A program made the translations under genes and the position numbers. From contig SVTF01000001.1 of the NCBI GenBank assembly GCA_015063905.1, positions 57,431-121,430 of the forward strand: a stretch of DNA of 64,000 nt, in the 5' to 3' direction. Origin of the DNA: Oscillospiraceae bacterium (GTDB lineage: Bacteria > Bacillota > Clostridia > Oscillospirales > CAG-272). Below, one piece after another: positions 1 to 64,000 of the stretch (positions are counted from its first letter, which is position 1; the number at the start of each line of letters is the position of its first letter). Under the pieces are notes generated by a model. That model had not been told where the DNA came from. It worked only from the letters and a program-made list of their open reading frames with translations, and did not search any database.

Positions 1-645
1 TACCGGCTTGGAGCAGAAAGCGACTGCGCAGACATGGAAACTCGGCGAGCGATACGCAACATACTTGATCTTGCCCGAGATCAGATAGGATTTAACACCG
101 AGGGAGCAGAGATATTCGTTCAGCTATATACCTCTAAAAAAGGAGGGTGCGAGTTATTCATAACCAAAGGCGAAAGCTATGAAGGCTCGCAAAGAGAAGT
201 GGGATTTTCAAGTGAGAAAATGAGTGCGCATCTACCCATAAAGGATGACCGCTCCGCGCATTCAAGACAGAAAAAGCGTGAATCCGCTAAAGGCGCGCCC
301 TATGGAGAGCTTGCGGTACGTGACAACTCTCTTCCTTCCGAAAGAAAAAACGATATAGGAAAGCTCGCGTTTTCATTTGACGCTCTTATTGATCTTTGTA
401 AGGTGTGTAGGATAATGCTTGAACGCGGTATAAAAGCAGGCAGTCAGGCATTGTACGACGATGCGGGCATATTCTATCTTTTGCTTTATAACACGGGAAT
501 GAGTGCGTATTCAAGGCTGGACAGATTCTCATTTATCACTGAATACGGGATCAAAGAAAGCTCGGATCGCCTGCTTACATATCTTGGCGAACACGGCAAT
601 ACTATCTGCAACGAAGGGGCAATTGAGTTGCTTGGCAATCTGTGA
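1..645 (+). CDS. mecA: Adaptor protein MecA, 5' end missing
   Basis: The reading frame is open to base 1, so the gene starts outside the window; the ATG at 34 is internal. MecA recruits substrates such as ComK to the ClpC ATPase for degradation by ClpCP. The N-terminal remnant (ETRRAIRNILDLA, then GFNTEGAEIFVQLY and KKGGCELF) matches the MecA N domain. A variable charged linker follows, then a C-terminal alpha/beta domain of about 90 residues that should bind ClpC. Only about the first 20-25 residues are absent. A hairpin terminator follows about 40 bases after the stop. The assignment rests on remembered family sequence; the C-terminal domain is divergent but has the right size. Confidence 0.82.
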   Translation, partial: YRLGAESDCADMETRRAIRNILDLARDQIGFNTEGAEIFVQLYTSKKGGCELFITKGESYEGSQREVGFSSEKMSAHLPIKDDRSAHSRQKKRESAKGAPYGELAVRDNSLPSERKNDIGKLAFSFDALIDLCKVCRIMLERGIKAGSQALYDDAGIFYLLLYNTGMSAYSRLDRFSFITEYGIKESSDRLLTYLGEHGNTICNEGAIELLGNL

Positions 646-685
646 TTTGCCAATGATATATTTTCAGTTATATTTTAATAAAAAT

Positions 686-718
686 CGTCCTCGGCTCTTG
701 AAATCGGGGGCGTTTTTT
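686..718 (+). terminator. Intrinsic terminator of mecA
   Basis: An 8-bp stem (CGTCCTCG with CGGGGGCG, two G-U pairs) has a loop of about 11 bases and is followed by six T. It lies 40 bases after the mecA stop. The next gene's promoter -35 box sits inside its loop. Confidence 0.75.
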
Positions 719-726
719 GATATAAT
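698..726 (+). promoter_or_regulatory. Sigma-A-type promoter of the UDG-AEC unit
   Basis: TTGAAA at 698-703 and TATAAT at 721-726 are separated by 17 bases, with an extended -10 (TG at 718-719). The -35 falls in the loop and stem of the mecA terminator, and the -10 follows the terminator T-run directly. Confidence 0.75.
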
Positions 727-769
727 GATTGTGTATTGATTTTTACCTTTTTGAAAGGATACACAAAAC

Positions 770-1327
770 ATGATGCTTGACGATTTGAGAAAAGCGTGCG
801 CCGACTGCACTAAATGCTCATTGTGTGATACACGCACAAACTCCGTTTTCGGCGTGGGATGCGAAACTGCTGACCTTATGTTCGTCGGTGAAGCCCCGGG
901 CGAGCAAGAGGATCTCTCCGGAGTGCCGTTTGTCGGACGCGCGGGTCAGTTGCTTGACAAATTTCTTTATGCGGTAGATATCTCGAGAGAAGACGTTTAC
1001 ATAGCTAATGTTTTAAAGTGCCGTCCTCCCAAAAACCGTGATCCCCTCCCAGAGGAGGAGGATATGTGCATAGGATACCTGCGCGAGCAGGTTTCCATCA
1101 TCAAGCCCAAGATAATAGTGTGTCTTGGAAGAATATCTGCCATGAGACTAATAAAACCCGACTTCAAAATAACTCAGGAGCACGGAAAATGGTTCAAAAA
1201 GGGCAACGTTCTTATGACCGCCGTGTATCATCCCGCCGCACTTTTGCGCGATCCCAGAAAAAAAGAAGATATGCTTGAAGATATGAAGGCGATCAAGCAA
1301 AAACTTACCCAACTGCAAGAGGACTAA
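770..1327 (+). CDS. Family 4 uracil-DNA glycosylase (Fe-S)
   Basis: The protein should remove uracil from DNA to start base excision repair. At 185 residues it fits family 4 (UdgA-like) enzymes. Motifs seen are GEAPG at 41-44, [10 protein letters not shown] near 53-62, NVLKCRPP near 80-87 and the C-terminal [10 protein letters not shown]. Cysteines at 16, 19, 84 and 100 have the spacing of the four ligands of the family's [4Fe-4S] cluster. The start at 770 is preceded by AAAGGA at about 10 bases; an ATG three bases on is less well placed. The AEC transporter follows after only 3 bases, so the two are cotranscribed from the promoter at 698-726. Confidence 0.92.
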
Positions 1328-1330
1328 AAA

Positions 1331-2287
1331 ATGAATTTCAATGCTTTATACGCAGTGGTTGCAACACTGCTCTTACTTATGGTCGTCGGTTTTATTTGCC
1401 GAAAACTAAAGATAATTGACGATGTCGCATCAAAAAGACTATCCGCCCTGATATTGAAGGTTGGACAACCGGCAATGATCATAAACGCACTTGCCAGCGC
1501 AAAGTACTCTCTTGAAAACCTTGAAATGGCAGGAAAAATGGTATTATTCGGCTTTGCATTCCATATTGTTCTTGCAATTTTTGCCTTTGCGCTTTGTATC
1601 GTGCTAAAAAGAAATCTCGACGAACAGAAAATATCCGAGTTTTCCTTGGTTTTCGCGAATTGCGCGTTTATTGGTTTCCCTATTTTCGAAGCTCTGTTCG
1701 GTCCAGAAGGACTATTCATGGCATCCTTCCTTGTTATCAGCTTCAACGTTTTCATGTGGACTTGGGGACTTGCCATATTTGCTCGCAAAAGAAAAGATAT
1801 CAAGATCACCGTCAAAAAGGTATTGCTAAACTTTGGAACAGTCCCCTCTGTTATCGGATTCGGACTGTTTGCGCTTCAGGCTCCCGAGATAGGATTCGTT
1901 ACCCCCGCTTTTATTCTTGATGCCTGCAAGTTTCTGAGCAATCTCTGTACTCCGATTTCCGTACTCATAACGGGAGCGCTTATTGCTACACTTAAACCAA
2001 AGCAGATATTCACAAAATGGCAGGTGCTTTATTTTAACGCTATAAAGCTATTCGTTCTGCCTTTAATCGTATGTCTTATCACAAAGCTTTTGAATATTCC
2101 CTACAACTACGCCATGTTCTTTACAGCCGCAGCAGCACTTCCCGCCGCTTCAAGCGTTTCTATGTTATCGGAAACGTACGGACTTGATTCGGGATATTCC
2201 GCACTTGTGGTTGGAACGTCTTCGCTTCTATGCGTAGCAACCCTGCCACTGTCGCTAAATCTTTCTCAATGGCTTCTGACACTATAA
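1331..2287 (+). CDS. AEC family transporter (auxin efflux carrier-like permease)
   Basis: This 318-residue protein is almost wholly hydrophobic with about ten predicted membrane segments in two halves. Family features include a PAMI segment near residue 48 and an FTAAAALPAASS stretch near 258-270. Bacterial AEC members are secondary transporters of malate or other organic acids, but the substrate cannot be read from sequence. It starts 3 bases after the glycosylase stop, with AGAGGA overlapping that stop region as ribosome site. A strong bidirectional terminator follows. The functional link with the glycosylase is unclear; sharing an operon may be chance. Confidence 0.88.
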   Translation: MNFNALYAVVATLLLLMVVGFICRKLKIIDDVASKRLSALILKVGQPAMIINALASAKYSLENLEMAGKMVLFGFAFHIVLAIFAFALCIVLKRNLDEQKISEFSLVFANCAFIGFPIFEALFGPEGLFMASFLVISFNVFMWTWGLAIFARKRKDIKITVKKVLLNFGTVPSVIGFGLFALQAPEIGFVTPAFILDACKFLSNLCTPISVLITGALIATLKPKQIFTKWQVLYFNAIKLFVLPLIVCLITKLLNIPYNYAMFFTAAAALPAASSVSMLSETYGLDSGYSALVVGTSSLLCVATLPLSLNLSQWLLTL

Positions 2288-2290
2288 AAT

Positions 2291-2326
2291 AAAAAAGCTA
2301 TACCGAACGTTCGGTATGGCTTTTTT
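2291..2326. terminator. Bidirectional terminator between convergent AEC and divIC genes
   Basis: The stem AGCTATACCGAA/TTCGGTATGGCT (one G-U pair) has A-rich flanks on the left and T6 on the right, so it can end transcripts from both strands. It ends two bases from the stop codon of the - strand divIC-type gene. Confidence 0.88.
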
Positions 2327-2328
2327 GT

Positions 2329-2727
2329 TTATTTAGTATCGTTGTAATATATTATTTCATCGGGCAGGTGCAAGCCAAGCTTTTCACGTGCCATGCGTAC
2401 TATATAGTCATAGTCAACAGGCGAATCAAGTAAATACTCCAACTCCTCGATGTTGTTTTCATATTCCTCCAGCCTTAATTCAAGAGCCTCCTTTTCCTTT
2501 TGAAGCTCACTATACTTCATCAGTCCCGTAACAAACACCACAATGGACACAACAAGCAACACAGCAAGCGCAAGGCGCACTGTAACCTTTATTGCGGGAG
2601 TGCGAAAACCTTTCTTTATCGCGATCTCAAGATTTTTCTCGGAAGCATCTTCTATCAGATCGCCGTCAACGGCGGCGTCCTGCAAAGCTGATCCTTCCTT
2701 GTTCTTTATATCTGTATTTTTTGACAT
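2329..2727 (-). CDS. divIC: FtsB/DivIC-family septum formation initiator
   Basis: A bitopic division protein of 132 residues. It has a charged cytoplasmic N-terminus of about 45 residues, one membrane segment at about 48-70, then a coiled coil at about 72-100 (KYSELQKEKEALELRLEEYE) and the family's C-terminal VDYDYIVRMAREKLGLHLPDE. FtsB/DivIC proteins join FtsL and DivIB/FtsQ in the divisome. It is the last gene of the yab cluster, as divIC is in Bacillus subtilis. The ATG at 2727 lies 62 bases inside yabQ, with GAGGAA as ribosome site. The acidic cytoplasmic tail is longer than usual for the family, and no other methionine start precedes the membrane helix. Confidence 0.87.
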   Translation of the reverse strand: MSKNTDIKNKEGSALQDAAVDGDLIEDASEKNLEIAIKKGFRTPAIKVTVRLALAVLLVVSIVVFVTGLMKYSELQKEKEALELRLEEYENNIEELEYLLDSPVDYDYIVRMAREKLGLHLPDEIIYYNDTK

Positions 2728-3301
2728 CCTTACAAGCTTCCTCTTCAGAGTATTCGGGCAACCTGGGCATTGCTTTATTGGCTACATTTTTGCGTTGCTC
2801 CCGTCGCGCGCATATTACACTTATTATTTTACCAATTACTTTGCCTATTGTCAAGTGATATAGCTTAATTATAAGAGAAATTATTGCCTTAAAAGGCATG
2901 ATCAGCTTACCGACCAGCCATCTTATTATTTTCTTTATATGCTTTGCAAGCTTCACGTTTATCTTAAGTACAAGCCTGCCAAGCGTAAGGTAATACAATG
3001 CTCCGCCTCCAAGCATTCCAACGTACACGATGCCACGAAAGACACCGCCGCTTACGTTATATGTAAGCAAAATAGACGATATAGCAAATGATATGCAAAA
3101 AACCGCATCGCATAAAAATGTTACAGCATACAAGAATATCCTTTTGCCCACGCTTGTCGGTTCAACGGCAGCTTTACCATAATCAACACCAAGCATCATC
3201 TTAAATAATCGGATACCGTCATATATCAAGCCATGCGCAATGCCTATCAAAGCAGAGCTTAATATCAAAAGCAATACGGTAGATTGCGACAGATCTATCA
3301 T
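2666..3301 (-). CDS. yabQ: Spore cortex biosynthesis protein YabQ
   Basis: A 211-residue membrane protein with an N-terminal hydrophobic segment (STVLLLILSSALIGIAHG), a conserved YDGIRLFK turn, further helices at about 50-75 and 85-105, and a basic tail. In B. subtilis YabQ is a mother-cell protein of the outer forespore membrane needed for cortex formation. It follows yabP by 3 bases and overlaps the divIC-type gene by 62 bases, so all three are probably translated from one message. The assignment comes from the topology, the YDGIR motif and the rqcP-yabP-yabQ-divIC order. Confidence 0.88.
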   Translation of the reverse strand: MIDLSQSTVLLLILSSALIGIAHGLIYDGIRLFKMMLGVDYGKAAVEPTSVGKRIFLYAVTFLCDAVFCISFAISSILLTYNVSGGVFRGIVYVGMLGGGALYYLTLGRLVLKINVKLAKHIKKIIRWLVGKLIMPFKAIISLIIKLYHLTIGKVIGKIISVICARREQRKNVANKAMPRLPEYSEEEACKDVKKYRYKEQGRISFAGRRR

Positions 3302-3304
3302 ACG

Positions 3305-3601
3305 TTACTCCGTATCGCTCCGTTTTCTAAACAGTCCCCTTTTTGTCTGCTGCTTATCTTCAAAATAATACATACCGTTGATCCTACCCTCAAGCTCAAC
3401 TATTCCGTCAGATATGTTCAACACCTTGACGTGCAGTCCTTCTCCCTCCACCGCCATGTTTCCACAGACGGTGAGCAATACCACTCCACCTTCATCAAAG
3501 CTTACAACGTCAATCACACCGTCTATATTCATTCCCTCTCTCGACCTTGAAAAGAAGGAGTGGGGCGCCTCCTTATGCGAGATCGGATTTATTTCACTCA
3601 T
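3305..3601 (-). CDS. yabP: Sporulation protein YabP
   Basis: 98 residues (start MSEINPISH) of the YabP/YqfC family, a small beta-rich protein needed for spore coat/cortex formation in B. subtilis. Features seen are the HSFFSRSREGMNIDGVIDV start and the later LTVCGNMAVEGEGLHV. The ORF track runs on to 3718, but that part overlaps rqcP. The ATG at 3601 has GGAGG seven bases upstream, so the shorter form is chosen. That ribosome site lies at the 3' edge of a hairpin followed by seven T (see 3609-3646). yqfC at 54.2 kb is a paralogue. Confidence 0.9.
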   Translation of the reverse strand: MSEINPISHKEAPHSFFSRSREGMNIDGVIDVVSFDEGGVVLLTVCGNMAVEGEGLHVKVLNISDGIVELEGRINGMYYFEDKQQTKRGLFRKRSDTE

Positions 3602-3646
3602 AAAAAAACCTCCGCATACTGTATCAATGATACAATATATGCGGAA
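3602..3646 (-). promoter_or_regulatory. Hairpin with Shine-Dalgarno and T7 tract before yabP
   Basis: Read on the - strand, CCGCATA...TATGCGG encloses a second stem (TTGTATCA/TGATACAG). The 3' arm runs straight into AGG, forming the GGAGG ribosome site, then seven T, then ATG. It could slow or stop read-through from rqcP, or partly mask the yabP ribosome site. Confidence 0.5.
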
Positions 3647-3656
3647 GTGTTTCCGA

Positions 3657-3899
3657 TTATTCAATAACCTCATACAGCGAGGAGGCTTCCGCCTTAGCGG
3701 TAAACTCTCTGACATCAAGCACTCTTATCTTAAGCGTGCGCTGACCGAACGTGACTTCAATCACGTCTCCCACCTTAACGTCATACGACGCCTTGGCAGG
3801 TCTGCCGTTAACGCTTACGTGCTCTGTATCGCACGCATCGTTAGCCACTGTCCTTCGCTTTATGATTCTTGAAACCTTCAGATATTTATCAAGACGCAT
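3657..3899 (-). CDS. rqcP: S4-domain RNA-binding protein RqcP (YabO/Hsp15-like)
   Basis: 80 residues made of one S4 fold: MRLDKYLKVSRIIKRRT, then VNGRPAKASYDVKVGDVIEV. In B. subtilis RqcP (YabO) works with RqcH on stalled 50S subunits, adding C-terminal alanine tails that mark incomplete peptides for decay. It sits three bases after hup and 55 bases before yabP, the standard yab position. The ribosome site is weak and inside the hup end, suggesting translational coupling to hup. Confidence 0.93.
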   Translation of the reverse strand: MRLDKYLKVSRIIKRRTVANDACDTEHVSVNGRPAKASYDVKVGDVIEVTFGQRTLKIRVLDVREFTAKAEASSLYEVIE

Positions 3900-3902
3900 T
3901 TA

Positions 3903-4178
3903 TTAGCCGTTTACTTTTTTCTTAAGCTCGCTACCTGCGCTGAAAGCAACGTACTTGGATGCGGGGATCTCAACTGCCTCGCCGGTCTTGGGGTTTCTAC
4001 CGGTTCTTGCTGCACGACCCTTAACCTCAAATCCACCGAAACCTGTGATCTTTACATCTTCGCCTGCTGCAAGAGCCTCTGCAACAACGTCGAGAACTGC
4101 GTTAACAGCTGCTGCCGCTTCCTTCTTGGTTACGCCTGCCTTTGCCGCTACTGCATCTGTGAGCTGTAATTTGTTCAT
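3903..4178 (-). CDS. hup: DNA-binding protein HU
   Basis: 91 residues, full length for HU: MNKLQLTDAVAAKAG, then GEDVKITGFGGFEVK and the DNA-minor-groove arm GRAARTGRNPKTGE. HU dimers bend and compact DNA. The ATG has AGAGG eight bases upstream. The gene sits between mazG and rqcP, an insertion relative to the B. subtilis yab order. It has its own strong promoter at 4272-4300, as expected for an abundant protein, so the downstream rqcP-yabPQ-divIC genes may get much of their transcript from it. Confidence 0.97.
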   Translation of the reverse strand: MNKLQLTDAVAAKAGVTKKEAAAAVNAVLDVVAEALAAGEDVKITGFGGFEVKGRAARTGRNPKTGEAVEIPASKYVAFSAGSELKKKVNG

Positions 4179-4271
4179 AATATACCTCTTTCTTTTTTGT
4201 TATATTTCGGCTGACTAAAAAATGGGCAAATGCACCATCCAAACGGCCAAACCGATTGATTTGTTTAGTTA

Positions 4272-4300
4272 ATTATAACATATTGGAAGTTTTTTTGCAA
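4272..4300 (-). promoter_or_regulatory. Promoter of hup
   Basis: On the - strand, TTGCAA (4295-4300) and TATAAT (4272-4277) are separated by 17 bases, with an extended TG -10. It gives a leader of about 85 bases. The 263-base gap between mazG and hup (4179-4441) is otherwise very AT-rich and holds nothing else I can name. Confidence 0.8.
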
Positions 4301-4441
4301 TAGGTTTTACAAAAAAATATTCAAAAAAACACTATTTTTGCTAAATTTTTTTGTATTTTTTGACGGCAAATTAACTTTTTTTATCTAACGTGACACAAAA
4401 CCGCTATTTTGAGACACCGCTGATTGCTAAATCGCTTATGT

Positions 4442-5272
4442 TTATTTGGAATGCTTGACTTTATCCCATATTGCGTCAAGCTGCTCCATTGTCATATTCT
4501 CGACGCGATCTCCATTGCTTAATACAGCGTTCTCTACCTTTTCAAATCTGTCAATAAACTTATTTGTGGCACCAAAAAGAGCTTCCTCGCTATCTACTCC
4601 AAGCTTTCTGGCAAGACTTGTAACTGTAAGCAGGAGATCTCCCATCTCCTCCTTTACATCCTCCAAGGATTTGTTTTGAGCCGCCTCGCGAAGCTCCTCG
4701 ATCTCCTCATACAGCTTATCAAACACAAGATCTGCCGTTTCAAAATCAAAGAAAGATGCCTTTTTGCCCACCTTTTGAGCTCTCATAAGTGCGGGAAGCA
4801 TAGGCGGGATTGACCTTAACTTATCGGTCAGAGTATTTCTCTGCTTCTCTTCTCCCTTGATCTTATCCCAATTATCAAGAACCTCGGCACTATCCTTAAC
4901 ACTGACCTCTCCAAATACGTGTGGATGACGGTGTATCAGCTTTGCGCATATATCGTTGGATACGTCACTCATATCAAACGTACCTGCCTCGCGCTCAATA
5001 TCCGCATGGAATACGACCTGCAAAAGCACGTCGCCCAGCTCCTCACGCAGAAGCTTAACACTCTCGGTATCTATCGCCTCTATGACCTCGTACGTCTCCT
5101 CAATAAAATCCTTGCGCAGACTCTTGTGGTCCTGCTCCATGTCCCAGGGGCATCCACCCTCTCCGCGCAATATCTTTACTATGAGTAAAAGGTCCTCATA
5201 ATCGTATCTTTCCTTTGCCAAAAGATAGCTTATTCTTTCTTTTCTCTTCTGCTCGGTAAACTGACTGTTCAT
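4442..5272 (-). CDS. mazG: Nucleoside triphosphate pyrophosphohydrolase MazG
   Basis: 276 residues with two MazG folds. The first (about 25-130) carries GGCPWDMEQDHKSL and the metal-binding EETYEVIEAID...EELGDVLLQVVFH. The second (about 165-260) has EEIEELREA...EEMGDLL. MazG hydrolyses (d)NTPs, including damaged ones, to monophosphates and pyrophosphate; in E. coli it also lowers ppGpp. The B. subtilis homologue YabN has an extra N-terminal tetrapyrrole-methylase domain that is absent here, so this is the short E. coli-type form. GAGGAAG precedes the ATG. It follows spoVB by 22 bases. Confidence 0.93.
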   Translation of the reverse strand: MNSQFTEQKRKERISYLLAKERYDYEDLLLIVKILRGEGGCPWDMEQDHKSLRKDFIEETYEVIEAIDTESVKLLREELGDVLLQVVFHADIEREAGTFDMSDVSNDICAKLIHRHPHVFGEVSVKDSAEVLDNWDKIKGEEKQRNTLTDKLRSIPPMLPALMRAQKVGKKASFFDFETADLVFDKLYEEIEELREAAQNKSLEDVKEEMGDLLLTVTSLARKLGVDSEEALFGATNKFIDRFEKVENAVLSNGDRVENMTMEQLDAIWDKVKHSK

Positions 5273-5294
5273 TTTACTTCCTCGCTTTTATTTA

Positions 5295-6911
5295 TTATTT
5301 TACCAATCTGTTTAATACAGGCAAACGTTTCACATCGTCTTTATTCACTGCTTTTAGCAAAAAACACATTGCTACGTATAATACCGCTGTAAAAGCGATG
5401 CTTAACAAAGTTGCCACGCTATCCGCCAACTGCCCAGACACACTCATATACAGTATTCTTCCCGCGGCAACTGATAAAAGTGCGGATGCAAACGGGCGGA
5501 CAAGTATTTCGCCTTGAGGAATATTCTGTGGAACTCTTTTGCTTATATGATAAAAATTTATGGCATTTATCGTGAGATCACAGGCAAACGTACTTATCGG
5601 GGCTCCCATTATGTTGATAGATCCGACTCCCATAAGAACGTATGCCAAAACGATCTTGACAAAAGCACCTATAGCCATAGAACATATGGGCAGACTTGGC
5701 TTACCGTATGCTTGTAATATTGCGTTCTCTACTGTTATATAGCAAGACATCGTCACGGACATTCCAAGTATCGCCAAAAGAGGACAAGCCAATGCCACCG
5801 CCTCTGCGTCACTTTTGAACACAAGATCAAGTATTTGCCTTGAAAACATAGACATACCAAGTCCTATGGGCATAGCTATGATAGACGTAAGCTTCAAAGC
5901 ATCAATTACAGATGTCATCTGTTTTTGCTTATCCTTGTTAGCAACCGCCCCCGATAAAGCGGGCACAAGCGGCAAAGCTACAGAGCTGATGATTGCCGGG
6001 GCGAGACTGAAAAGAGGTACGGCAAGCGTAGTATAGCTTCCATATGCGGAAAAAGCCATCTCCGAGGAATAACCTATAGTTTGCAGTCTGCGGAGTATCA
6101 TAGACATGTCTATCAGCTTTGTCAGACTCAGCACGGCGCTTGAAAGCGTTATTGGTATTGCCGCGCGCAACAGCTCACCGGCGACCCCTCGCCTATTGGA
6201 TGCTTTATGGGCTTCACCTCTCCTATGAAGCTTTTTTGACAGAGCAAGATACAAGGCGGATATAGCTGTTCCAAGTGTTAGTCCAAGCACACCCGCCGCA
6301 GCTACCATGGAAGTATCAAGTCCATGAGCGAAAGCCACGCCCGCAAATAACAGTCCAAGCAAAAGCTTGCCAAGTGCCTCTATAACTTGCGATACTGCAG
6401 TTGGAAGCATTTGTCCAAGTCCTTGAAAATAGCCTCTGTACGCTCCGCAAATACATACAAAAAATACCGTTGGTGCTATCGCGAATATGCACAGTGCCGC
6501 CTTATCGCTTTTAAGATAATCAGCAAACGGGACTGCAAAAGCTATCATTATTGCCGTTCCAATTATTCCTAACGCAATAAACAGACGCATTGCGACCTTG
6601 AATATGCTCTCCGCGCTTTCTTGCCCCTTTGCCGCTATCATGACCGACATAGCAACAGGCAATCCCGCCGTTGAAATTACACAAAAAAGCGCGTATATCT
6701 CATACGCAGAATTAAAATACCCCATGCCCTCGCTCCCAAGCAGACCGAGCATGGGGATCTTATATACAAGTCCGATTATCTTGACAATGACTACAGACAA
6801 TGTCAAAACAAAGAATCCCGAAAAGAAACCGTCCTTTTTTACATTTTCCTTTTCTTTTTGCGCAAGCGCAGGAATTGTTTGCTTTTTCTTATTTTCCAAA
6901 AGTCTTGCCAA
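5295..6911 (-). CDS. spoVB: Stage V sporulation protein B / MOP-superfamily flippase
   Basis: 538 residues with about 14 membrane segments and the MOP/MurJ-like N-terminus (SVVIVKIIGLVYKIPMLGLLG, then EGMGYFNSAYEIY). SpoVB in B. subtilis is needed for spore cortex and is thought to flip lipid-linked peptidoglycan precursors. Its place before mazG matches yabM/spoVB next to yabN in Bacilli. The start is TTG at 6911, supported by GAGGTG about eight bases upstream; no ATG lies near enough to replace it. A paralogous vegetative flippase cannot be excluded, but the neighbours favour sporulation. Confidence 0.86.
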   Translation of the reverse strand: MARLLENKKKQTIPALAQKEKENVKKDGFFSGFFVLTLSVVIVKIIGLVYKIPMLGLLGSEGMGYFNSAYEIYALFCVISTAGLPVAMSVMIAAKGQESAESIFKVAMRLFIALGIIGTAIMIAFAVPFADYLKSDKAALCIFAIAPTVFFVCICGAYRGYFQGLGQMLPTAVSQVIEALGKLLLGLLFAGVAFAHGLDTSMVAAAGVLGLTLGTAISALYLALSKKLHRRGEAHKASNRRGVAGELLRAAIPITLSSAVLSLTKLIDMSMILRRLQTIGYSSEMAFSAYGSYTTLAVPLFSLAPAIISSVALPLVPALSGAVANKDKQKQMTSVIDALKLTSIIAMPIGLGMSMFSRQILDLVFKSDAEAVALACPLLAILGMSVTMSCYITVENAILQAYGKPSLPICSMAIGAFVKIVLAYVLMGVGSINIMGAPISTFACDLTINAINFYHISKRVPQNIPQGEILVRPFASALLSVAAGRILYMSVSGQLADSVATLLSIAFTAVLYVAMCFLLKAVNKDDVKRLPVLNRLVK

Positions 6912-6925
6912 GACCGCACCTCTAC

Positions 6926-8212
6926 TTAATCGAAATAGTGTGAGATTACCCTTTTAGCCTCATGCTTTAAGAGCTGCTCATCTATCGTAGTATATGTGCC
7001 GTTTTCATAAAGTATGTTGCCATCGCAAAGAGTCATAAGTATATCCGACTCTGTCATGCTATAGCATACAGTGGATTCGAAGCTATATGAGGGAATGTTG
7101 TCAAACGACGACATATCCACAAGCACAACGTCTGCCCTGCTCCCAACCTTTATTTCTCCGCAATCCATTCTTCCCTGCGCTATCGCGCCGTTTCGCGTGG
7201 CGCATTTGATCATATCTGCCGCCAAGGTGACCGAAGGGTCCCGCTCTGCGCCCTTATGTATCAGCGTAGCAAACTGAAGCTCACGAAGCACACTTAAGCG
7301 GTTGTTTGATGCAGCGCCATCTGTTCCGAGCGTTACATTTATGCCCGCATCACGCATCTTTTTGTATGGCATGATCCCGCTGCCAAGCTTTAAGTTGCTT
7401 ACGGGATTATGAGCTATACTTATCGGATATTTAGCCATAAGCTTTATATCCTCATCGCTTACCCACACGCAGTGAGCCGCAGTCACGGCATTATCGAGTA
7501 TTCCGTGCTTTGCCAAAAACGCGGTTGGTGTAAGTCCGTGTCGGGCTATACACTCTTCATGCTCAGCCTTGGTTTCCGAGACGTGTATCTGAAAGCCCGT
7601 TTCAAGCTCTTTTGTGAGCGCCCCCACATAGTCAAAGCATTTTGGAACGTTGGAATACTCTGCGTGCAATGACATATCTATCTTTATCCTGCCATCCGCC
7701 TTACCGTTCCAATTCTTATATACGTCAATTGACTCAAGCACTCTTAGATCCTTGGAAAAATCGGCATTGCTATCAAATGACACTATCGAACGAGAAAGAT
7801 TTGCCTTTACTCCCGTTTGCTCCACGGCTTTTGCCGTTTCGTCAAGGAAAAAGTACATATCTGAAAATGATACTACTCCATTTTTAATCATTTCGGCAAT
7901 CGCCAGCATCGACCCCGTGTAGACCCTCTCCTCATTTAAAAGATCCTCCGCGGGAAATATTTTTTCGTTCAACCAACGCTGAAGAGGCAGATCGTCGCCG
8001 TAACCCCGAAACAGTGTCATAGCACTGTGACAGTGCGTATTGTAAAACGCGGGCATAAGAAGATTTCCATTACCCTCTATCACACGGTCAGCATTATATT
8101 CGGGCATCTGCGCTCCAATATACTCTATAGTTTTGTCCTTGATAACAACGTTTACCGTTCCGCTATATCCACAGCTCTCGAGTAGATTTACGTTTTTAAA
8201 TATCAGTGTCAT
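6926..8212 (-). CDS. mtaD: Amidohydrolase, MtaD-type (5'-methylthioadenosine/S-adenosylhomocysteine deaminase)
   Basis: 428 residues of the metal-dependent amidohydrolase family. Metal ligands are visible as THCHSA (His60, His62), HVSET, AAHCVW and GTDGAASNN. A beta-sandwich of N- and C-terminal segments (ISLGV-like start, GSRADVVLVD near the end) completes the fold. MtaD members deaminate methylthioadenosine and S-adenosylhomocysteine; close relatives act on guanine or other purines, so the exact substrate is inferred. It lies 20 bases after a uridine-kinase-like gene and 14 bases before spoVB. Confidence 0.86.
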   Translation of the reverse strand: MTLIFKNVNLLESCGYSGTVNVVIKDKTIEYIGAQMPEYNADRVIEGNGNLLMPAFYNTHCHSAMTLFRGYGDDLPLQRWLNEKIFPAEDLLNEERVYTGSMLAIAEMIKNGVVSFSDMYFFLDETAKAVEQTGVKANLSRSIVSFDSNADFSKDLRVLESIDVYKNWNGKADGRIKIDMSLHAEYSNVPKCFDYVGALTKELETGFQIHVSETKAEHEECIARHGLTPTAFLAKHGILDNAVTAAHCVWVSDEDIKLMAKYPISIAHNPVSNLKLGSGIMPYKKMRDAGINVTLGTDGAASNNRLSVLRELQFATLIHKGAERDPSVTLAADMIKCATRNGAIAQGRMDCGEIKVGSRADVVLVDMSSFDNIPSYSFESTVCYSMTESDILMTLCDGNILYENGTYTTIDEQLLKHEAKRVISHYFD

Positions 8213-8232
8213 CTTTACATCCTCAATACTGT

Positions 8233-9138
8233 TTAAACAAATTCCTTATAAAGTGATCCCTTAGAGATCACGTTGGGCGCTATGCCCTCTATTTTGTCGA
8301 TTCTTTGAAGTATCTCTCTGCTCTGACCATAGTACGCATAGCTTTGGGAAATGCCGCCAAGTAGATTTCTAAGATAGGGCGCAAGAACGTTCATTTCATA
8401 TGCCATAGTAGTGTCGATCCTCACGTCACATCTGTCAAAATATGGGAAGATATTCTTCTCCTCGTTTGCCCGCACTCCGTTCCAAAGCGGAAACGTAAAT
8501 TCAGGTTCAGCTCCCCTGAAATTGCTATCACGGACAAGCCTACGGCATAATCTTATATAGTCAGGCTCAAAAACGTTTCCGTCAACGTCAATCGCGCTCA
8601 TAGGACGAACCGCCAATATCTTGCCTCCCGCTTTTTCGATCACGGAAAGCACCTTGGGATAGAGAACCTGTATTCCCTCAAAAAGAAATACGTCATCATC
8701 GTCTGCGGAAAACTCCTCCCAAACACTTCTCTCACCTGTTTTAAAATCAAATATCGGCTTCTTTGCCCTGCCTTTTTCAAAAAGGTCATGCACAAATTCA
8801 TAAAACAGTTCGCAATCCAGAGTGTCGGGTGAATCAAAATCCGCCTTTGTGAGATCGGTATCCTTTAAATCCTCTTTTGAAAAGTTATCCTTGTAAAAAT
8901 CGTCAAGAGATATGACATGCACAATTTTTTGGCTGTCACCAAGATGCGAAATAAGCTTTTTTGCCGCCGTGGTCTTTCCGGAGCACGTGGGTCCTGTGAG
9001 TCCGACAACTCGCACATCTTTACCATCACACAGCTCGGATACTCCACGCGACAGCGCTCTCTCAAATTCTTCATCACACAAATGAACAAAATCCGAGTCT
9101 ATTTTCAAAAATCCCTTTTTAATATTCCTATCCATCAT
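8233..9138 (-). CDS. Uridine kinase / phosphoribulokinase-family P-loop kinase
   Basis: About 300 residues. The Walker A motif GPTCSGKT is near residues 50-57, with the family's SLDDFYKD at the acceptor region and an FDSPDTLD segment. The N-terminal 40 residues are an extra domain of unknown role, and the C-terminus is helical. This matches the long 'uridine kinase-like' proteins of Clostridia rather than 210-residue Udk. The substrate is probably a nucleoside, but this is not certain. Three starts are possible: TTG 9141, ATG 9138 and ATG 9135. GGGAGGTG lies 7-10 bases before the first two. Confidence 0.78.
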   Translation of the reverse strand: MMDRNIKKGFLKIDSDFVHLCDEEFERALSRGVSELCDGKDVRVVGLTGPTCSGKTTAAKKLISHLGDSQKIVHVISLDDFYKDNFSKEDLKDTDLTKADFDSPDTLDCELFYEFVHDLFEKGRAKKPIFDFKTGERSVWEEFSADDDDVFLFEGIQVLYPKVLSVIEKAGGKILAVRPMSAIDVDGNVFEPDYIRLCRRLVRDSNFRGAEPEFTFPLWNGVRANEEKNIFPYFDRCDVRIDTTMAYEMNVLAPYLRNLLGGISQSYAYYGQSREILQRIDKIEGIAPNVISKGSLYKEFV

Positions 9139-9179
9139 CAAGCTAACACCTCCCGGGTGATAAGTTTTTGCTTTGAATA

Positions 9180-10688
9180 TTAAACGAGTCCTCTCCTCAA
9201 ATAGAATTCACGCGCGCTCTCAAGCTTTGCCTCCGTTTTGTTATCCGAAAGATACTCATACGGATACTTTGGATTGAAAAATCTTTCTATAGCGCGCTTT
9301 TCTCCGTTAGCGGGGTTGTAATCCACAAACTTTGATACAGCGCCGGCTCCGCATGCGAATATGGAGTGTATCTCCTCCATCATGTATATGTTATATAATC
9401 CCTTATGGCCTTCAAGAGCAAATCCTACATTCTCATAATTCCCAACAGTATTTTTCTGACGGTACATATAGTAAGGCTGATAGCCTTCATGCTGAGCAGT
9501 TATCTGTGAGTAGTCTACGCATTTTCCTACATCTCCGCCACGCACCGAATATATGTGCGTGCTGCTCTTTAGAATGTCACTTGCTTTTTTGACACTAAAG
9601 GTATGTACGGTTATGTTTTCCGGTCTCAATGCAACCACTTTATCATATGATGACGAAAAGCTTGCAAACTTATCTCCGGGCAACCCCGCTATCATATCAG
9701 TATTGATCACCTTTACGCCCGAATTGCGTACAACGTCATAGGCACGAAGAAAGTCCTCCGCGGTGTGAGCTCTGCCGATGATGCGAAGCACGTCATCATT
9801 CAGAGTCTGCGGATTAACGCTTATACGTGTTACCCCGTGCTTAACGGCAATCGACATCTTTTCGGCATCGATCGTATCGGGCCTTCCCGCCTCAAGCGTA
9901 TACTCATCAACAGTTGATACGTCATAGCTTTCGTCAATGAGAGCCAACAACCATTCAAGCTGCGTAGCATCAAGCGTTGTAGGCGTTCCTCCGCCGATAT
10001 ACACAGTTTTTACGCGCAATCCAAGCTCCCCGATCAACGCAAAGGTCTTTTTGATCTCGTCTCCCAGAGCAATAAGATAATCAGGAATAGTTGAGAGCAA
10101 CTTTTTAGAAGTATATGACACAAAGGAGCAATATGCGCATCTTGTCGGGCAAAACGGTATCGAAATATATACACTGCACTCACGCGCATCGGCACTCTTA
10201 ACTAACTCTGCCTCATTCAGAGCCACCTCTGTTGCAAGCGCCGCTTTTTTGGGAATAACAAAATAGTCACTGACAAGCGTCTTTTTGACTCTCGTCTTGC
10301 TCATTCCGCTCTCCAGCATCTCGGTTGCCACCTTTGAAGGTCTTACACCTACCAGCATTCCCCAAGACGGACGGTAAGATATCACCTCTCCGCACACCGA
10401 CAGTATCGCATCACCTACAGCTATTTTTTTGAGCCTGTCGTGAGTAATATCATCACGGTGACCGTATATCTTCTCACATGATGCGTATTTCTCATCCAGT
10501 GTCAACTCCGCAAATACCTGCACGTCGTTTTCATTTTCCTCAAGCCTCAATGTCAGCTCGGGGACCGCAACGTCATTTTCTATATCAGTGTCAACATCTT
10601 TCTCGGAAAATCTTTCGCCCGGGAAAAATATCATACACAAAGTCTGAACATAATATTGATTTATGTTTCCGCTTACATTAAGCTTCAT
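9180..10688 (-). CDS. hemZ: HemZ-type coproporphyrinogen dehydrogenase (radical SAM)
   Basis: 502 residues. A distinct N-terminal domain of about 165 residues precedes the radical SAM core. The cluster motif is Cys180-x3-Cys184-x2-Cys187 (PFCPTRCAYCSF). YIGGGTPTTL and VNPQTLNDDVL follow, both typical of the HemN/HemZ group. HemZ is the oxygen-independent coproporphyrinogen III oxidase-like protein common in Clostridia. Several HemN relatives instead handle haem or other cofactors, and no other haem gene is nearby, so the substrate is unproven. Order dtd-hemZ behind rel is widespread in Clostridia. Confidence 0.85.
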   Translation of the reverse strand: MKLNVSGNINQYYVQTLCMIFFPGERFSEKDVDTDIENDVAVPELTLRLEENENDVQVFAELTLDEKYASCEKIYGHRDDITHDRLKKIAVGDAILSVCGEVISYRPSWGMLVGVRPSKVATEMLESGMSKTRVKKTLVSDYFVIPKKAALATEVALNEAELVKSADARECSVYISIPFCPTRCAYCSFVSYTSKKLLSTIPDYLIALGDEIKKTFALIGELGLRVKTVYIGGGTPTTLDATQLEWLLALIDESYDVSTVDEYTLEAGRPDTIDAEKMSIAVKHGVTRISVNPQTLNDDVLRIIGRAHTAEDFLRAYDVVRNSGVKVINTDMIAGLPGDKFASFSSSYDKVVALRPENITVHTFSVKKASDILKSSTHIYSVRGGDVGKCVDYSQITAQHEGYQPYYMYRQKNTVGNYENVGFALEGHKGLYNIYMMEEIHSIFACGAGAVSKFVDYNPANGEKRAIERFFNPKYPYEYLSDNKTEAKLESAREFYLRRGLV

Positions 10689-10711
10689 TTTTGGATCCTA
10701 TCCCTTTTCTT

Positions 10712-11173
10712 TTACTGTTTCTTACTTTTGAGAACTTCGCTGTCCATAACTATAGTGACTGGACCGTCATTAATGAGTGAAACCTTCATATCGGCGCCGA
10801 ATATACCACTCTCAACTCGACGCAAGTGTTTTGCCATCAAACTGATAAAATACTCGTAAAGTCTTTTTGCCTCGTCTACGGGAGCAGACCCCAGATAGTC
10901 GGGGCGATTGCCGTGCCTATAATTTGCCAAAAGAGTAAACTGGGATATTATCAAAGCCTCTCCGTCTATATCCATAACAGAACGGTTCATCTTGCCTGCG
11001 TCATCGCAGAAAATTCGAAGCTTGCCTATTTTCTCGGCAAGCAGCTCGGCATCGGCATCCGTGTCTCCCTGAGCCACTCCAAGCAATATCATAAGTCCTT
11101 CTTTGCACGAACCTATCAGCTTGCCGTCAACCGTCACAGACGATTCGCTCACCCTTTGCAATATCGCTTTCAT
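10712..11173 (-). CDS. dtd: D-aminoacyl-tRNA deacylase
   Basis: 153 residues, the normal length. The two active-site motifs are present: ISQFTLLA near 76-83 and LINDGPVTI near 131-139. Dtd hydrolyses D-amino acids (and mischarged glycine) from tRNA. The ATG is preceded by AAGAAGGGA. The rel-dtd pairing is conserved across Firmicutes. Here they are separated by a 265-base gap holding two copies of an intergenic repeat, so dtd may have its own promoter, although I could not find a convincing one. Confidence 0.96.
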   Translation of the reverse strand: MKAILQRVSESSVTVDGKLIGSCKEGLMILLGVAQGDTDADAELLAEKIGKLRIFCDDAGKMNRSVMDIDGEALIISQFTLLANYRHGNRPDYLGSAPVDEAKRLYEYFISLMAKHLRRVESGIFGADMKVSLINDGPVTIVMDSEVLKSKKQ

Positions 11174-11260
11174 ATTTTTCCCTTCTTTTTTTTGCTATTA
11201 ATTTTGACAATTATCAAGCGAAATAAACTCTAATACAGTCTCACAATCAGTTGTAGGCAG

Positions 11261-11311
11261 AAAATACAAATTAAACGAACTCTGCCTCTAAAGTTCTTTT
11301 GCCTACTTTTC
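11261..11311. repeat. Intergenic repeat, copy A
   Basis: About 51 bases running AAAATACAAATTAAACGAAC... through TCTGCCTC to GTTCTTTTGCCTACTTTTC. It is repeated with about 88% identity at 11371-11422, in the same orientation, within the rel-dtd gap. No coding potential. Confidence 0.8.
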
Positions 11312-11370
11312 GTATCGATTTGCATAAAACGTTGATTTTACTTGTTTTCTTCCCCGTCAGCAGTGAGCGA

Positions 11371-11438
11371 AAAATACAAGTTAATCAAACTCTGCCTCGA
11401 AAAGTTCTTTTGCCTACTTTTCTTTCAAGAAAAGTAGG
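11371..11438. repeat. Intergenic repeat, copy B, ending in a hairpin
   Basis: This second copy (11371-11422) is extended by a near-perfect inverted repeat, CCTACTTTTCTT-TC-AAGAAAAGTAGG at 11413-11438, that abuts the rel stop codon. Read on the - strand it could act as a terminator for rel, but the T-run after the stem is poor. Confidence 0.75.
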
Positions 11439-13688
11439 TTAAGAGAAGCCTCTGCCCACACTCTCCACACCGTCAAGAGAACGAAGTCTTGAAACAATGG
11501 AGTTGTAGTGATCAATGTTTTTACAGCTTATCTTAAGACTGATAATACACCTGCCATTATTGCGCTTTTGCGAATTTACATGAAGAATAGCAACCTTCAT
11601 ATCCGCCAGCGCAACTGCAACGTCGGCAAGCATACCGACTCTGTCCTCGGTAAATAGCTGCAAAAGTGCCTCGTAGTAGTTTTTGGAGCTGTCCTGAACA
11701 TCATGTGCTTCCCAATGCGCTTCAACCCAACGGTCAGACAACTCGAGCTTTTTGAGTCCCTCCACCACGTTGGGACAGTCCTGCTTATGAATAGAAATGC
11801 CGTATCCCTTGGTTATAAATCCAATAACATCGTCTCCGGGCAATGGGTTGCAGCATTTCGCAAATTTAACCTGGCATCCGCTCTCGCCATCAACGATTAT
11901 GCCGCTATTGGACTTGATATGCTTGGGGCGGGCAGTAGATTTTTGCATAAGCTCCTGCTCGGTAACGAGAACGGGCTCTGCAGCCTGCTCGGCGAGCTTG
12001 TTTATCTCTTCCTTCAGCTTACCAGCTATCTTGTTAAGAGATATTCCGCCGTATCCCACCGCGTTAAACATATCATCCGCGGTATTAAATCCAACTCTCT
12101 GACCGACGGTTGTAAGTATCTCGTTTTTCTGCTGATCGCCAAGCTTTACGCCGTGCTTTTTGATCTCACCGTCAATAATTGATCGTCCAAGCAGGATATT
12201 CTCCGCCCTCGATTCCTTTTTAAACCACTGTCTTATCTTTGACTTGGACTCACTGGTTTTAACAATATTGAGCCAATCTCGGCTGGGTCCCTTTGAGCTT
12301 GACGAGGTAAGCACCTCTACTATCTCTCCGTTCTCAACCACACGATCTATCGGAACTATCATGCCGTTTATCTTGGCACCTATCATTTTGTTTCCGACTG
12401 CCGAGTGTATGGCATATGCAAAGTCTATAACTGTTGCTCCCTGAGGCAATGCTATAACGTCACCCTTGGGGGTAAATACGAACACTTCATCGTGGAAAAT
12501 ATCGGTTTTGAGCGCATTAATAAACTCATCGGGGTCCTGGGTCTCTCCCTCGGTTTCAATAAGCCTTGAGATCCACTCAAGCTTTTTATCCATCTCTTCC
12601 TTGCTGGAGGCTCCCGACTTGTATTTCCAGTGTGCCGCAATACCGTATTCCGCTATATGATGCATCTCTTTGGTTCTTATCTGCACCTCAAAAGGAATTC
12701 CGTCACGTCCAATAACCGTGGTATGCAAGGAACGGTACATATTGGGCTTCGGCGTGGAAATATAGTCCTTAAAGCGTCCGGGTATAGAGTTGAACATCTC
12801 GTGAATAATTCCAAGTGCAGTATAGCACTCAAGCTCAGTATCCACGATAACTCTGACGGCATAAAAGTCATATATCTCGTCAAAGCTCTTGTTTTGGTTA
12901 TACATTTTCTTGTAGATACTGTAAACCGTCTTTATTCTTCCTTCGAGCGTAAAGTGTATATGATTTTCCGCCATTTTCTCTGAAATAACGGAACGAATGC
13001 TCTCAATAACGTTCAGGCTTTGCCCATATTTGTTTTCTATCTCTGTCTTGACCTCGTTGTATCCTATCGGATCAAGATACTGTATTCCAAGATTCTCAAG
13101 CTCCTGCTTGATCTTCTGTATGCCGAGTCTGTGGGCTAAAGGCGCGTAGACCTGCATAGTTTCAAGCGCCGTAAGCCTTCTTTTATGATCCGCTTTAGCC
13201 TCAAGCGTTCTCATATTGTGCAATCTATCGCACAGCTTGATAAATATTACTCTGACGTCCTTGGACATTGCGAGCAGCATCTTTCGAATGTTTTCAATAT
13301 GCTGCTCCTCTTTATCCTCTATCTGCAAGGATACTATCTTTGTCAGTCCGTCAACAAGCATGGCAACGTCTTGGCCAAATTCTTTCTGTATTGCTCCAAG
13401 ATCAACCTTATCCGCACAGTCCTCCACCGTATCGTGAAGCAAAGCCGCGCAAATAGAGTCTGTATCAAGCTCAAGTCCAGCCACGATCTCCGCAACCGCC
13501 AAAGGATGCGAGATATAAGGCTCTCCGCTCTGCCTGAACTGACCGCAATGAAGCTCCTTTGCATATTCGTAAGCGCGTTTTATCTTATCCAGATCATATT
13601 TTTTGCCTGTTACGCGCAAAAGGTCAAATAGTCTGTTGGCGTTGAATTCGCCATCTCGATTCAAAGTGTTCTGTTCCATAAAAATCAA
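11439..13688 (-). CDS. rel: Bifunctional (p)ppGpp synthetase/hydrolase Rel
   Basis: 749 residues with the full long-RSH layout. An HD hydrolase domain (about 30-190) has intact motifs: ISHPLAVAEI, LLHDTVEDC and LCDRLHNMRTL. The synthetase domain (about 225-345) has YDFYAVRVIV, then RFKDYISTPKPNMYRSLHTTV and EVQIRTKEMH. A TGS domain (about 395-455) is followed by a helical/zinc-finger-like region and a C-terminal ACT domain. Both activities should therefore be present, which is usual for the single Rel of Firmicutes. The TTG at 13688 sits at ideal distance from GGAGGGAG; an ATG three codons later (13679) is the alternative. Confidence 0.97.
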   Translation of the reverse strand: MIFMEQNTLNRDGEFNANRLFDLLRVTGKKYDLDKIKRAYEYAKELHCGQFRQSGEPYISHPLAVAEIVAGLELDTDSICAALLHDTVEDCADKVDLGAIQKEFGQDVAMLVDGLTKIVSLQIEDKEEQHIENIRKMLLAMSKDVRVIFIKLCDRLHNMRTLEAKADHKRRLTALETMQVYAPLAHRLGIQKIKQELENLGIQYLDPIGYNEVKTEIENKYGQSLNVIESIRSVISEKMAENHIHFTLEGRIKTVYSIYKKMYNQNKSFDEIYDFYAVRVIVDTELECYTALGIIHEMFNSIPGRFKDYISTPKPNMYRSLHTTVIGRDGIPFEVQIRTKEMHHIAEYGIAAHWKYKSGASSKEEMDKKLEWISRLIETEGETQDPDEFINALKTDIFHDEVFVFTPKGDVIALPQGATVIDFAYAIHSAVGNKMIGAKINGMIVPIDRVVENGEIVEVLTSSSSKGPSRDWLNIVKTSESKSKIRQWFKKESRAENILLGRSIIDGEIKKHGVKLGDQQKNEILTTVGQRVGFNTADDMFNAVGYGGISLNKIAGKLKEEINKLAEQAAEPVLVTEQELMQKSTARPKHIKSNSGIIVDGESGCQVKFAKCCNPLPGDDVIGFITKGYGISIHKQDCPNVVEGLKKLELSDRWVEAHWEAHDVQDSSKNYYEALLQLFTEDRVGMLADVAVALADMKVAILHVNSQKRNNGRCIISLKISCKNIDHYNSIVSRLRSLDGVESVGRGFS

Positions 13689-13745
13689 AAATCTCCCTCC
13701 GGCACTATTGCGCCGAACCGTTTTGAAATTAATAACGCTAAATAA

Positions 13746-15929
13746 TCATGTCTTTGCATACATTGTCAAAATCCTTTGATATGTTGAGGATTCCTCAATG
13801 TTAGTCTTTGATGCGTTTTTGCATACCTCAAGATAGAAAAAATCTTGCTCCTGTTCGTCCAAGTTGCATACGTTTATTTCACTCAATATCTTGACCATTA
13901 TGCGCAGCTTCAATCCGTCATAACAACCTAAAGAGCTCTCTGCAAGCTGGTGCGGAAGTGCCCTATAATTGAAAAGCGTACGTCCGCATGCATTCTCATA
14001 TCTTAAGAATTTATATATTTCTGCTATCTGCGCTCTCGTAGGAATTATATCCTCACGCGAACTAAAAGGTTCGCCGCAAGTTAGCTTTTTATAATCCTCA
14101 CGGTCGATCTCGTACTGCTTTTCAAGCTGCTCTGTCAATCTTATATCCTGTAGGATAAGCTGAACTGAGCTTTTACCGCGAAATTCATTAATGCTCAGCT
14201 GACACAGAACATCAACGCGTTCGCCCACGTAATAGTCCAAAGAAGACAGTCCAACTCCAAAATACACTGCTCCGAAGCAATATGCGCCACGGGACAGCAT
14301 AAGCTTTGTGTGTTTTCCCGCACCCATTGGAGTCATCTTATCAATCACAAGATCCTTGATTATAAACGTCGGCGTTGGATTTGCAACTCCAAACGGCTCA
14401 AGGCGTGATAAATCAGCTACGGTGGCAAGATCTGCTTCATCGGGAGATATCTCGCAGTCGGCCTCCAAGCTTACTCCAAGGTCTTCATCATTCAATTGCT
14501 TTTGGGCATACTCATTGATCCTTTTTCTGAATTCATCAACGTTGCATCTGGTCACGGAAAGCCCCGCCGCCAATTCATGTCCTCCGAACTGAATAAGCAA
14601 GTCTTTGCAGTAATCAAGAGCTTCCACAAGATTCATTCCCTTTATGCTTCTTCCGGACCCTTTACCCACGTCATTATATCCGGGCTCTCCGTCAACAGAT
14701 CCTTCAAATGAGATCAGTATGGACGGCAATCCGTATTTTTCCGTTATTCTTGAAGATACTATTCCTATTATTCCCTGCTGCCACTTATCATTGTCAAGAA
14801 CTATTACCTTATCACGCTTAAGATCGCAGGTCTCTTCTATCATAGCGTACGCTTTGTCGGCTATATAGTTCTCCTGTCTTTGCCTTTCGCTATTTATCTC
14901 GCAAAGCTCATCTGCTTTCATAAAGGCGATTTTTTCGTCCTTCTCCAAAAGCAGCTCTACCGCCTTTGCCGCAGAGCTTATTCTTCCCGCGGCATTAATA
15001 CGCGGTGCCAATGAAAAGCTGATAAATCCTGAATTGATCTTTCTTTTTTTGGGTGGGAACTTTTCTACGGTCGTCGGTCTCGTCGCCGCCTCTATAAGTG
15101 CGGCAAGACCCACGCGATCGGTCTCCTCGATAGATACCAATCCGCGCTTGACTATGTATCTGTTTTCGTCCGATAGAGGCATTACGTCTGCCACTGTCCC
15201 CATAGCAACAAGATCCAAATACTCGGAGCATATTCTTTCGGTACACTCTTCCACGCCAAGCTCAGAACAGCGCATGATCTCATATGCGCAAATGAGCTTA
15301 AACACGACTCCGACACCCGCAAGCTCCTTAAACGGGTACGGGCAATCCGGTCTGTGAGGATTGACTACCGCGCATGCATCGGGAAGCTGTCCGTGACATT
15401 CGTGATGGTCGGTCACGACAACATCGATTCCAAGCTCCTTTGCATATGCAGTTTCTTTTACCGCGGTTATTCCCGTATCAACGGTTATCATAAGCTGCGT
15501 TCCCGAGCTTTTGAGTGTGTCTATTGCCGCCAAAGAGAGTCCGTACCCCTCTTTTGCTCTTACGGGAATGTAGTAGTCAACCTTGGCTCCCAACGATTCA
15601 AGATATGTGTAAAGCAGCGTTACCGAGGTAACTCCGTCAACGTCATAGTCTCCATATATCGTTATCTTCTCTCCACACTCAACAGCCTGCGATATTCTCA
15701 ACACCGCATGCCTCATATCTGCCATCATATACGGATCGTGCAGCGAAGACAAGGAAGCATTCATAAATCTATCCGCGGCGTCTACATCTGTATATCCTCT
15801 GTTATATAATAATCTTGCCAAAACGCAGGACATGCCCGACGCACCGGCAATATCGTTTATCTTACTGTCGGCTGCGGCATCACCCGGCGTGTAGCGCAAA
15901 CCCCAGCCTTTATTTTTATTTAAACTCAT
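13746..15929 (-). CDS. recJ: Single-strand-specific DNA exonuclease RecJ
   Basis: 727 residues from ATG 15929, which has GGAG six bases upstream; the track's start at 15950 is a TTG without a ribosome site. The DHH phosphoesterase core shows IYGDYDVDGVTS, ITVDTGITA and VTDHHECH, and the DHHA1 domain has FGGHELAAGLSV. An OB-fold part and a C-terminal extension of about 170 residues follow. RecJ degrades 5' ends of single strands in recombination and repair. recJ-rel-dtd order is typical of Clostridia. The gap to rel is 57 bases and contains a small GC-rich hairpin next to the rel ribosome site. Confidence 0.96.
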   Translation of the reverse strand: MSLNKNKGWGLRYTPGDAAADSKINDIAGASGMSCVLARLLYNRGYTDVDAADRFMNASLSSLHDPYMMADMRHAVLRISQAVECGEKITIYGDYDVDGVTSVTLLYTYLESLGAKVDYYIPVRAKEGYGLSLAAIDTLKSSGTQLMITVDTGITAVKETAYAKELGIDVVVTDHHECHGQLPDACAVVNPHRPDCPYPFKELAGVGVVFKLICAYEIMRCSELGVEECTERICSEYLDLVAMGTVADVMPLSDENRYIVKRGLVSIEETDRVGLAALIEAATRPTTVEKFPPKKRKINSGFISFSLAPRINAAGRISSAAKAVELLLEKDEKIAFMKADELCEINSERQRQENYIADKAYAMIEETCDLKRDKVIVLDNDKWQQGIIGIVSSRITEKYGLPSILISFEGSVDGEPGYNDVGKGSGRSIKGMNLVEALDYCKDLLIQFGGHELAAGLSVTRCNVDEFRKRINEYAQKQLNDEDLGVSLEADCEISPDEADLATVADLSRLEPFGVANPTPTFIIKDLVIDKMTPMGAGKHTKLMLSRGAYCFGAVYFGVGLSSLDYYVGERVDVLCQLSINEFRGKSSVQLILQDIRLTEQLEKQYEIDREDYKKLTCGEPFSSREDIIPTRAQIAEIYKFLRYENACGRTLFNYRALPHQLAESSLGCYDGLKLRIMVKILSEINVCNLDEQEQDFFYLEVCKNASKTNIEESSTYQRILTMYAKT

Positions 15930-15942
15930 TTTAACTCCAAAA

Positions 15943-17568
15943 TCAATCAAGTGGCTTATATTTTGCCATAATTGACAAAGCTACCTTGATCCCATCTACC
16001 GCGGCGCTGGTTATTCCACCGGCATATCCCGCTCCCTCTCCGCAAGGGTAAATACAGTCGTGTCCTAATGCTGTCATATTTTCTCCCCTCAAAATTCGCA
16101 AGGGGGATGATGTTCTGGTCTCTGCGCCCGACAATATTGCTTCTTCATTTGCAAATCCGTTGAGCTTTTTATCAAATGAACGTATTCCGTAGCGGAGCGA
16201 CTCGGTAACAAACGCGGGAAGAACGCTATCCATAGATGCCGTTTTATAATTGTTTCCCCCCATATAAGTCGGTCTTATTTCACCCGGCTCATGTACAAGG
16301 ACCCCACTCAAAAAATCTCCTACGGTCTGTACGGGAACGGAATAACCGCCTCCACCTGCCAAAAATGCCGCCCGTTCAATTTTTCTTTGAAACTCAATCG
16401 CTCCAAGGGCAAGACTGCCGTTGACTTTCTCGTAATCGTCTACCCTGACAGAAACCGCTATTGCCGAATTGGAATTATCGCCGTCGCGGGAAAAGTTGCT
16501 CATTCCATTCACAACGACTTCCCCTTCCTCGCTTGCCGCCGCGACGACCTCACCGCCGGGGCACATGCAGAAGGTGTAAACTCCGCGCTCTCCCTTTGTA
16601 TCGGAAAGCGCATATTCAGCTGCTCCAAGCGCCTCGTGACCTGCAAGATCTCCGTAAAGCGCTCTTTCTATGTGTTCTCTCTTATGCTCTATCCTTACAC
16701 CCACCGATATTGGCTTTGGTATAATATCAAAGCCCCGATCAAGAAGGACTCCGTACGTATCTCTGGCACTGTGTCCAAGCGCGAGAACCACGGAGGAGCA
16801 AACAAAGTCCCCTTTAGTTGTCGTAGCTTTAATAAGCCCATCCGACATCGTAGATATATCCGTTAGCTTACAGCGATAGATGACGTCACCGCCGAGGCGC
16901 TCTATATGTCCAAGTATATTATCTACCACGCTTCTGAGAATATCGGTTCCAATATGCGGCTTTGCCTTTACGGTAACCTCATCGGGCGCGCCAAAGCGCT
17001 TGAACGTTTCAAGCACGTACGCACACTTGGAATCATTTATTCTCGTCAAAAGCTTACCGTCGGAAAACGTGCCCGCTCCGCCCGCTCCAAACTGAACGTT
17101 GGATTCGGTATCAAGATCGTGAGTGGTATAGAAGCTCTTCACAGCGCGAACTCTGTCAGCAATCGAATCTCCTCGGTCAATAATTATCGGCGCATATCCG
17201 TTTTCGGCAAGGATCAGGGCGCAAAACATACCCGCAGGCCCCATTCCAACCACTAACGGTCTTGCGCGCATGATCTCGTTACCCTTTACTATCTCCAGCT
17301 CATCGATGGAAACGTTTCTCGCTCCAAGCTGCGCAAATTTCGCTCCGTCTTTTTGAGATACATCCGAGGATTCGGCACAGACCGAATACACAAGCTTTAC
17401 CGCATCTCTGCGCCTTGCATCAACGCTTTTTTTATATATTTGGAGGCTGTATGCGTCGGCGTTCATTCCCGCGCGACGCATTTTACTTCTTACTATTCTA
17501 ATGGCACTTTCGCAGGGCTCGTCGTACGAGAGCGATATGCCGTCAAAAATATATGCATACTTACCCAT
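15943..17568 (-). CDS. FAD-dependent oxidoreductase, COG2509 family
   Basis: 541 residues. An N-terminal domain of about 100 residues with a ferredoxin-like feel precedes a Rossmann FAD site (PLVVGMGPAGMFCALILAENG, about 104-124). Further family motifs are QFGAGGAGTFSDGKL, SVVLALGHSARDTY and, near the end, YPCGEGAGYAGGITSAAVDG. The physiological substrate of this widespread uncharacterised family is not known to me. The ATG overlaps the cdaR stop in TAATG, so translation is coupled to cdaR; this cdaA-cdaR-oxidoreductase linkage recurs in Clostridia. recJ starts 13 bases after its stop. Confidence 0.85.
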   Translation of the reverse strand: MGKYAYIFDGISLSYDEPCESAIRIVRSKMRRAGMNADAYSLQIYKKSVDARRRDAVKLVYSVCAESSDVSQKDGAKFAQLGARNVSIDELEIVKGNEIMRARPLVVGMGPAGMFCALILAENGYAPIIIDRGDSIADRVRAVKSFYTTHDLDTESNVQFGAGGAGTFSDGKLLTRINDSKCAYVLETFKRFGAPDEVTVKAKPHIGTDILRSVVDNILGHIERLGGDVIYRCKLTDISTMSDGLIKATTTKGDFVCSSVVLALGHSARDTYGVLLDRGFDIIPKPISVGVRIEHKREHIERALYGDLAGHEALGAAEYALSDTKGERGVYTFCMCPGGEVVAAASEEGEVVVNGMSNFSRDGDNSNSAIAVSVRVDDYEKVNGSLALGAIEFQRKIERAAFLAGGGGYSVPVQTVGDFLSGVLVHEPGEIRPTYMGGNNYKTASMDSVLPAFVTESLRYGIRSFDKKLNGFANEEAILSGAETRTSSPLRILRGENMTALGHDCIYPCGEGAGYAGGITSAAVDGIKVALSIMAKYKPLD

Positions 17569-18641
17569 TACTGCTTATTGTCAGAATCGCTGCTGAAGGT
17601 TATACGTATCGCAGGCTCTGTGCTTTCGATCCAAATATCGTCCGCGTTCCAACCGTCAAGCAAAGCTATGGGAAGCAAAACCTCGTTAGGACTATCAAGA
17701 ACGATCGGATACTCAGTTATTCCCACCAAAGCCGAGGGCTTTCCGGCAATCTTGATCGTGCTTGGATTATAATGTGCAGTATATCCTTCAACGTTCAGAT
17801 GCACTTTAACCGCGATCTCCTTATGTGCCGTAACGTTTACCGATACATCTATTCCCTCTGTGGAATACTCGATCATTCCGTCTGTACCGTTTACGATATG
17901 ATAGTGTTCATTCAAAAACGTCAGCGGGAATTCGTTTACAGATCCGTCAAAATCCTTGGAATCCTCAAATCCCACACCGTCCTGCGTCAGTAAAAGATCA
18001 CTGTTTATGTTGTATCTTGCATGAGAAATAAGACTAACTATTTTGGACGGTCCCGCGATAGTAATAACATTTCCCTTGCCGTTGTTGCCTTCAATACTGA
18101 CTATCTTCTCGTATGTGTTGGTATCGTCATTATTCTTATCAACCATTGCGTCAAACGGAACTTCCTTGACCATATATGTATCAACGTACATACTCACGTT
18201 AAGCTCATTCGAATCGCTCACGCTAAGGCTTGACTTTTCGGGAGTTTGTATCGTGATCGGCAACGTTATCTTCTCTCCCGCAACTATATTCGAAGGGGTG
18301 AAGCTGCTTACGTCAACAACCGCGTGATACTCGCTGTCAGTATATTTCTTAAGATCTCGGTTGGATCCCTTTATCGTAACTGTAACCTCTGTTTTATCCA
18401 TTCCGTAAAACATAACGTTTCCGCTTTCAGCACTCTGAACACCTATATATTCAATTTTCAAAAGCTTTGTTTCCGTTGCCTCGGTATCATTGAGATTGAC
18501 CATCCACAGCCACACGACAATAGCAATGAGAAGGCATATCAGCTTTGGAAAAATATCAAGCTTTCTCCTTTTTTTATCCGATACTACAACGGATTCATCT
18601 CCCGTTTTATCGGGATCGTTAACAAATTCAAGCTTTTTCAT
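17568..18641 (-). CDS. cdaR: CdaA regulatory protein CdaR (YbbR repeats)
   Basis: 357 residues: a basic cytoplasmic start, one membrane segment (FPKLICLLIAIVVWLWMV, about 33-50), then an extracytoplasmic chain of about four YbbR-like beta repeats. CdaR binds and modulates CdaA. The ATG at 18641 follows GGAGAGG and lies 14 bases inside the cdaA end; the track's longer start is a TTG without support. The gene ends in the TAATG overlap with the oxidoreductase. Confidence 0.93.
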   Translation of the reverse strand: MKKLEFVNDPDKTGDESVVVSDKKRRKLDIFPKLICLLIAIVVWLWMVNLNDTEATETKLLKIEYIGVQSAESGNVMFYGMDKTEVTVTIKGSNRDLKKYTDSEYHAVVDVSSFTPSNIVAGEKITLPITIQTPEKSSLSVSDSNELNVSMYVDTYMVKEVPFDAMVDKNNDDTNTYEKIVSIEGNNGKGNVITIAGPSKIVSLISHARYNINSDLLLTQDGVGFEDSKDFDGSVNEFPLTFLNEHYHIVNGTDGMIEYSTEGIDVSVNVTAHKEIAVKVHLNVEGYTAHYNPSTIKIAGKPSALVGITEYPIVLDSPNEVLLPIALLDGWNADDIWIESTEPAIRITFSSDSDNKQ

Positions 18642-19599
18642 TTTTGCCCTCTCCTTTCTCTTCTCTTTCAACTATCGCGCTTTCTCCCGCGTTTGCGTCG
18701 GTTTCCTCGGGTATCCAGTCGTTTACGCTCTTTCCTGTCATGAGCTTGAACAGATCGTCACGAAGGTCTGTTGATTTATGCTTTCCCTTTTTGCCGATGT
18801 CATGATAGTTGCGCTTGAGCAGATTGTTGTTTGCAATAGATATATTTCCCGTTTCCTCGGAAACTATAACAACCACCGCATCACTTACCTCGCTTATCTT
18901 AAGTGCGGCACGGTGACGTGTTCCCAGACCGCCCGCCACTCTCGTATTCTCGGAAATGGTCTTTGACTTATTGGAGGCGGATACTATTCTTCCGTTCCTG
19001 ATGAGAACGGCTCCGTCATGCAATGGAGATTTATTTACAAAGATATTACACAAAAGCTGTCTTGACACGAGAGCATCAATGGGCGTTCCCTCCGCAAGCT
19101 GATTATTAAGCCTTCCGCTTCTCTCTAAAACGATAAGCGCGCCCTCGCCCTTTGCAGAAAGCTCAAATGCCGCAGCGGACACTTCCTCTAACATTTTCAG
19201 AGTTTCGTCCGTATTTACCGCATGGCGATTAGTTATTCTGTGAAAATTCTCAGACGTAGTGCTGCCGAATTCTGCAAGCACTTCGCGAAGCTCGGGCTGA
19301 AACAGAATACAGATAGCAATAATTCCAAGCGCATAAAAATTCTGCAAAATAGAATTGATCGCCACCATGTTCAACACGTCACTGATGATATACAGAACGA
19401 TGAGAAGGACAAATCCAATAAGAACTCGTCCCGCATTTCTGTCGCGTACGAACTTATATATCATGTATATAAACACTGTCAACAAAGCGATGTCCAAAAT
19501 GTTGACAAACGTTATATGCTGTATTGGGAATACGACGTAATCCATAAAAAAATCAATGATCTTTTCAAACAAGTTCATATTCTGTTCAATAAGTGTCAT
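18628..19599 (-). CDS. cdaA: Diadenylate cyclase CdaA
   Basis: 323 residues. Three membrane helices lie at about 33-100, then the DAC domain. Catalytic motifs are intact: HDGA at 194-197 and GTRHR at 226-230. It makes c-di-AMP from two ATP, a signal that controls potassium and osmolyte balance and cell-wall homeostasis. The glmM gene that often follows cdaA-cdaR is absent; an oxidoreductase takes that place. The C-terminal tail (about 275-323) is acidic and low in complexity, longer than in B. subtilis. It is the first gene of the long - strand run and has its own promoter at 19700-19729. Confidence 0.97.
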   Translation of the reverse strand: MTLIEQNMNLFEKIIDFFMDYVVFPIQHITFVNILDIALLTVFIYMIYKFVRDRNAGRVLIGFVLLIVLYIISDVLNMVAINSILQNFYALGIIAICILFQPELREVLAEFGSTTSENFHRITNRHAVNTDETLKMLEEVSAAAFELSAKGEGALIVLERSGRLNNQLAEGTPIDALVSRQLLCNIFVNKSPLHDGAVLIRNGRIVSASNKSKTISENTRVAGGLGTRHRAALKISEVSDAVVVIVSEETGNISIANNNLLKRNYHDIGKKGKHKSTDLRDDLFKLMTGKSVNDWIPEETDANAGESAIVEREEKGEGKNEKA

Positions 19600-19699
19600 A
19601 TTCTTTCAAGCTCCTTTATGAAGAGAATTTTAAACATCCGAAATCAATGTCACAATGCCAAAGCACACTGCGCCATTATATAATAATTATACAGTTTAT

Positions 19700-19729
19700 A
19701 TTATAACAGAAATATCACCTCAAAGTCAA
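19700..19729 (-). promoter_or_regulatory. Promoter of the cdaA operon
   Basis: TTGACT (19724-19729) and TATAAT (19700-19705) on the - strand are separated by 18 bases with a TG-extended -10. The leader would be about 95 bases. It is the most upstream clear promoter of the 16-gene run down to divIC. Confidence 0.8.
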
Positions 19730-19800
19730 GGCTTTTTTATCTTTGCGCAAACGTTTTTATCCCTTTTTTTGCTCTAATTCAAAAAATTTTAATTTAATTT

Positions 19801-19862
19801 ACAAAAAATACAAAAAGCAGCCTTGTTCAAGGGCACAAAACACCCCAAAACAAGACTGCTTT
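19801..19862 (-). terminator. Terminator after the 19887-20609 membrane protein gene
   Basis: Read on the - strand, AAAGCAGTCTTGTT pairs with AACAAGGCTGCTTT across a loop of about 20 bases. A T-rich tract with T5 and T6 runs follows. It closes the P-loop/Lrp/aminotransferase/membrane-protein unit. Confidence 0.8.
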
Positions 19863-19886
19863 TATCAAAAATATCTTCCTGTTCTT

Positions 19887-20609
19887 TCACTTTTCAGAAA
19901 CAAGACCTATAACCGCAACCGTTACCGCATAGCAAATAACACCAAGCACCGCAACCGACAAGTAATTAATCAACATTGAGATGACTGTTACAACCTTTTG
20001 GGGCGGTCCGGATAAAATCATAGCCCAAGCGTCATTGGCAATCCGACCAAAGAGCTTAGCAATTACAGTTACCACGCCACATGCCTTAGCACATCGCATA
20101 AGCGCGTTGCCTTTGTCATACACCTTGGAAAATGGCAAAAGATCTTTATCATTGCTCTTTTCTATCTTGCGCCTGACAATTGCGATAATTATCCATAGCT
20201 GAAGCATTTCAAGCGCGGTATAGAAGGCAACGGTTGCCAAATCCCAAGGCCAGTCGCGCGGTATCGCCGCATCGTATGTTGCCCATGACATAACGGTGTT
20301 CGCTAAATACTTACAGACAGTAGCCACAGCGAATATACCTACGCATCCGCGGAATTTCCACGGCCCGAAGCGATACATCCCATATATCATAACACCGTAG
20401 AACACAGATATAGACACTAGCTCTATCCCTATTCCCAGATACCGCACAATAGCGGGAAGCACTGTTTTCGCAAACACCACGTTGGCATCAAGACTTAGTC
20501 CCAACGGAGACAGCACAAAGCAACACAGAGCATAAGCAATGGCGAAGCACAGCGATATGATCACATATAGCTTTTTGCGCAAAAGTTTATCATTCTGATC
20601 AATTTTCAT
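19887..20609 (-). CDS. Membrane protein of unknown function
   Basis: 240 residues with six or so hydrophobic segments (about 14-36, 46-80, 86-108, 125-145, 172-190 and 210-236). I do not recognise the family. A polar stretch of about 30 residues (RRKIEKSNDKDLLPFSKVYD) separates helices four and five. There is no signal peptide or catalytic motif. It begins 23 bases after the aminotransferase stop with AGAGGTG as ribosome site, so it is probably the last gene of the Lrp-aminotransferase operon. A transport or small-molecule role connected with that enzyme is possible but not shown. Confidence 0.75.
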   Translation of the reverse strand: MKIDQNDKLLRKKLYVIISLCFAIAYALCCFVLSPLGLSLDANVVFAKTVLPAIVRYLGIGIELVSISVFYGVMIYGMYRFGPWKFRGCVGIFAVATVCKYLANTVMSWATYDAAIPRDWPWDLATVAFYTALEMLQLWIIIAIVRRKIEKSNDKDLLPFSKVYDKGNALMRCAKACGVVTVIAKLFGRIANDAWAMILSGPPQKVVTVISMLINYLSVAVLGVICYAVTVAVIGLVSEK

Positions 20610-20632
20610 AAGACACCTCTATAAGACCGACG

Positions 20633-21808
20633 TCACTTTATTTCTTTCAAAAACGACTCGATCCTTGTAAGAGCCTCTTTTATATGCTCTGTCGAATAGC
20701 AATACGATGCTCTGACAAAGCCTTCTCCGCTTTCTCCAAACGCGCTGCCCGGCACTACTGCCACCTTCTTTTCCCGAAGCAAGCTCTCGCAAAAATCATT
20801 GCTGTTCATGCCCGATATTTTTATGGATGGGAATGCATAAAACGCACCCTTTGGCTCAAAGCAGGTCATACCTATCCTGTTAAATCCGTTAACCATAAGT
20901 CTGCGGCGCATATCATATTCCGCAAGCATTTCTCTTATGTCCTCATCACCGTGGCGCAATGCCTCCACGGAAGCATACTGCGAGGTCGTAGGCGCGCTCA
21001 TTATTGCAAACTGATGTATTTTGGTCATCTGATTAATAATCGGCGCAGGACCGCAGGCATATCCCATTCTCCATCCGGTCATGGAATATGTTTTTGAAAA
21101 ACCGTTTATTACGACAGTTCTCTCCCTCATTCCATCAAGTGACGCAATGGATACGTGATTTTTGCCGCCGTACGTCAATTCCGAATATATTTCATCAGAC
21201 ACCACGCAGATATCGGTATTGCGCAAAATATCCGCAATGGGCTCCATATCCTCTTTTCCCATTATTGCGCCCGTAGGATTACAAGGAAAAGGAAATACCA
21301 ATAATTTTGTCTTTTCGGAAATAGCCGCGCGAAGCTCCTCAGCAGTCAAGCGGAAATCGTTCTCCGCCTTGAGCTGAAGCAGAACGGGAATTCCTCCGGC
21401 AAGGCGCACGATAGGCTCATAGCAAACAAAGCTTGGCTGAGGTATGATCACCTCATCACCCGCGGATACTATAGCACGTATAGTCGCGTCTATTCCCTCA
21501 CTTCCGCCTACGGTAACCAAAGTCTCATCAGACGCAGAATACTCAAGCCCATATCTGCGATTGAGATATGCGCATATCTCTACTCTAAGCTCCATAAGTC
21601 CGGCATTGGACGTATACCTCGTCTTGCTGCCCTCAAGCGACTTTATTCCCGCGCGTCGTATATGCCATGGAGTTGGAAAATCAGGCTCTCCAACACCCAG
21701 CGATATGACATCGTCCATAGTTGCGGCAATGTCAAAAAACTTCCTTATACCCGACGGCTTTATGTCACACGTTACCGTTGGGTTTAGTATCTTGCTGTAG
21801 TCTATCAT
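20633..21808 (-). CDS. PLP-dependent aminotransferase, class I/II
   Basis: 391 residues, full length. Visible motifs are LGVGEPDFPTP near 37-47, PCNPTGA near 175-181, the SDEIYSEL segment and the PLP lysine in NGFSKTYSMTGWR (about 234-246). It fits the aspartate/aromatic or alanine aminotransferase-like group (AspC/PatA-type); the exact amino acid cannot be told. It overlaps the Lrp gene by ATGA, a pairing common in Firmicutes, where the Lrp-type protein may control the aminotransferase in response to an amino acid. Confidence 0.92.
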   Translation of the reverse strand: MIDYSKILNPTVTCDIKPSGIRKFFDIAATMDDVISLGVGEPDFPTPWHIRRAGIKSLEGSKTRYTSNAGLMELRVEICAYLNRRYGLEYSASDETLVTVGGSEGIDATIRAIVSAGDEVIIPQPSFVCYEPIVRLAGGIPVLLQLKAENDFRLTAEELRAAISEKTKLLVFPFPCNPTGAIMGKEDMEPIADILRNTDICVVSDEIYSELTYGGKNHVSIASLDGMRERTVVINGFSKTYSMTGWRMGYACGPAPIINQMTKIHQFAIMSAPTTSQYASVEALRHGDEDIREMLAEYDMRRRLMVNGFNRIGMTCFEPKGAFYAFPSIKISGMNSNDFCESLLREKKVAVVPGSAFGESGEGFVRASYCYSTEHIKEALTRIESFLKEIK

Positions 21809-22287
21809 AACAGATATGTTCCTCTGTCATCCTTACTGGTGCCTATCAACTCAACGTCAAGCTCCTTGTATCTGCGGAGAACAAAATGAGTTGCGGTAGA
21901 GGTTACCTCCTTCATTGTAGCCAATTCCTTAGACACAAACATAGCTACCTCCTGGAAGGTCTTTCCCTTTACGATAACGCAAAGATCGTAAGATCCCGAC
22001 ATAAGATAGACAGTCTCTACCTCTTTGTACTTCATTATCGTCTCAGCAACCTGCTCAAAGCCATACTTGTCCTGAGGAATTACCTTAAGCTCGATAACCG
22101 CGGAAACAAAAGCATTGTCAAGCTTTTCCCAGTCTATGACCGCCTTGTATCCTCTGATAAGCCCTGCCTCTTCAAGCTCTTTTATATCCGATTTGACAAC
22201 GTCATAGGATAGCCCTGTCATGGTTGCTATATCCTCAACCGAGCAGCGCGCGTTGTCTGCCAATATTTTAAGTACCGACATGTTCAT
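21805..22287 (-). CDS. Lrp/AsnC-family transcriptional regulator
   Basis: 160 residues: an N-terminal winged-helix DNA-binding domain (about 1-55, with CSVEDIATMTGLSYDVV) and a C-terminal RAM ligand-binding and oligomerisation domain (about 65-145, with YLMSGSYDLCVIVKG). The start follows GGAGG at eight bases. Translation is coupled to the aminotransferase through the ATGA overlap. A strong hairpin (22314-22343) precedes its ribosome site. Confidence 0.93.
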   Translation of the reverse strand: MNMSVLKILADNARCSVEDIATMTGLSYDVVKSDIKELEEAGLIRGYKAVIDWEKLDNAFVSAVIELKVIPQDKYGFEQVAETIMKYKEVETVYLMSGSYDLCVIVKGKTFQEVAMFVSKELATMKEVTSTATHFVLRRYKELDVELIGTSKDDRGTYLL

Positions 22288-22313
22288 AACTTCATCCTCC
22301 GTTTATAGCGTAT

Positions 22314-22366
22314 GGGGGCGCAAGCAATACTGCTTACACCCCCGTAAATTTGGCACAGCTTGCCAA
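22314..22366 (-). promoter_or_regulatory. Two hairpins between the P-loop gene and the Lrp gene
   Basis: The first is a 13-bp stem with a 4-base loop (GGGGGCGCAAGCA / TGCTTACACCCCC on the + strand, G-U pairs included) at 22314-22343. The second is TTGGCA/TGCCAA at 22350-22366. Neither is followed by a T-run in the - direction, so they look like processing or read-through control signals rather than terminators. Confidence 0.45.
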
Positions 22367-22374
22367 GGTAATTA

Positions 22375-22782
22375 TCAGATGTACTTCTTTACAAGATCGC
22401 TTGCTTCCTCTGCGGGAATAGACGACGTGATAACAACGTTTACACCAAGCTTGGTAGTAAGCTCATCAACTTCCTTAACAAAGGTCTCAAAGCCAGCAAT
22501 ATCATTATTTGATATCTTGAGTGCGGAATCTATAAAGAGGTCGGTAACGTCGTGGTTGCTGGCAAGAATACCCGCTACGAAGCCATAAAGAGCCTCTGCG
22601 TCGAAAATTAGATACTCATTGGTATTGATAAGACGAACGCTGTACTTAATATCAAAGCGGAGACCCACTCCCTTTTCGATACATACTACAGTTCCCTCTG
22701 TCTTGTCGGCAGCCTCGTTGACCATGGAAATGAGTGTCTTTGTCTTACCTGTTCCCTTAACGCCGATAATCAATTTAAGCAT
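22375..22782 (-). CDS. Small P-loop ATP-binding protein of unknown role
   Basis: 135 residues from ATG 22782, which has GAGGAGG seven bases upstream; the track's extra 20 residues have no ribosome site. A Walker A motif (GVKGTGKTKT) lies at residues 6-15, and hydrophobic strands include DLFIDSAL and VNVVITSS. The layout recalls a minimal RecA-like or ATPase fold. I cannot name a function. It leads the operon with the Lrp regulator and aminotransferase from the promoter at 22862-22890. It could also be an independent gene with partial read-through past the hairpins. Confidence 0.82.
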   Translation of the reverse strand: MLKLIIGVKGTGKTKTLISMVNEAADKTEGTVVCIEKGVGLRFDIKYSVRLINTNEYLIFDAEALYGFVAGILASNHDVTDLFIDSALKISNNDIAGFETFVKEVDELTTKLGVNVVITSSIPAEEASDLVKKYI

Positions 22783-22861
22783 AATGTCCTCCTCGCCGCC
22801 AAAGACGGCTTTTTTTATTCGTAATCCTGCGAAATGCCGCAAAGTGTATTACTGTAACTGT

Positions 22862-22890
22862 ATTATAGCATAGTTTACAGACTTTTGCAA
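22862..22890 (-). promoter_or_regulatory. Promoter of the P-loop/Lrp/aminotransferase unit
   Basis: TTGCAA (22885-22890), a 17-base spacer and TATAAT (22862-22867) on the - strand, with a TG-extended -10. The leader is about 75 bases. Confidence 0.78.
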
Positions 22891-22915
22891 GGGCAAACTG
22901 GAAATTTGTATAAAA

Positions 22916-24253
22916 TTATTTCAGCTTTTCCTCAAGCTCTGCTCTCATAGCCTCATAGCCGGGCTTTCCAAGCAGCGCAAACATATTTTTCTTGTAAGCC
23001 TCTACTCCGGGCTGATTGAAGGGATTAACTCCGAGCATATATCCCGAAAGCGCACAGGCAAGCTCAAAGAAATAGAAAATGTATCCGAGAGAATAAGTGC
23101 TTCTGTCCTTCATTTCGATCAAAACGTTGGGAACTCCGCCGTCTACGTGAGCCAAAAGCGTACCCAGCATAGCGGTCTTCTTAACCGTGTTGAGATCGAC
23201 TCCTGCAAGGAAGTTAAGACCGTCAATATTATTGGGGTCATTGGGAATCTTAAATTCTATTCCATTGTCCTCAACGGAAATAACGGTTTCAAAGAGGTTT
23301 CTATTTCCCTCCTGAATATACTGACCGAGTGAGTGCAGATCTGTTGAGAAGATGACGGATGCGGGGAAAATGCCTCTTTGATCCTTACCCTCGCTCTCGC
23401 CGTAAAGCTGTTTCCACCACTCGTTTAGCATCTTTGCATAAGACTCATAGCCTACAAGTATTTCGGTAGTTTTACCCTTGCGGTAAAGAATATTTCTGAT
23501 TGCCGCATATTTGTAAGCATCGTTCTTATTGATGTCTTCATCGCGATAAGCCAAACGGGCATCGTTGGCTCCATTCATGAGCGCATCGATATCGATGCCG
23601 GCAACCGCGATAGGAAGAAGACCCACAGCGGTAAGCACCGAGAAGCGTCCGCCAACGTCATCCGGAACGACAAAGGTCTCGTATCCAGCCTTATCGGAAA
23701 AGCTCTTAAGCGTTCCCTTGGCTCTGTCGGTAGTAACGAAGATACGGTCCTTAGCTCCCTCTTTTCCGTACTTGCTCTCAAGCAGCTCGCGGAACACGCG
23801 GAAGGACACCGCGGGCTCAGTGGTCGTTCCCGACTTTGAGATAACGTTGATGCACACATCGCGTCCCTCGCAAAGCTCAAGCACCTCTGCCATAGATACC
23901 GCACTTATATCACATCCCGCAAAGTAGATATCGGGTGTGTCCTTTTTGAGATTGTTATAATTGGACGACTTAAGGAATTCGATAGCAGCGCGCGCTCCGA
24001 GATAAGAGCCGCCGATACCGATAACGATGAAAACGTCACAGCTCTTTTTGATCTTCTCCGCCGCGACCTTTATTCTCGCAAATTCTTCTTTGTCATAATT
24101 CTCGGGAAGGTCTATCCAACCGAGAAAATCGCTTCCCGCGCCGCTTCTGTCAACTATTTGACGGTGAGCCGCGCTGACAGCGCTCTGTATATTCTTATAC
24201 TCGTGCTCCGAGATGAAATTTGACAGATATTTGTCACTAAGCTTTACAGACAT
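22916..24253 (-). CDS. pgi: Glucose-6-phosphate isomerase
   Basis: 445 residues from ATG 24253 (GGAG eight bases upstream). The 14 extra residues in the track lack a ribosome site. Typical of bacterial short Pgi: [20 protein letters not shown] (about 76-95), [10 protein letters not shown] (about 138-147), [20 protein letters not shown] (about 195-214) and the C-terminal QPGVEAYK with the catalytic lysine. It interconverts glucose- and fructose-6-phosphate in glycolysis. It is a single-gene unit with its own promoter; I see no terminator directly after it. Confidence 0.97.
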
Positions 24254-24333
24254 CTTTTTGTCTCCTTTTCTTTTGCCATAAACGTATCCGCTCACTAAAA
24301 ACCCGCTTGCGGATCAAAAATAATACGAAATTG

Positions 24334-24362
24334 ATTATATCATAATTTTTTCAATATTGCAA
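24334..24362 (-). promoter_or_regulatory. Promoter of pgi
   Basis: TTGCAA (24357-24362), 17 bases, TATAAT (24334-24339) on the - strand, TG-extended. The leader of about 75 bases contains ATCCGC...GCGGAT and, overlapping it, CCGC-AA-GCGG followed by G and T5. Confidence 0.78.
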
Positions 24363-24385
24363 TAGCTTTTTCGCCGATTTATCCC

Positions 24386-25600
24386 TTATTTCAACAAAAA
24401 TTTCGCCATTATTCGAAGCCACAGCTCCGAGAAGCTTATCTTTAGTATGTCCTCTGCTGCATACACGTCACGAGTTCCAATTTCTTTACCGTCAATTGCG
24501 AACGTGACCTTACCCAACACGTCTCCCTGCTTTATGGGCGCACTTACACTTTGGGGCAACTCTATTTTGTACGTTACCTTTGAAACCTCGCTCTTAGGGA
24601 GTGTATGTTCAAATGCGTCATATTGGATACTTACACTGTCCTTGACACCGCAAGTGACCTTTATATTTTCAAGCTTCTGCGGGGCATGCGTATATACTCC
24701 GTAATTTGCAAAGCCATAGTCGAGCAGCTTTATGGCAAGGGAGTTTCTTATATCTCTCGTTTCCGCACCCATTATTACACATATCAGCGAAACACCGTCA
24801 CGCTCGGCAGTAGCACTTATGCAAAAGCCCGCCTTTGACGTTGACCCCGTTTTAAGCCCAGTACATCCTCGGTAAAACCTAACCAACCTGTTGGTATTCG
24901 TTAGTCCGAACATGCCGCCCCTTATGGTATCCATCCATATAGAGCTGTACTCAAGTATTTTTTCATGCTTTATTAGCTCCCGTGACATTATCGCTATATC
25001 GCGGGCGCTTGTCAGGTGGCTTTCTACAGTATCGTCAAGTCCGTTCGTATTCTCAAAGCTTGTATTCTTCATTCCGAGCTGCGCGGCGCGCTCATTCATC
25101 TGTCTGACGAACGCCTCCTCGCTTCCCGATACGAATTCCGCAAGCGCGCATGCCGCATCGTTAGCAGAAGATATAACCACGCTCTTGAGCATATCTTCAA
25201 CACTCATCTGCTCCCCCTCTTTAAGATATATCTGCGATCCTCCCATGCTTGCCGCGTGAGCGCTTGCCGTCACCGTGTCGTCAAGACTTATCTTGCCCTG
25301 CTCTATCGCTTCCATAACAAGCAAAAGTGTCATAATTTTCGTCACGGATGCGGGTGGAAAAGCCTCGTCTGCGTTTTGCTCAAAAAGAACGGCACCCGTT
25401 CCCGCCTCCATAAGTATGGCGCTCTTGCAGTCGAGTGTCATATCAAATGCTTGATCATTGGTCGGCACAACGGTATAAGCAGAATGCTCGCTATTTGTAT
25501 TATTTACACTATTGCCCGTTGCCGATGCGGAAAGTGACACCATGGAAAATGCCACCAGGACGGAAAGAAATATTGCCGCCGCTCTTTTCAAAACTAACAT
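24386..25600 (-). CDS. dacF: D-alanyl-D-alanine carboxypeptidase, peptidase S11 (DacF type)
   Basis: 404 residues. A signal peptide (about 1-28, ending SASA) is followed by a penicillin-binding carboxypeptidase domain with SVTK (Ser of SxxK, about residue 85), SSAND (SxN) and KTGSTS (KTG). A beta-rich domain and an amphipathic C-terminal helix (ISFSELWLRIMAKFLLK) for membrane attachment complete it. Such enzymes trim pentapeptides in peptidoglycan; DacF acts in forespore cortex synthesis in B. subtilis. Assignment to DacF over vegetative DacA is inferred. A hairpin masking the ribosome site precedes it. Confidence 0.88.
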   Translation of the reverse strand: MLVLKRAAAIFLSVLVAFSMVSLSASATGNSVNNTNSEHSAYTVVPTNDQAFDMTLDCKSAILMEAGTGAVLFEQNADEAFPPASVTKIMTLLLVMEAIEQGKISLDDTVTASAHAASMGGSQIYLKEGEQMSVEDMLKSVVISSANDAACALAEFVSGSEEAFVRQMNERAAQLGMKNTSFENTNGLDDTVESHLTSARDIAIMSRELIKHEKILEYSSIWMDTIRGGMFGLTNTNRLVRFYRGCTGLKTGSTSKAGFCISATAERDGVSLICVIMGAETRDIRNSLAIKLLDYGFANYGVYTHAPQKLENIKVTCGVKDSVSIQYDAFEHTLPKSEVSKVTYKIELPQSVSAPIKQGDVLGKVTFAIDGKEIGTRDVYAAEDILKISFSELWLRIMAKFLLK

Positions 25601-25602
25601 AA

Positions 25603-25646
25603 AACATCACCTCTCGCAAAATTATATTTTGACAAGGGGTGATGTT
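25603..25646 (-). promoter_or_regulatory. Hairpin over the dacF ribosome site with a TATAAT in its loop
   Basis: On the - strand AACATCACC pairs with GGTGATGTT. The 3' arm includes the GAGAGGTG ribosome site and ends three bases before the ATG. The loop carries TATAAT (25621-25626), but no good sigma-A -35 or sigma-F -35 lies at the right distance. Confidence 0.45.
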
Positions 25647-25690
25647 ATGAATTTATTTTGTGATATTATGATGCGGACGAGCTTTTTTTG

Positions 25691-26245
25691 TTACTTTTTG
25701 CTTGTCCTTTTCTTGCGTGCCGCTTTATTGACCGCCTTTATATGCTCAAATGTCTCCTTTTCTCCCTTTTGAGCCAGCATATTGAGCCATTCTTCAAGTG
25801 TATCTGCGGTATTTGGATGCATTTTCGCTCTCGCGTTTCCATGAAGATAATAATTCAGCGCAGAGCTGTCCGTATATTTGTCGCCTTGATATATCTTGCT
25901 TGCGGCAACTCTATCGCAAAACATTTCCGTAATGTACCTCAGGGGCATAGGAACAGGCTCATATCGGTGCGTCTGCATATTAAGATCTACCCAATACTCA
26001 AAATGATGCTTGTTGCGACCTTTATGATGCATCCAAGCAAGCGAATACCCGAAAAGCTCCCTTTCTTTTTCATTCGGGCTTCTATTTCCAAGATAGTATT
26101 TCGCGCCTGATATAAACTCCGCGGGACTGTATTTAGAGAGATCGTGAAACAATCCCTGCCATCCGATACCCGCGCGGAAGCAATGCGCTATCACGCGGTG
26201 TCGATGTTTGGTTATAGTTACAAAATGCTTTATAGGATGAGCCAT
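25691..26245 (-). CDS. DUF5662 family protein
   Basis: 184 residues. It starts HPIKHFVTITKHRHRVIAHCF and contains GLFHDLSKYSP and MHHKGRNKHHFEYW, an arrangement of histidines and aspartates like a metal-binding HD-type helical fold. This is the pattern of DUF5662, a family common in Clostridia and phages; no function is known to me. A lysine-rich tail ends the protein. It follows the PHP phosphatase gene by about 20 bases and is likely cotranscribed with it. Confidence 0.8.
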   Translation of the reverse strand: MAHPIKHFVTITKHRHRVIAHCFRAGIGWQGLFHDLSKYSPAEFISGAKYYLGNRSPNEKERELFGYSLAWMHHKGRNKHHFEYWVDLNMQTHRYEPVPMPLRYITEMFCDRVAASKIYQGDKYTDSSALNYYLHGNARAKMHPNTADTLEEWLNMLAQKGEKETFEHIKAVNKAARKKRTSKK

Positions 26246-26266
26246 TTTGCCTTTCCTTTCAAGTAA

Positions 26267-27070
26267 TTATGCTTTTTTGAACGGAGATACGAATTCCACC
26301 TTTTCTAAAAGACGAAGTCCCTTATGTGCCGCTACGAGGTCCTCTGCCTGACGGAGCGCGCCCGCGTTGCAAACGTTCTCTGGAAAATGAGCGTCGCTTC
26401 CCATCACCACGTCGCAACCTATTCTGTTTGCAAGCTGCCAGAACTGCAGCGTGGGATAATTACGCAGCTGCTGCATGCCGTAAAAGTTTATCTCAAGCGG
26501 TATTTTATGCTCGTTTGCGCAGTTTATCAGTCTTGTCATCTCACGCTCGTATATTTCAATAAAGCCGTAATACCAACAAAGATCGGGGTGGCAAAGATAG
26601 GTAAACTTACCCGTTTTTATCGCCTCGATGACAAGATCAACGTATTTTTTAAGCACATCCTCGGATCTCGTCTGATATGCAAACCACCAAGGATCCTTGG
26701 CTTTATCAAAGTGCTGCCCCAATATAAGATAATCTATGGGATACTGCGATATAAACGAGATAAAGCTATCGAACAGCTCGGGCACGTATTCTACCTCAAA
26801 TCCTATGTGGATATTTATATCGTTTTTATATTCCTCTCGCAGCTTGAGCAAGGTATTTACATAATCCTCTGTCTGTGCCAATGTCATTCTTACGCTCTGA
26901 ACTTCAGCGTAATCCTTAGGGTCATCACCCTCGGGGATGGGCATCGGGCAATGATCTGCAAAGCCCATATCGCGAAAGCCCGCCTTTATCGCGTTTTCTA
27001 CGTATATTCTTTCATCATCGGGTGCGGCGTGACCGCAACGGAAGGTATGTGTGTGGTAATTTGCTATCAT
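26267..27070 (-). CDS. PHP-domain histidinol-phosphatase-like phosphoesterase
   Basis: 267 residues from ATG 27070 (GGAGAG six bases upstream). An ATG four codons earlier has no ribosome site. PHP metal ligands are seen as NYHTHTFRCGHA, FADHCPMP, GFEVEYVP, LGQHFD, LCHPDL and GSDAHFPE. The family includes HisK, which removes phosphate from histidinol phosphate. No other histidine gene lies nearby, so a different phosphoester substrate is quite possible. It has its own promoter. Confidence 0.85.
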   Translation of the reverse strand: MIANYHTHTFRCGHAAPDDERIYVENAIKAGFRDMGFADHCPMPIPEGDDPKDYAEVQSVRMTLAQTEDYVNTLLKLREEYKNDINIHIGFEVEYVPELFDSFISFISQYPIDYLILGQHFDKAKDPWWFAYQTRSEDVLKKYVDLVIEAIKTGKFTYLCHPDLCWYYGFIEIYEREMTRLINCANEHKIPLEINFYGMQQLRNYPTLQFWQLANRIGCDVVMGSDAHFPENVCNAGALRQAEDLVAAHKGLRLLEKVEFVSPFKKA

Positions 27071-27108
27071 AATGCTCTCCATTTAGGGTTTCGAGTTTCA
27101 CTCCGATA

Positions 27109-27137
27109 ATTATATCACTTTTGTATCCGTTTGTCCA
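27109..27137 (-). promoter_or_regulatory. Promoter of the PHP phosphatase-DUF5662 unit
   Basis: TGGACA (27132-27137), 17 bases, TATAAT (27109-27114) on the - strand, TG-extended -10. Confidence 0.7.
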
Positions 27138-27154
27138 CAATTCGAGAAAATTTA

Positions 27155-27197
27155 TTAAAAATATTTTGCGGGAAAGAAAAACCTCTTCCCCGCAAAT
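27155..27197 (-). terminator. Terminator of uvrA
   Basis: GCGGGGAAG pairs with CTTTCCCGC on the - strand, and the stem is followed by an AT-rich tract with T5. It begins about six bases after the uvrA stop. Confidence 0.82.
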
Positions 27198-27201
27198 CTT
27201 T

Positions 27202-30039
27202 TTATTTGTTCAGCATTTTTTTAAGATACAGTCCCGTGTAGGACGTGGGATGCTGCGCGACCTCCTCGGGCGTTCCCTCGGCAACGATGCGTCCGCCGCC
27301 GTCGCCTCCCTCGGGGCCTAAATCGATGATATGATCGGCGCACTTGATAACGTCGAGATTATGCTCGATGACAAGCACGGTGTTGCCCGCGTCGGCTATC
27401 ATCTCAAGCACCTCCAGAAGCTTGGCAACGTCTGCGGTATGCAGTCCCGTCGTAGGCTCGTCGAGAATGTATATCGTCTTGCCCGTGCTACGCTTTGCAA
27501 GCTCGGTTGCAAGCTTGACTCTCTGCGCCTCGCCGCCCGAAAGCGTTGTGGACGACTGACCTATCTTTATATATCCGAGTCCCACGTCGTAGAGCGTTTT
27601 GAGCTTGCGCGTGATCTTGGGCAGACCGTCAAAGAAGGTAAGTCCCTCCTCGACTGTCATATCAAGCACCTCGAAAATATTTTTGCCTTTATATTTGACC
27701 TCAAGGGTATCTGCGTTGTAGCGTCTTCCCTTGCACACGTCACACTTGACGTAGACGTCGGGCAAGAAGTGCATCTCAATACACTTTACACCGTCGCCCT
27801 CGCACGCCTCACAGCGTCCGCCCTTGACGTTAAAGGAAAATCTGCCCGCGCCATAACCGCGCGCCTTGGAATCCTTCGTGGATGCAAACAGATCGCGGAT
27901 GTCGGTAAACAGTCCCGTATATGTCGCGGGATTGGAGCGCGGAGTGCGCCCGATGGGGCTTTGGTCGATGCAGATGACCTTGTCAAGATGCTCAAGTCCC
28001 AAAACGTCCTCGCATTTGCCGGGATATGCTATCGCGCGGTTGAGATCGTGCGCGAGCTTTGGATAAAGTATGCCGTTGACGAGAGAGGATTTTCCGCTTC
28101 CCGAAACACCCGTCACGCAGACGAATTTTCCAAGCGGTATGTTTACGTCGATATTCTTTAAGTTATGCTCCGCCGCGCCCTTGACGCAAAGATAATTTCC
28201 ATTACCCTCGCGGCGCTTTTCGGGTATCGCGATCTTGCGTCTTCCCGACAGATACGCGCCCGTGATGGAATCGGCGTTTTGCTTTATTTCATCGGGGGTT
28301 CCGCAAGCCACGACCTGTCCACCGTGTACGCCTGCACCCGGGCCTATATCTACGATATAATCGGACTCCTCCATAGTTTCCTCGTCATGCTCAACCACTA
28401 TGACCGTATTACCGAGGTCACGCAGCTTTTTGAGCGTTGCGATGAGCTTGGAATTATCTCTTTGGTGCAATCCGATGCTGGGCTCGTCAAGAATATAAAG
28501 CACGCCGACGAGCGACGAGCCTATCTGCGTTGCAAGTCTTATTCTCTGCGCCTCGCCGCCCGAAAGCGTTCCCGCCTTGCGCGACATGGTCAGATAGTCA
28601 AGTCCAACGCTAACGAGGAATCCAAGCCTTGCCTTTATCTCCTTGATGATCTCGCGTGCGATGGCGTTTTCCGTTTCGGTGAGCTTGAGGTTGCACACGA
28701 AATCCAGCGCGTCCTTTATCGACATCGAGCAAAGCCCGTGAATGTTGACACCACCTACCGTGACGGCAAGCGACATTGGATTAAGTCTCTGTCCGTGGCA
28801 ATGCTCGCAGTCGCTCTCCTCGATAAACTGCTCGTAATATTCGGGACTCATTCCGAATTGAAGCCTCTGCTCCATCATTCTTATAACGCCGTCAAACTTG
28901 GCGGCTTTCCTATGCGCCTCGCCGCCAAAATAGCGCACGACGTCGTAGGTCTCGTCGCCCGTACCATGCAAAAGCGCGTTATAAGCCTTGTCCGAAAACT
29001 CGCTTATGGGCATATCAAGCGTGAATCCAAAGCGCTCGCCGACCGCGCGGAAAAGCGGTCCGTTCCAGCTCTCCTCCTCGAGAGACTTGAAGCCGTTTAC
29101 ATTTATCGCGCCCTCGGAAAGCGAAAGCTTTTTATTGGGAATAACTCTGTTAAGTGCAATTTTTCTGGTATCGCCGAGTCCCGAGCAATGCGGACACGCG
29201 CCCTGCGGATTGTTAAACGAGAACATTCGGGGCTCAAATTCACCCACCGAAATGCCATGCTCCTCGCAGGCGTAGGACTGCGAAAACGTAAGCTCGCCGC
29301 CCTCGTTCTCCTCTTGCCCACGCTTGACGGGTACTACGATAAGATGCCCATCCGCAAGATTCAGCGCGGTCTCTACCGAATCGGCAAGGCGGGGACGTAT
29401 TCCCTCGCGCATAACAAGTCGGTCGACAACTATCTCGATGGAGTGCTTTTTGTTTTTATCCAGCTTTATCTCCTCGGAAAGCTCGTAAAGATTTCCGTCC
29501 ACGCGTACACGAACGTAGCCGCTTTTTTTAGCGTCGGCAAACACCTTTTCGTGCATTCCCTTCTGCGCTCTGACAACGGGCGCAACTACCAAAAATCGCT
29601 CGCCCTCGGAAAGCTGCATTATTCTCTCGATTATGGTGTCCGTGCTTTGTCTTCTTATCTCCTTGCCGCAAACGGGACAGTGCGGAATACCGATGCGCGC
29701 GTACAAAAGGCGCAGATAATCGTATATTTCGGTCACCGTTCCGACTGTGGAACGCGGGTTTTGCGAGGTGGTCTTCTGGTCTATCGATATGGCGGGCGAA
29801 AGACCGTCTATCGAATCCACGTCGGGCTTGTCAAGCTGGCCCAAAAACATTCTCGCATAGCTTGAAAGCGACTCGACAAACCGTCTATGCCCCTCGGCAT
29901 ACACGGTATCAAATGCAAGCGACGATTTTCCGCTGCCCGAAAGTCCCGATAAGACAACCAGCTTGTCGCGCGGTATCGTCACGTCAATATTCTTCAAATT
30001 GTGGACGCGTGCGCCCTTGATAACTATATTTTTATCCAT
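27202..30039 (-). CDS. uvrA: Excinuclease ABC subunit A
   Basis: 945 residues, full length. Two ABC ATPase modules are present: Walker [11 protein letters not shown] near 31-40 and [10 protein letters not shown] near 640, with two signature motifs ([13 protein letters not shown] and [13 protein letters not shown]). Zinc-finger cysteines are seen in HCPVCGKEI and in [10 protein letters not shown]...CDVCKGRRY. UvrA finds bulky DNA damage and loads UvrB. It lies 148 bases after uvrB in the same direction; that gap holds two palindromic repeats. Its ribosome site (AAGAAGAAA) is weak. The uvrBA stretch looks more GC-rich at third codon positions than its neighbours. Confidence 0.98.
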
Positions 30040-30047
30040 TTTCTTCT

Positions 30048-30079
30048 TGGAAAACTTTTAGTAAAAAGGTTTTCCAAAC
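30048..30079. repeat. Palindromic repeat in the uvrB-uvrA gap
   Basis: TTGGAAAAC-TTTTAGTAAAAAG-GTTTTCCAA forms a stem of 9-13 pairs, eight bases upstream of the uvrA start. Confidence 0.7.
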
Positions 30080-30147
30080 CTTTCAAAAACTTACACCCAG
30101 TATATAAAAAACGGAGTATCATTTATTGCGTGAAGGTTTTTGGAGAG

Positions 30148-30180
30148 CTCGAGAACCTTTTTCCTAAAAAGGTTCTCGAG
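30148..30180. repeat. Perfect palindromic repeat after uvrB
   Basis: CTCGAGAACCTTTTT/AAAAAGGTTCTCGAG is a stem of about 15 pairs with a 3-base loop. It ends seven bases before the uvrB stop codon's 3' side. With the 30048 palindrome it frames a 68-base unique stretch. It may attenuate between uvrB and uvrA. Confidence 0.75.
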
Positions 30181-30187
30181 CGCGTCC

Positions 30188-32167
<1,980 letters not shown>

Positions 32168-32203
32168 AAGCGACTCCTTTCTTTTGCATGGCGCGCAAAA
32201 AAT

Positions 32204-32217
32204 GAAACTTCCGTTCG
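32204..32217 (-). promoter_or_regulatory. LexA (DinR) SOS box of uvrBA
   Basis: On the - strand CGAACGGAAGTTTC matches the Gram-positive LexA consensus CGAACRNRYGTTYC at 13 of 14 positions. It lies just downstream of the predicted transcription start, where bound LexA would block RNA polymerase. Confidence 0.8.
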
Positions 32218-32232
32218 ATTTTGTGCTTTTTT

Positions 32233-32261
32233 ATTATACCATAAAAGTTTTTAAATGTAAA
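32233..32261 (-). promoter_or_regulatory. Promoter of uvrBA
   Basis: TTTACA (32256-32261), 17 bases, TATAAT (32233-32238) on the - strand, TG-extended -10. The LexA box begins about 16 bases further on. Confidence 0.78.
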
Positions 32262-32365
32262 GATATTTTTGGCATTTTTTATTGTTAATATATACCTTTT
32301 TCATGCTTGGAAAAAGAATAGGAGCAACAACCGTGCCAATCGATCGTTGCCCTATACATATTATC

Positions 32366-33679
32366 CTATTGTGTTTTACATAGCTTTGATGCGATAAATT
32401 TCGCCATCAATTCTCTGCCCTTTGCGTTTGGATGTGTACCGTCCGTATTGGAAAAATATTCTGTTCTATTGAGCTTATTTATTCCAAGCTCATAATAGTT
32501 ATCTATGTATGCAAGACCGTATTCTTCGGATATCTCCTTTGTCCTAGCCACAAAATCGGTAAGAATAAATTTTCCAACTTTTTTCGTGTCAGAATCTTCA
32601 ATAAAACCGCCTTCACTGTCTACCCAAAATCGGTAAGTCTGAGAACATACATAGATCTGTATATTCGGATATGCCTCGAGTATAGTTTCTATACTATATC
32701 TCATTGCACCGCCAAATTTGGTAACGTCATAAGGGTCATCACTGTTTTCAAGCGATTTCCAACCCGTAAAATCGTTTGTTCCGTAAGAAATAGTTATTAT
32801 GTCGACCTTTGAAAAGTCAATTGATTTCAAGGTGGCTAATGCTTCATCAAAATACCAAGGCAATTCTATATCTGCATTCATATCAAGCGCAGAATCCTGA
32901 ACCGAATAATCATTGTTAGCTACGGCATAGGCAAGCCTATACATACAAAATGCATCGTAATTATCCAGAGAATGCGATGCCATTCTGCATCCGCCAAAGC
33001 CACAGTTATAGACGGTAGCGCCTGTATAACTTGCTAAAAATGCCGATATACTGTCTTCGCCCCGATAGTTGCCAAATATGCTATCACCAAAATTGACAAC
33101 AACTTTGTTTTCTAATAACGATGACGGCAGATCACTTGCTTCTTCCTCGGTGGTGGTTTCTTCCGCCGTGGTAGTTTCTTCCACCGTGGTGGTTTCTTCC
33201 GCCGTGGTAGTTTCTTCCACGGTGGTAGTTTCTTCCACGGTGGTAGTTTCTTCCGCCGTGGCAGTTTCTTCCACAGTGGTAGTTTCTTCCACAGTGGTAG
33301 TTTCTTCCACGGTGGTAGTTTCTTCGACAGTTGCCGTTTCTTCCACAGTGGTTGTTTCTTCGACAGTTGTCGTTTCTTCCACAGTGGTTGTTTCTTCGAC
33401 AGTTGTCGTTTCTTCCACAGTGGTTGTTTCTTCCACAGTTGTCATTTCTTCAACCGTGGTGGTTTCTTCTGCCGTGGCGGTTTCTTCGACTGTGGTGGTT
33501 TCTTCGACTATGGTTGTTTCCTCAACCGTGGTTATTATTTCAACATTTATAGTTTTATCGTTAGTTTTTGCCGAGGTAGTAGTTTCAGTCTGTGTTTCAT
33601 TTGCGCTGTTACACGCAGAGAAAATGGGTAAAACAAGAGCCAAGACCAGAACAAGTGCTACAAGAGGTATTCTTCTCAT
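32366..33679 (-). CDS. Secreted lipoprotein with Thr/Glu repeat stalk and SGNH hydrolase domain
   Basis: 437 residues from ATG 33679, with GGAGGGAG upstream; the track's 24 extra residues are unsupported. A lipoprotein signal peptide ends in FSAC at about residue 23. A stalk of 22 TTVEET-like hexads follows (about 50-181). The SGNH/GDSL esterase domain comes last: VVNFGDSIFG (catalytic Ser), GFGGCRMAS, SYGTNDFTG and DGTHPNAKG (Asp, His). The family includes esterases, lipases and carbohydrate deacetylases, so a role in trimming acetyl or acyl groups from surface or dietary glycans is plausible but not shown. The stalk would hold the enzyme away from the membrane. Confidence 0.88.
   Translation of the reverse strand: MRRIPLVALVLVLALVLPIFSACNSANETQTETTTSAKTNDKTINVEIITTVEETTIVEETTTVEETATAEETTTVEEMTTVEETTTVEETTTVEETTTVEETTTVEETTTVEETATVEETTTVEETTTVEETTTVEETATAEETTTVEETTTVEETTTAEETTTVEETTTAEETTTEEEASDLPSSLLENKVVVNFGDSIFGNYRGEDSISAFLASYTGATVYNCGFGGCRMASHSLDNYDAFCMYRLAYAVANNDYSVQDSALDMNADIELPWYFDEALATLKSIDFSKVDIITISYGTNDFTGWKSLENSDDPYDVTKFGGAMRYSIETILEAYPNIQIYVCSQTYRFWVDSEGGFIEDSDTKKVGKFILTDFVARTKEISEEYGLAYIDNYYELGINKLNRTEYFSNTDGTHPNAKGRELMAKFIASKLCKTQ
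33137..33532 (-). repeat. Tandem 18-bp repeat coding TTVEET hexads (22 units)
   Basis: About 22 in-frame 18-bp units encode TTVEET with variants ATAEET, TTAEET, TIVEET and TTVEEM. Synonymous codons vary between neighbouring units, so the array is not freshly duplicated, yet some blocks are identical. Loss or gain of units keeps the reading frame. Confidence 0.93.
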
Positions 33680-33710
33680 TGTTATCTCCCTCCAAAAAAT
33701 GCGTGACTTG

Positions 33711-33739
33711 ATTATAGCACTTTGATCTTCGTTTGTCAA
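33711..33739 (-). promoter_or_regulatory. Full-consensus promoter of the SGNH lipoprotein gene
   Basis: TTGACA (33734-33739), 17 bases, TATAAT (33711-33716) on the - strand, TG-extended -10: a perfect match to the sigma-A consensus. The -35 directly follows the terminator of the upstream gene. Confidence 0.88.
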
Positions 33740-33775
33740 GAAAATTATCACCCCTCCGCATAGGAGGGGTGATAT
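33740..33775 (-). terminator. Terminator of the leucine-rich repeat lipoprotein gene
   Basis: TATCACCCCTCC pairs with GGAGGGGTGATA (12 bp, 5-base loop), followed on the - strand by AATTTTCTT. It starts about eight bases after the stop at 33783. Confidence 0.88.
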
Positions 33776-33782
33776 TGCTTTA

Positions 33783-36700
33783 TTATTCTTCGGGAACGTA
33801 GTTATACGTCATCGTGAGGTGATAATAGTCGCCTACATTTCTTATAAGCTCATCCCATTCTTGTTGCGTTCCCTCATAGTAGATGTGGGAGAAGGTGCCG
33901 TAATCCGACAGATACGTATAGAAACCTCTGTCTCCTATATAGGTCACACTCTTTGGCAGTATCACGCTCTCAAGGCTCTCACACTGCACAAACGCATTGC
34001 CTGAAACAAATTTTGTACCACTATTTACCTTACACGAGATTATTGCCGTATCCTTTGCCTTTACGAGCACAAGATAAGGATTCTGTTCGTTTCCAAGATA
34101 ATAGCCGTTGTCATATGCGTTAAGCTCAAGACTTGTACAACCCATAAACGCTCCATCGGCAATGCTTGTAACACTGTTCGGGATAGTTAGACTCGCAAGG
34201 CTTGTGCAATTCACAAACGCACAGGTTTTGATAGTTGTAACACCTGTGGGAATGGTCAAGCTCTTAAGACTTGTGCAATCGGCAAAGGCGTGCTCTCCAA
34301 TGCTGGTTATGCCGTCGGGCAGATCTATGCTTTCAAGAGCGTAACAACCGCTGAACGTGCTACCGTTTATTACGGTCACACCGTTTGGAATGTTTATGTT
34401 CTTAAGATTTTCGCATGCGCAGAATGCGTCAGCCTCTATACTCGTTACGCCATCTGGAAGGACTATAGTTTCAAGATAGCTACAACCGTAGAACGCGTAT
34501 CTTCCAATTGTTGTAACGTCGCTTGGAACAGTAAAGCTATTTGCTGTTTTTGCTATCGGGTAGTATACCAACGTTTTGCCGTCCTTGGTATAAAGGATCC
34601 CGTCCACCGACTTATAGGCTGAATTGTTAGCGTCAACCGTTACACTCTCAAGGCTATTACAAAGATTGAACGCACCCACTCCAATGTCGGTTACGCCCGA
34701 GCCTATAGTTATGCTTGTAATTCCGTTGCAAGAAAGGAATGCCCAATCTTCTACAGTAATAACCGAGTTGGGAATAGTCACGCTCTTAAGGCTTGAACAA
34801 CCTTCAAATGCATCTGTGCCAATACTTTCAACACTATCGGGGATGGTTATCGTTTCAAGCTCTTTACACCACAAGAACGCGTTCGCGCCAATGTTTTTCA
34901 GTTTGCTATTCTCTGCAAAAGATACACTTGCAAGGCTAATGCAATTCTGGAATGCGCGTTCACCGATGCTTTCAACGCTTGCGGAAATACTTATGCTAGC
35001 TAGATTTTGGCAACTGTAAAACGCGTCCTTACCAATGCTCTTGACACCCTCGGGAATCGTTACAGTATTAATATATCTGCAATTATTGAATGCATAATCG
35101 GGAATGCTTTGTATTCCTGACGGAAGAACGAGATCGGTAATCAGCGTACCGTTGAGATACAACTCGCCGCTTCCCATTCCCATTGGTGTGGATGTGTCAT
35201 TCGCAAACGATATACCGCACCAAGCCGAAAGATCACTGATATACACCTTGCCGGAATAATAAAACCAAAACGCATTCTTATTGACAAACTTTAAGCTCTT
35301 GGGAATAGTTATACTACCCTCGGAGTTTGTGCAATGAGCGAAAGCGTAACATCCTATAGTGACAACACCTTCAGGGATAACTACGTCTTTAAGGTTGCTG
35401 CAGCTCTCGAAAGCCCGATCGTATATGATCTTTGTTGCAGAATTTATCTGACACGATACGATATCCTTGTCCTTTGCTTTCATAAGGATAACGTAATTAT
35501 TCGTCGTGTTTCCGAGATAATATGCGTTGTCGTATTCATATAAATTCAGACTATCACATTTTTGGAAGGCATCCTGACCAACACTTTGGATCTCGTTCGG
35601 TATGTTTATATTCTCAAGCTTTTCGCAATAGGCAAAGGCAGAGTTGTCAATCACCTTTATATTATCAGGAATAACTATGCTCTGAAGACTGTGGCAGTCC
35701 TTGAACATCTCTTTAGTTATACTCGTAATGCCGGTGGGAATATTTACGGTCTTTAAGCTTTTACACATGAAGAATACGGCTCTTCCCATATTTGTAACGC
35801 TATTTGGAATAGACACGTTATCAAGCATTTCACAGTACGAGAACGCACAATCTCCTATGGTTTCCGTTTTGCTTGAAAACGTAACACTTTCAAGACGTTT
35901 GCAATGGATGAATGCCTCTTTTCTGATCTCGACTATACCCTCGGGGATAGCCACTGTTTTGAGCATTGTACAGTCCTCAAACGTTTCCTCGTCAATATAG
36001 GTCATCTTACTTGACAGTGTAACACTTTCAAGCTTATAGCAGCACTTGAATGCGCCGATTCCGACGCTTGTCACGCTGTTTGGAATAACCACGCTCAAAA
36101 GCTCCTTGCAGTTAAAGAAAGCATGCTTTCCTATGCTTGTGACGGACTCCGGTATATCTATTTCGGTAATACCCCAGCAGTTATAGAATCCGCCCTCATC
36201 TATGGTAGTCACGCTATTAGGAATGATGATCTCGTTGATAAACGCCGCGTCGTGGAATGCGTAAAAGCCAACAGTGGTAACGCCTTGAGGAATGGAAAAC
36301 GAAGCAGACGTTGTTCCCGTTCTGCACGTAGGATATTTGATCAAAGTTTTACCGTCCTTTGAATAAAGCACGCCCGATACAGCTTTATACGCTGCATTTT
36401 GCTCGTCAACCGTTATAGTTTCAAGTCGCTTGCAATTGCTGAACGCATGATTGCCTATACTGCTTACGGATGCGGGCAGATGTATCTCTGTTATGTATTC
36501 ACAATAGAAGAATGCACCTACACCTATATTTGTTACAGTATTGGGGATAGAAACCGAAACAATATCGGATTCATAAAAGAATGCCTCATCGCCTATCGCG
36601 GTTACGGGCAAGCCCTTATATGTTGCGGGAATGACTATGTCAGCCGAGGTGCACGTTCCGATTCCCGTTACTGACCAGGATTCTCCGGCCTCGTTTAGAG

Positions 36701-37169
36701 TATACTCCAATTCCTCAACTTCCACCTTCTCTGTTTCGGTCTCGGTCGTCTCATTGGACGTTGTTTCCTCTGCCGTGGTTGTTTCTTCGACTGTAGTCGT
36801 TTCCTCAACTGTAGTCGTTTCCTCAACTGTAGTCGTTTCCTCAACTGTAGTCGTTTCCTCTGCAGTTGTCGTTTCCTCAACAGTTGTCGTTTCCTCAACA
36901 GTTGTCGTTTCCTCAACAGTTGTCGTTTCCTCAACAGTTGTCGTTTCCTCAACTATAGTCGTTTCCTCTATCGTTGTCGTTTGCTCAACTGTAGTCGTTT
37001 GCTCAACTGTAGTCGTTTCCTCAACTGTAGTCGTTTGTTCGGTAGTTGTGTCTTTATCCTTTTTGGGTTCATCTTGGTCCTTATCATTAGCATTGGGGCT
37101 ACATGCCGCCAAAGCGGGCAGGCACACTGCCAAAACAAGAATAAGCGCTAAAATCGATAACTTTTTCAT
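33783..37169 (-). CDS. Secreted lipoprotein with Thr/Glu repeat stalk and BspA-like leucine-rich repeats
   Basis: 1128 residues. A lipoprotein signal peptide ends LAAC at residue 23. A lysine/aspartate patch is followed by a stalk of 16 TTVEET/TTVEQT hexads (about 41-136). A long array of LRR_5 (BspA/TpLRR) repeats of about 23 residues comes next, each of the form 'AFxxCxxLxxVxIPxSVTxIG', from about 160 to 1095. Three interruptions carry YLGN...YVILMKAKD-type inserts, and the array ends IYYEGTQQEWDEL, a common LRR_5 terminus. BspA-like proteins often bind host matrix or other cells. The ribosome site AAGGAGG precedes the ATG. Confidence 0.92.
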   Translation of the reverse strand: MKKLSILALILVLAVCLPALAACSPNANDKDQDEPKKDKDTTTEQTTTVEETTTVEQTTTVEQTTTIEETTIVEETTTVEETTTVEETTTVEETTTVEETTTAEETTTVEETTTVEETTTVEETTTVEETTTAEETTSNETTETETEKVEVEELEYTLNEAGESWSVTGIGTCTSADIVIPATYKGLPVTAIGDEAFFYESDIVSVSIPNTVTNIGVGAFFYCEYITEIHLPASVSSIGNHAFSNCKRLETITVDEQNAAYKAVSGVLYSKDGKTLIKYPTCRTGTTSASFSIPQGVTTVGFYAFHDAAFINEIIIPNSVTTIDEGGFYNCWGITEIDIPESVTSIGKHAFFNCKELLSVVIPNSVTSVGIGAFKCCYKLESVTLSSKMTYIDEETFEDCTMLKTVAIPEGIVEIRKEAFIHCKRLESVTFSSKTETIGDCAFSYCEMLDNVSIPNSVTNMGRAVFFMCKSLKTVNIPTGITSITKEMFKDCHSLQSIVIPDNIKVIDNSAFAYCEKLENINIPNEIQSVGQDAFQKCDSLNLYEYDNAYYLGNTTNNYVILMKAKDKDIVSCQINSATKIIYDRAFESCSNLKDVVIPEGVVTIGCYAFAHCTNSEGSITIPKSLKFVNKNAFWFYYSGKVYISDLSAWCGISFANDTSTPMGMGSGELYLNGTLITDLVLPSGIQSIPDYAFNNCRYINTVTIPEGVKSIGKDAFYSCQNLASISISASVESIGERAFQNCISLASVSFAENSKLKNIGANAFLWCKELETITIPDSVESIGTDAFEGCSSLKSVTIPNSVITVEDWAFLSCNGITSITIGSGVTDIGVGAFNLCNSLESVTVDANNSAYKSVDGILYTKDGKTLVYYPIAKTANSFTVPSDVTTIGRYAFYGCSYLETIVLPDGVTSIEADAFCACENLKNINIPNGVTVINGSTFSGCYALESIDLPDGITSIGEHAFADCTSLKSLTIPTGVTTIKTCAFVNCTSLASLTIPNSVTSIADGAFMGCTSLELNAYDNGYYLGNEQNPYLVLVKAKDTAIISCKVNSGTKFVSGNAFVQCESLESVILPKSVTYIGDRGFYTYLSDYGTFSHIYYEGTQQEWDELIRNVGDYYHLTMTYNYVPEE
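36762..37049 (-). repeat. Tandem 18-bp repeat coding TTVEET hexads (16 units)
   Basis: About 16 in-frame units, variants TTVEQT, TTIEET, TIVEET, TTAEET and TTTEQT. It is the same hexad as in the SGNH lipoprotein but with different preferred codons, so the two arrays are not a recent copy of each other. Confidence 0.93.
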
Positions 37170-37222
37170 TTCTTTTCCTCCTTAAAATGAAAAAACGGAT
37201 GCACAGCTCAAGTCAAGTGCAA

Positions 37223-37255
37223 AAATGTTCGTTTTGATTGCGGAAACAAACATTT
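37223..37255 (-). promoter_or_regulatory. Leader hairpin of the leucine-rich repeat lipoprotein
   Basis: In the 160-base leader, AAATGTTTGTTT pairs with AAACGAACATTT (12 bp, one G-U) with a loop of about 9 bases, then T-rich sequence. It may be a weak attenuator or a stability element. Confidence 0.4.
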
Positions 37256-37337
37256 ATTGTTTAGAAACGAGTACGTATTCTATCAAACAATAAAAACTCC
37301 ATTTTGAAAGCTCAAATGATATTTATGCCGTAGCTAA

Positions 37338-37366
37338 ATTATAGCATCTATTCATCATTTTGTCAA
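37338..37366 (-). promoter_or_regulatory. Full-consensus promoter of the leucine-rich repeat lipoprotein gene
   Basis: TTGACA (37361-37366), 17 bases, TATAAT (37338-37343) on the - strand with a TG-extended -10. It is the same perfect consensus as for the SGNH lipoprotein. The start codon is about 160 bases downstream. Confidence 0.88.
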
Positions 37367-37411
37367 CATTTGGAACTGTGTTTATTGGTGGCGAAAGCCA
37401 GCCTTTTCCAA

Positions 37412-37444
37412 CAAAAAACACCTCTCCAAAACAGAAAGGTGTTA
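37412..37444 (-). terminator. Terminator of the uvrC-rsmD-coaD unit
   Basis: AACACCT pairs with AGGTGTT on the - strand, followed by T6. It begins about six bases after the coaD stop. Confidence 0.78.
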
Positions 37445-37449
37445 TTATT

Positions 37450-37959
37450 TTATGATATGTTTACGCGCTTTAAATATTCTATCGCTTTTGCCGACAAGAT
37501 TCCGTCAAGCTTTTGATACTCGCCATTTTTCAAGTGCTCACGAACGAGCGTTGAGCTTACCGAAGCCATGGCATCGTCTGCGGGCAAAAACAAAGTTTCC
37601 ACACGGTCGTTGTGCGCCTTGTTCCATTTTGCGTGTATCATTTCGTATTCAAGGTCGGCGACGGTGCGAACGCCCTTTACTATAACGTCGGCGCCAAGCT
37701 CGTCAAAGAGGTCGATAAGCATTCCCGATGATGAAATGACATCGGCGTTCTCTATATGCTCTGTCGAAAGCCTTACAAGCTCAAGTCTTGCGCCCATATC
37801 AAACATATACGTTTTGGAGCAAAGCGTTTTATCATGCTTTGATGAGTCGTTGTTCATAACGGCGACGATAACGCGATCAAACTTTTGCGCCGCGCGTTCT
37901 ATAACGTTTACGTGTCCCAGCGTTATGGGATCAAAGCTTCCCGGAATAAGAGCTATCAT
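37450..37959 (-). CDS. coaD: Phosphopantetheine adenylyltransferase
   Basis: 169 residues, normal length. The nucleotidyltransferase motif is PGSFDPITLGHVNVI (TxGH at 14-17). KGVRTVADLEYE and the C-terminal SVSSTLVREH are also typical. CoaD transfers AMP to 4'-phosphopantetheine, the penultimate step of coenzyme A synthesis. Its ATG overlaps the rsmD stop by four bases; rsmD-coaD coupling is widespread in Firmicutes. Confidence 0.97.
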   Translation of the reverse strand: MIALIPGSFDPITLGHVNVIERAAQKFDRVIVAVMNNDSSKHDKTLCSKTYMFDMGARLELVRLSTEHIENADVISSSGMLIDLFDELGADVIVKGVRTVADLEYEMIHAKWNKAHNDRVETLFLPADDAMASVSSTLVREHLKNGEYQKLDGILSAKAIEYLKRVNIS

Positions 37960-38531
37960 AATTCTGTCTCCTTTTTCGGCGTCAGTACCGTTACGTGCGC
38001 AACACCGTATTTTGCAGTTTTCAAAATCTCAAATTTGTTCTTCAGCTCGGGCATTTTTTGGAAAATGTCCGCTTCCTCGCTCTCGCAAACGATGACCGAG
38101 GTGGTTTTTATCATTTTTGCTTCAAGCAAAGCCGACAAGGTAGGCGCGACCAGTCGCTCGGCATAAGGCGGATCGATAAACACAACGTCAAAGCATTCTC
38201 TGCCACTCACGGCCTTAATATAGTCCTCTGCCTTGGCGCAAAGCACACGGCAGCAGTCAGAAAGACGTGTTTTCTCAATATTCCTTTTTATCACGGAAAC
38301 CGCATCCTTGGAGCTATCAATAAACGTTGCGCTCTGCGCTCCTCTTGATACAGCTTCAAGCCCCATCTGTCCCGATCCCGCATAAATATCAAGCACGCGT
38401 CTGCCCTCTATATCGAATTGCAACATGGAAAAAACGGCTTCCTTGGCTCTTTCGCTTGTTGGTCGGGTATTGTCACCCGCAAGAGTATCAAGTCTGATCC
38501 CACGCGCCTTGCCCGTTATTATTCTCATCAT
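37956..38531 (-). CDS. rsmD: 16S rRNA (guanine966-N2)-methyltransferase RsmD
   Basis: 191 residues from ATG 38531 (MMRIITGKARG), because the family begins MRIIxGxxRG. AAAGG lies about nine bases upstream, and the track's earlier starts overlap uvrC without a ribosome site. S-adenosylmethionine motif I is VLDIYAGSGQMGLEAVSRGA, and the catalytic motif IV is FIDPPYAE. TRPTSERAKEAVF is conserved. It modifies 16S rRNA in 30S assembly. It follows uvrC by 13 bases and overlaps coaD. Confidence 0.94.
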   Translation of the reverse strand: MMRIITGKARGIRLDTLAGDNTRPTSERAKEAVFSMLQFDIEGRRVLDIYAGSGQMGLEAVSRGAQSATFIDSSKDAVSVIKRNIEKTRLSDCCRVLCAKAEDYIKAVSGRECFDVVFIDPPYAERLVAPTLSALLEAKMIKTTSVIVCESEEADIFQKMPELKNKFEILKTAKYGVAHVTVLTPKKETEL

Positions 38532-38544
38532 TATTCTGTACCTT

Positions 38545-40386
38545 TTATTTCTCTTCATTAAAGTATTCCACAATGCTTTCGGCATCCTTGCGGCTTATTC
38601 CCTTTATTGCTGCAAGCTGCTCTACGGACGCGCTCTTTACTGCCGAATATCCACCCAATGCTTTTAGCAAAAGCTTTGCCTTGGAGTCTCCGATGCCCGT
38701 TATCTTTGTGAGCGACGACTTTGTCAGAGTTTTGCGCTTGGCATTGCTCATTTTGGATACGGTATAGCGGTGTACCTCCTCCTGTATCTTATAGATAAAC
38801 ACAAACACCGCGTTCTCGCGGGCTATGCTTATCTCCTCGCTCTCGGTACACAGCGCGCGCGTTTTATGGAAATCGTCCTTGACCATACCAAACACGGGAA
38901 CGTCTATCTCAAGATCTCTCAAAAGATCGCGCACCACGGAAACGTGTCCCTTACCTCCGTCGAGCAATATCAGGTCGGGAAGCTCGGAAAAAGATCCTCC
39001 CTCATCATCAAGATGCGCAAAACGCCTATATATTGCTTCTCTCATGCTGGCGTAATCGTCTGTGCCGTCCGTTATGCTCTTTATTTTGAAACAACGGTAA
39101 TCACGCTTTTTAAAGCTTGTTCCATCCGTTACTATCATTCCCGCGGTTATATGCTCGTGTCCAAGGTTGGATATATCGTACGCTTCTATTCTTGAAGGAT
39201 AGACCTCAAGGCATAAAAGCTCCGCAAGTCTTAACAGTGTCTTTTCGTCCTTTTCCGCCTCGCTCTTGTATGCCCTCGCTTTTTCTTTAGCATTGTCTCG
39301 CACCATGTCGCAAAGAGTCTTCAATTCTCCGCGCTCCGGCGTTCTCAACGAAATTATCCTTGCCGCACGCTCCGATAAGTAATCGGCTACAAGCTCTCTG
39401 TCACCATCCTCAAGCTCAAATGACAACAGTATGCTGCGAGGTATATATTCCCTTACGTTATACAGCTCACATAAAAAAGCCGTGATGTTGCTCTCGTCTA
39501 TTATCCTGTCCGCGCCAAAGACGTATTCCGCCTTATCACTGACAGCACCGTCACGTATGAAAAACACGGATATACACGCGCAAAGCTCGTCGCGGTAAAG
39601 CGCAATTACATCATACTCTGTTCCGGGCGCGGCAACGACCTTATGCTTTTGTCCAAGGCGCTCGAGCGCAGATAAGGTATCTCTGTACTTTGCTGCAGTT
39701 TCAAATCTTTCCTGTTCTGCGCACTCATACATTTTGTCCGTTAACTGCCTTTTGACCTCGGAAGTATTTCCCCGCAAAACGTCAACGGCATATCTTATCT
39801 TTTCTGCATATTCCTGCTCAGTTACGTTTCCCGTACAAACTCCGCAGCATCTGCCAAGCTGATAATAAAGGCAAGGTCTTTCCTTTCCTATATCCTTTGG
39901 GAATCTTCTTTTGCAGGTTGGCAATCCGAGTACACCCGAAAGTGTATTTATTACCGAAAAAACAGTTGACGTTCCCGAATAAGGCCCAAAATACCTGCTT
40001 TTATCATTTTGACGCTTGCGGCTCATTACAAGTCGCGGATATTCCTCATCCGTAAGCTTTATATACGGATAGGACTTTGCATCCTTTAGTCTGATATTAT
40101 ATTTAGGAGTGTATTGCTTGATAAGGGTGTTTTCAAGTGAAAGCGCCTCCATTTCCGTGTCGCACAGATAATAATCAAAATCCTTTACCTGCCTGACCAT
40201 ATTGGCAGTTTTGGTATTCTTTTCGCTATTTTGAAAATACTGCGACACGCGGCTCTTCAGCTTGGCAGATTTGCCAACGTATATAACGCTCCCCGCCGCG
40301 TTTTTCATAATATACACACCCGGACGCATAGGCAGGGCGTTGGCTTTATCAAGCAATATTCTGTTTTGAGCTTCTGTGATAGCCAT
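38545..40386 (-). CDS. uvrC: Excinuclease ABC subunit C
   Basis: 613 residues. An N-terminal GIY-YIG nuclease domain (GVYIMKN...VIYVGKS, about 23-45) makes the 3' cut. A cysteine-rich segment (YYQLGRCCGVCTG), a UVR motif near 205-235, an RNase H-like 5'-cut domain (EAYDISNLGHEHITAGMIV, ILLDGGKGHV) and C-terminal helix-hairpin-helix repeats (ITGIGDSKAKLLL) follow. GGAGGG precedes the ATG. No LexA box is seen here, unlike uvrBA. It heads the uvrC-rsmD-coaD unit, but no clear promoter lies in the 88 bases after ptsH. Confidence 0.98.
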   Translation of the reverse strand: MAITEAQNRILLDKANALPMRPGVYIMKNAAGSVIYVGKSAKLKSRVSQYFQNSEKNTKTANMVRQVKDFDYYLCDTEMEALSLENTLIKQYTPKYNIRLKDAKSYPYIKLTDEEYPRLVMSRKRQNDKSRYFGPYSGTSTVFSVINTLSGVLGLPTCKRRFPKDIGKERPCLYYQLGRCCGVCTGNVTEQEYAEKIRYAVDVLRGNTSEVKRQLTDKMYECAEQERFETAAKYRDTLSALERLGQKHKVVAAPGTEYDVIALYRDELCACISVFFIRDGAVSDKAEYVFGADRIIDESNITAFLCELYNVREYIPRSILLSFELEDGDRELVADYLSERAARIISLRTPERGELKTLCDMVRDNAKEKARAYKSEAEKDEKTLLRLAELLCLEVYPSRIEAYDISNLGHEHITAGMIVTDGTSFKKRDYRCFKIKSITDGTDDYASMREAIYRRFAHLDDEGGSFSELPDLILLDGGKGHVSVVRDLLRDLEIDVPVFGMVKDDFHKTRALCTESEEISIARENAVFVFIYKIQEEVHRYTVSKMSNAKRKTLTKSSLTKITGIGDSKAKLLLKALGGYSAVKSASVEQLAAIKGISRKDAESIVEYFNEEK

Positions 40387-40417
40387 CTTATCCCTCCTGC
40401 CATTATTTTGATGTGAA

Positions 40418-40460
40418 ACAAAAAACGGGGCTTGTCCCTTTTTCGACTTAGCCCCGTTCT
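40418..40460 (-). terminator. Terminator of ptsH
   Basis: AACGGGGC pairs with GCCCCGTT on the - strand with a loop of about 19 bases, followed by T6. It lies 15 bases after the ptsH stop and 30 bases before uvrC. Confidence 0.82.
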
Positions 40461-40474
40461 TTATAATACGGTTA

Positions 40475-40738
40475 TTATTCGTTGAATCCCGAATTTATGA
40501 GAGAAACGAGACCGTCAATTGCCGCATCCTCGTCCTGACCGTCCGCGCTAAGCTTTACGGTCATTCCCTTTGCAATTCCGAGCGAAAGAACTCCGAGAAG
40601 GCTCTTTGCATTAACTCTGCGATCGTCCTTTTCAATAAGTATCGTGCTCTTATAAAAATTAGCCTTCTGGATAAAGAACGTAGCAGGTCTTGCGTGGAGT
40701 CCGCTTGCATTGGTTATTACGATTTCACAAGTTTTCAT
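40475..40738 (-). CDS. ptsH: HPr phosphocarrier protein
   Basis: 87 residues, normal length. His15 in ASGLHARPAT takes phosphate from enzyme I for sugar transport by the PTS. Ser46 in NAKSLLGVLSLG is the site for HPr kinase, so the protein can act in CcpA-type catabolite control. No ptsI gene is adjacent. It is a single-gene unit with its own promoter and terminator. Confidence 0.96.
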   Translation of the reverse strand: MKTCEIVITNASGLHARPATFFIQKANFYKSTILIEKDDRRVNAKSLLGVLSLGIAKGMTVKLSADGQDEDAAIDGLVSLINSGFNE

Positions 40739-40791
40739 ATTATTCCCCTGTCTATATAAATATGTCGCTGAACACAGTTTCGGTTATATTT

Positions 40792-40820
40792 AGTATACCA
40801 AAAATCCGCGCCAAAATCAA
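40792..40820 (-). promoter_or_regulatory. Promoter of ptsH
   Basis: TTGATT (40815-40820), 17 bases, TATACT (40792-40797) on the - strand, TG-extended. The leader is about 45 bases. Confidence 0.7.
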
Positions 40821-40917
40821 GGGTCAATATTGTATATTTTTCACCACATTTAGCCTCTGTTTTATGGCATAATAGACAATTATTTGCTTCTTTTCAGAGT
40901 CTTGTGCCACGAAAGGC

Positions 40918-41427
40918 TTATTTTGAGTCAATGCTCTTTACCGTCAGAGTGAACACCGCGTCATTCGTATATACATTGATACGGCTTCCAACGGATACGT
41001 TGGTCTCGCCTATCGAATAATATCCCGCGGACTTGACCTTAACGGTCTCGCTGCTCATGGTTATGTATCCGCGCATAGTCACCTTGGTGTAGCTGAGCTT
41101 GTTTGCGGACTTAGAGGGATCTTCTGCATCTTTATCTATCACGTATACAGCCTCGCCATTTGCTTCAGGAGCGTACATATGCCCAAGCAGCTTTCCGCTG
41201 TCAGCAAAATACACTGCGGTTCCCTTGTCAAGATACTGAAGCATGCTGTCATATGCGTCATCACACTCGAACGTTATTACGTATTTACTGCTTACAGGAG
41301 ATGTTTTATTGTTTATTCCCGTGTAAACTCGGTACACCACAGTAGCTATAAGCGCGATCACCAACAGTATTATCAGGACATCAATAACATTGAGTCTGAC
41401 CTTTTTCTTTTTTGTCTTATCACTCAT
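40918..41427 (-). CDS. DUF4330-like membrane-anchored protein, copy 1
   Basis: 169 residues from ATG 41427 (GGGAGG nine bases upstream). It has a lysine-rich cytoplasmic start, one membrane segment (LNVIDVLIILLVIALIATVVY, about 13-33) and an external beta-rich domain with GTAVYFADSGKLLGH and SVGSRINVYTND. The pattern fits DUF4330, often found beside polysaccharide genes. Function is unknown. It directly follows a second protein of the same design (gap 1 base) and an O-antigen-ligase-like gene, so a role in surface glycan assembly is likely. Confidence 0.72.
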   Translation of the reverse strand: MSDKTKKKKVRLNVIDVLIILLVIALIATVVYRVYTGINNKTSPVSSKYVITFECDDAYDSMLQYLDKGTAVYFADSGKLLGHMYAPEANGEAVYVIDKDAEDPSKSANKLSYTKVTMRGYITMSSETVKVKSAGYYSIGETNVSVGSRINVYTNDAVFTLTVKSIDSK

Positions 41428-41428
41428 A

Positions 41429-42031
41429 TTATTTTCCTCCCTTGTTGGATTTTTCAAGCTCTACTACCGTTCCGGCAATCTCCTTTTCGCCGCATCTGAA
41501 AGTAAAGTATGCGCCGACCGCAAGTTTCTCAGAGGAAATATAGTATCCTTCCCCATCCTTATATTTGACACCGTCAACAGCCACTTGGAGAACGAACATC
41601 TTAAGCCCGCCACTCTCCTCTTGGGTTATGGATTTTACCTTTCCAAAATATAAAGTATTACCTTCAACGTCACAATAAAGATCGCCGTTGTTTATCGTTG
41701 CAAAGGACGCAAGATCCTCTCCCGCACAAACGATCTTGTATTCAACGCCTACTCCCTCATAATCGTTGGAATAGTGTGTAAAGAGAAGATATGCTCCCAC
41801 AAGAAGTCCCGCAACAATGGCAAGCATGGCTATACCGACTATCACGTCTACGACTATTGGAAATTTCTTCTTTTTATTGTTTGCGATAGGCGTCATTATC
41901 GTGTTGCCACGAGCCTTTTTACCGCTAAGAAGCTCGGAAACAGCGCCCGCCTGATCAGCATCACTCATCTTTCGGGCATCTGCCATTTTAAGCTTTTTTT
42001 CTTCTGTGTCTATCTTTTTGAATTCTGACAT
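41429..42031 (-). CDS. DUF4330-like membrane-anchored protein, copy 2
   Basis: About 200 residues; ATG 42031 is better spaced from GGAG than ATG 42034. A charged cytoplasmic part of about 57 residues is followed by one membrane segment (FPIVVDVIVGIAMLAIVAGLLVGAYLLF) and an external beta-rich domain that ends GAYFTFRCGEKEIAGTVVELE. It shares its layout with copy 1 (both have LxxG-x-Y/FxGKxxxI-type strands). Function unknown. It lies 12 bases after the ligase-like gene. Confidence 0.68.
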   Translation of the reverse strand: MSEFKKIDTEEKKLKMADARKMSDADQAGAVSELLSGKKARGNTIMTPIANNKKKKFPIVVDVIVGIAMLAIVAGLLVGAYLLFTHYSNDYEGVGVEYKIVCAGEDLASFATINNGDLYCDVEGNTLYFGKVKSITQEESGGLKMFVLQVAVDGVKYKDGEGYYISSEKLAVGAYFTFRCGEKEIAGTVVELEKSNKGGK

Positions 42032-42043
42032 CATATATCTCCG

Positions 42044-44038
42044 TTACTTATAAAAAATTACTTCAGTATCGGTGCTATCCGAGGTATCTGCAAAGCTTGC
42101 CAGGCGTTTGGCTCTTTCCCCGTCCGCCTCTCTTATATAGGATAGCAACAGTCCGACATTTGTCCAAAAAATGTACATCATTCCCTCATTTACCCATATG
42201 TTTGTTACAGTTCCGAGTATAAGAGAAACAATTATGCCGCACAAGAGCGCCAAGCCTATACTATGATCTTCATTCTGATTAGCTTTCGTGAAGCATCTGA
42301 AGCTGCGCTTAATAAGAAATACGATAAACAAAATGAAGGACATAAGACCGAAAATTCCCGACCAACACAATATCTGCAACCAAACAGACGCGCTGAAAAC
42401 GTCTGCGCATGACAACGTTGTTGAATATCTCGGAAGCACCGCCTCAAGTGCATGAGCTCCCGCGCCTATGCCGGACAGATTTCCGTCAAATATTATATCG
42501 AATATGGTTTTTGCCGCTTCCGTATTAACTGAGGAGCTATGCAATCTTATGGGCATGTATTCCCCAAGGATGCTTGAAAGATCGGGCCAACCAAAATTTG
42601 ATATTGCGAATGGATAGAGCATTACTGCGATCATGATTGGAATGGCAGCCATTATCAGCACGTTGAGAGATTTGTGACTATAGATCAACCAGAATACAAA
42701 GCACTCTATGATCAATGCCGCAACGATCTCATATCGCGCGCACATCCAGCAAGCCACAAGTGTGATCATACTTGCGATCACCATCGTAACAACTCCCTTT
42801 ACACTCTTTTTACTTGTAGCGTACGCGAATATTATCGGGAACACCATCACAGCCAATATACCAAACGCCTCTCCTCCATCCAGCACTGTCATAACGTCAA
42901 CGTGTGACAGATTGGATAGATGCTCACTTACAGGATCTGACATTCGATGCTCTATTCCATTATAGAATCCATCCCATATTCCTATTATAGAGCAAATTAT
43001 CAGCAAAGACATAAGCGTCTTGACACAGATCTTTATTCCCTTTTTTGATGAAATAAGATTATACGTGAGGAAAAATCCGCCCGCAGTCATTATCACATAG
43101 GATATTGCATCGTTCAACACAGTCACTCCGCCCAAAGTAAAGATACTTCCCGCGAAAATGAATGAGCAAAACAGGAATACCATGGTAAGCTCCGGACTGA
43201 AGTCCATAGATCTCCGCCTTTGTATAAGCTTTAATAGGTATGAAGCGGAGGTTATCAGTATCATGATAACAAGACCGGTTTTCGTCATCCCTGCGTATTG
43301 TAAAAAAGGAACTGCGACTATCGTCAATATAACTCCCGCCTCGGGATTGGAGAATATGAGATATATTCCGATTACACACAATAGCGCAACGGGCGCATAC
43401 CACTGTCCAAGGAAATGAGCCAATATTCCAGAGGCTATCGCAGATATGACCGCGAACAGCACGTATTGCTTTCCGCCGTATTGCTTGGTATTCTTGAGCT
43501 TTTCTTCGGGAATATCAAAGAAATCAAGCACTACCTTTCTCATTATTCTGCTTTTGGCAATAGCACCCGTTGCAGACTGAGTTGAGAACAGGAGCGGAAG
43601 CGAACAAACGGCAATTATCGCCGACGATATTATTACGTTCAAGTTTTTTGAGGCAATAATGCTTTGTCCATCCATCAGCACGATTATATAGTGTGCGATC
43701 GCGGACGTCAATCCGTAAAAGGTGAAAAACGTACCGTAAACGTTGAGTCGAAGATAAGCGAGAACTTTGCCAAAACCCGACAGCATGCGAACTATCACAT
43801 TTTTGCTCAACGAACGGGACAAGTTGAGTGATGCGATATTTATTTTCGCCTTGTTTCTGTTAGAGAAGCTCTGTGCGAGAAAGCTCCTTCTGCAATATGT
43901 ATTTTCATCAGACATGCTTTCGCCTACTCTGCCAAAGATAAAAAGCGAATACAAAAACGCAGTAAATCTATCCAGCATTTGCCACAAAAATGAGCCTGAC
44001 CTGTTTCTTTTCGGTCTAATTCTCTTTTCTCTGTCCAT
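42044..44038 (-). CDS. O-antigen-ligase-like (Wzy_C) polytopic membrane protein
   Basis: 664 residues with about 12-14 membrane segments after a basic N-terminus. A larger loop at about 365-395 and another at about 500-555 (WPDLSSILGEYMPIRLHSS...GIGAGAHALEAVLP) resemble the periplasmic loop of Wzy/WaaL-type proteins, which join glycans to each other or to a carrier. GAHALE could stand for the family's G(x)H motif. The ribosome site AAAGGAGG is strong. It follows trmD by 30 bases and precedes two DUF4330-like genes. Glycan polymerase or ligase function is inferred from topology. Confidence 0.7.
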   Translation of the reverse strand: MDREKRIRPKRNRSGSFLWQMLDRFTAFLYSLFIFGRVGESMSDENTYCRRSFLAQSFSNRNKAKINIASLNLSRSLSKNVIVRMLSGFGKVLAYLRLNVYGTFFTFYGLTSAIAHYIIVLMDGQSIIASKNLNVIISSAIIAVCSLPLLFSTQSATGAIAKSRIMRKVVLDFFDIPEEKLKNTKQYGGKQYVLFAVISAIASGILAHFLGQWYAPVALLCVIGIYLIFSNPEAGVILTIVAVPFLQYAGMTKTGLVIMILITSASYLLKLIQRRRSMDFSPELTMVFLFCSFIFAGSIFTLGGVTVLNDAISYVIMTAGGFFLTYNLISSKKGIKICVKTLMSLLIICSIIGIWDGFYNGIEHRMSDPVSEHLSNLSHVDVMTVLDGGEAFGILAVMVFPIIFAYATSKKSVKGVVTMVIASMITLVACWMCARYEIVAALIIECFVFWLIYSHKSLNVLIMAAIPIMIAVMLYPFAISNFGWPDLSSILGEYMPIRLHSSSVNTEAAKTIFDIIFDGNLSGIGAGAHALEAVLPRYSTTLSCADVFSASVWLQILCWSGIFGLMSFILFIVFLIKRSFRCFTKANQNEDHSIGLALLCGIIVSLILGTVTNIWVNEGMMYIFWTNVGLLLSYIREADGERAKRLASFADTSDSTDTEVIFYK

Positions 44039-44068
44039 AGCTCCTCCTTTCCAATACTAATATTTCCG

Positions 44069-44776
44069 TTAGTTTTTTTCTGTTTCAAGCAGATCGGGGC
44101 GCTGCTCCTCGGTAAGCCGTCTTGCACTATCATCGCGCCATTTATCAATGTTTGCGTGGTGTCCGGATATAAGCACGTCCGGTACCTTTACACCGTGAAA
44201 TTCATAAGGTCTTGTATATTGCGGATACTCGAGCATTCCCGAGGAAATGCTCTCTTTCTCGTAACATTCCGGGTCTGAGAGCACTCCGTCCACCAATCTT
44301 GATACGCAATCAACCAAAATAGTCGCGGGTATCTCTCCGCCCGTGAGAACGAAATCTCCTATGGATATCTCCTCGTCAACGATCTCATCAATTATGCGTC
44401 GGTCAACGCCCTCATAATGACCGCAAAGAATTATAACATTATCATACATAGCAAGCTCTTGTGCCTTTTTCTGATTCAAGACCTTGCCCGCAGGCGACAT
44501 ATATATCACTCTGCGGCTTGTATTTTCAACGCCTTCGCTCGCCTGACCGTCAAGAATCGCCTTATAGCAATTATATATCGGCGGTGCCATCATAAGCATC
44601 CCCTTGCCGCCGCCGTAAGGCGTGTCGTCTACTCTGCGATGCTTGTCCTCGGAATAGTCGCGGATGTTGTGCAATCGCACGTCGATCGCTCCGCTTTTTC
44701 TGGCTCTTCCAATAATACTTTCGGACAATACATAGTCCACAAGATCAGGAAAGAGCGTCATTATATCAAATCTCAT
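44069..44776 (-). CDS. trmD: tRNA (guanine37-N1)-methyltransferase TrmD
   Basis: 235 residues with the trefoil-knot core: MRFDIMTLFPDL, DDTPYGGGKGMLMM, ILCGHYEGVDRRI, ISIGDFVLTGGEIPA and the C-terminal SGHHANIDKWR. It methylates G37 of tRNAs that read CNN codons, preventing frameshifts. It follows rimM by 13 bases. The rpsP, KH-domain and rplS genes that usually flank rimM-trmD are missing. Confidence 0.97.
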   Translation of the reverse strand: MRFDIMTLFPDLVDYVLSESIIGRARKSGAIDVRLHNIRDYSEDKHRRVDDTPYGGGKGMLMMAPPIYNCYKAILDGQASEGVENTSRRVIYMSPAGKVLNQKKAQELAMYDNVIILCGHYEGVDRRIIDEIVDEEISIGDFVLTGGEIPATILVDCVSRLVDGVLSDPECYEKESISSGMLEYPQYTRPYEFHGVKVPDVLISGHHANIDKWRDDSARRLTEEQRPDLLETEKN

Positions 44777-44789
44777 ACAAATTACCTTT

Positions 44790-45314
44790 TCAGTCGTCTG
44801 ACAAAAGTCCGGGAATGGTATGAACGAATACGCCCTTATCTATATCAACTCTTTTGACAAATTCGTCCACAACGGGCATCATTCTCTCGCCCGACGGAGT
44901 GTTTACAACGTATATATCCGACGCCCCTCTGTTGATAACGTCCGAAATAGTTCCGTATACGCGTCCGTCTTGCTCATCAATGACCTCAAGTCCTATAAGG
45001 TCGGCGATAAAATAAGCACCGTCGGCGAGATCGAAGTCGGCTCTGGCAGCATAGAGCATGGTTCCCTTTGCAGCTATTGCCTTATCCATATCGTCAATTC
45101 CCTCAAGCGTTGCAATAACAAAGCTTTTGAATATCGACGCATGAATCACCTTTTTTTCTATATATTTGCCATTCTCACGCACAAACACGCGGCCAAGAGA
45201 GGCGAGGACCGAGGGGGTATCGCAAAGCGACTCCAGCTTAACGTCACCTCTGACCCCATGGGTGTTGATTATTTTAGCACATTCCAGATACTGTTTTTTT
45301 ACCATAACGTCCAT
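44790..45314 (-). CDS. rimM: 16S rRNA processing/30S maturation factor RimM
   Basis: 174 residues: an N-terminal beta-barrel (ECAKIINTHGVRGDVKLESL) and a PRC-barrel at about 95-165 (GAYFIADLIGLEVIDEQDG, then MMPVVDEFVKRVDI). RimM helps assemble the 30S head. Two starts are possible (ATG 45314 or 45305), neither with a strong ribosome site. It heads the rimM-trmD-ligase-DUF4330 unit. Confidence 0.94.
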   Translation of the reverse strand: MDVMVKKQYLECAKIINTHGVRGDVKLESLCDTPSVLASLGRVFVRENGKYIEKKVIHASIFKSFVIATLEGIDDMDKAIAAKGTMLYAARADFDLADGAYFIADLIGLEVIDEQDGRVYGTISDVINRGASDIYVVNTPSGERMMPVVDEFVKRVDIDKGVFVHTIPGLLSDD

Positions 45315-45346
45315 TCCAATACAAGTTCACATTATTATACAGAGTA

Positions 45347-45375
45347 ATTATATCACACAGTAACGTAAATTTCAA
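45347..45375 (-). promoter_or_regulatory. Promoter of rimM
   Basis: TTGAAA (45370-45375), 17 bases, TATAAT (45347-45352) on the - strand, TG-extended. Confidence 0.78.
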
Positions 45376-45444
45376 GACATTGAGTAAATTTTTTATATTT
45401 ATGGACAAACTCTCATAAATGCGCAAAAAATTTACAATTAGGTG

Positions 45445-45473
45445 TTGACTTTTTAGCGCTTTACGGGTAAAAT
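45445..45473 (+). promoter_or_regulatory. Promoter of yajC
   Basis: TTGACT (45445-45450), 17 bases, TAAAAT (45468-45473). It is divergent from the rimM promoter about 70 bases away. Confidence 0.75.
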
Positions 45474-45509
45474 ATAGAAGATAGTGATTTTTTTGAAAGG
45501 ATATTTGAA

Positions 45510-45845
45510 ATGTTGAACGTATTATTGCTTACAAGCGGAAATGGCTCCTCTCCTGCGAGCGATCCGTTTTCTTTGGTCCTTCCGATAATTTTCATCGTTC
45601 TTATTGCTGCAATGTGGTTCTTTGGCGGTCGCTCCCAGAGAAAACAGGAAAAGCAGCAAGCCGAGATGAGAAATAATCTTCAGGTTGGTGACGAAATAAC
45701 CACCATCGGCGGAATTATTGGTAAGGTCGTCAGCATCAAGGATGAGACCTGTGTCATCGAAACTACACGCGAGAGAACAAAGATCCGCATTTTGAGAACC
45801 GCGATCAGCCGTGTAGACGTAAAAGCAGAAGACTCTATAGACTGA
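45510..45845 (+). CDS. yajC: Preprotein translocase subunit YajC
   Basis: 111 residues. A glycine/serine-rich start and one membrane segment (FSLVLPIIFIVLIAAMWFFGG, about 20-42) precede a cytoplasmic domain with the family core NLQVGDEITTIGGIIGKVVSI. YajC joins SecDF at the Sec translocon. AAAGGA precedes the ATG. A TIGR04086 gene follows, the same neighbour as yrbF-yrzE in B. subtilis. Confidence 0.93.
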   Translation: MLNVLLLTSGNGSSPASDPFSLVLPIIFIVLIAAMWFFGGRSQRKQEKQQAEMRNNLQVGDEITTIGGIIGKVVSIKDETCVIETTRERTKIRILRTAISRVDVKAEDSID

Positions 45846-45853
45846 TAGTAAAG

Positions 45854-45882
45854 TAATAAAAAATCCTCCCTTTGCATACACT
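45854..45882 (+). promoter_or_regulatory. Possible sigma-E-type sporulation promoter of the TIGR04086 gene
   Basis: TAATAAA (45854-45860, 5 of 7 to KMATATT), 14 bases, then CATACACT (45875-45882), which matches the B. subtilis sigma-E -10 CATACANT fully. The predicted start of transcription lies inside the loop-side of the hairpin at 45865-45915. Confidence 0.5.
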
Positions 45883-45923
45883 TTATCGAATGTTCGATAA
45901 AGCATATAAGGGAGGCTTTTTTT
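45865..45923 (+). terminator. yajC terminator that also holds the next gene's ribosome site
   Basis: CCTCCCTT pairs with AAGGGAGG, and inside it TTTATCGA(A) pairs with (T)TCGATAAA; seven T follow. The 3' arm GGGAGG serves as the Shine-Dalgarno of the TIGR04086 gene, whose ATG comes directly after the T-run. Confidence 0.8.
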
Positions 45924-46451
45924 ATGCAAAGATCTCAAGGCAGATACCCAACTCCAAAACCAAAATCAGCAAGTGGAGCATTAACAAGACGACGCGCTTC
46001 TCTTCCCGGATTGCGCGCGTCAGAGGTCGAGGATCAGGGGCTATTTGTTACTGTTATCAAAAAAGCTTTGTTTGGACTTGCGGGATTTATCTTGTCCGGA
46101 CTTATACTTGTAACATTTGCTTGCTTCATCGCCTACTCAAGCGCGGATCCCGGTTCACTAATAACACCGATCGCAACAGCGATCCTGCTTATATCCTCAT
46201 TCATAGGCGGGTTTATCACCGCAAAGCTCGTGCATGAATCCCCCTTGCTTTGCGGGATCGTATGCGGTGCTATGTGCACTGTTTCAATGCTGATCTTATC
46301 GCTTTGCTTTACGGGCGCGCAGTCATCTCACTACACCTTTTTCCAAGGTCTGCTATTGCACGCCTTCGCTATTCTCTTTTCCATTCTCGGCGCATACGCA
46401 GGAAATTTCAAAAGAAAGCCAAATCCGAGAAAAAGACGGTTTGGCAACTGA
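45924..46451 (+). CDS. TIGR04086 family membrane protein (YrzE-like)
   Basis: 175 residues. A basic N-terminus of about 45 residues is followed by four membrane segments (about 48-70, 80-100, 108-128 and 140-160) and a basic tail. The size, four-helix layout and position after yajC fit TIGR04086, a family I recall as largely restricted to endospore-forming Firmicutes; its function is unknown. The ribosome site GGGAGG lies in the stem of the preceding hairpin. Confidence 0.78.
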   Translation: MQRSQGRYPTPKPKSASGALTRRRASLPGLRASEVEDQGLFVTVIKKALFGLAGFILSGLILVTFACFIAYSSADPGSLITPIATAILLISSFIGGFITAKLVHESPLLCGIVCGAMCTVSMLILSLCFTGAQSSHYTFFQGLLLHAFAILFSILGAYAGNFKRKPNPRKRRFGN

Positions 46452-46467
46452 TAGTTCGCGCAAAACG

Positions 46468-46503
46468 CAAAAGAACCAACGCCTGTGGCGCTGGTTCTTT
46501 TTG
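46468..46503. terminator. Bidirectional terminator between convergent genes
   Basis: AGAACCAACGCC pairs with GGCGCTGGTTCT (12 bp, one G-U, 3-base loop), with A-rich left and T5 right flanks. It serves the TIGR04086 gene on + and the repeat lipoprotein gene on -. Confidence 0.9.
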
Positions 46504-46518
46504 TTATATTAGTAGCTC

Positions 46519-49023
46519 TTATTCTGCGGGAGGGACAAAGGTAAGTCCTTTGATATAAGCGGTATCGTTGTAGCTGGACACCGAGCTATCCTTGGAATAT
46601 TCAAATTCAATAACGTCTCCCGCATTAACGGCAATATCGTATGTTTGATACGCCGTATCTCCGGAGCAAGAGATTAAGACTTCACCGTTTTTATACACAT
46701 AAAGCATATCACAGCCTGACTCAGAAGATGTTCTGTACTGGAAGGTGTAATGACCGTCAGCGGTGGCCACAACGTGATAATACGCCTTGGTGTATTCGAC
46801 GTACTGATTGTTAGAAGTAAGAACGTCTACGGGGTTGTTGTAGTCATCGTACTCTACCGATGTATCGAAGGAGTATCCGGAATCCGAAACATACTCTTCA
46901 AAATGAAGGTCTCTGATGTATGCGCAGTCATTTTCGTACGAATTCGAATAATCCTTTATATACTTGAACTCAATAACGTCACCCTTATACACCTTGATCT
47001 TAGCGTTCACGTAACTGTCATTTGATCCCGAACGGGACAACTCACAATAATCGTTAACGTACACCTCAAAATAATCGCACGAATCGGAGGAAACCAGATA
47101 GTCAAAAACGAGATATCCAAAATCCGTGGCTGTAACCGTATAATAAGCCGTGGAATTGTCGACTCCCTTATTGTTGGAAACAAGAATTTCTACGGTATCT
47201 CCGTTATCGTTAGTTCCCATCGTTTCGTCAAAGCCGTATCCGTAGGGGTTAGACTCATCCAATTCCTCAAAGGTAAGGCCACTGATATATGCCTGGTCAT
47301 TACCGGAATCTCCCGAGCTATCCTTAGAATAGAAGAATTCAAGAACGTCACCCTCGTAAACTATAACGGTACACATCTCATAGGATGTCTCTCCCGAGCA
47401 GTAGAACAACCTATCGCTCGAGCTATTTACGCATGCCCAGAATTGATCCCAACCGGACTCGGATGAAACTCTGTAGTAGAACGTGTAGCGACCGTAAGTG
47501 GGAGCTACCACTCTGTAATAAGCCGTTGATCCACTAATGCCTTGATTGTTGGAAACAAGAACATCGGCACTGACACTTTCGTCCTGCTCAAAGCCGTATT
47601 CATATCCCCAGTTGTCATCGGGAGCGATGGTTTCTGTACTGTCAGTCGTGTCAGTTTCCACTGTGGACTCTCCATACTCATCGAAGCGAAGGCCCTTGAT
47701 ACGCGCGCAGTCGGCGCCATACGAATTAGAACCGTCTTTTTCATACTTGAACTCGATAGTGTCTCCCTCTTCGACCTCAAGCTCAAACCATTGATAATTA
47801 TAATCCTCTCCGGAGTGACGTAAAACGGTCATGCCGTTATGAATTACGTAGAATACATCATATGAGCTTTCAGAAATAACCTTGTAGTCGAAACGTAGGT
47901 ATCCGTCGTAGGGAGCCTCTACCATCATATACGAGCAAGAGCTGTTTACGTTGTCGTTGGTAGATATAAGAATTTCTACGGAATTTCCATTTTCATCAAC
48001 TGATTGTGTTTCAACAACGAACTCGTATTCGCGTTCGTCCGTACCAGTAGTTTCAGTAGTCTCAGTAGTCTCACCATCGTCATAGTCGGTGATCAAAGCG
48101 AGGGGGACATAGTAATAATCGTTGTCGCAGAACACCTTGCCCCATTCATTGTCATCACTTACACCTACAATGTCAAGGATATATCCGTAACCAACGTTCC
48201 AATACTCGGATCCGTTGCCATAATACAAAATAGTATCGTTGTATATGGTTATAACCTTACCATAGTAATCATAGTAATTGAGCTCGCCGGGGGCTACGTT
48301 AGCGCCCGTTGTCTCCTCATTGGTATCAATGCCTGAGAATATATCTTCCCACTCAAAAATGCCATCATTGCAGTTAAATTCCAGACCATCGTTTGCGATT
48401 ATAACGTTATTGAAAAGCGCAACGATCTGATCAAGCGATCCGTGATATGTGATCTCGTAAAGATCATAGCACGAACGGAATGCCGTGGAACAAATAACCT
48501 TTGTATCCTGATGCACCTCGCAGATCGACGCACTCATGTCTGATACCATTATCAGCAAAACGTACGGATTGCTCTTATTTCCCAGATAAAGCGCATGATC
48601 GTACTCATTGTAAGCAAGGCTGTAACAACCGTCAAATACGTTGTTACCAATGCCCGCAAGATTTTTGGACAGAGAAACATCCTTGAGATTAGGGCAGTCT
48701 TTGAACGCACTGTCACCAATATAGGTCACGCTATCGGGGATGGTTACCTTTTTAAGCTTTTCAAGCCCCTCGAATGCGGAAGGCGCAATCTGTGTTACTG
48801 CCTTTTTCTTATACTTCTTTGGAATCGTGATCGTTTTTACATCCTCGTCATCAATTGCAACGACCGCATACGTTCCGTCATCAAGCTTTTGGTATTCTAA
48901 TCCTTCTGTTCCCTCGTCTTCGGATTCTTTTTCGTCCTTGTCAGAACCAAAAATATTACACGACGAAAGAACCAAGATCAAGCACAACAACAGCGACAAA
49001 AGCGCTAAAGCTCTCTTTTTCAT
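46519..49023 (-). CDS. Secreted multidomain lipoprotein: leucine-rich repeats, SH3-like segment, four tandem modules
   Basis: 834 residues from ATG 49023. A lipoprotein signal ends LSSC near residue 22, followed by an acidic linker. Three or so LRR_5 repeats (AFEGLEKLKKVTIPDSVTYIG, about 85-150) and a partial fourth come next. A tyrosine-rich segment at about 240-320 (YGNGSEYWNVGYGYILDIVG) resembles bacterial SH3. A TETTETTGT linker leads to four modules of about 100 residues. Each has VEILxSNN, AYYxVxAxxxGxYxFxYxxSSES, an SG turn, VxxGDxIEFxYxKDxS and AYIxGLxF, probably beta-sandwiches. I do not recognise the module; carbohydrate or protein binding is a guess. The gene has its own promoter. 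Confidence 0.85.
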   Translation of the reverse strand: MKKRALALLSLLLCLILVLSSCNIFGSDKDEKESEDEGTEGLEYQKLDDGTYAVVAIDDEDVKTITIPKKYKKKAVTQIAPSAFEGLEKLKKVTIPDSVTYIGDSAFKDCPNLKDVSLSKNLAGIGNNVFDGCYSLAYNEYDHALYLGNKSNPYVLLIMVSDMSASICEVHQDTKVICSTAFRSCYDLYEITYHGSLDQIVALFNNVIIANDGLEFNCNDGIFEWEDIFSGIDTNEETTGANVAPGELNYYDYYGKVITIYNDTILYYGNGSEYWNVGYGYILDIVGVSDDNEWGKVFCDNDYYYVPLALITDYDDGETTETTETTGTDEREYEFVVETQSVDENGNSVEILISTNDNVNSSCSYMMVEAPYDGYLRFDYKVISESSYDVFYVIHNGMTVLRHSGEDYNYQWFELEVEEGDTIEFKYEKDGSNSYGADCARIKGLRFDEYGESTVETDTTDSTETIAPDDNWGYEYGFEQDESVSADVLVSNNQGISGSTAYYRVVAPTYGRYTFYYRVSSESGWDQFWACVNSSSDRLFYCSGETSYEMCTVIVYEGDVLEFFYSKDSSGDSGNDQAYISGLTFEELDESNPYGYGFDETMGTNDNGDTVEILVSNNKGVDNSTAYYTVTATDFGYLVFDYLVSSDSCDYFEVYVNDYCELSRSGSNDSYVNAKIKVYKGDVIEFKYIKDYSNSYENDCAYIRDLHFEEYVSDSGYSFDTSVEYDDYNNPVDVLTSNNQYVEYTKAYYHVVATADGHYTFQYRTSSESGCDMLYVYKNGEVLISCSGDTAYQTYDIAVNAGDVIEFEYSKDSSVSSYNDTAYIKGLTFVPPAE

Positions 49024-49087
49024 TACCTTTTCTCCCTTGAATTTATTATTTTGGTATGCTAAATGGTTTCGATAAGCCTCCAATATA

Positions 49088-49116
49088 ATTGTATCACAGT
49101 TTTATGTAAATGTCAA
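49088..49116 (-). promoter_or_regulatory. Promoter of the repeat lipoprotein gene
   Basis: TTGACA (49111-49116), 17 bases, TACAAT (49088-49093) on the - strand, TG-extended. The -35 lies just past the recO stop. Confidence 0.82.
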
Positions 49117-49122
49117 GCATAT

Positions 49123-49920
49123 TTACTTAAGTGTCTTATAGAAATCAAGAGATCCAAATGATCTGCCTAAATGGTTGAGAATATAATTCTCGGTTGTTCG
49201 AGATAGATCCGCAAGCTCTCCCGCGTCACTGATCTCAAAGGAAAATATCTTATTTTGCGGTGCTCCCGCGACAAATCGCAACGCCGCAAGAACCGTTGGC
49301 GACACTCCGCATAACACATTCGCCTGGGGCACATCCTCAAATTCCTTTGATATTTTCGGCACGTGGCTCGCGCGCCTCGCCATACAATCGGTACATATAA
49401 GCTTTCCGCCCATAATATCAAGATACATAAAATCTGAATAGCGCTCTTTGCAATACGCGCAATACGAAAGCTCGGGCGCATATCCCGACATAACCGCCGC
49501 GCGCATCTCAAATACTGCCTTTATTAGCTCGATATTCTTCTCTCCCTTGCCTATAAGATACAAGGAATTGAGCAAAAGCCGCATTATTTCCCCGCTGTCC
49601 TCATCTTCCTCGTCGGTCAACTCGTTTGACAGATCGCAAAGATATGAAGCAAGCGCCACACGCTCGATATCCTTTGATATATCGTAAAAATGCTCCAAAA
49701 CACTTCCCGACTTGAGCCAATATATTGAGCTGCTCTTGTTGATCTCAAAGTTTCCGTATATGAAAAGCTGGGATACAGCGGTATTTTTATTGTTTGGAGA
49801 TCTGCCACCCTTGACCATAACTGCAAGTCTGCCGCGATCAGGCGTTATTATGTACAAAAGCTTGTCTGAAACGCCCACGTCAATTATGCGCGTAACAACA
49901 CCGTCGGTAGCAAAAGCCAC
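49123..49920 (-). CDS. recO: DNA repair protein RecO
   Basis: 265 residues: an N-terminal OB fold (TDGVVTRIIDVGVSDKLLYIIT), a helical part and a zinc-binding loop (YCAYCKERY...GKLICTDC, about 155-180). RecO anneals strands and helps load RecA in RecFOR repair. The start is GTG with GGAGGGAG six bases upstream. It follows era by 64 bases, the usual Firmicutes order; the gap holds a short GC-rich hairpin. Confidence 0.94.
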   Translation of the reverse strand: MAFATDGVVTRIIDVGVSDKLLYIITPDRGRLAVMVKGGRSPNNKNTAVSQLFIYGNFEINKSSSIYWLKSGSVLEHFYDISKDIERVALASYLCDLSNELTDEEDEDSGEIMRLLLNSLYLIGKGEKNIELIKAVFEMRAAVMSGYAPELSYCAYCKERYSDFMYLDIMGGKLICTDCMARRASHVPKISKEFEDVPQANVLCGVSPTVLAALRFVAGAPQNKIFSFEISDAGELADLSRTTENYILNHLGRSFGSLDFYKTLK

Positions 49921-49984
49921 AGTTCTCCCTCCTTTATCGCATCACTATTATTCAGCGCGGCACGTCGGTGCGCCATACGCCTCA

Positions 49985-50875
49985 TTATTCCTCGGTATAT
50001 CCGAAATCTGTCAATCCCCTTTGGTTATCTCGCCAGTTTTCCTTGACCTTTACCCAAAGATTGAGATAAACCTTTGTGCCGAATATGGTCTCAAGATCTG
50101 CTCTGGCATAAGAACCGACTCGCTTTAATTCCTCACCGTTCTTACCAACGATGATGCCTTTATGCGATGCTTTCTCGCAGAAGATCTCCGCGCGTATGCT
50201 TACAAGACTTCCCTCATCCTTGAATTCTTCAATAGCAACGGCAATGCCGTGCGGTATTTCCTTATTCAGCGTGCGCAAAAGCTTTTCTCTTATAACCTCT
50301 GCCGCTACCTGTCTTTCCGACTGATCGGTCACCATATCCTCGGGAAAGAAAAAGTCTGACTCCGCAAGAAAAGGAGTGCACTCGTCAAGCACGGATTCAA
50401 CGCCCTTTCCATTTTTGGCGCACATAGGAACCACCGCGCAAAAATCATGTAGCGCGGCGTACTCGGTTATTCTTTCCGCGATCTCCTCTCTGCGATAAAG
50501 ATCGACCTTATTAAGTGCCAAAACGCAAGGAGTTTTTGTACTCTGAACGTACTTTATCACGTTCTTTTCAACGTCCGAGACGGGTTTTCCCGTGTCTACC
50601 ACAAGTATCACCGCATCCGCATCCTGCATGGACGAGTTTGCCGTTTTTACCATATAGGTACCCAAAGAGTTGCGCGGCTTAAATATACCGGGGGTGTCAA
50701 GAAAAACGTACTGGTCGTCTCCCTTTGTGTGTATTCCGATTATTCTGTTTCTTGTGGTCTGCGGCTTGGATGAAACAATTGCCACCTTTTCGCCGAGTAT
50801 GGTGTTGAGAAGCGTGGACTTTCCAACGTTTGGACGTCCCACGATAGCTATAAATCCCGTTCTTTTCATCGTCAT
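49985..50875 (-). CDS. era: GTPase Era
   Basis: About 296 residues. GTPase motifs are GRPNVGKST (G1), a switch region TTRNRIIGI, FLDTPGIF (G3) and ALNKVDLY (G4). The C-terminal KH domain includes GIIVGKNGEELKRVG. Era binds the 3' end of 16S rRNA in 30S assembly. Starts at ATG 50875 or ATG 50869; the first overlaps the upstream stop by ATGA. Confidence 0.97.
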   Translation of the reverse strand: MTMKRTGFIAIVGRPNVGKSTLLNTILGEKVAIVSSKPQTTRNRIIGIHTKGDDQYVFLDTPGIFKPRNSLGTYMVKTANSSMQDADAVILVVDTGKPVSDVEKNVIKYVQSTKTPCVLALNKVDLYRREEIAERITEYAALHDFCAVVPMCAKNGKGVESVLDECTPFLAESDFFFPEDMVTDQSERQVAAEVIREKLLRTLNKEIPHGIAVAIEEFKDEGSLVSIRAEIFCEKASHKGIIVGKNGEELKRVGSYARADLETIFGTKVYLNLWVKVKENWRDNQRGLTDFGYTEE

Positions 50876-51426
50876 TCTTCCTCTAAATACTTTTCAACGA
50901 ACAATCTCACGTTGTCTTTTGCCAAATTCGCATAATCCGCGTCGTAATACGACATAAGGTATATGTACTCGGGCGCTCCGGAAAGCTTTTCGCCGCCGAC
51001 CTTCAAAAAGAACAGCGTTCCCTCTATCGGATACACTCTTGTGTAGTATTTCCCGTCATCACGGCTTCTATCTTCGTAATTGAAATTTTCAAAGGTCTTC
51101 CACGTAATGTCGCCGTAATTGTCGGCAATAGCGTATACCTGGTTCATTACAAGATCCTGTTTATCAGTTACCTTGTTCTTGTTCTTTTGCGCTTCAAGAA
51201 ACATATCCACCGCAAATGGACTGAATACCGTTATTATCACAAACGACGTTATCAAAAACGCTATCAGACGCGCATGTCTTTTAAAGAACCCTTCCTTTTT
51301 CTCTTTTGACGGCTCGTGATCCTCTACCTTTGGATTATCGCCTGGCTCGAACACACTCACCTCGGAATAGTTCTCTGTCTGAGCACGCTTTTGCTGTTGC
51401 AATGCTCTTCTTTCACTTGGTTTCAT
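50872..51426 (-). CDS. Single-pass membrane protein of unknown function between ybeY and era
   Basis: 184 residues. A charged cytoplasmic part of about 53 residues and one membrane segment (LIAFLITSFVIITVFSPFAVDMFL, about 54-77) precede an external domain rich in Tyr and Asp, ending YIYLMSYYDADYANLAKDNVRLFVEKYLEEE. I do not recognise it. It occupies the place where dgkA and cdd are found in B. subtilis, and it overlaps era by four bases. It may couple to the phoH-ybeY-era group only by operon membership. Confidence 0.75.
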   Translation of the reverse strand: MKPSERRALQQQKRAQTENYSEVSVFEPGDNPKVEDHEPSKEKKEGFFKRHARLIAFLITSFVIITVFSPFAVDMFLEAQKNKNKVTDKQDLVMNQVYAIADNYGDITWKTFENFNYEDRSRDDGKYYTRVYPIEGTLFFLKVGGEKLSGAPEYIYLMSYYDADYANLAKDNVRLFVEKYLEEE

Positions 51427-51459
51427 AATTCAAGATCACCTTTTGACTGTCTTTATCTA

Positions 51460-51954
51460 TCACTTTACCTCAAGGCCCATTATGCGCATGATCTCGGTTT
51501 GCTTTGCGCGCATTTCAGCATCCTCTTCCTCACTTCTCTCGTGATCGTATCCGAGAAGATGGAGCATAGAATGGACACACAAAAACGCAGTTTCTCTTTT
51601 GTAGCTGTGCCCGTATTCATCTGCCTGCTCGCGAGCCTTTTCAAGTGAAATGACTATGTCGCCAAGATTATTGAGTATTTCATCGATAGGAGGCTCCTCG
51701 CTTGATCCGTCGTAGTCGAAAAGCGGGAACGAAAGCACGTCTGTAGGCTTATCAACGCCTCTGTACTTTTTATTAAGCTCGTGTATGCCCTCGTTATCGG
51801 TAAACGTTACCGACACTTCACAGGCATTTTGAAAACCCTCAAAATCAAGAGTGGTTTCCACAGCTTCTCTTATAAGCATTTTAAGGTTGTAGGTTACGGG
51901 GAGCTTGTCCTGACCGTTTTCAAAGTATATGCGAAGATTCATCTTTCTGTTCAT
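51460..51954 (-). CDS. ybeY: Endoribonuclease YbeY
   Basis: 164 residues with the zinc site HSMLHLLGYDHERSEEE (H-x3-H-x5-H) at about 129-145 and the upstream YRGVDKPTDVLSFPL. YbeY takes part in 16S rRNA maturation and 70S quality control. It starts 14 bases after phoH; the ribosome site is weak. Confidence 0.96.
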   Translation of the reverse strand: MNRKMNLRIYFENGQDKLPVTYNLKMLIREAVETTLDFEGFQNACEVSVTFTDNEGIHELNKKYRGVDKPTDVLSFPLFDYDGSSEEPPIDEILNNLGDIVISLEKAREQADEYGHSYKRETAFLCVHSMLHLLGYDHERSEEEDAEMRAKQTEIMRIMGLEVK

Positions 51955-51968
51955 TTTTCAATTCCATA

Positions 51969-53024
51969 TCACTTATGCTGGTGATCGTTTTCCTTTCTTG
52001 CATAATTTTTTTTGCCTTCCGCTTCGCTTTTACGCGCGGCAGCCTTTTCTCTTTTTTCCCTATCGTATTTCTCATAGGCAAGAATAATTTTTTGAACGAG
52101 CTTATGTCTTACCACGTCGCGCTCGGTAAACGAGTGTATAGCGATATCGTCAATACCCTCAAGTATCTTCACTGCCTCGTAAAGACCGCTTTTCTGCCCT
52201 GCGGGAAGGTCCGTTTGCGTAAGGTCACCCGTGACCACAGCCTTGGAATTAAAGCCAAGGCGAGTTAAAAACATCTTCATCTGCTCGGGTGTGCAGTTTT
52301 GCGCCTCGTCAAGAATGATAAAGGAATCGTCAAGCGTACGTCCTCTCATGTATGCCAAGGGCGCCACCTCTATAACGCCCTTTTCTACCTGACGCTGATA
52401 ATTTTCCGCACCCATCATTTCAAATAACGCGTCGTATAGAGGGCGCAGATAAGGATCTATCTTGCTTTGCAAATCACCGGGCAAAAAACCAAGTTTTTCT
52501 CCCGCCTCTATCGCGGGGCGCGTGAGGATTATCCTTGACACCTGCTTGTCGCGAAGTGCCTTGACCGCCATTGCCACAGCTAAAAACGTTTTTCCCGTTC
52601 CCGCGGGTCCTATGCCCAGCACCACCGTGTTTTTCTTTATTGAATTAACGTACTGCTTTTGCCCAACCGTTTTTGCCTTTATGGGTTTTCCCTTCATTGT
52701 GACGCATATACAGTCGTCTCCCAGCGACTCCAGCTCATCCGCCTTGCCTGCCGCTACCGTATCACAGATGTATATCACGTTCTGATCTGTGATGCTTCCG
52801 CTATACTTTGCCATCTTGACAAGATATTTCACGGCGCAATAGGCATCCGCCACCGCGCCGTCATCGTCACCTGAAACGACTATAACGTCGCTACCGTCAT
52901 CCGTGACCCTATTGTGCAGCGCGACACCGAACTTTTTTTCAATTATCTCAACGTTTGAATCGAAGCTTCCAAACACCGCGGAAACGATATCGTCACCATC
53001 GACCTTAACAATCTTACTGCTCAT
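51969..53024 (-). CDS. phoH: PhoH-family ATPase
   Basis: 351 residues: an N-terminal KH-like part (about 1-110), then the P-loop ATPase with GIGPAGTGKTFLAVAMAV (about 137-154), ILTRPAIEAGEKLGFLPGD, DDSFIILDEAQN (Walker B) and VVTGDLTQ. A lysine/histidine-rich tail ends the protein. PhoH proteins are putative RNA helicase-like ATPases, usually next to ybeY as here. Confidence 0.96.
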   Translation of the reverse strand: MSSKIVKVDGDDIVSAVFGSFDSNVEIIEKKFGVALHNRVTDDGSDVIVVSGDDDGAVADAYCAVKYLVKMAKYSGSITDQNVIYICDTVAAGKADELESLGDDCICVTMKGKPIKAKTVGQKQYVNSIKKNTVVLGIGPAGTGKTFLAVAMAVKALRDKQVSRIILTRPAIEAGEKLGFLPGDLQSKIDPYLRPLYDALFEMMGAENYQRQVEKGVIEVAPLAYMRGRTLDDSFIILDEAQNCTPEQMKMFLTRLGFNSKAVVTGDLTQTDLPAGQKSGLYEAVKILEGIDDIAIHSFTERDVVRHKLVQKIILAYEKYDREKREKAAARKSEAEGKKNYARKENDHQHK

Positions 53025-53051
53025 GTATTCATTATCCTTTCGCCGAGAATA

Positions 53052-54236
53052 TCACTCTGTGAGATCCACCTCAAATTCCGAGACCTCGGCAATGTTTTCT
53101 ATAGAAACGATCGTACACAAAAGCATGTACCTATCATCTCTGATTATTGGAGTTACAGTTTTGCGAACAACGATGCGATCCGATGCCATTTCGCCTAAAA
53201 GCTGTGAAAGCTCGAAATACGCAAGTATCTGCGCCTGCTCCTCGCTCCTTGTTTCCTTAACGTACTCGTATTCCATATATTTTACGGTACGCACGGATAG
53301 CGGGGTTTTTATTCCACCCACGAGGTCACAGTCCTCCACGATATCTATTTTATCATAAAGCGCGCCCTCTTTTCCATACTTTTTTGAAATGTTCATTGAA
53401 AAGTCAAAAAAATTTAAATATTTTTCGCAATATTCATATCCCGAATACACCTTTTTCTCATATTCATAGGGTATCTCAACGTAAAACTCCTCTTCCGTTC
53501 TCGCCATTACCGCTCCCGCGGCTCTTGTGTATCTGAACCCTATCTGCTGACTGTCAAACAGTCCGCTGACCAGCAATTCTCCCTTTTCCACGTACCTTCC
53601 AGCGCTTACAACGGCATTGCCACGAAACAGTCTTACCTCCTCAACCATGCCCGCCTTTTTTGCTATAAGATTGGCGGGCTTTGTGACGTCTTCCTTTTCG
53701 GGTGCTTTGGAATACTCTCTTATCTGAACCTCGGCAACTGTTCCAACTATGTTTATTGACATCCACGAAACACGGTCACTGTCTATCATGATCTTGTTCT
53801 CGATCCTATCGGTGTTTGCTTGATTTATCAGGCTTCCAACGCCAAAGCCCTGCTCCCGAAGCATTTCTTTTACCTCAAGTGTGGTCAGAGTTTCGTTTCC
53901 GATGACTTCTACCGACCACACGTATCTATGCGCCATAATTATAAGAAACACCGCACAGATCATACCAAAAGCGATACCGTAACGGTGCTTATAGCGCGAC
54001 AGAATATAAGGTATTCCCTGCTTTTTTTCAACCGAATACTCTACGCTTTTCTCGCGCGCGAGCCGTTCAAAGCGGCGAAATTCCGAATATCGAAATTGAA
54101 CCGACACCCTATCCGGAAAGGTTTTAAGATGAGAATAGGCAATGCCATAATACATACAGATATTGAGCAGCGTGGTTGCGCTAGTGTAGTCCGCGCTTAC
54201 CGTCACGCTTCCAAATAAAAACAGTATTATTCCCAT
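53052..54236 (-). CDS. yqfD: Sporulation protein YqfD
   Basis: 394 residues. The N-terminus is beta-rich, a membrane segment lies at about 88-108 (GIAFGMICAVFLIIMAHRYVW), and an external part begins with a POTRA-like fold (VEVIGNETLTTLEVKEMLREQG). It ends with an acidic tail. YqfD is a mother-cell sporulation protein of unknown biochemical role, related in name to stage IV sporulation genes. It follows yqfC by three bases. Confidence 0.92.
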   Translation of the reverse strand: MGIILFLFGSVTVSADYTSATTLLNICMYYGIAYSHLKTFPDRVSVQFRYSEFRRFERLAREKSVEYSVEKKQGIPYILSRYKHRYGIAFGMICAVFLIIMAHRYVWSVEVIGNETLTTLEVKEMLREQGFGVGSLINQANTDRIENKIMIDSDRVSWMSINIVGTVAEVQIREYSKAPEKEDVTKPANLIAKKAGMVEEVRLFRGNAVVSAGRYVEKGELLVSGLFDSQQIGFRYTRAAGAVMARTEEEFYVEIPYEYEKKVYSGYEYCEKYLNFFDFSMNISKKYGKEGALYDKIDIVEDCDLVGGIKTPLSVRTVKYMEYEYVKETRSEEQAQILAYFELSQLLGEMASDRIVVRKTVTPIIRDDRYMLLCTIVSIENIAEVSEFEVDLTE

Positions 54237-54239
54237 ATA

Positions 54240-54560
54240 TCACACTCCGTCCTCAAAAGAGATAGAACAAATGCAACCTTCAACCGTTACAGTGCCGTAG
54301 TGATATGTGGTGCATATAAGATCACAACCCATAACGTCAATGCAAAAGCCCTTGACGGCAAGCTTTATCTCATTCGTACAGTATTTTAGTATTCTTCGGC
54401 ATCCGCTGACAAAAAGGGTGTCGCGTCCGCGCATCTCTATTCGTATCTCTCCAAACAGTGCATCACTTGGTAGCCCTATCCCTTCAGACAGCACGTCTAC
54501 AAGACCTTTACGCTTCTTTTCGCTGTTTTTGCCGTAATTTTTTTCGTTGTTTTTTTGCAT
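54240..54560 (-). CDS. yqfC: Sporulation protein YqfC
   Basis: 106 residues from ATG 54560 (AGAGG eight bases upstream); the longer track start overlaps ylbJ and has a hydrophobic stretch foreign to the family. It belongs to the YabP/YqfC family: FGEIRIEMRGRDTLFVSGCRRILKY, then IKLAVKGFCIDVMGCDL and a closing TVTVEGCICSISFE. It heads yqfC-yqfD-phoH-ybeY-X-era-recO. Only 52 bases separate it from divergent ylbJ. Confidence 0.9.
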   Translation of the reverse strand: MQKNNEKNYGKNSEKKRKGLVDVLSEGIGLPSDALFGEIRIEMRGRDTLFVSGCRRILKYCTNEIKLAVKGFCIDVMGCDLICTTYHYGTVTVEGCICSISFEDGV

Positions 54561-54612
54561 ATCAAGACCTCTGGATAAATATAAATTACAAAAAGGACAA
54601 GGGGGATCGTTT

Positions 54613-55776
54613 ATGGAAGATTCCAAGTCGCAAAAAACACCTGATAAAGCAATACATGGGGGAATTATCATTGGTATTATTGCCGTTGCTACCTTTATTA
54701 TCATGATCATATCACCAGGCGCGGCAATTAATTATATGAATCAAGGGCTCAGTCTATGCGCCACAAGTGTAATCCCCTCGCTTTTTCCGTTTATGATAAT
54801 ATCCGAGCTTATCGTTGCCTGCGGCATCGGTCAACGCATGTCTAAACCGCTTTCGCCACTCACAAAAAGCCTCTTTGGCATTGGAAAATCGGGCGCGTGC
54901 GCATTTTTGCTTGGCACGTTGTGCGGCTTTCCCGTGGGGGCGCGAGTTGCCGCCTCTATGTATGATAAGGGGGATATTTCACCGCGCGAGCTTGAGCGCA
55001 TACTTACGTTTTGCAACAATCCATCCCCCGCTTTTATTATCAGTACGGTCGGCACCTCGCTGCTTGGCAGGCAGGACATAGGCATTCTGATATATGCGTG
55101 TGTCATAATTTCATCGGTAGCGATTGGTATTTTCGCAAACATCTTTACTAAAAAAAGCGGCCTGAACACCGATACTGACACAAGGGGGCGAGGGTATGAA
55201 GCCAATAGCATGGACGCGCAAATATTCACCTCTGCCGTAAGATCAAGCGCAGCTTCCATGCTGGTGGTTTGCGCGTACGTTGTCTTTTTTACAACGCTTG
55301 TCGGGTGTGTCAAAAGCTTGCTTTTAAGTTTTGGAATACCCTCGGTTTTATCTTCTATGCTATTTGGCTTTTTTGAGCTTTCATCGGGAGCTTCAAGCGC
55401 CGCGAATATTGGAAATCTGTTTTTATCTGCGGTAGCTTGCGCCTTGTTTTCGGGATGGTCGGGACTCTCGGTGCATTTTCAGATAATGTCGGTTACGTCC
55501 AACGCAAAAATCAGCTACAAGCCGTATCTTTTATCCAAGGCTGCACAAGGAATAATTTGTGCCGCGCTGTGCGCCTTGGCGCTGAAATTTGCTTTTCCCT
55601 CTCTCTTGACTAAAGAGGCAGGAGCAATTCTTACAGACATCAAGCTTTTCGGAATAGACAAGGGACTTGGACTGTGTGCGCTGTTCTTTATTGCGTCATT
55701 ACTTCCGTTGGCTCTCCAAACTTTTGATAAAAAACAGAATTACGGGAAAAACAGGAAAGTCCTTGACAATCAGTAA
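54613..55776 (+). CDS. ylbJ: Sporulation integral membrane protein YlbJ
   Basis: 387 residues from ATG 54613 (AAGGGGGAT upstream); the longer track start overlaps yqfC antisense. About eight membrane segments. Family features include SLFPFMIISELIVACG, FLLGTLCGFPVGARVAASMYDKG and LTFCNNPSPAFIISTVGTSLLG, typical of YlbJ/SpoVV-type nucleoside-recognition (Gate) proteins. YlbJ (SpoVV) moves dipicolinic acid across the outer forespore membrane. The divergent 52-base gap to yqfC suggests shared sporulation control. Confidence 0.9.
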   Translation: MEDSKSQKTPDKAIHGGIIIGIIAVATFIIMIISPGAAINYMNQGLSLCATSVIPSLFPFMIISELIVACGIGQRMSKPLSPLTKSLFGIGKSGACAFLLGTLCGFPVGARVAASMYDKGDISPRELERILTFCNNPSPAFIISTVGTSLLGRQDIGILIYACVIISSVAIGIFANIFTKKSGLNTDTDTRGRGYEANSMDAQIFTSAVRSSAASMLVVCAYVVFFTTLVGCVKSLLLSFGIPSVLSSMLFGFFELSSGASSAANIGNLFLSAVACALFSGWSGLSVHFQIMSVTSNAKISYKPYLLSKAAQGIICAALCALALKFAFPSLLTKEAGAILTDIKLFGIDKGLGLCALFFIASLLPLALQTFDKKQNYGKNRKVLDNQ

Positions 55777-55791
55777 AAACTATGATAGAAT
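55763..55791 (+). promoter_or_regulatory. Promoter of the acidic lipoprotein gene
   Basis: TTGACA (55763-55768), 17 bases, TAGAAT (55786-55791), TG-extended -10. The -35 lies inside the last codons of ylbJ. Confidence 0.8.
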
Positions 55792-55836
55792 GTTTATGCG
55801 AATGTGGTCAAAAACAATTACTAAGTGGAGGACAAC

Positions 55837-56403
55837 ATGAAAAAGTTTTTTAGAATTTTAACCGTAAGCGCACTCGCCCTGGCGATGCTTCTCTCGTTCG
55901 CTTCTTGCGATCTCTTTAACCCCCTCAAGATAGACGACGTTGAGGATGCGCTCAGTGATTTTGCTGAGGATAACGAAGACGAGTATTACTTTGAGGAATC
56001 CGAAAAGTCTTACAAGAAGGCTCTTGCTAAGGGCTTTGAAGAGTTAGGTAAGGTTAAGGGCGGCGTTGAGTCTTTCTTTACTTTTGCCGAATTAGAGGAT
56101 GAAGCTTCTTGGTGCTGGATTGTTGAGCTTGAGGAAACCGCTGACGCAAAGCTTGTAGAAAAAGAGATTGAGGATGGTCTTGAGGACGTTCTGTATGCTA
56201 CGCTTTACGAGGTCATAATTGCAGAATATGACGAGGAAGATCTTGGAATAGTGGAAGATATGATCGAGACCGGTATCAAGGAACAGATCGAGGAGATAGT
56301 TCCCTCCAAGATGTTGGTTGTCAGAAAAGGCAACATCGTATTCTTCGGTGCAAAGAGCGTTGTAAACACAGCTCTTGACGAAATTGAGGACGCAAAGAAA
56401 TAA
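55837..56403 (+). CDS. Small acidic lipoprotein of unknown function
   Basis: 188 residues from ATG 55837 (GGAGG five bases upstream); the track's GTG at 55825 overlaps that ribosome site. A lipoprotein signal ends SFASC near residue 24. The mature protein is strongly acidic (many Glu/Asp) with an alternating helix/strand look; no known domain is recognised. The end (KMLVVRKGNIVFFGAKSVVNTALDEI) resembles lipoproteins of unknown role in other Clostridia. It stands alone between a promoter and a strong terminator. Confidence 0.82.
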   Translation: MKKFFRILTVSALALAMLLSFASCDLFNPLKIDDVEDALSDFAEDNEDEYYFEESEKSYKKALAKGFEELGKVKGGVESFFTFAELEDEASWCWIVELEETADAKLVEKEIEDGLEDVLYATLYEVIIAEYDEEDLGIVEDMIETGIKEQIEEIVPSKMLVVRKGNIVFFGAKSVVNTALDEIEDAKK

Positions 56404-56435
56404 TATTTGACATTTCTACATACACATTCGTAGAT

Positions 56436-56464
56436 CACCCACGGGTCATCCCGTGGGTGTTTTT
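56436..56464 (+). terminator. Terminator of the acidic lipoprotein gene
   Basis: CACCCACGGG-TCAT-CCCGTGGGTG, a perfect 10-bp stem with a 4-base loop followed by T5. Confidence 0.93.
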
Positions 56465-56491
56465 GAATACGTAATAAAATATTAAAAACTG

Positions 56492-56520
56492 TTGACAAAG
56501 GAAAAAATGTGTGATACAAT
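56492..56520 (+). promoter_or_regulatory. Promoter of the valS T-box leader
   Basis: TTGACA (56492-56497), 17 bases, TACAAT (56515-56520), TG-extended -10. Confidence 0.85.
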
Positions 56521-56526
56521 ATATTG

Positions 56527-56773
56527 CAATACGAAAACGCAATGACCGAGAGGAGTAAGTCAAGCTCCATTTTCAGAGAGTAGGCGGGCGGTGTGAGCCT
56601 ATAAGGATATTGACTAAAGGTAGCTCGTGAGCGGCGTGGGTGAAGGTTTTTTCTGTGTAGCCTACGACGGTGGCAACGTTAGAGCTTTTGAGAGGTGTTT
56701 GTAAACAGAGCAAGCACAAATTAGGTGGTACCGCGCTTTTTGCGCCCTGATGAAATATCAGGGCGTTTTTTAT
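56527..56773 (+). ncRNA. T-box riboswitch, valine-specific
   Basis: Stem I has AGTA at its base, the distal-loop sequence CAGAGAG and a GGC...GCC apical stem. Pairing AGTCAA/TTGACT places GTA at 56620-56622 on the 3' side of the specifier loop, a valine codon. The T-box bulge AGGTGGTACCGCG at 56723-56735 offers UGGU for the tRNA end ACCA, fitting the A discriminator of tRNA-Val. A terminator (CGCCCTGAT/ATCAGGGCG then T6, 56743-56771) overlaps the region used by the antiterminator. Uncharged tRNA-Val should allow read-through into valS. Confidence 0.93.
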
Positions 56774-56813
56774 TTGATTTAAATACAGAACATAAAAGAA
56801 AGGAAACATAAAA

Positions 56814-59459
56814 ATGAATTCCTACAACGAACTTCCAAAGACGTATTCTCCCTCCGAATTTGAGGACAGAATTTATACCGAGTGGTGTGAAAAGGGATAT
56901 TTCACGCCCGACAAAAACAATAACAATCCCTCTTTTTCAATAGTTATCCCTCCACCAAACGTCACGGGTCAGCTCCACATGGGCCACGCGCTTGACGAGA
57001 CTCTGCAGGACATTCTCGTTCGCTATAAGAGAATGCAGGGCTTCAACACCCTTTGGGTCCCCGGCACAGACCACGCGGGCATCGCTACGCAGATCAAGGT
57101 CGAGGAGCGTCTCCGAGTTGACGAGGGCTTGACAAGATACGATCTCGGCAGAGAAAAATTCCTCGAGCGCGTTTGGGGATGGAAGGACACCTACGAGGCT
57201 CGCATCACGGGTCAGCTCAAAAAGCTGGGCGCATCGTGCGACTGGACAAGACAGCGCTTCACTATGGACGAGGGCTGCTCCAGAGCTGTTCGCGAGGTTT
57301 TCGTCAACCTTTACGACAAGGGACTTATCTATCGCGGTCACCGTATCATCAACTGGTGTCCCAGATGTCTGACGGCGCTTTCAGATGCCGAGGTCGAATA
57401 CAAGGATCAACCGGGGTATTTCTGGCACATCAAGTATCCTATTATCGGCGAGGACAGCTACGTTGAGGTCGCAACAACGCGTCCCGAGACTATGTTCGGC
57501 GATACCGCCGTTGCGGTCAATCCCGAGGACGAGAACACCAAGCATCTTATCGGCAAAAAGGTTCTCCTTCCCATCGTTAACCGCGAGATCCCCGTAATTG
57601 CGGACGATTACGTTGAGATTGGCTTTGGTACGGGCTGTGTTAAGATCACTCCCGCGCACGACCCCAACGACTTTATGGTGGGTCAGCGCCACAACCTCGA
57701 GCAGATCAAGGTTATGAACGACGATGCTACCATGAACGCTTACGCGGGCAAATACGAGGGTATGGACAGATACACCTGCCGCAAGGCTCTCGTTGCAGAC
57801 CTTGAGGCCGAAGGCTATCTCGTTAAGGTCGAGCCTCACGACCACAACGTTGGCGTTTGCTACCGTTGCGGAACAACTGTTGAGCCTTTGACGAGCGATC
57901 AGTGGTTTGTTAAGATGAAGCCTCTCGCTGCTCCCGCTATTGAGGCGGTTGAAAACGGCGATGTCAATTTCGTTCCCGAACGCTTCTCCAAGAACTATTT
58001 CAACTGGATGAACAATATTCTTGACTGGTGCATTTCCCGTCAGCTCTGGTGGGGTCACCGTATTCCCGCCTTCTATTGCGACGAGTGCGGCGAAATGACC
58101 GTTTCAAAGACCGATATCGACACCTGCCCCAAGTGCGGCTCAAAGGTAAGGCAGGACGAGGACGTTCTCGACACTTGGTTCTCCTCTGCCCTCTGGCCCT
58201 TCTCCACTCTTGGATGGCCCGACAAGACCGAGGATCTCAAAAAGTATTATCCCACCGACGTTCTGGTTACGGGATACGATATAATCACCTTCTGGGTTTC
58301 GCGTATGATATTCTCAGGACTTGAGCATATGGGAGAAAAGCCCTTCTCCACTGTATTTATTCACGGTCTCGTTCGCGACGCGCAGGGACGCAAGATGTCC
58401 AAATCCTTGGGCAACGGTATCGATCCCCTCGAGGTCATCAAGCAGTACGGTGCGGACGCGCTCCGCTTTGCGCTGGCTACGGGTAACTCGCCCGGAAACG
58501 ATATGAGATTCTCCGACGAGAAGATCGAGGCGGCAAGAAACTTTGCAAACAAGCTTTGGAACGCTTCGAGATTCGTTCGTATGAATCTCACCATTGATGA
58601 GATCAAGCTTCCCGATGCGGACAAGCTTGCCATCGAGGACAAATGGATCCTTAACGAATTCAACGCGCTCTGCGAAAATGTTGTAACCAACCTTGACAAT
58701 TTTGAAGTCGGCGTTGCTCTGGGCGCAATATACAGCTTTACTTGGGACATCTTCTGTGACTGGTACATTGAGCTTGCAAAGGCAAGATTCAACGAAAAGG
58801 ACACCGAGGCAAACCTTGTTTGCCAGAACGTTATCGCTTACGTTCTTGAGGGTACGCTTAAGCTGCTCCATCCCTTTATGCCCTTCATCACCGAGGAGAT
58901 CTATCAGGCTCTGCCTCACGATGCGGAAAGCATTATGATATCCGAATATCCCAAGGCACAGGATGCGCTTTGCTTCCCTGCAGATGCCGAGAAGATGACC
59001 AAGATCATCGACGCCATCAAGGCGATAAGAACGCGCCGCAGCGAGATGAACGTTGCTCCCTCCAAGAAGGCAAAGGTTTATCTTGCAACCAAATATGCGG
59101 ATATATTTGCATCCGCAGAGGCATTCTTTGTCCGTCTTGCATCGGCTTCCGAGCTTGTTGTGGCTGATGCCTTTGACGAGAGTGAGGTAAGCGCAGATAA
59201 TGCCGTTCAGATAATCACCGACGCGGCAACCATCTTCCTTCCCCTCTCCGACATCATTGATTTTGAAAAGGAAAAGGCTCGCCTTGAGGGCGAAAAGAAA
59301 AAGCTCGAATGTGAGATCGAGCGCATAGAAAAGAAGCTTGCAAACGAGGGCTTCGTTGCAAAGGCTCCCGCGGCAGTTGTTGAGGGAGAGAAAGCCAAAA
59401 TGGCTAAGTACAAGGAAAACCTTGACGGCATCATAGCAGCTCTTGCTAAATTAGGCTAA
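56814..59459 (+). CDS. valS: Valyl-tRNA synthetase
   Basis: 881 residues. The class I motif HMGH lies in [15 protein letters not shown] (about 47-61) and KMSKS in [11 protein letters not shown] (about 530). The CP1 editing domain spans about 190-330 ([20 protein letters not shown]). An anticodon-binding domain (about 600-740) and a C-terminal coiled-coil arm ([26 protein letters not shown]) follow. It charges tRNA-Val and is controlled by the T-box upstream. AAAGGA precedes the ATG. Codons look strongly biased to C-ending forms, as in a highly expressed gene. Confidence 0.98.
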
Positions 59460-59563
59460 GAGTACCCAAATCATTCTTTCGTATCCCAATTTTAATAAAC
59501 GCTGAATTTAGTTGTACTAACTCGGTTGGGTTCACCAATCTATCAACACGGGTAGGCTCAGCA

Positions 59564-59591
59564 GGTTGAAATTTTGCTTGCAAAATTTCAA
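59564..59591. repeat. Perfect inverted repeat after valS
   Basis: GTTGAAATTTTGC-TT-GCAAAATTTCAAC, 13-bp stem and 2-base loop, in the 252-base gap between valS and the HAD gene. No T-run follows. A weaker AAAAGC...GCTTTTTT hairpin at about 59617-59648 may be the valS terminator; the rest of the gap shows nothing else. Confidence 0.7.
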
Positions 59592-59711
59592 CGTCACCCC
59601 AATCTAGTTAGAACCTAAAAGCCTTAAAAGGTTTTGCGGAGCTTTTTTCAAAAGCGACTCGCCGAAGGCACGCGCATCTCATTTGAACAATTTAAAAATC
59701 ACAGGTAAAAA

Positions 59712-60545
59712 ATGAACACAAAATATCTTTTTCTCGATATAGACGGAACGCTCGTGGGTTACGACTCCAAAATGCCCGAGTCCGCGCTTGCGGCTCTCAA
59801 CGCCGCCCAAAAAAACGGACACAAGGTAATAATTGCCTCGGGACGCTCGCGCTCTATAATCTACCCCGATCTTCTGGCGGCGGTGGATTTTGACGGCATC
59901 ATCGCCTCGGGCGGCGCCTGTGTTGTATGCAACGGCGAGGTCATTTTCCGCAGTACCATCACGGGCGACACATTTCGCGGCATAGTTGATTATTTTCGCC
60001 GCGAGGGCATACGCTTTATAGTTCAATCGTCCGAAGCATCTTACGGTGAGCCCGATTTCCGCACCATTATGATACCCGCTATGATAAAGTCGGGTTATTC
60101 CAAAGATCTTATCGATAAGTCCTTTTCGGACGTTATCACAGTCGACGATATTTTAAGCGTTCCCGACGTTGAAAAGTTTTCCTATTATCTATCTCCCCTC
60201 TCGCCAAAGCAAATATCCGATGACAACGACGGCAAGTTCTACGTCACCGATTTCAGTGTGGGCAAGGCGGCAGAAAACTCGGAACTCTTTTTTGGCGAGA
60301 TGAACATGGCAGGCGTCAACAAAGCAACAGCTATCGAGCGCTATATGGCGCACGTCGGCGCGCCTATATCCGACTCCATCGCCTTCGGCGACAGCGGAAA
60401 CGACCTTGAAATGATGAAATTCGCCGGCTTCTCGGTTGCAATGGGCAACGCAACACAGCCTATAAAGGACGCCGCCGATATGATCACCGACGACGTCGAT
60501 AAGGACGGAATATACAACGCTTTCGTAAAGCTTGGGCTGATATAA
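59712..60545 (+). CDS. Cof-type HAD-superfamily phosphatase
   Basis: 277 residues. HAD motif I is FLDIDGTLV (nucleophile Asp near residue 9), motif II is IIASGRS, and motifs III/IV are the lysine in GVNKATAIERY and AFGDSGNDLEMM. A type IIB cap lies at about 85-190. The Cof family dephosphorylates sugar phosphates, FMN, PLP or similar; the substrate is unknown. It sits between valS and a convergent AraC gene and ends at a bidirectional terminator. Confidence 0.93.
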   Translation: MNTKYLFLDIDGTLVGYDSKMPESALAALNAAQKNGHKVIIASGRSRSIIYPDLLAAVDFDGIIASGGACVVCNGEVIFRSTITGDTFRGIVDYFRREGIRFIVQSSEASYGEPDFRTIMIPAMIKSGYSKDLIDKSFSDVITVDDILSVPDVEKFSYYLSPLSPKQISDDNDGKFYVTDFSVGKAAENSELFFGEMNMAGVNKATAIERYMAHVGAPISDSIAFGDSGNDLEMMKFAGFSVAMGNATQPIKDAADMITDDVDKDGIYNAFVKLGLI

Positions 60546-60548
60546 GAT

Positions 60549-60577
60549 AAAACCGACCGAAATTTTCGGTCGGTTTT
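60549..60577. terminator. Bidirectional terminator between the HAD gene and the AraC gene
   Basis: AAAACCGACCGAAA pairs with TTTCGGTCGGTTTT, 14 perfect pairs with A- and T-rich ends, so it works in both directions. Confidence 0.93.
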
Positions 60578-60580
60578 CAT

Positions 60581-61363
60581 TTATTTATTAAGATTCTCTA
60601 TGTATTCCTTGGGCGGCACGCCCATTTGCTGCTTGAATATCTTGGAAAAATACAAGGCGTCGCCAAAGCCTGCGAGTATCGCGATATTCTTCACACTGAC
60701 TACTCCCTGCTCCATCAAAAACAGGGCGTGCTTCATTCTGAGATCGCGCAGATAAGCGGTGAAGGCTATGCCCTTTTTGCGCTTGAACAAAAAAGAAAGA
60801 TATTTGGCATCGTAGCCTAAGACTTCGGCAAGTGCCGACAGGCAAAAATCCGCCCTTGTAAAGTTATCGTCGGTGACGGCAAGCATTTTAGAGATAAGAT
60901 CGCTATGCTTTTTCTTTGACGGGCTTAGATGCGCAAAACTGTATAAAAGCACCGCCTCAGCCATTAGGTCGACGTTGGTATCGTCGGCTTTTTTTATGCT
61001 CTCGAGCCAGAAGTCAATAAGAGCGCCATAGCCCTCGAATATGCAACCGTTAATCGCCGTACCGCTTCTATCGTATAGCTCAACCGCGCGCCTACCGTCA
61101 AATGTAACGTAACAGTATTCAATATCCTCGCCGAAAACACTGAAATCCACGCCTTTTTCCACGATGAAAACACATCCGTCGTCCAAATTGTAGTCCTTTG
61201 CATCAACCGTCAGCTTACCCTGTCCGCGCGTTACAATGCCGAGCAGATATTTATCTTTTTTGGCGTGTTTTTGCAGTCCGTTTTTAGTTTCGTACACAAA
61301 ATTCGCGCAAGTAAGGTCGCTCGACCTGTTTATATTGAATTTGCAGATGTTATTGCTTTCCAT
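60581..61363 (-). CDS. AraC-family transcriptional regulator
   Basis: 260 residues: an N-terminal cupin-like sensing domain (about 20-110, with YLLGIVTRGQGKLTVDAKDY) and a C-terminal double helix-turn-helix domain (about 165-258, with LSALAEVLGYDAKYLSFLFKRKKG and ILAGFGDALYFSKIFKQQMGVPPKEY). Members with this layout often sense sugars. It is divergent from the EamA-Gfo/Idh operon, which it may control. Own promoter at 61399-61427. Confidence 0.94.
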   Translation of the reverse strand: MESNNICKFNINRSSDLTCANFVYETKNGLQKHAKKDKYLLGIVTRGQGKLTVDAKDYNLDDGCVFIVEKGVDFSVFGEDIEYCYVTFDGRRAVELYDRSGTAINGCIFEGYGALIDFWLESIKKADDTNVDLMAEAVLLYSFAHLSPSKKKHSDLISKMLAVTDDNFTRADFCLSALAEVLGYDAKYLSFLFKRKKGIAFTAYLRDLRMKHALFLMEQGVVSVKNIAILAGFGDALYFSKIFKQQMGVPPKEYIENLNK

Positions 61364-61398
61364 TTTACCCCTCGTACGCTAAATGCAATATTTTCTCA

Positions 61399-61427
61399 AT
61401 TATATCCCTAAAATGAGCAAAAGTCAA
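61399..61427 (-). promoter_or_regulatory. Promoter of the AraC regulator gene
   Basis: TTGACT (61422-61427), 17 bases, TATAAT (61399-61404) on the - strand. Its -35 lies about 33 bases from the divergent promoter's -35. Confidence 0.78.
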
Positions 61428-61459
61428 GAATTTATCCATATATTCATAGAAAAATTCCA

Positions 61460-61488
61460 TTGAACGTGGTTATGGTGTATGCTATAAT
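61460..61488 (+). promoter_or_regulatory. Promoter of the EamA-Gfo/Idh operon
   Basis: TTGAAC (61460-61465), 17 bases, TATAAT (61483-61488), TG-extended -10. The leader to the EamA ATG is about 70 bases. Confidence 0.78.
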
Positions 61489-61563
61489 AAAAGCAATTAC
61501 AAAGAAGCTTTTGTTATATAATCAAATCGTAAAATATAAAAATGTATTTCCGCGGGGACTTTT

Positions 61564-62418
61564 ATGGAATATTACGGTATTATTTCCGCCGCCGTCGTGC
61601 TTTTCGGCGTCACCTTCCTTTTCAATGACAGATACCAAAAGGAGAGTGGCAGCGGCATCGGCGCGACCTTTGTTTTTTCACTCATCAACAGCATAGCGGG
61701 GCTTTTGTGCCTTTTGATAATTCACAGTTTCAAGCTTGAATTTACGGCGTTCACGCTTATTATGGCGATGCTTACGTCGATCAACAATATCGTCTATATC
61801 TTCTGCTCGCTCAAGGCTTTCGAGCATATAAACCTTTCGCTCTATTCCATCTTCGCGATGCTTGGAGGCATGGTTCTTCCCTTCGTTGTCGGCATCGTTT
61901 TTTACAACGAGCCGCTGACGCTCGGCAACGGTATCGCACTCCTACTTATCATGATGGCACTTGCGTTCACGATAAAGCCGGGGCGCAAAAAGAAGGGCGC
62001 CATATATTATGCGGGCGTGTTCATGCTGAACGGTATGTCGGGCGTTATATCCAAGATCTTTCAGTCGGCACCATACGAAAAAACGAGCGCGGCGTCTTAC
62101 AGCATCTGGACGGCTCTCGTTGGTGCAATTATTGCCGCCGTGGTATTGATCTGCATCAGAAAAAAGGTCAAAAAGCCTAACATCAAGGCGGTGGCATATT
62201 CCGCGGGCTTTGGAGCTGTAAACAAGGTGGCAAATTATCTGCTTCTCATAGCACTTGCCGTACTTCCCGCTTCTGTCCAATACCCTTTCGTTACAGGCGG
62301 AACTATGATAGTATCAACAGTTATAAGCCTTATCTGCCGCCAAAAGCCCTCGTGGCAGGAGCTTGTCTCCGTCGGATTGTCCTTTATTGGCGTTCTCGTT
62401 CTAGTCTTTTTGGCGTAA
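61564..62418 (+). CDS. EamA/DMT-superfamily transporter
   Basis: 284 residues with about ten membrane segments in two EamA-like halves; a PGRKKKG loop near residue 139 divides them. Family traits include the second-half end VSVGLSFIGVLVLVFLA. DMT transporters move small metabolites. The substrate is unknown, but its operon partner (Gfo/Idh oxidoreductase) and the divergent AraC gene suggest a sugar or sugar derivative. The ribosome site is GGGG, only moderate. Confidence 0.86.
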   Translation: MEYYGIISAAVVLFGVTFLFNDRYQKESGSGIGATFVFSLINSIAGLLCLLIIHSFKLEFTAFTLIMAMLTSINNIVYIFCSLKAFEHINLSLYSIFAMLGGMVLPFVVGIVFYNEPLTLGNGIALLLIMMALAFTIKPGRKKKGAIYYAGVFMLNGMSGVISKIFQSAPYEKTSAASYSIWTALVGAIIAAVVLICIRKKVKKPNIKAVAYSAGFGAVNKVANYLLLIALAVLPASVQYPFVTGGTMIVSTVISLICRQKPSWQELVSVGLSFIGVLVLVFLA

Positions 62419-62458
62419 GCCTGAAAAATAAATTTCTTCTCAAACGGAGGATAAAATA

Positions 62459-63706
62459 ATGAAAAGAACAATCAAATTCGGAATTTTCGGTCTCGGTCGC
62501 GGCGCGACGTTTTATGAGACCGTGCTTATGAACAACGGCGAGATAGTTGCCGTTTGCGATATTCGTCAGCACAAGCTCGACGAGGCTAAAAAATTCCTCG
62601 GCGACGGTGTTGCCACCTACACAAGCTTCGACGAGTTCATCAATCACGAAGGTCTGGAGGCGGTATTCCTTTGTAATTTCTTCCACGAGCATGCAGAATA
62701 TGCCATTCGCGCGCTTGAAAAGAACATTCACGTGCTCAGCGAATGCACCTCCAATGCTACCATGGCAGAGGGCGTTGCGCTTGTTCGTGCGGCGGAAAAG
62801 AGCAAGGCGATATATATGCTCTCCGAAAACTATCCTTTTATGGCTTTCAACGTTGAGATGCGCCGACTTTATCAGGGCGGAACGCTCGGTAAGCTTCTCT
62901 TTGCCGAGGGCGAGTACAACCATCCGATAAACCCAATGAATCACGCCGAGGTCAAGGGGCTCCGTCCCTTCCGCAAGCATTGGCGAAACAATCTCCCAAG
63001 AACATACTACATCACTCATTCGTTAGCGCCCTTGATGCATATCTCGGGTGCAACTCCCACGCGCGTTACCGCAATGCCCTGCTACGCGCCCTACCCCGAG
63101 GATTCGCTGATGAACTGCACGGTCAATGACCGCGCGGCGATCATCACCTGCTTGAACGACGACGATTCCGTTTTCCGTGTTACAGGCTGTGCGGGCTTTG
63201 GCGCACACAACAACGCTTACAGAATTTGCTGTGTAAACGGTCAAGCGGAAAACCGACGCGGCGACGGCGGCAGGGTTACCGTCCGCTACGATTCGTGGGC
63301 AACTCCCGAAGGTCAGGAGTCCTTCCAGAACTATTTTCCTAAGTGGAACGATCCCGACGAGGAGCTTATCGCAAAGGCTTCGCACGGCGGCGGCGATTTC
63401 CTCGTTATCCGCGAATTCTTCGATTCCATTCGCGAAAACAGAGCGCCCGTATTCGACGTTTATTTTGCAACTACCCTGGCATCGGTCGCTATTCTTTCTC
63501 ACCGCAGCCTGCTTGAGCGCGGAACGCCGTACGATATTCCCGATTTTCATCTGGAATCCGAGCGCGTAAAATATGAAAACGATACACTTTCTCCCTTCTA
63601 CGGCACGGACGGAAGCGAGCCGACAATCGAGCCCTGCTCGCACCACAAGGAATGGACTGAGGAGTCCATCGCCGCTTACGAGGCCCTTCTCGACTCGGTT
63701 AAATAA
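62459..63706 (+). CDS. Gfo/Idh/MocA-family oxidoreductase
   Basis: 415 residues: an N-terminal Rossmann fold (IKFGIFGLGRGATFYETVL, about 5-23) binding NAD(P). The conserved HVLSEC (Lys of the usual EKP replaced; SECTSN at about 94-99) is followed by a C-terminal alpha/beta substrate domain with PRTYYITHSLAPLM (catalytic-type His). These enzymes oxidise or isomerise sugars, inositols or glycosides. The missing EKP lysine, replaced by Ser-Glu-Cys, is a real deviation also seen in some glycosidase-type members. GGAGG precedes the ATG. Confidence 0.9.
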   Translation: MKRTIKFGIFGLGRGATFYETVLMNNGEIVAVCDIRQHKLDEAKKFLGDGVATYTSFDEFINHEGLEAVFLCNFFHEHAEYAIRALEKNIHVLSECTSNATMAEGVALVRAAEKSKAIYMLSENYPFMAFNVEMRRLYQGGTLGKLLFAEGEYNHPINPMNHAEVKGLRPFRKHWRNNLPRTYYITHSLAPLMHISGATPTRVTAMPCYAPYPEDSLMNCTVNDRAAIITCLNDDDSVFRVTGCAGFGAHNNAYRICCVNGQAENRRGDGGRVTVRYDSWATPEGQESFQNYFPKWNDPDEELIAKASHGGGDFLVIREFFDSIRENRAPVFDVYFATTLASVAILSHRSLLERGTPYDIPDFHLESERVKYENDTLSPFYGTDGSEPTIEPCSHHKEWTEESIAAYEALLDSVK

Positions 63707-63736
63707 GCTTCAAATTTTGATTTGTAGGGCGCCGAT

Positions 63737-63770
63737 GTTCTTTTCTTGTCATCAACGACAAGAAAAGAAC
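63737..63770. repeat. Perfect inverted repeat downstream of the oxidoreductase
   Basis: GTTCTTTTCTTGTC-ATCAAC-GACAAGAAAAGAAC, 14-bp stem, 6-base loop, without a T-run. It lies 31 bases after the stop and starts a 294-base stretch (63707-64000) with no gene I can support. Confidence 0.75.
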
Positions 63771-63783
63771 GAAAAGAAACGCC

Positions 63784-63863
63784 GCTTAAGGAAGAAAGGT
63801 GTCTACGCAGGCGAAAGACTGCGCTATCCGCCTTCGCTCCGACAACCTCTCCTCCTTAAGAAT
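63784..63863. repeat. Long imperfect inverted repeat near the window end
   Basis: CTTAAGGA...AAAGGT at the left pairs with ACCTCT...TCCTTAAG at the right, across about 45 bases that contain GCAGGCGAAAGACTGC-type smaller pairing. Looks like a dispersed intergenic element rather than a terminator. Confidence 0.5.
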
Positions 63864-64000
63864 CCACCTCTCTAATGACAAAGTTTATCTTGAATATAAA
63901 GGGTTTTAGCTTGATTTTCGATTTGGCAAAGCTTCATTTATTAAGCAATTCTCCAAATTAAAAATCACCAACCCTATGCCCCAAAGAGTTTTGGAGTGGG

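Follow-up and report, generated by a model that had tools for sequence, protein, structure and literature searches.

The window analyzed here is a 64-kb stretch of DNA from a gut-type Clostridia bacterium, and it contains two neighboring minus-strand genes that encode lipoproteins with (TTTVEE)n stalks. The first is an SGNH-hydrolase lipoprotein gene (32366..33679, minus strand) encoding 437 amino acids, for which the likely start is the ATG at 33679, preceded by a GGAGG ribosome-binding site. A GTG-extended open reading frame was rejected, as the extra part is non-coding and lies upstream of the likely ribosome-binding site and ATG. Inspection shows a signal peptide with a lipobox (FSAC; 33611..33622, minus strand), in which Cys23 follows “IFSA” and the F at position -3 is non-canonical. 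The stalk (33140..33532, minus strand) consists of ~22 TTVEET hexads spanning residues 50 to 180, as defined by unit comparison and by TRF, which reports a period of 18 and 21.8 copies. The SGNH catalytic domain (32369..33127, minus strand) was identified by Pfam (PF13472 at 47.5 bits, cut-off 32.9; PF00657 at 38.2 bits, cut-off 23.6), alignment, AF2, and Foldseek.

The second gene (33783..37169, minus strand) encodes a BspA-type leucine-rich repeat (LRR) lipoprotein of 1128 amino acids. Its signal peptide, also read by inspection, carries the canonical lipobox LAAC (Cys23; 37101..37112, minus strand). The stalk has ~15–16 hexads (36763..37036, minus strand) by unit comparison and TRF (period 18, 15.2 copies), and the BspA-type LRR_5 domain (33786..36700, minus strand) matches PF13306 at 676 bits (cut-off 27.7) in nine stretches. 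With 256.6 bits against a cut-off of 1250, the protein falls below the NF047961 (HupY/LrrG) equivalog level. There are about 19 LRR_5 genes in this genome, or ~1% of its genes. Elsewhere in the window, 46519-49083 encodes a long lipoprotein with an LSSC lipobox, a short ETTETTETTG linker, a single BspA LRR_5 module, and no other Pfam match. Pfam, the lipoboxes, and TRF agree with the first-pass annotation of this DNA, which had described two adjacent lipoproteins, SGNH and BspA LRR, on a shared hexapeptide stalk.

The same annotation had assigned each gene a perfect sigma-A promoter, and a motif scan bears this out. Both promoters read TTGACA-N17-TATAAT with a TG ahead of the -10 element (33711..33739 for the SGNH gene and 37338..37366 for the BspA gene, both minus strand). 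They are the only 12/12 sigma-A matches in the 64 kb, where 0.04 are expected, and none of 100 shuffled windows contained two. A third gene with this type of stalk, described below, has TTGACT-17-TATAAT upstream, as read by eye. The BspA promoter leaves a 5′ leader of ~160 nt (37170-37337) with A/T-rich stem-loops. The leader has no Rfam match above threshold, its fold is not unusual (z of -1.5), and the sub-threshold Rfam hits in the region were discarded as chance matches. A hairpin scan found one terminator-like hairpin after the SGNH gene (32322..32352, minus strand) and a strong one of 12 pairs between the two genes (33746..33774). Since the strong hairpin separates them, the SGNH and BspA genes are neighbors but probably not a single operon.

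Conservation of the gene pair

The SGNH gene sits between coaD and uvrB. These two genes adjoin in 7 of the 11 other genomes of the genus, with a gap of 0.66–2.0 kb; in the others, a different downstream gene or a contig end makes the interval unreadable. In the seven readable intervals, the gap contains a small membrane protein, in some cases with a cytidine-deaminase-like gene or another small lipoprotein, and no homologue of the SGNH or BspA gene. From this synteny, the SGNH and BspA genes appear not to be ancestral at the coaD-uvrB site. The small membrane protein of the congeners (L163, L165-L168, L170, and L173) is multi-pass, has a Thr/Glu tail in some genomes (e.g., ETTAEETQAE), and is missing here in the window genome. 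Another gene of the window, at 42044-44038, encodes a 664-amino acid protein that has no Pfam match and is syntenic in the genus at 30–41% identity. Its neighbors (HPr, uvrB, and a tRNA methyltransferase) are at about 79–95% identity, which marks it as a fast-evolving gene in a conserved position.

Outside the window, a BspA-LRR gene adjoins an SGNH-clade gene at two of ~14 other cellular loci, in genomes G394 and G198. The LRR neighbor in G394 is a secreted, apparently non-lipidated protein with a 741-codon LRR frame, and that in G198 combines LRR and SLH. Neither is a stalked lipoprotein, and the genes are not arranged alike, in order or in orientation, in the window, G394, and G198. The chance probability of two adjacent loci is ~0.01–0.03 with 7 loci and 0.03–0.09 with 13 loci, depending on the base rate and on how loci are counted. 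The recurrent adjacency is suggestive, but as a post hoc observation it is too little to establish a system. Neither the readable congener intervals, which lack the pair, nor the few loci at which the adjacency recurs give clear support to treating the pair as a unit, as had been proposed from the window alone.

The Thr/Glu stalk

In both stalks, every unit-to-unit step is exactly 6 amino acids, and the units are TTTVEE with A, I, E, or Q variants. A dN/dS-like comparison between units gave ratios of non-synonymous to synonymous change per site of 0.137 for the SGNH array and 0.147 for the BspA array. Non-synonymous change is far below synonymous change in both, and therefore the peptide is constrained and maintained. 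Pfam LED_rpt and NCBIfam acyltransferase-like matches over the stalk were below cut-off and were rejected as low-complexity artefacts. Long antisense open reading frames over the stalks, which read as SSTVVV repeats, were rejected as mirror artefacts of the repeats.

The (TTTVEE)n repeat occurs in three genes of this genome. The third encodes a lipoprotein on contig C34 (G000:C34, L061) with an LISC lipobox, ~18 hexads, and a small unrelated domain for which no Pfam model scores above its cut-off. At this locus (L061, 4658-5689 and 6854-7840), the stalk lipoprotein is accompanied by a downstream, unanchored paralogue of its domain. The SGNH and BspA arrays have no 18-bp unit in common, share at most 17 bp, and differ in the codons that they prefer for Thr, Val, and Glu. 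On these grounds, the possibility that one neighbor recently acquired a copy of the other’s stalk was rejected. The BspA and C34 arrays have one 18-bp unit in common. With almost no DNA sequence in common, the three arrays appear to have expanded independently of one another.

The number of TTVEE units varies among paralogues and species, the window species being represented by one genome. BspA paralogues with nearly the same leader (MKKLS-L-ALIL...AAC) have 0, 1, 1, or 15 units. Other surface proteins of this genome have Thr/Glu-rich linkers of different composition, such as ETT(APDEETT)n, (TTE)n, and EETTDVTTETSE. Taken together, the three cargoes, the range of 0–15 units in paralogues, and the other linkers suggest that the stalk is one of many low-complexity spacers, grown by in-frame duplication.

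The first-pass annotation had suggested a genome search for TTVEE-stalk proteins. In the window genome, the search recovered the SGNH and BspA heads as well as a third, unrelated domain. Stalks of this type were present in only 3 of 98 genomes, including that of the window, so that a wide distribution in the group was rejected. In a congener (G003), the stalk of a BspA protein is shorter and degenerate. In G036 (L121, G036:C20), a different, very large surface protein has many TTVAET/TTAEET-type repeats, mostly TTVAET, and represents another independent Thr/Glu-type stalk. The further claim that the shared stalk defines the pair is not supported, given the third, unrelated cargo, the BspA paralogues with 0, 1, or 15 units, and a sister of the SGNH protein that has a collagen-like stalk.

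Relatives of the SGNH domain on phage tails and cell surfaces

The GDS, G, GTND, and DGTHP blocks are all present in the SGNH domain of the window (GDS16, G43, GTN118D, and D229GTH232). Across the clade (15 sequences), the Ser, Asn, Asp, and His show no variation, and the Gly shows almost none. The AF2 model adopts the SGNH alpha/beta fold with a pLDDT of 94.6. A Foldseek search with the model matched GDSL proteins with E values down to 2.7e-12, and also Est24, CE2, and sialate O-acetylesterases. From the residues and the model, the domain is predicted to be catalytically intact. Two findings would have counted against the first-pass annotation, an inactive SGNH domain or a stalk carried by unrelated domains only; the stalk is on the SGNH and BspA heads, and the catalytic residues are intact.

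Genes of the SGNH clade are rare: at scan thresholds of E 1e-25 to 1e-30, they turned up in 8 of 394 genomes at the level of the order, in 10 of 395 at that of the family, and in 10 of 391 at that of the class. The sister of the window domain is in a lipoprotein of G394, a genome from another genus, at 64% identity and with a support of 99/93. The stalk of this sister is collagen-like (GXX) instead of TTTVEE. The next kin are C-termini of tail proteins, both from phages (22 IMG/VR loci) and from prophages (in G079, G081, G147, and others), and such C-terminal domains make up most of the relatives found. The window protein (P0001) matches PHROG 5240, “tail fiber protein,” at 5.9e-18, which establishes homology to tail SGNH proteins; the aligned span of this match is inflated by the stalk, and the head alone retrieves the same relatives. 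The window protein itself does not belong to a phage gene cluster as a component of a virion tail; it is encoded by a lipoprotein gene between coaD and uvrB.

In the tree, the window domain and the G394 sister group next to tail domains of IMG/VR phages (support of 99/95 and 97/87). Phage and cellular members interdigitate, and the well-supported branches force at least five switches, the direction of which is not given by the tree. A single cellular clade was rejected (p-AU of 2.4e-7, long branches removed). The labels “phage” and “cellular” derive from N-terminal architecture and source collection, and a few of the phage rows are possibly decayed prophage. Within G147, six tail-type genes (L217-L222) end in a domain of the SGNH clade and several have almost the same N-terminal domain; this set is possibly a case of receptor-binding protein diversification.

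Cellular members are mostly surface-anchored, by different means, as judged by eye. The sister in G394 has a lipobox and its collagen stalk. Lipoboxes are also found in G198 and in G014, G561, and G485, and an SLH anchor is found in G461. Membrane-helix anchors occur in G198, G592, G523 (recurrent in genus g4), G577, where the helix is followed by a Thr/Pro linker, and the genomes of family f52. An orthologous lipoprotein of genus g4 (G014, G561, and G485) is encoded within a capsule cluster with Polysacc_synt_2, Epimerase_2, CpsB/CapC, and Wzz. The more distant f52 members have membrane anchors, and their genes are found in surface-polysaccharide clusters together with NeuA/NeuB, MBOAT, or Acyl_transf_3 genes. 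One relative, at L116, is unanchored, and the gene next to it is probably a glycan-degrading one.

Proposed function and comparison with known systems

We propose, with moderate confidence, that the SGNH lipoprotein is a surface-tethered esterase that deacylates a surface glycan and sits on a replaceable, disordered spacer. On the tails of other phages, SGNH domains have either been demonstrated to be esterases or are predicted to deacetylate capsules (PMC13123978). It is the intact catalytic residues, the confident SGNH-like model, and these esterase domains on phage tails that make a surface-tethered esterase the best reading. The lipid would anchor the protein in the membrane, and the disordered Thr/Glu stalk of ~130 residues would let the catalytic head reach through and past the cell wall. 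We estimate a reach of ~30–40 nm if stretched (~132 residues at no more than 0.3 nm per residue), which is of the order of the Gram-positive wall and fits a membrane-anchored enzyme that needs to reach outside. The head would remove O-acyl groups, probably acetyl, from a cell-surface polysaccharide, most likely the bacterium’s own. The stalk would serve as a generic spacer of adjustable length, growing by in-frame duplication of 18 bp and being exchanged among proteins. We favor a spacer because the sister enzyme has another stalk, a third cargo exists, paralogues have 0–15 units, and the peptide is constrained while the codon histories are separate. The BspA-LRR lipoprotein would be a separately transcribed surface binding protein on the same kind of spacer, and a functional link between it and the esterase is possible.

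Three observations count against a surface-glycan esterase: no polysaccharide cluster lies beside the SGNH gene in the 64-kb window, the L116 relative has a different context, and the lipobox is slightly non-canonical. This genome encodes one Acyl_transf_3 protein that could supply O-acylation, although a single match is a weak sign of an O-acylated polymer here. The first-pass annotation had pictured a two-protein surface system that binds and deacylates a glycan. Its surface lipoproteins, its stalk, which is real and constrained, and its SGNH domain, which has all catalytic residues, are supported, and glycan deacylation is, by analogy with relatives that lie in capsule clusters or on phage tails, the likeliest activity; the shared stalk as the mark of a two-protein system is not supported.

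Alternatively, the esterase could act on exogenous glycans from diet or host, such as acetylated plant or mucin glycans, in nutrient scavenging. A gut-type bacterium with abundant surface lipoproteins, a fold like those of carbohydrate acetylesterases, and the unanchored L116 relative beside its probable glycan-degrading gene would all suit such a role. However, no glycoside hydrolase or transporter adjoins the SGNH gene in the window, and the nearest kin are phage-tail domains and surface proteins, several of them in capsule clusters. We consider scavenging unlikely, though it is the alternative that survives best.

More doubtful is a dedicated pair, in which the BspA LRR binds the glycan that the SGNH domain deacylates, both displayed at a matched height. 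The common stalk, the adjacency with its recurrence in G394 and G198, and the perfect-consensus promoters on both genes are what one would expect of such a pair. Yet BspA genes are abundant in these genomes, the adjacency is absent at most cellular loci, order and orientation vary in the three cases with LRR neighbors that are not stalked lipoproteins in G394 and G198, and the stalk carries a third domain as well.

We give still less credence to a phage-derived receptor editor. Here, the esterase domain would move repeatedly between the tips of phage tails and lipoproteins of the bacterial surface, where it would be mounted on interchangeable spacers and edit the same receptor that is the target of the phage enzyme. 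By deacylating its own surface glycan, the host would prevent adsorption of phages with matching receptor-binding proteins, as a surface-exclusion or receptor-remodeling device. The position of the window domain and its sister beside phage tail domains, the minimum of five switches, and the rejection of one cellular clade are consistent with this, but the tree gives no direction of transfer between phage and cell, no defence genes were noted nearby, and a tail esterase that needs an acylated receptor is only one possible logic. Finally, it is very improbable that the SGNH domain is an O-acyltransferase partner that adds acyl groups, as in MBOAT-SGNH pairs: distant members do lie near MBOAT and Acyl_transf_3 genes, but no acyltransferase lies beside the window gene, and the phage-tail kin have no acyl donor system, which indicates hydrolysis.

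Phage-tail SGNH esterases are increasingly recognized as a common route to capsule deacylation. A bacterial, surface-anchored branch of one tail-esterase clade, with its minimum of five phage/cell switches, provides a set of proteins for asking which side edits the receptor, and whether phage enzymes are put to new use by hosts on glycans of their own. The stalks form a natural experiment, with TTTVEE in the window protein, a collagen-like repeat in its sister, and three cargoes on one stalk type, suggesting that the reach of the spacer, and not its sequence, is what counts.

The SGNH domain of the window has its fold and catalytic blocks in common with CE2, Est24, and sialate O-acetylesterases, and is 13–24% identical to SGNH carbohydrate acetylesterases among the listed PDB matches. 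Like the phage SGNH receptor-binding proteins (Klebsiella prophage esterases, PMC13123978; PHROG 5240), phage members of the clade have an SGNH domain on a tail protein, as does the receptor-binding protein gp63.1 of E. coli phage G7C, as cited in PMC13123978. The clade members have it at the C-terminus of the tail protein; the likeness is one of domain type and setting, and O-deacylation of a surface polysaccharide is presumed for both. Unlike these tail proteins, the window protein is a chromosomal lipoprotein with a disordered stalk and without a tail-attachment domain. The BspA protein shares its LRR_5 domain with BspA-type LRR surface proteins (PF13306), including the HupY/LrrG adhesins (NF047961), from which it differs by its lipid anchor and (TTTVEE)n stalk.

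As in periscope proteins and fibrillar adhesins (PMC8201768, PMC9210967), a repeat stalk of variable unit number would project a functional head. As in carbohydrate-active enzymes with the DUF1735 lipoprotein spacer (PMC11216935), an N-terminal lipoprotein spacer precedes an enzyme domain. The spacers in all of these systems are folded domains, in tandem in periscope proteins, whereas the window stalks are 6-residue low-complexity units and are expected to be disordered. The SGNH esterase, BspA LRR protein, repeat stalk, and lipoprotein spacer are thus each of a known kind. In the open-licence literature we found no precedent for bringing these parts together, for sister enzymes in which one type of stalk has been swapped for another, or for a single esterase clade in which phage-tail members are mixed, with good support, with members from host surfaces.
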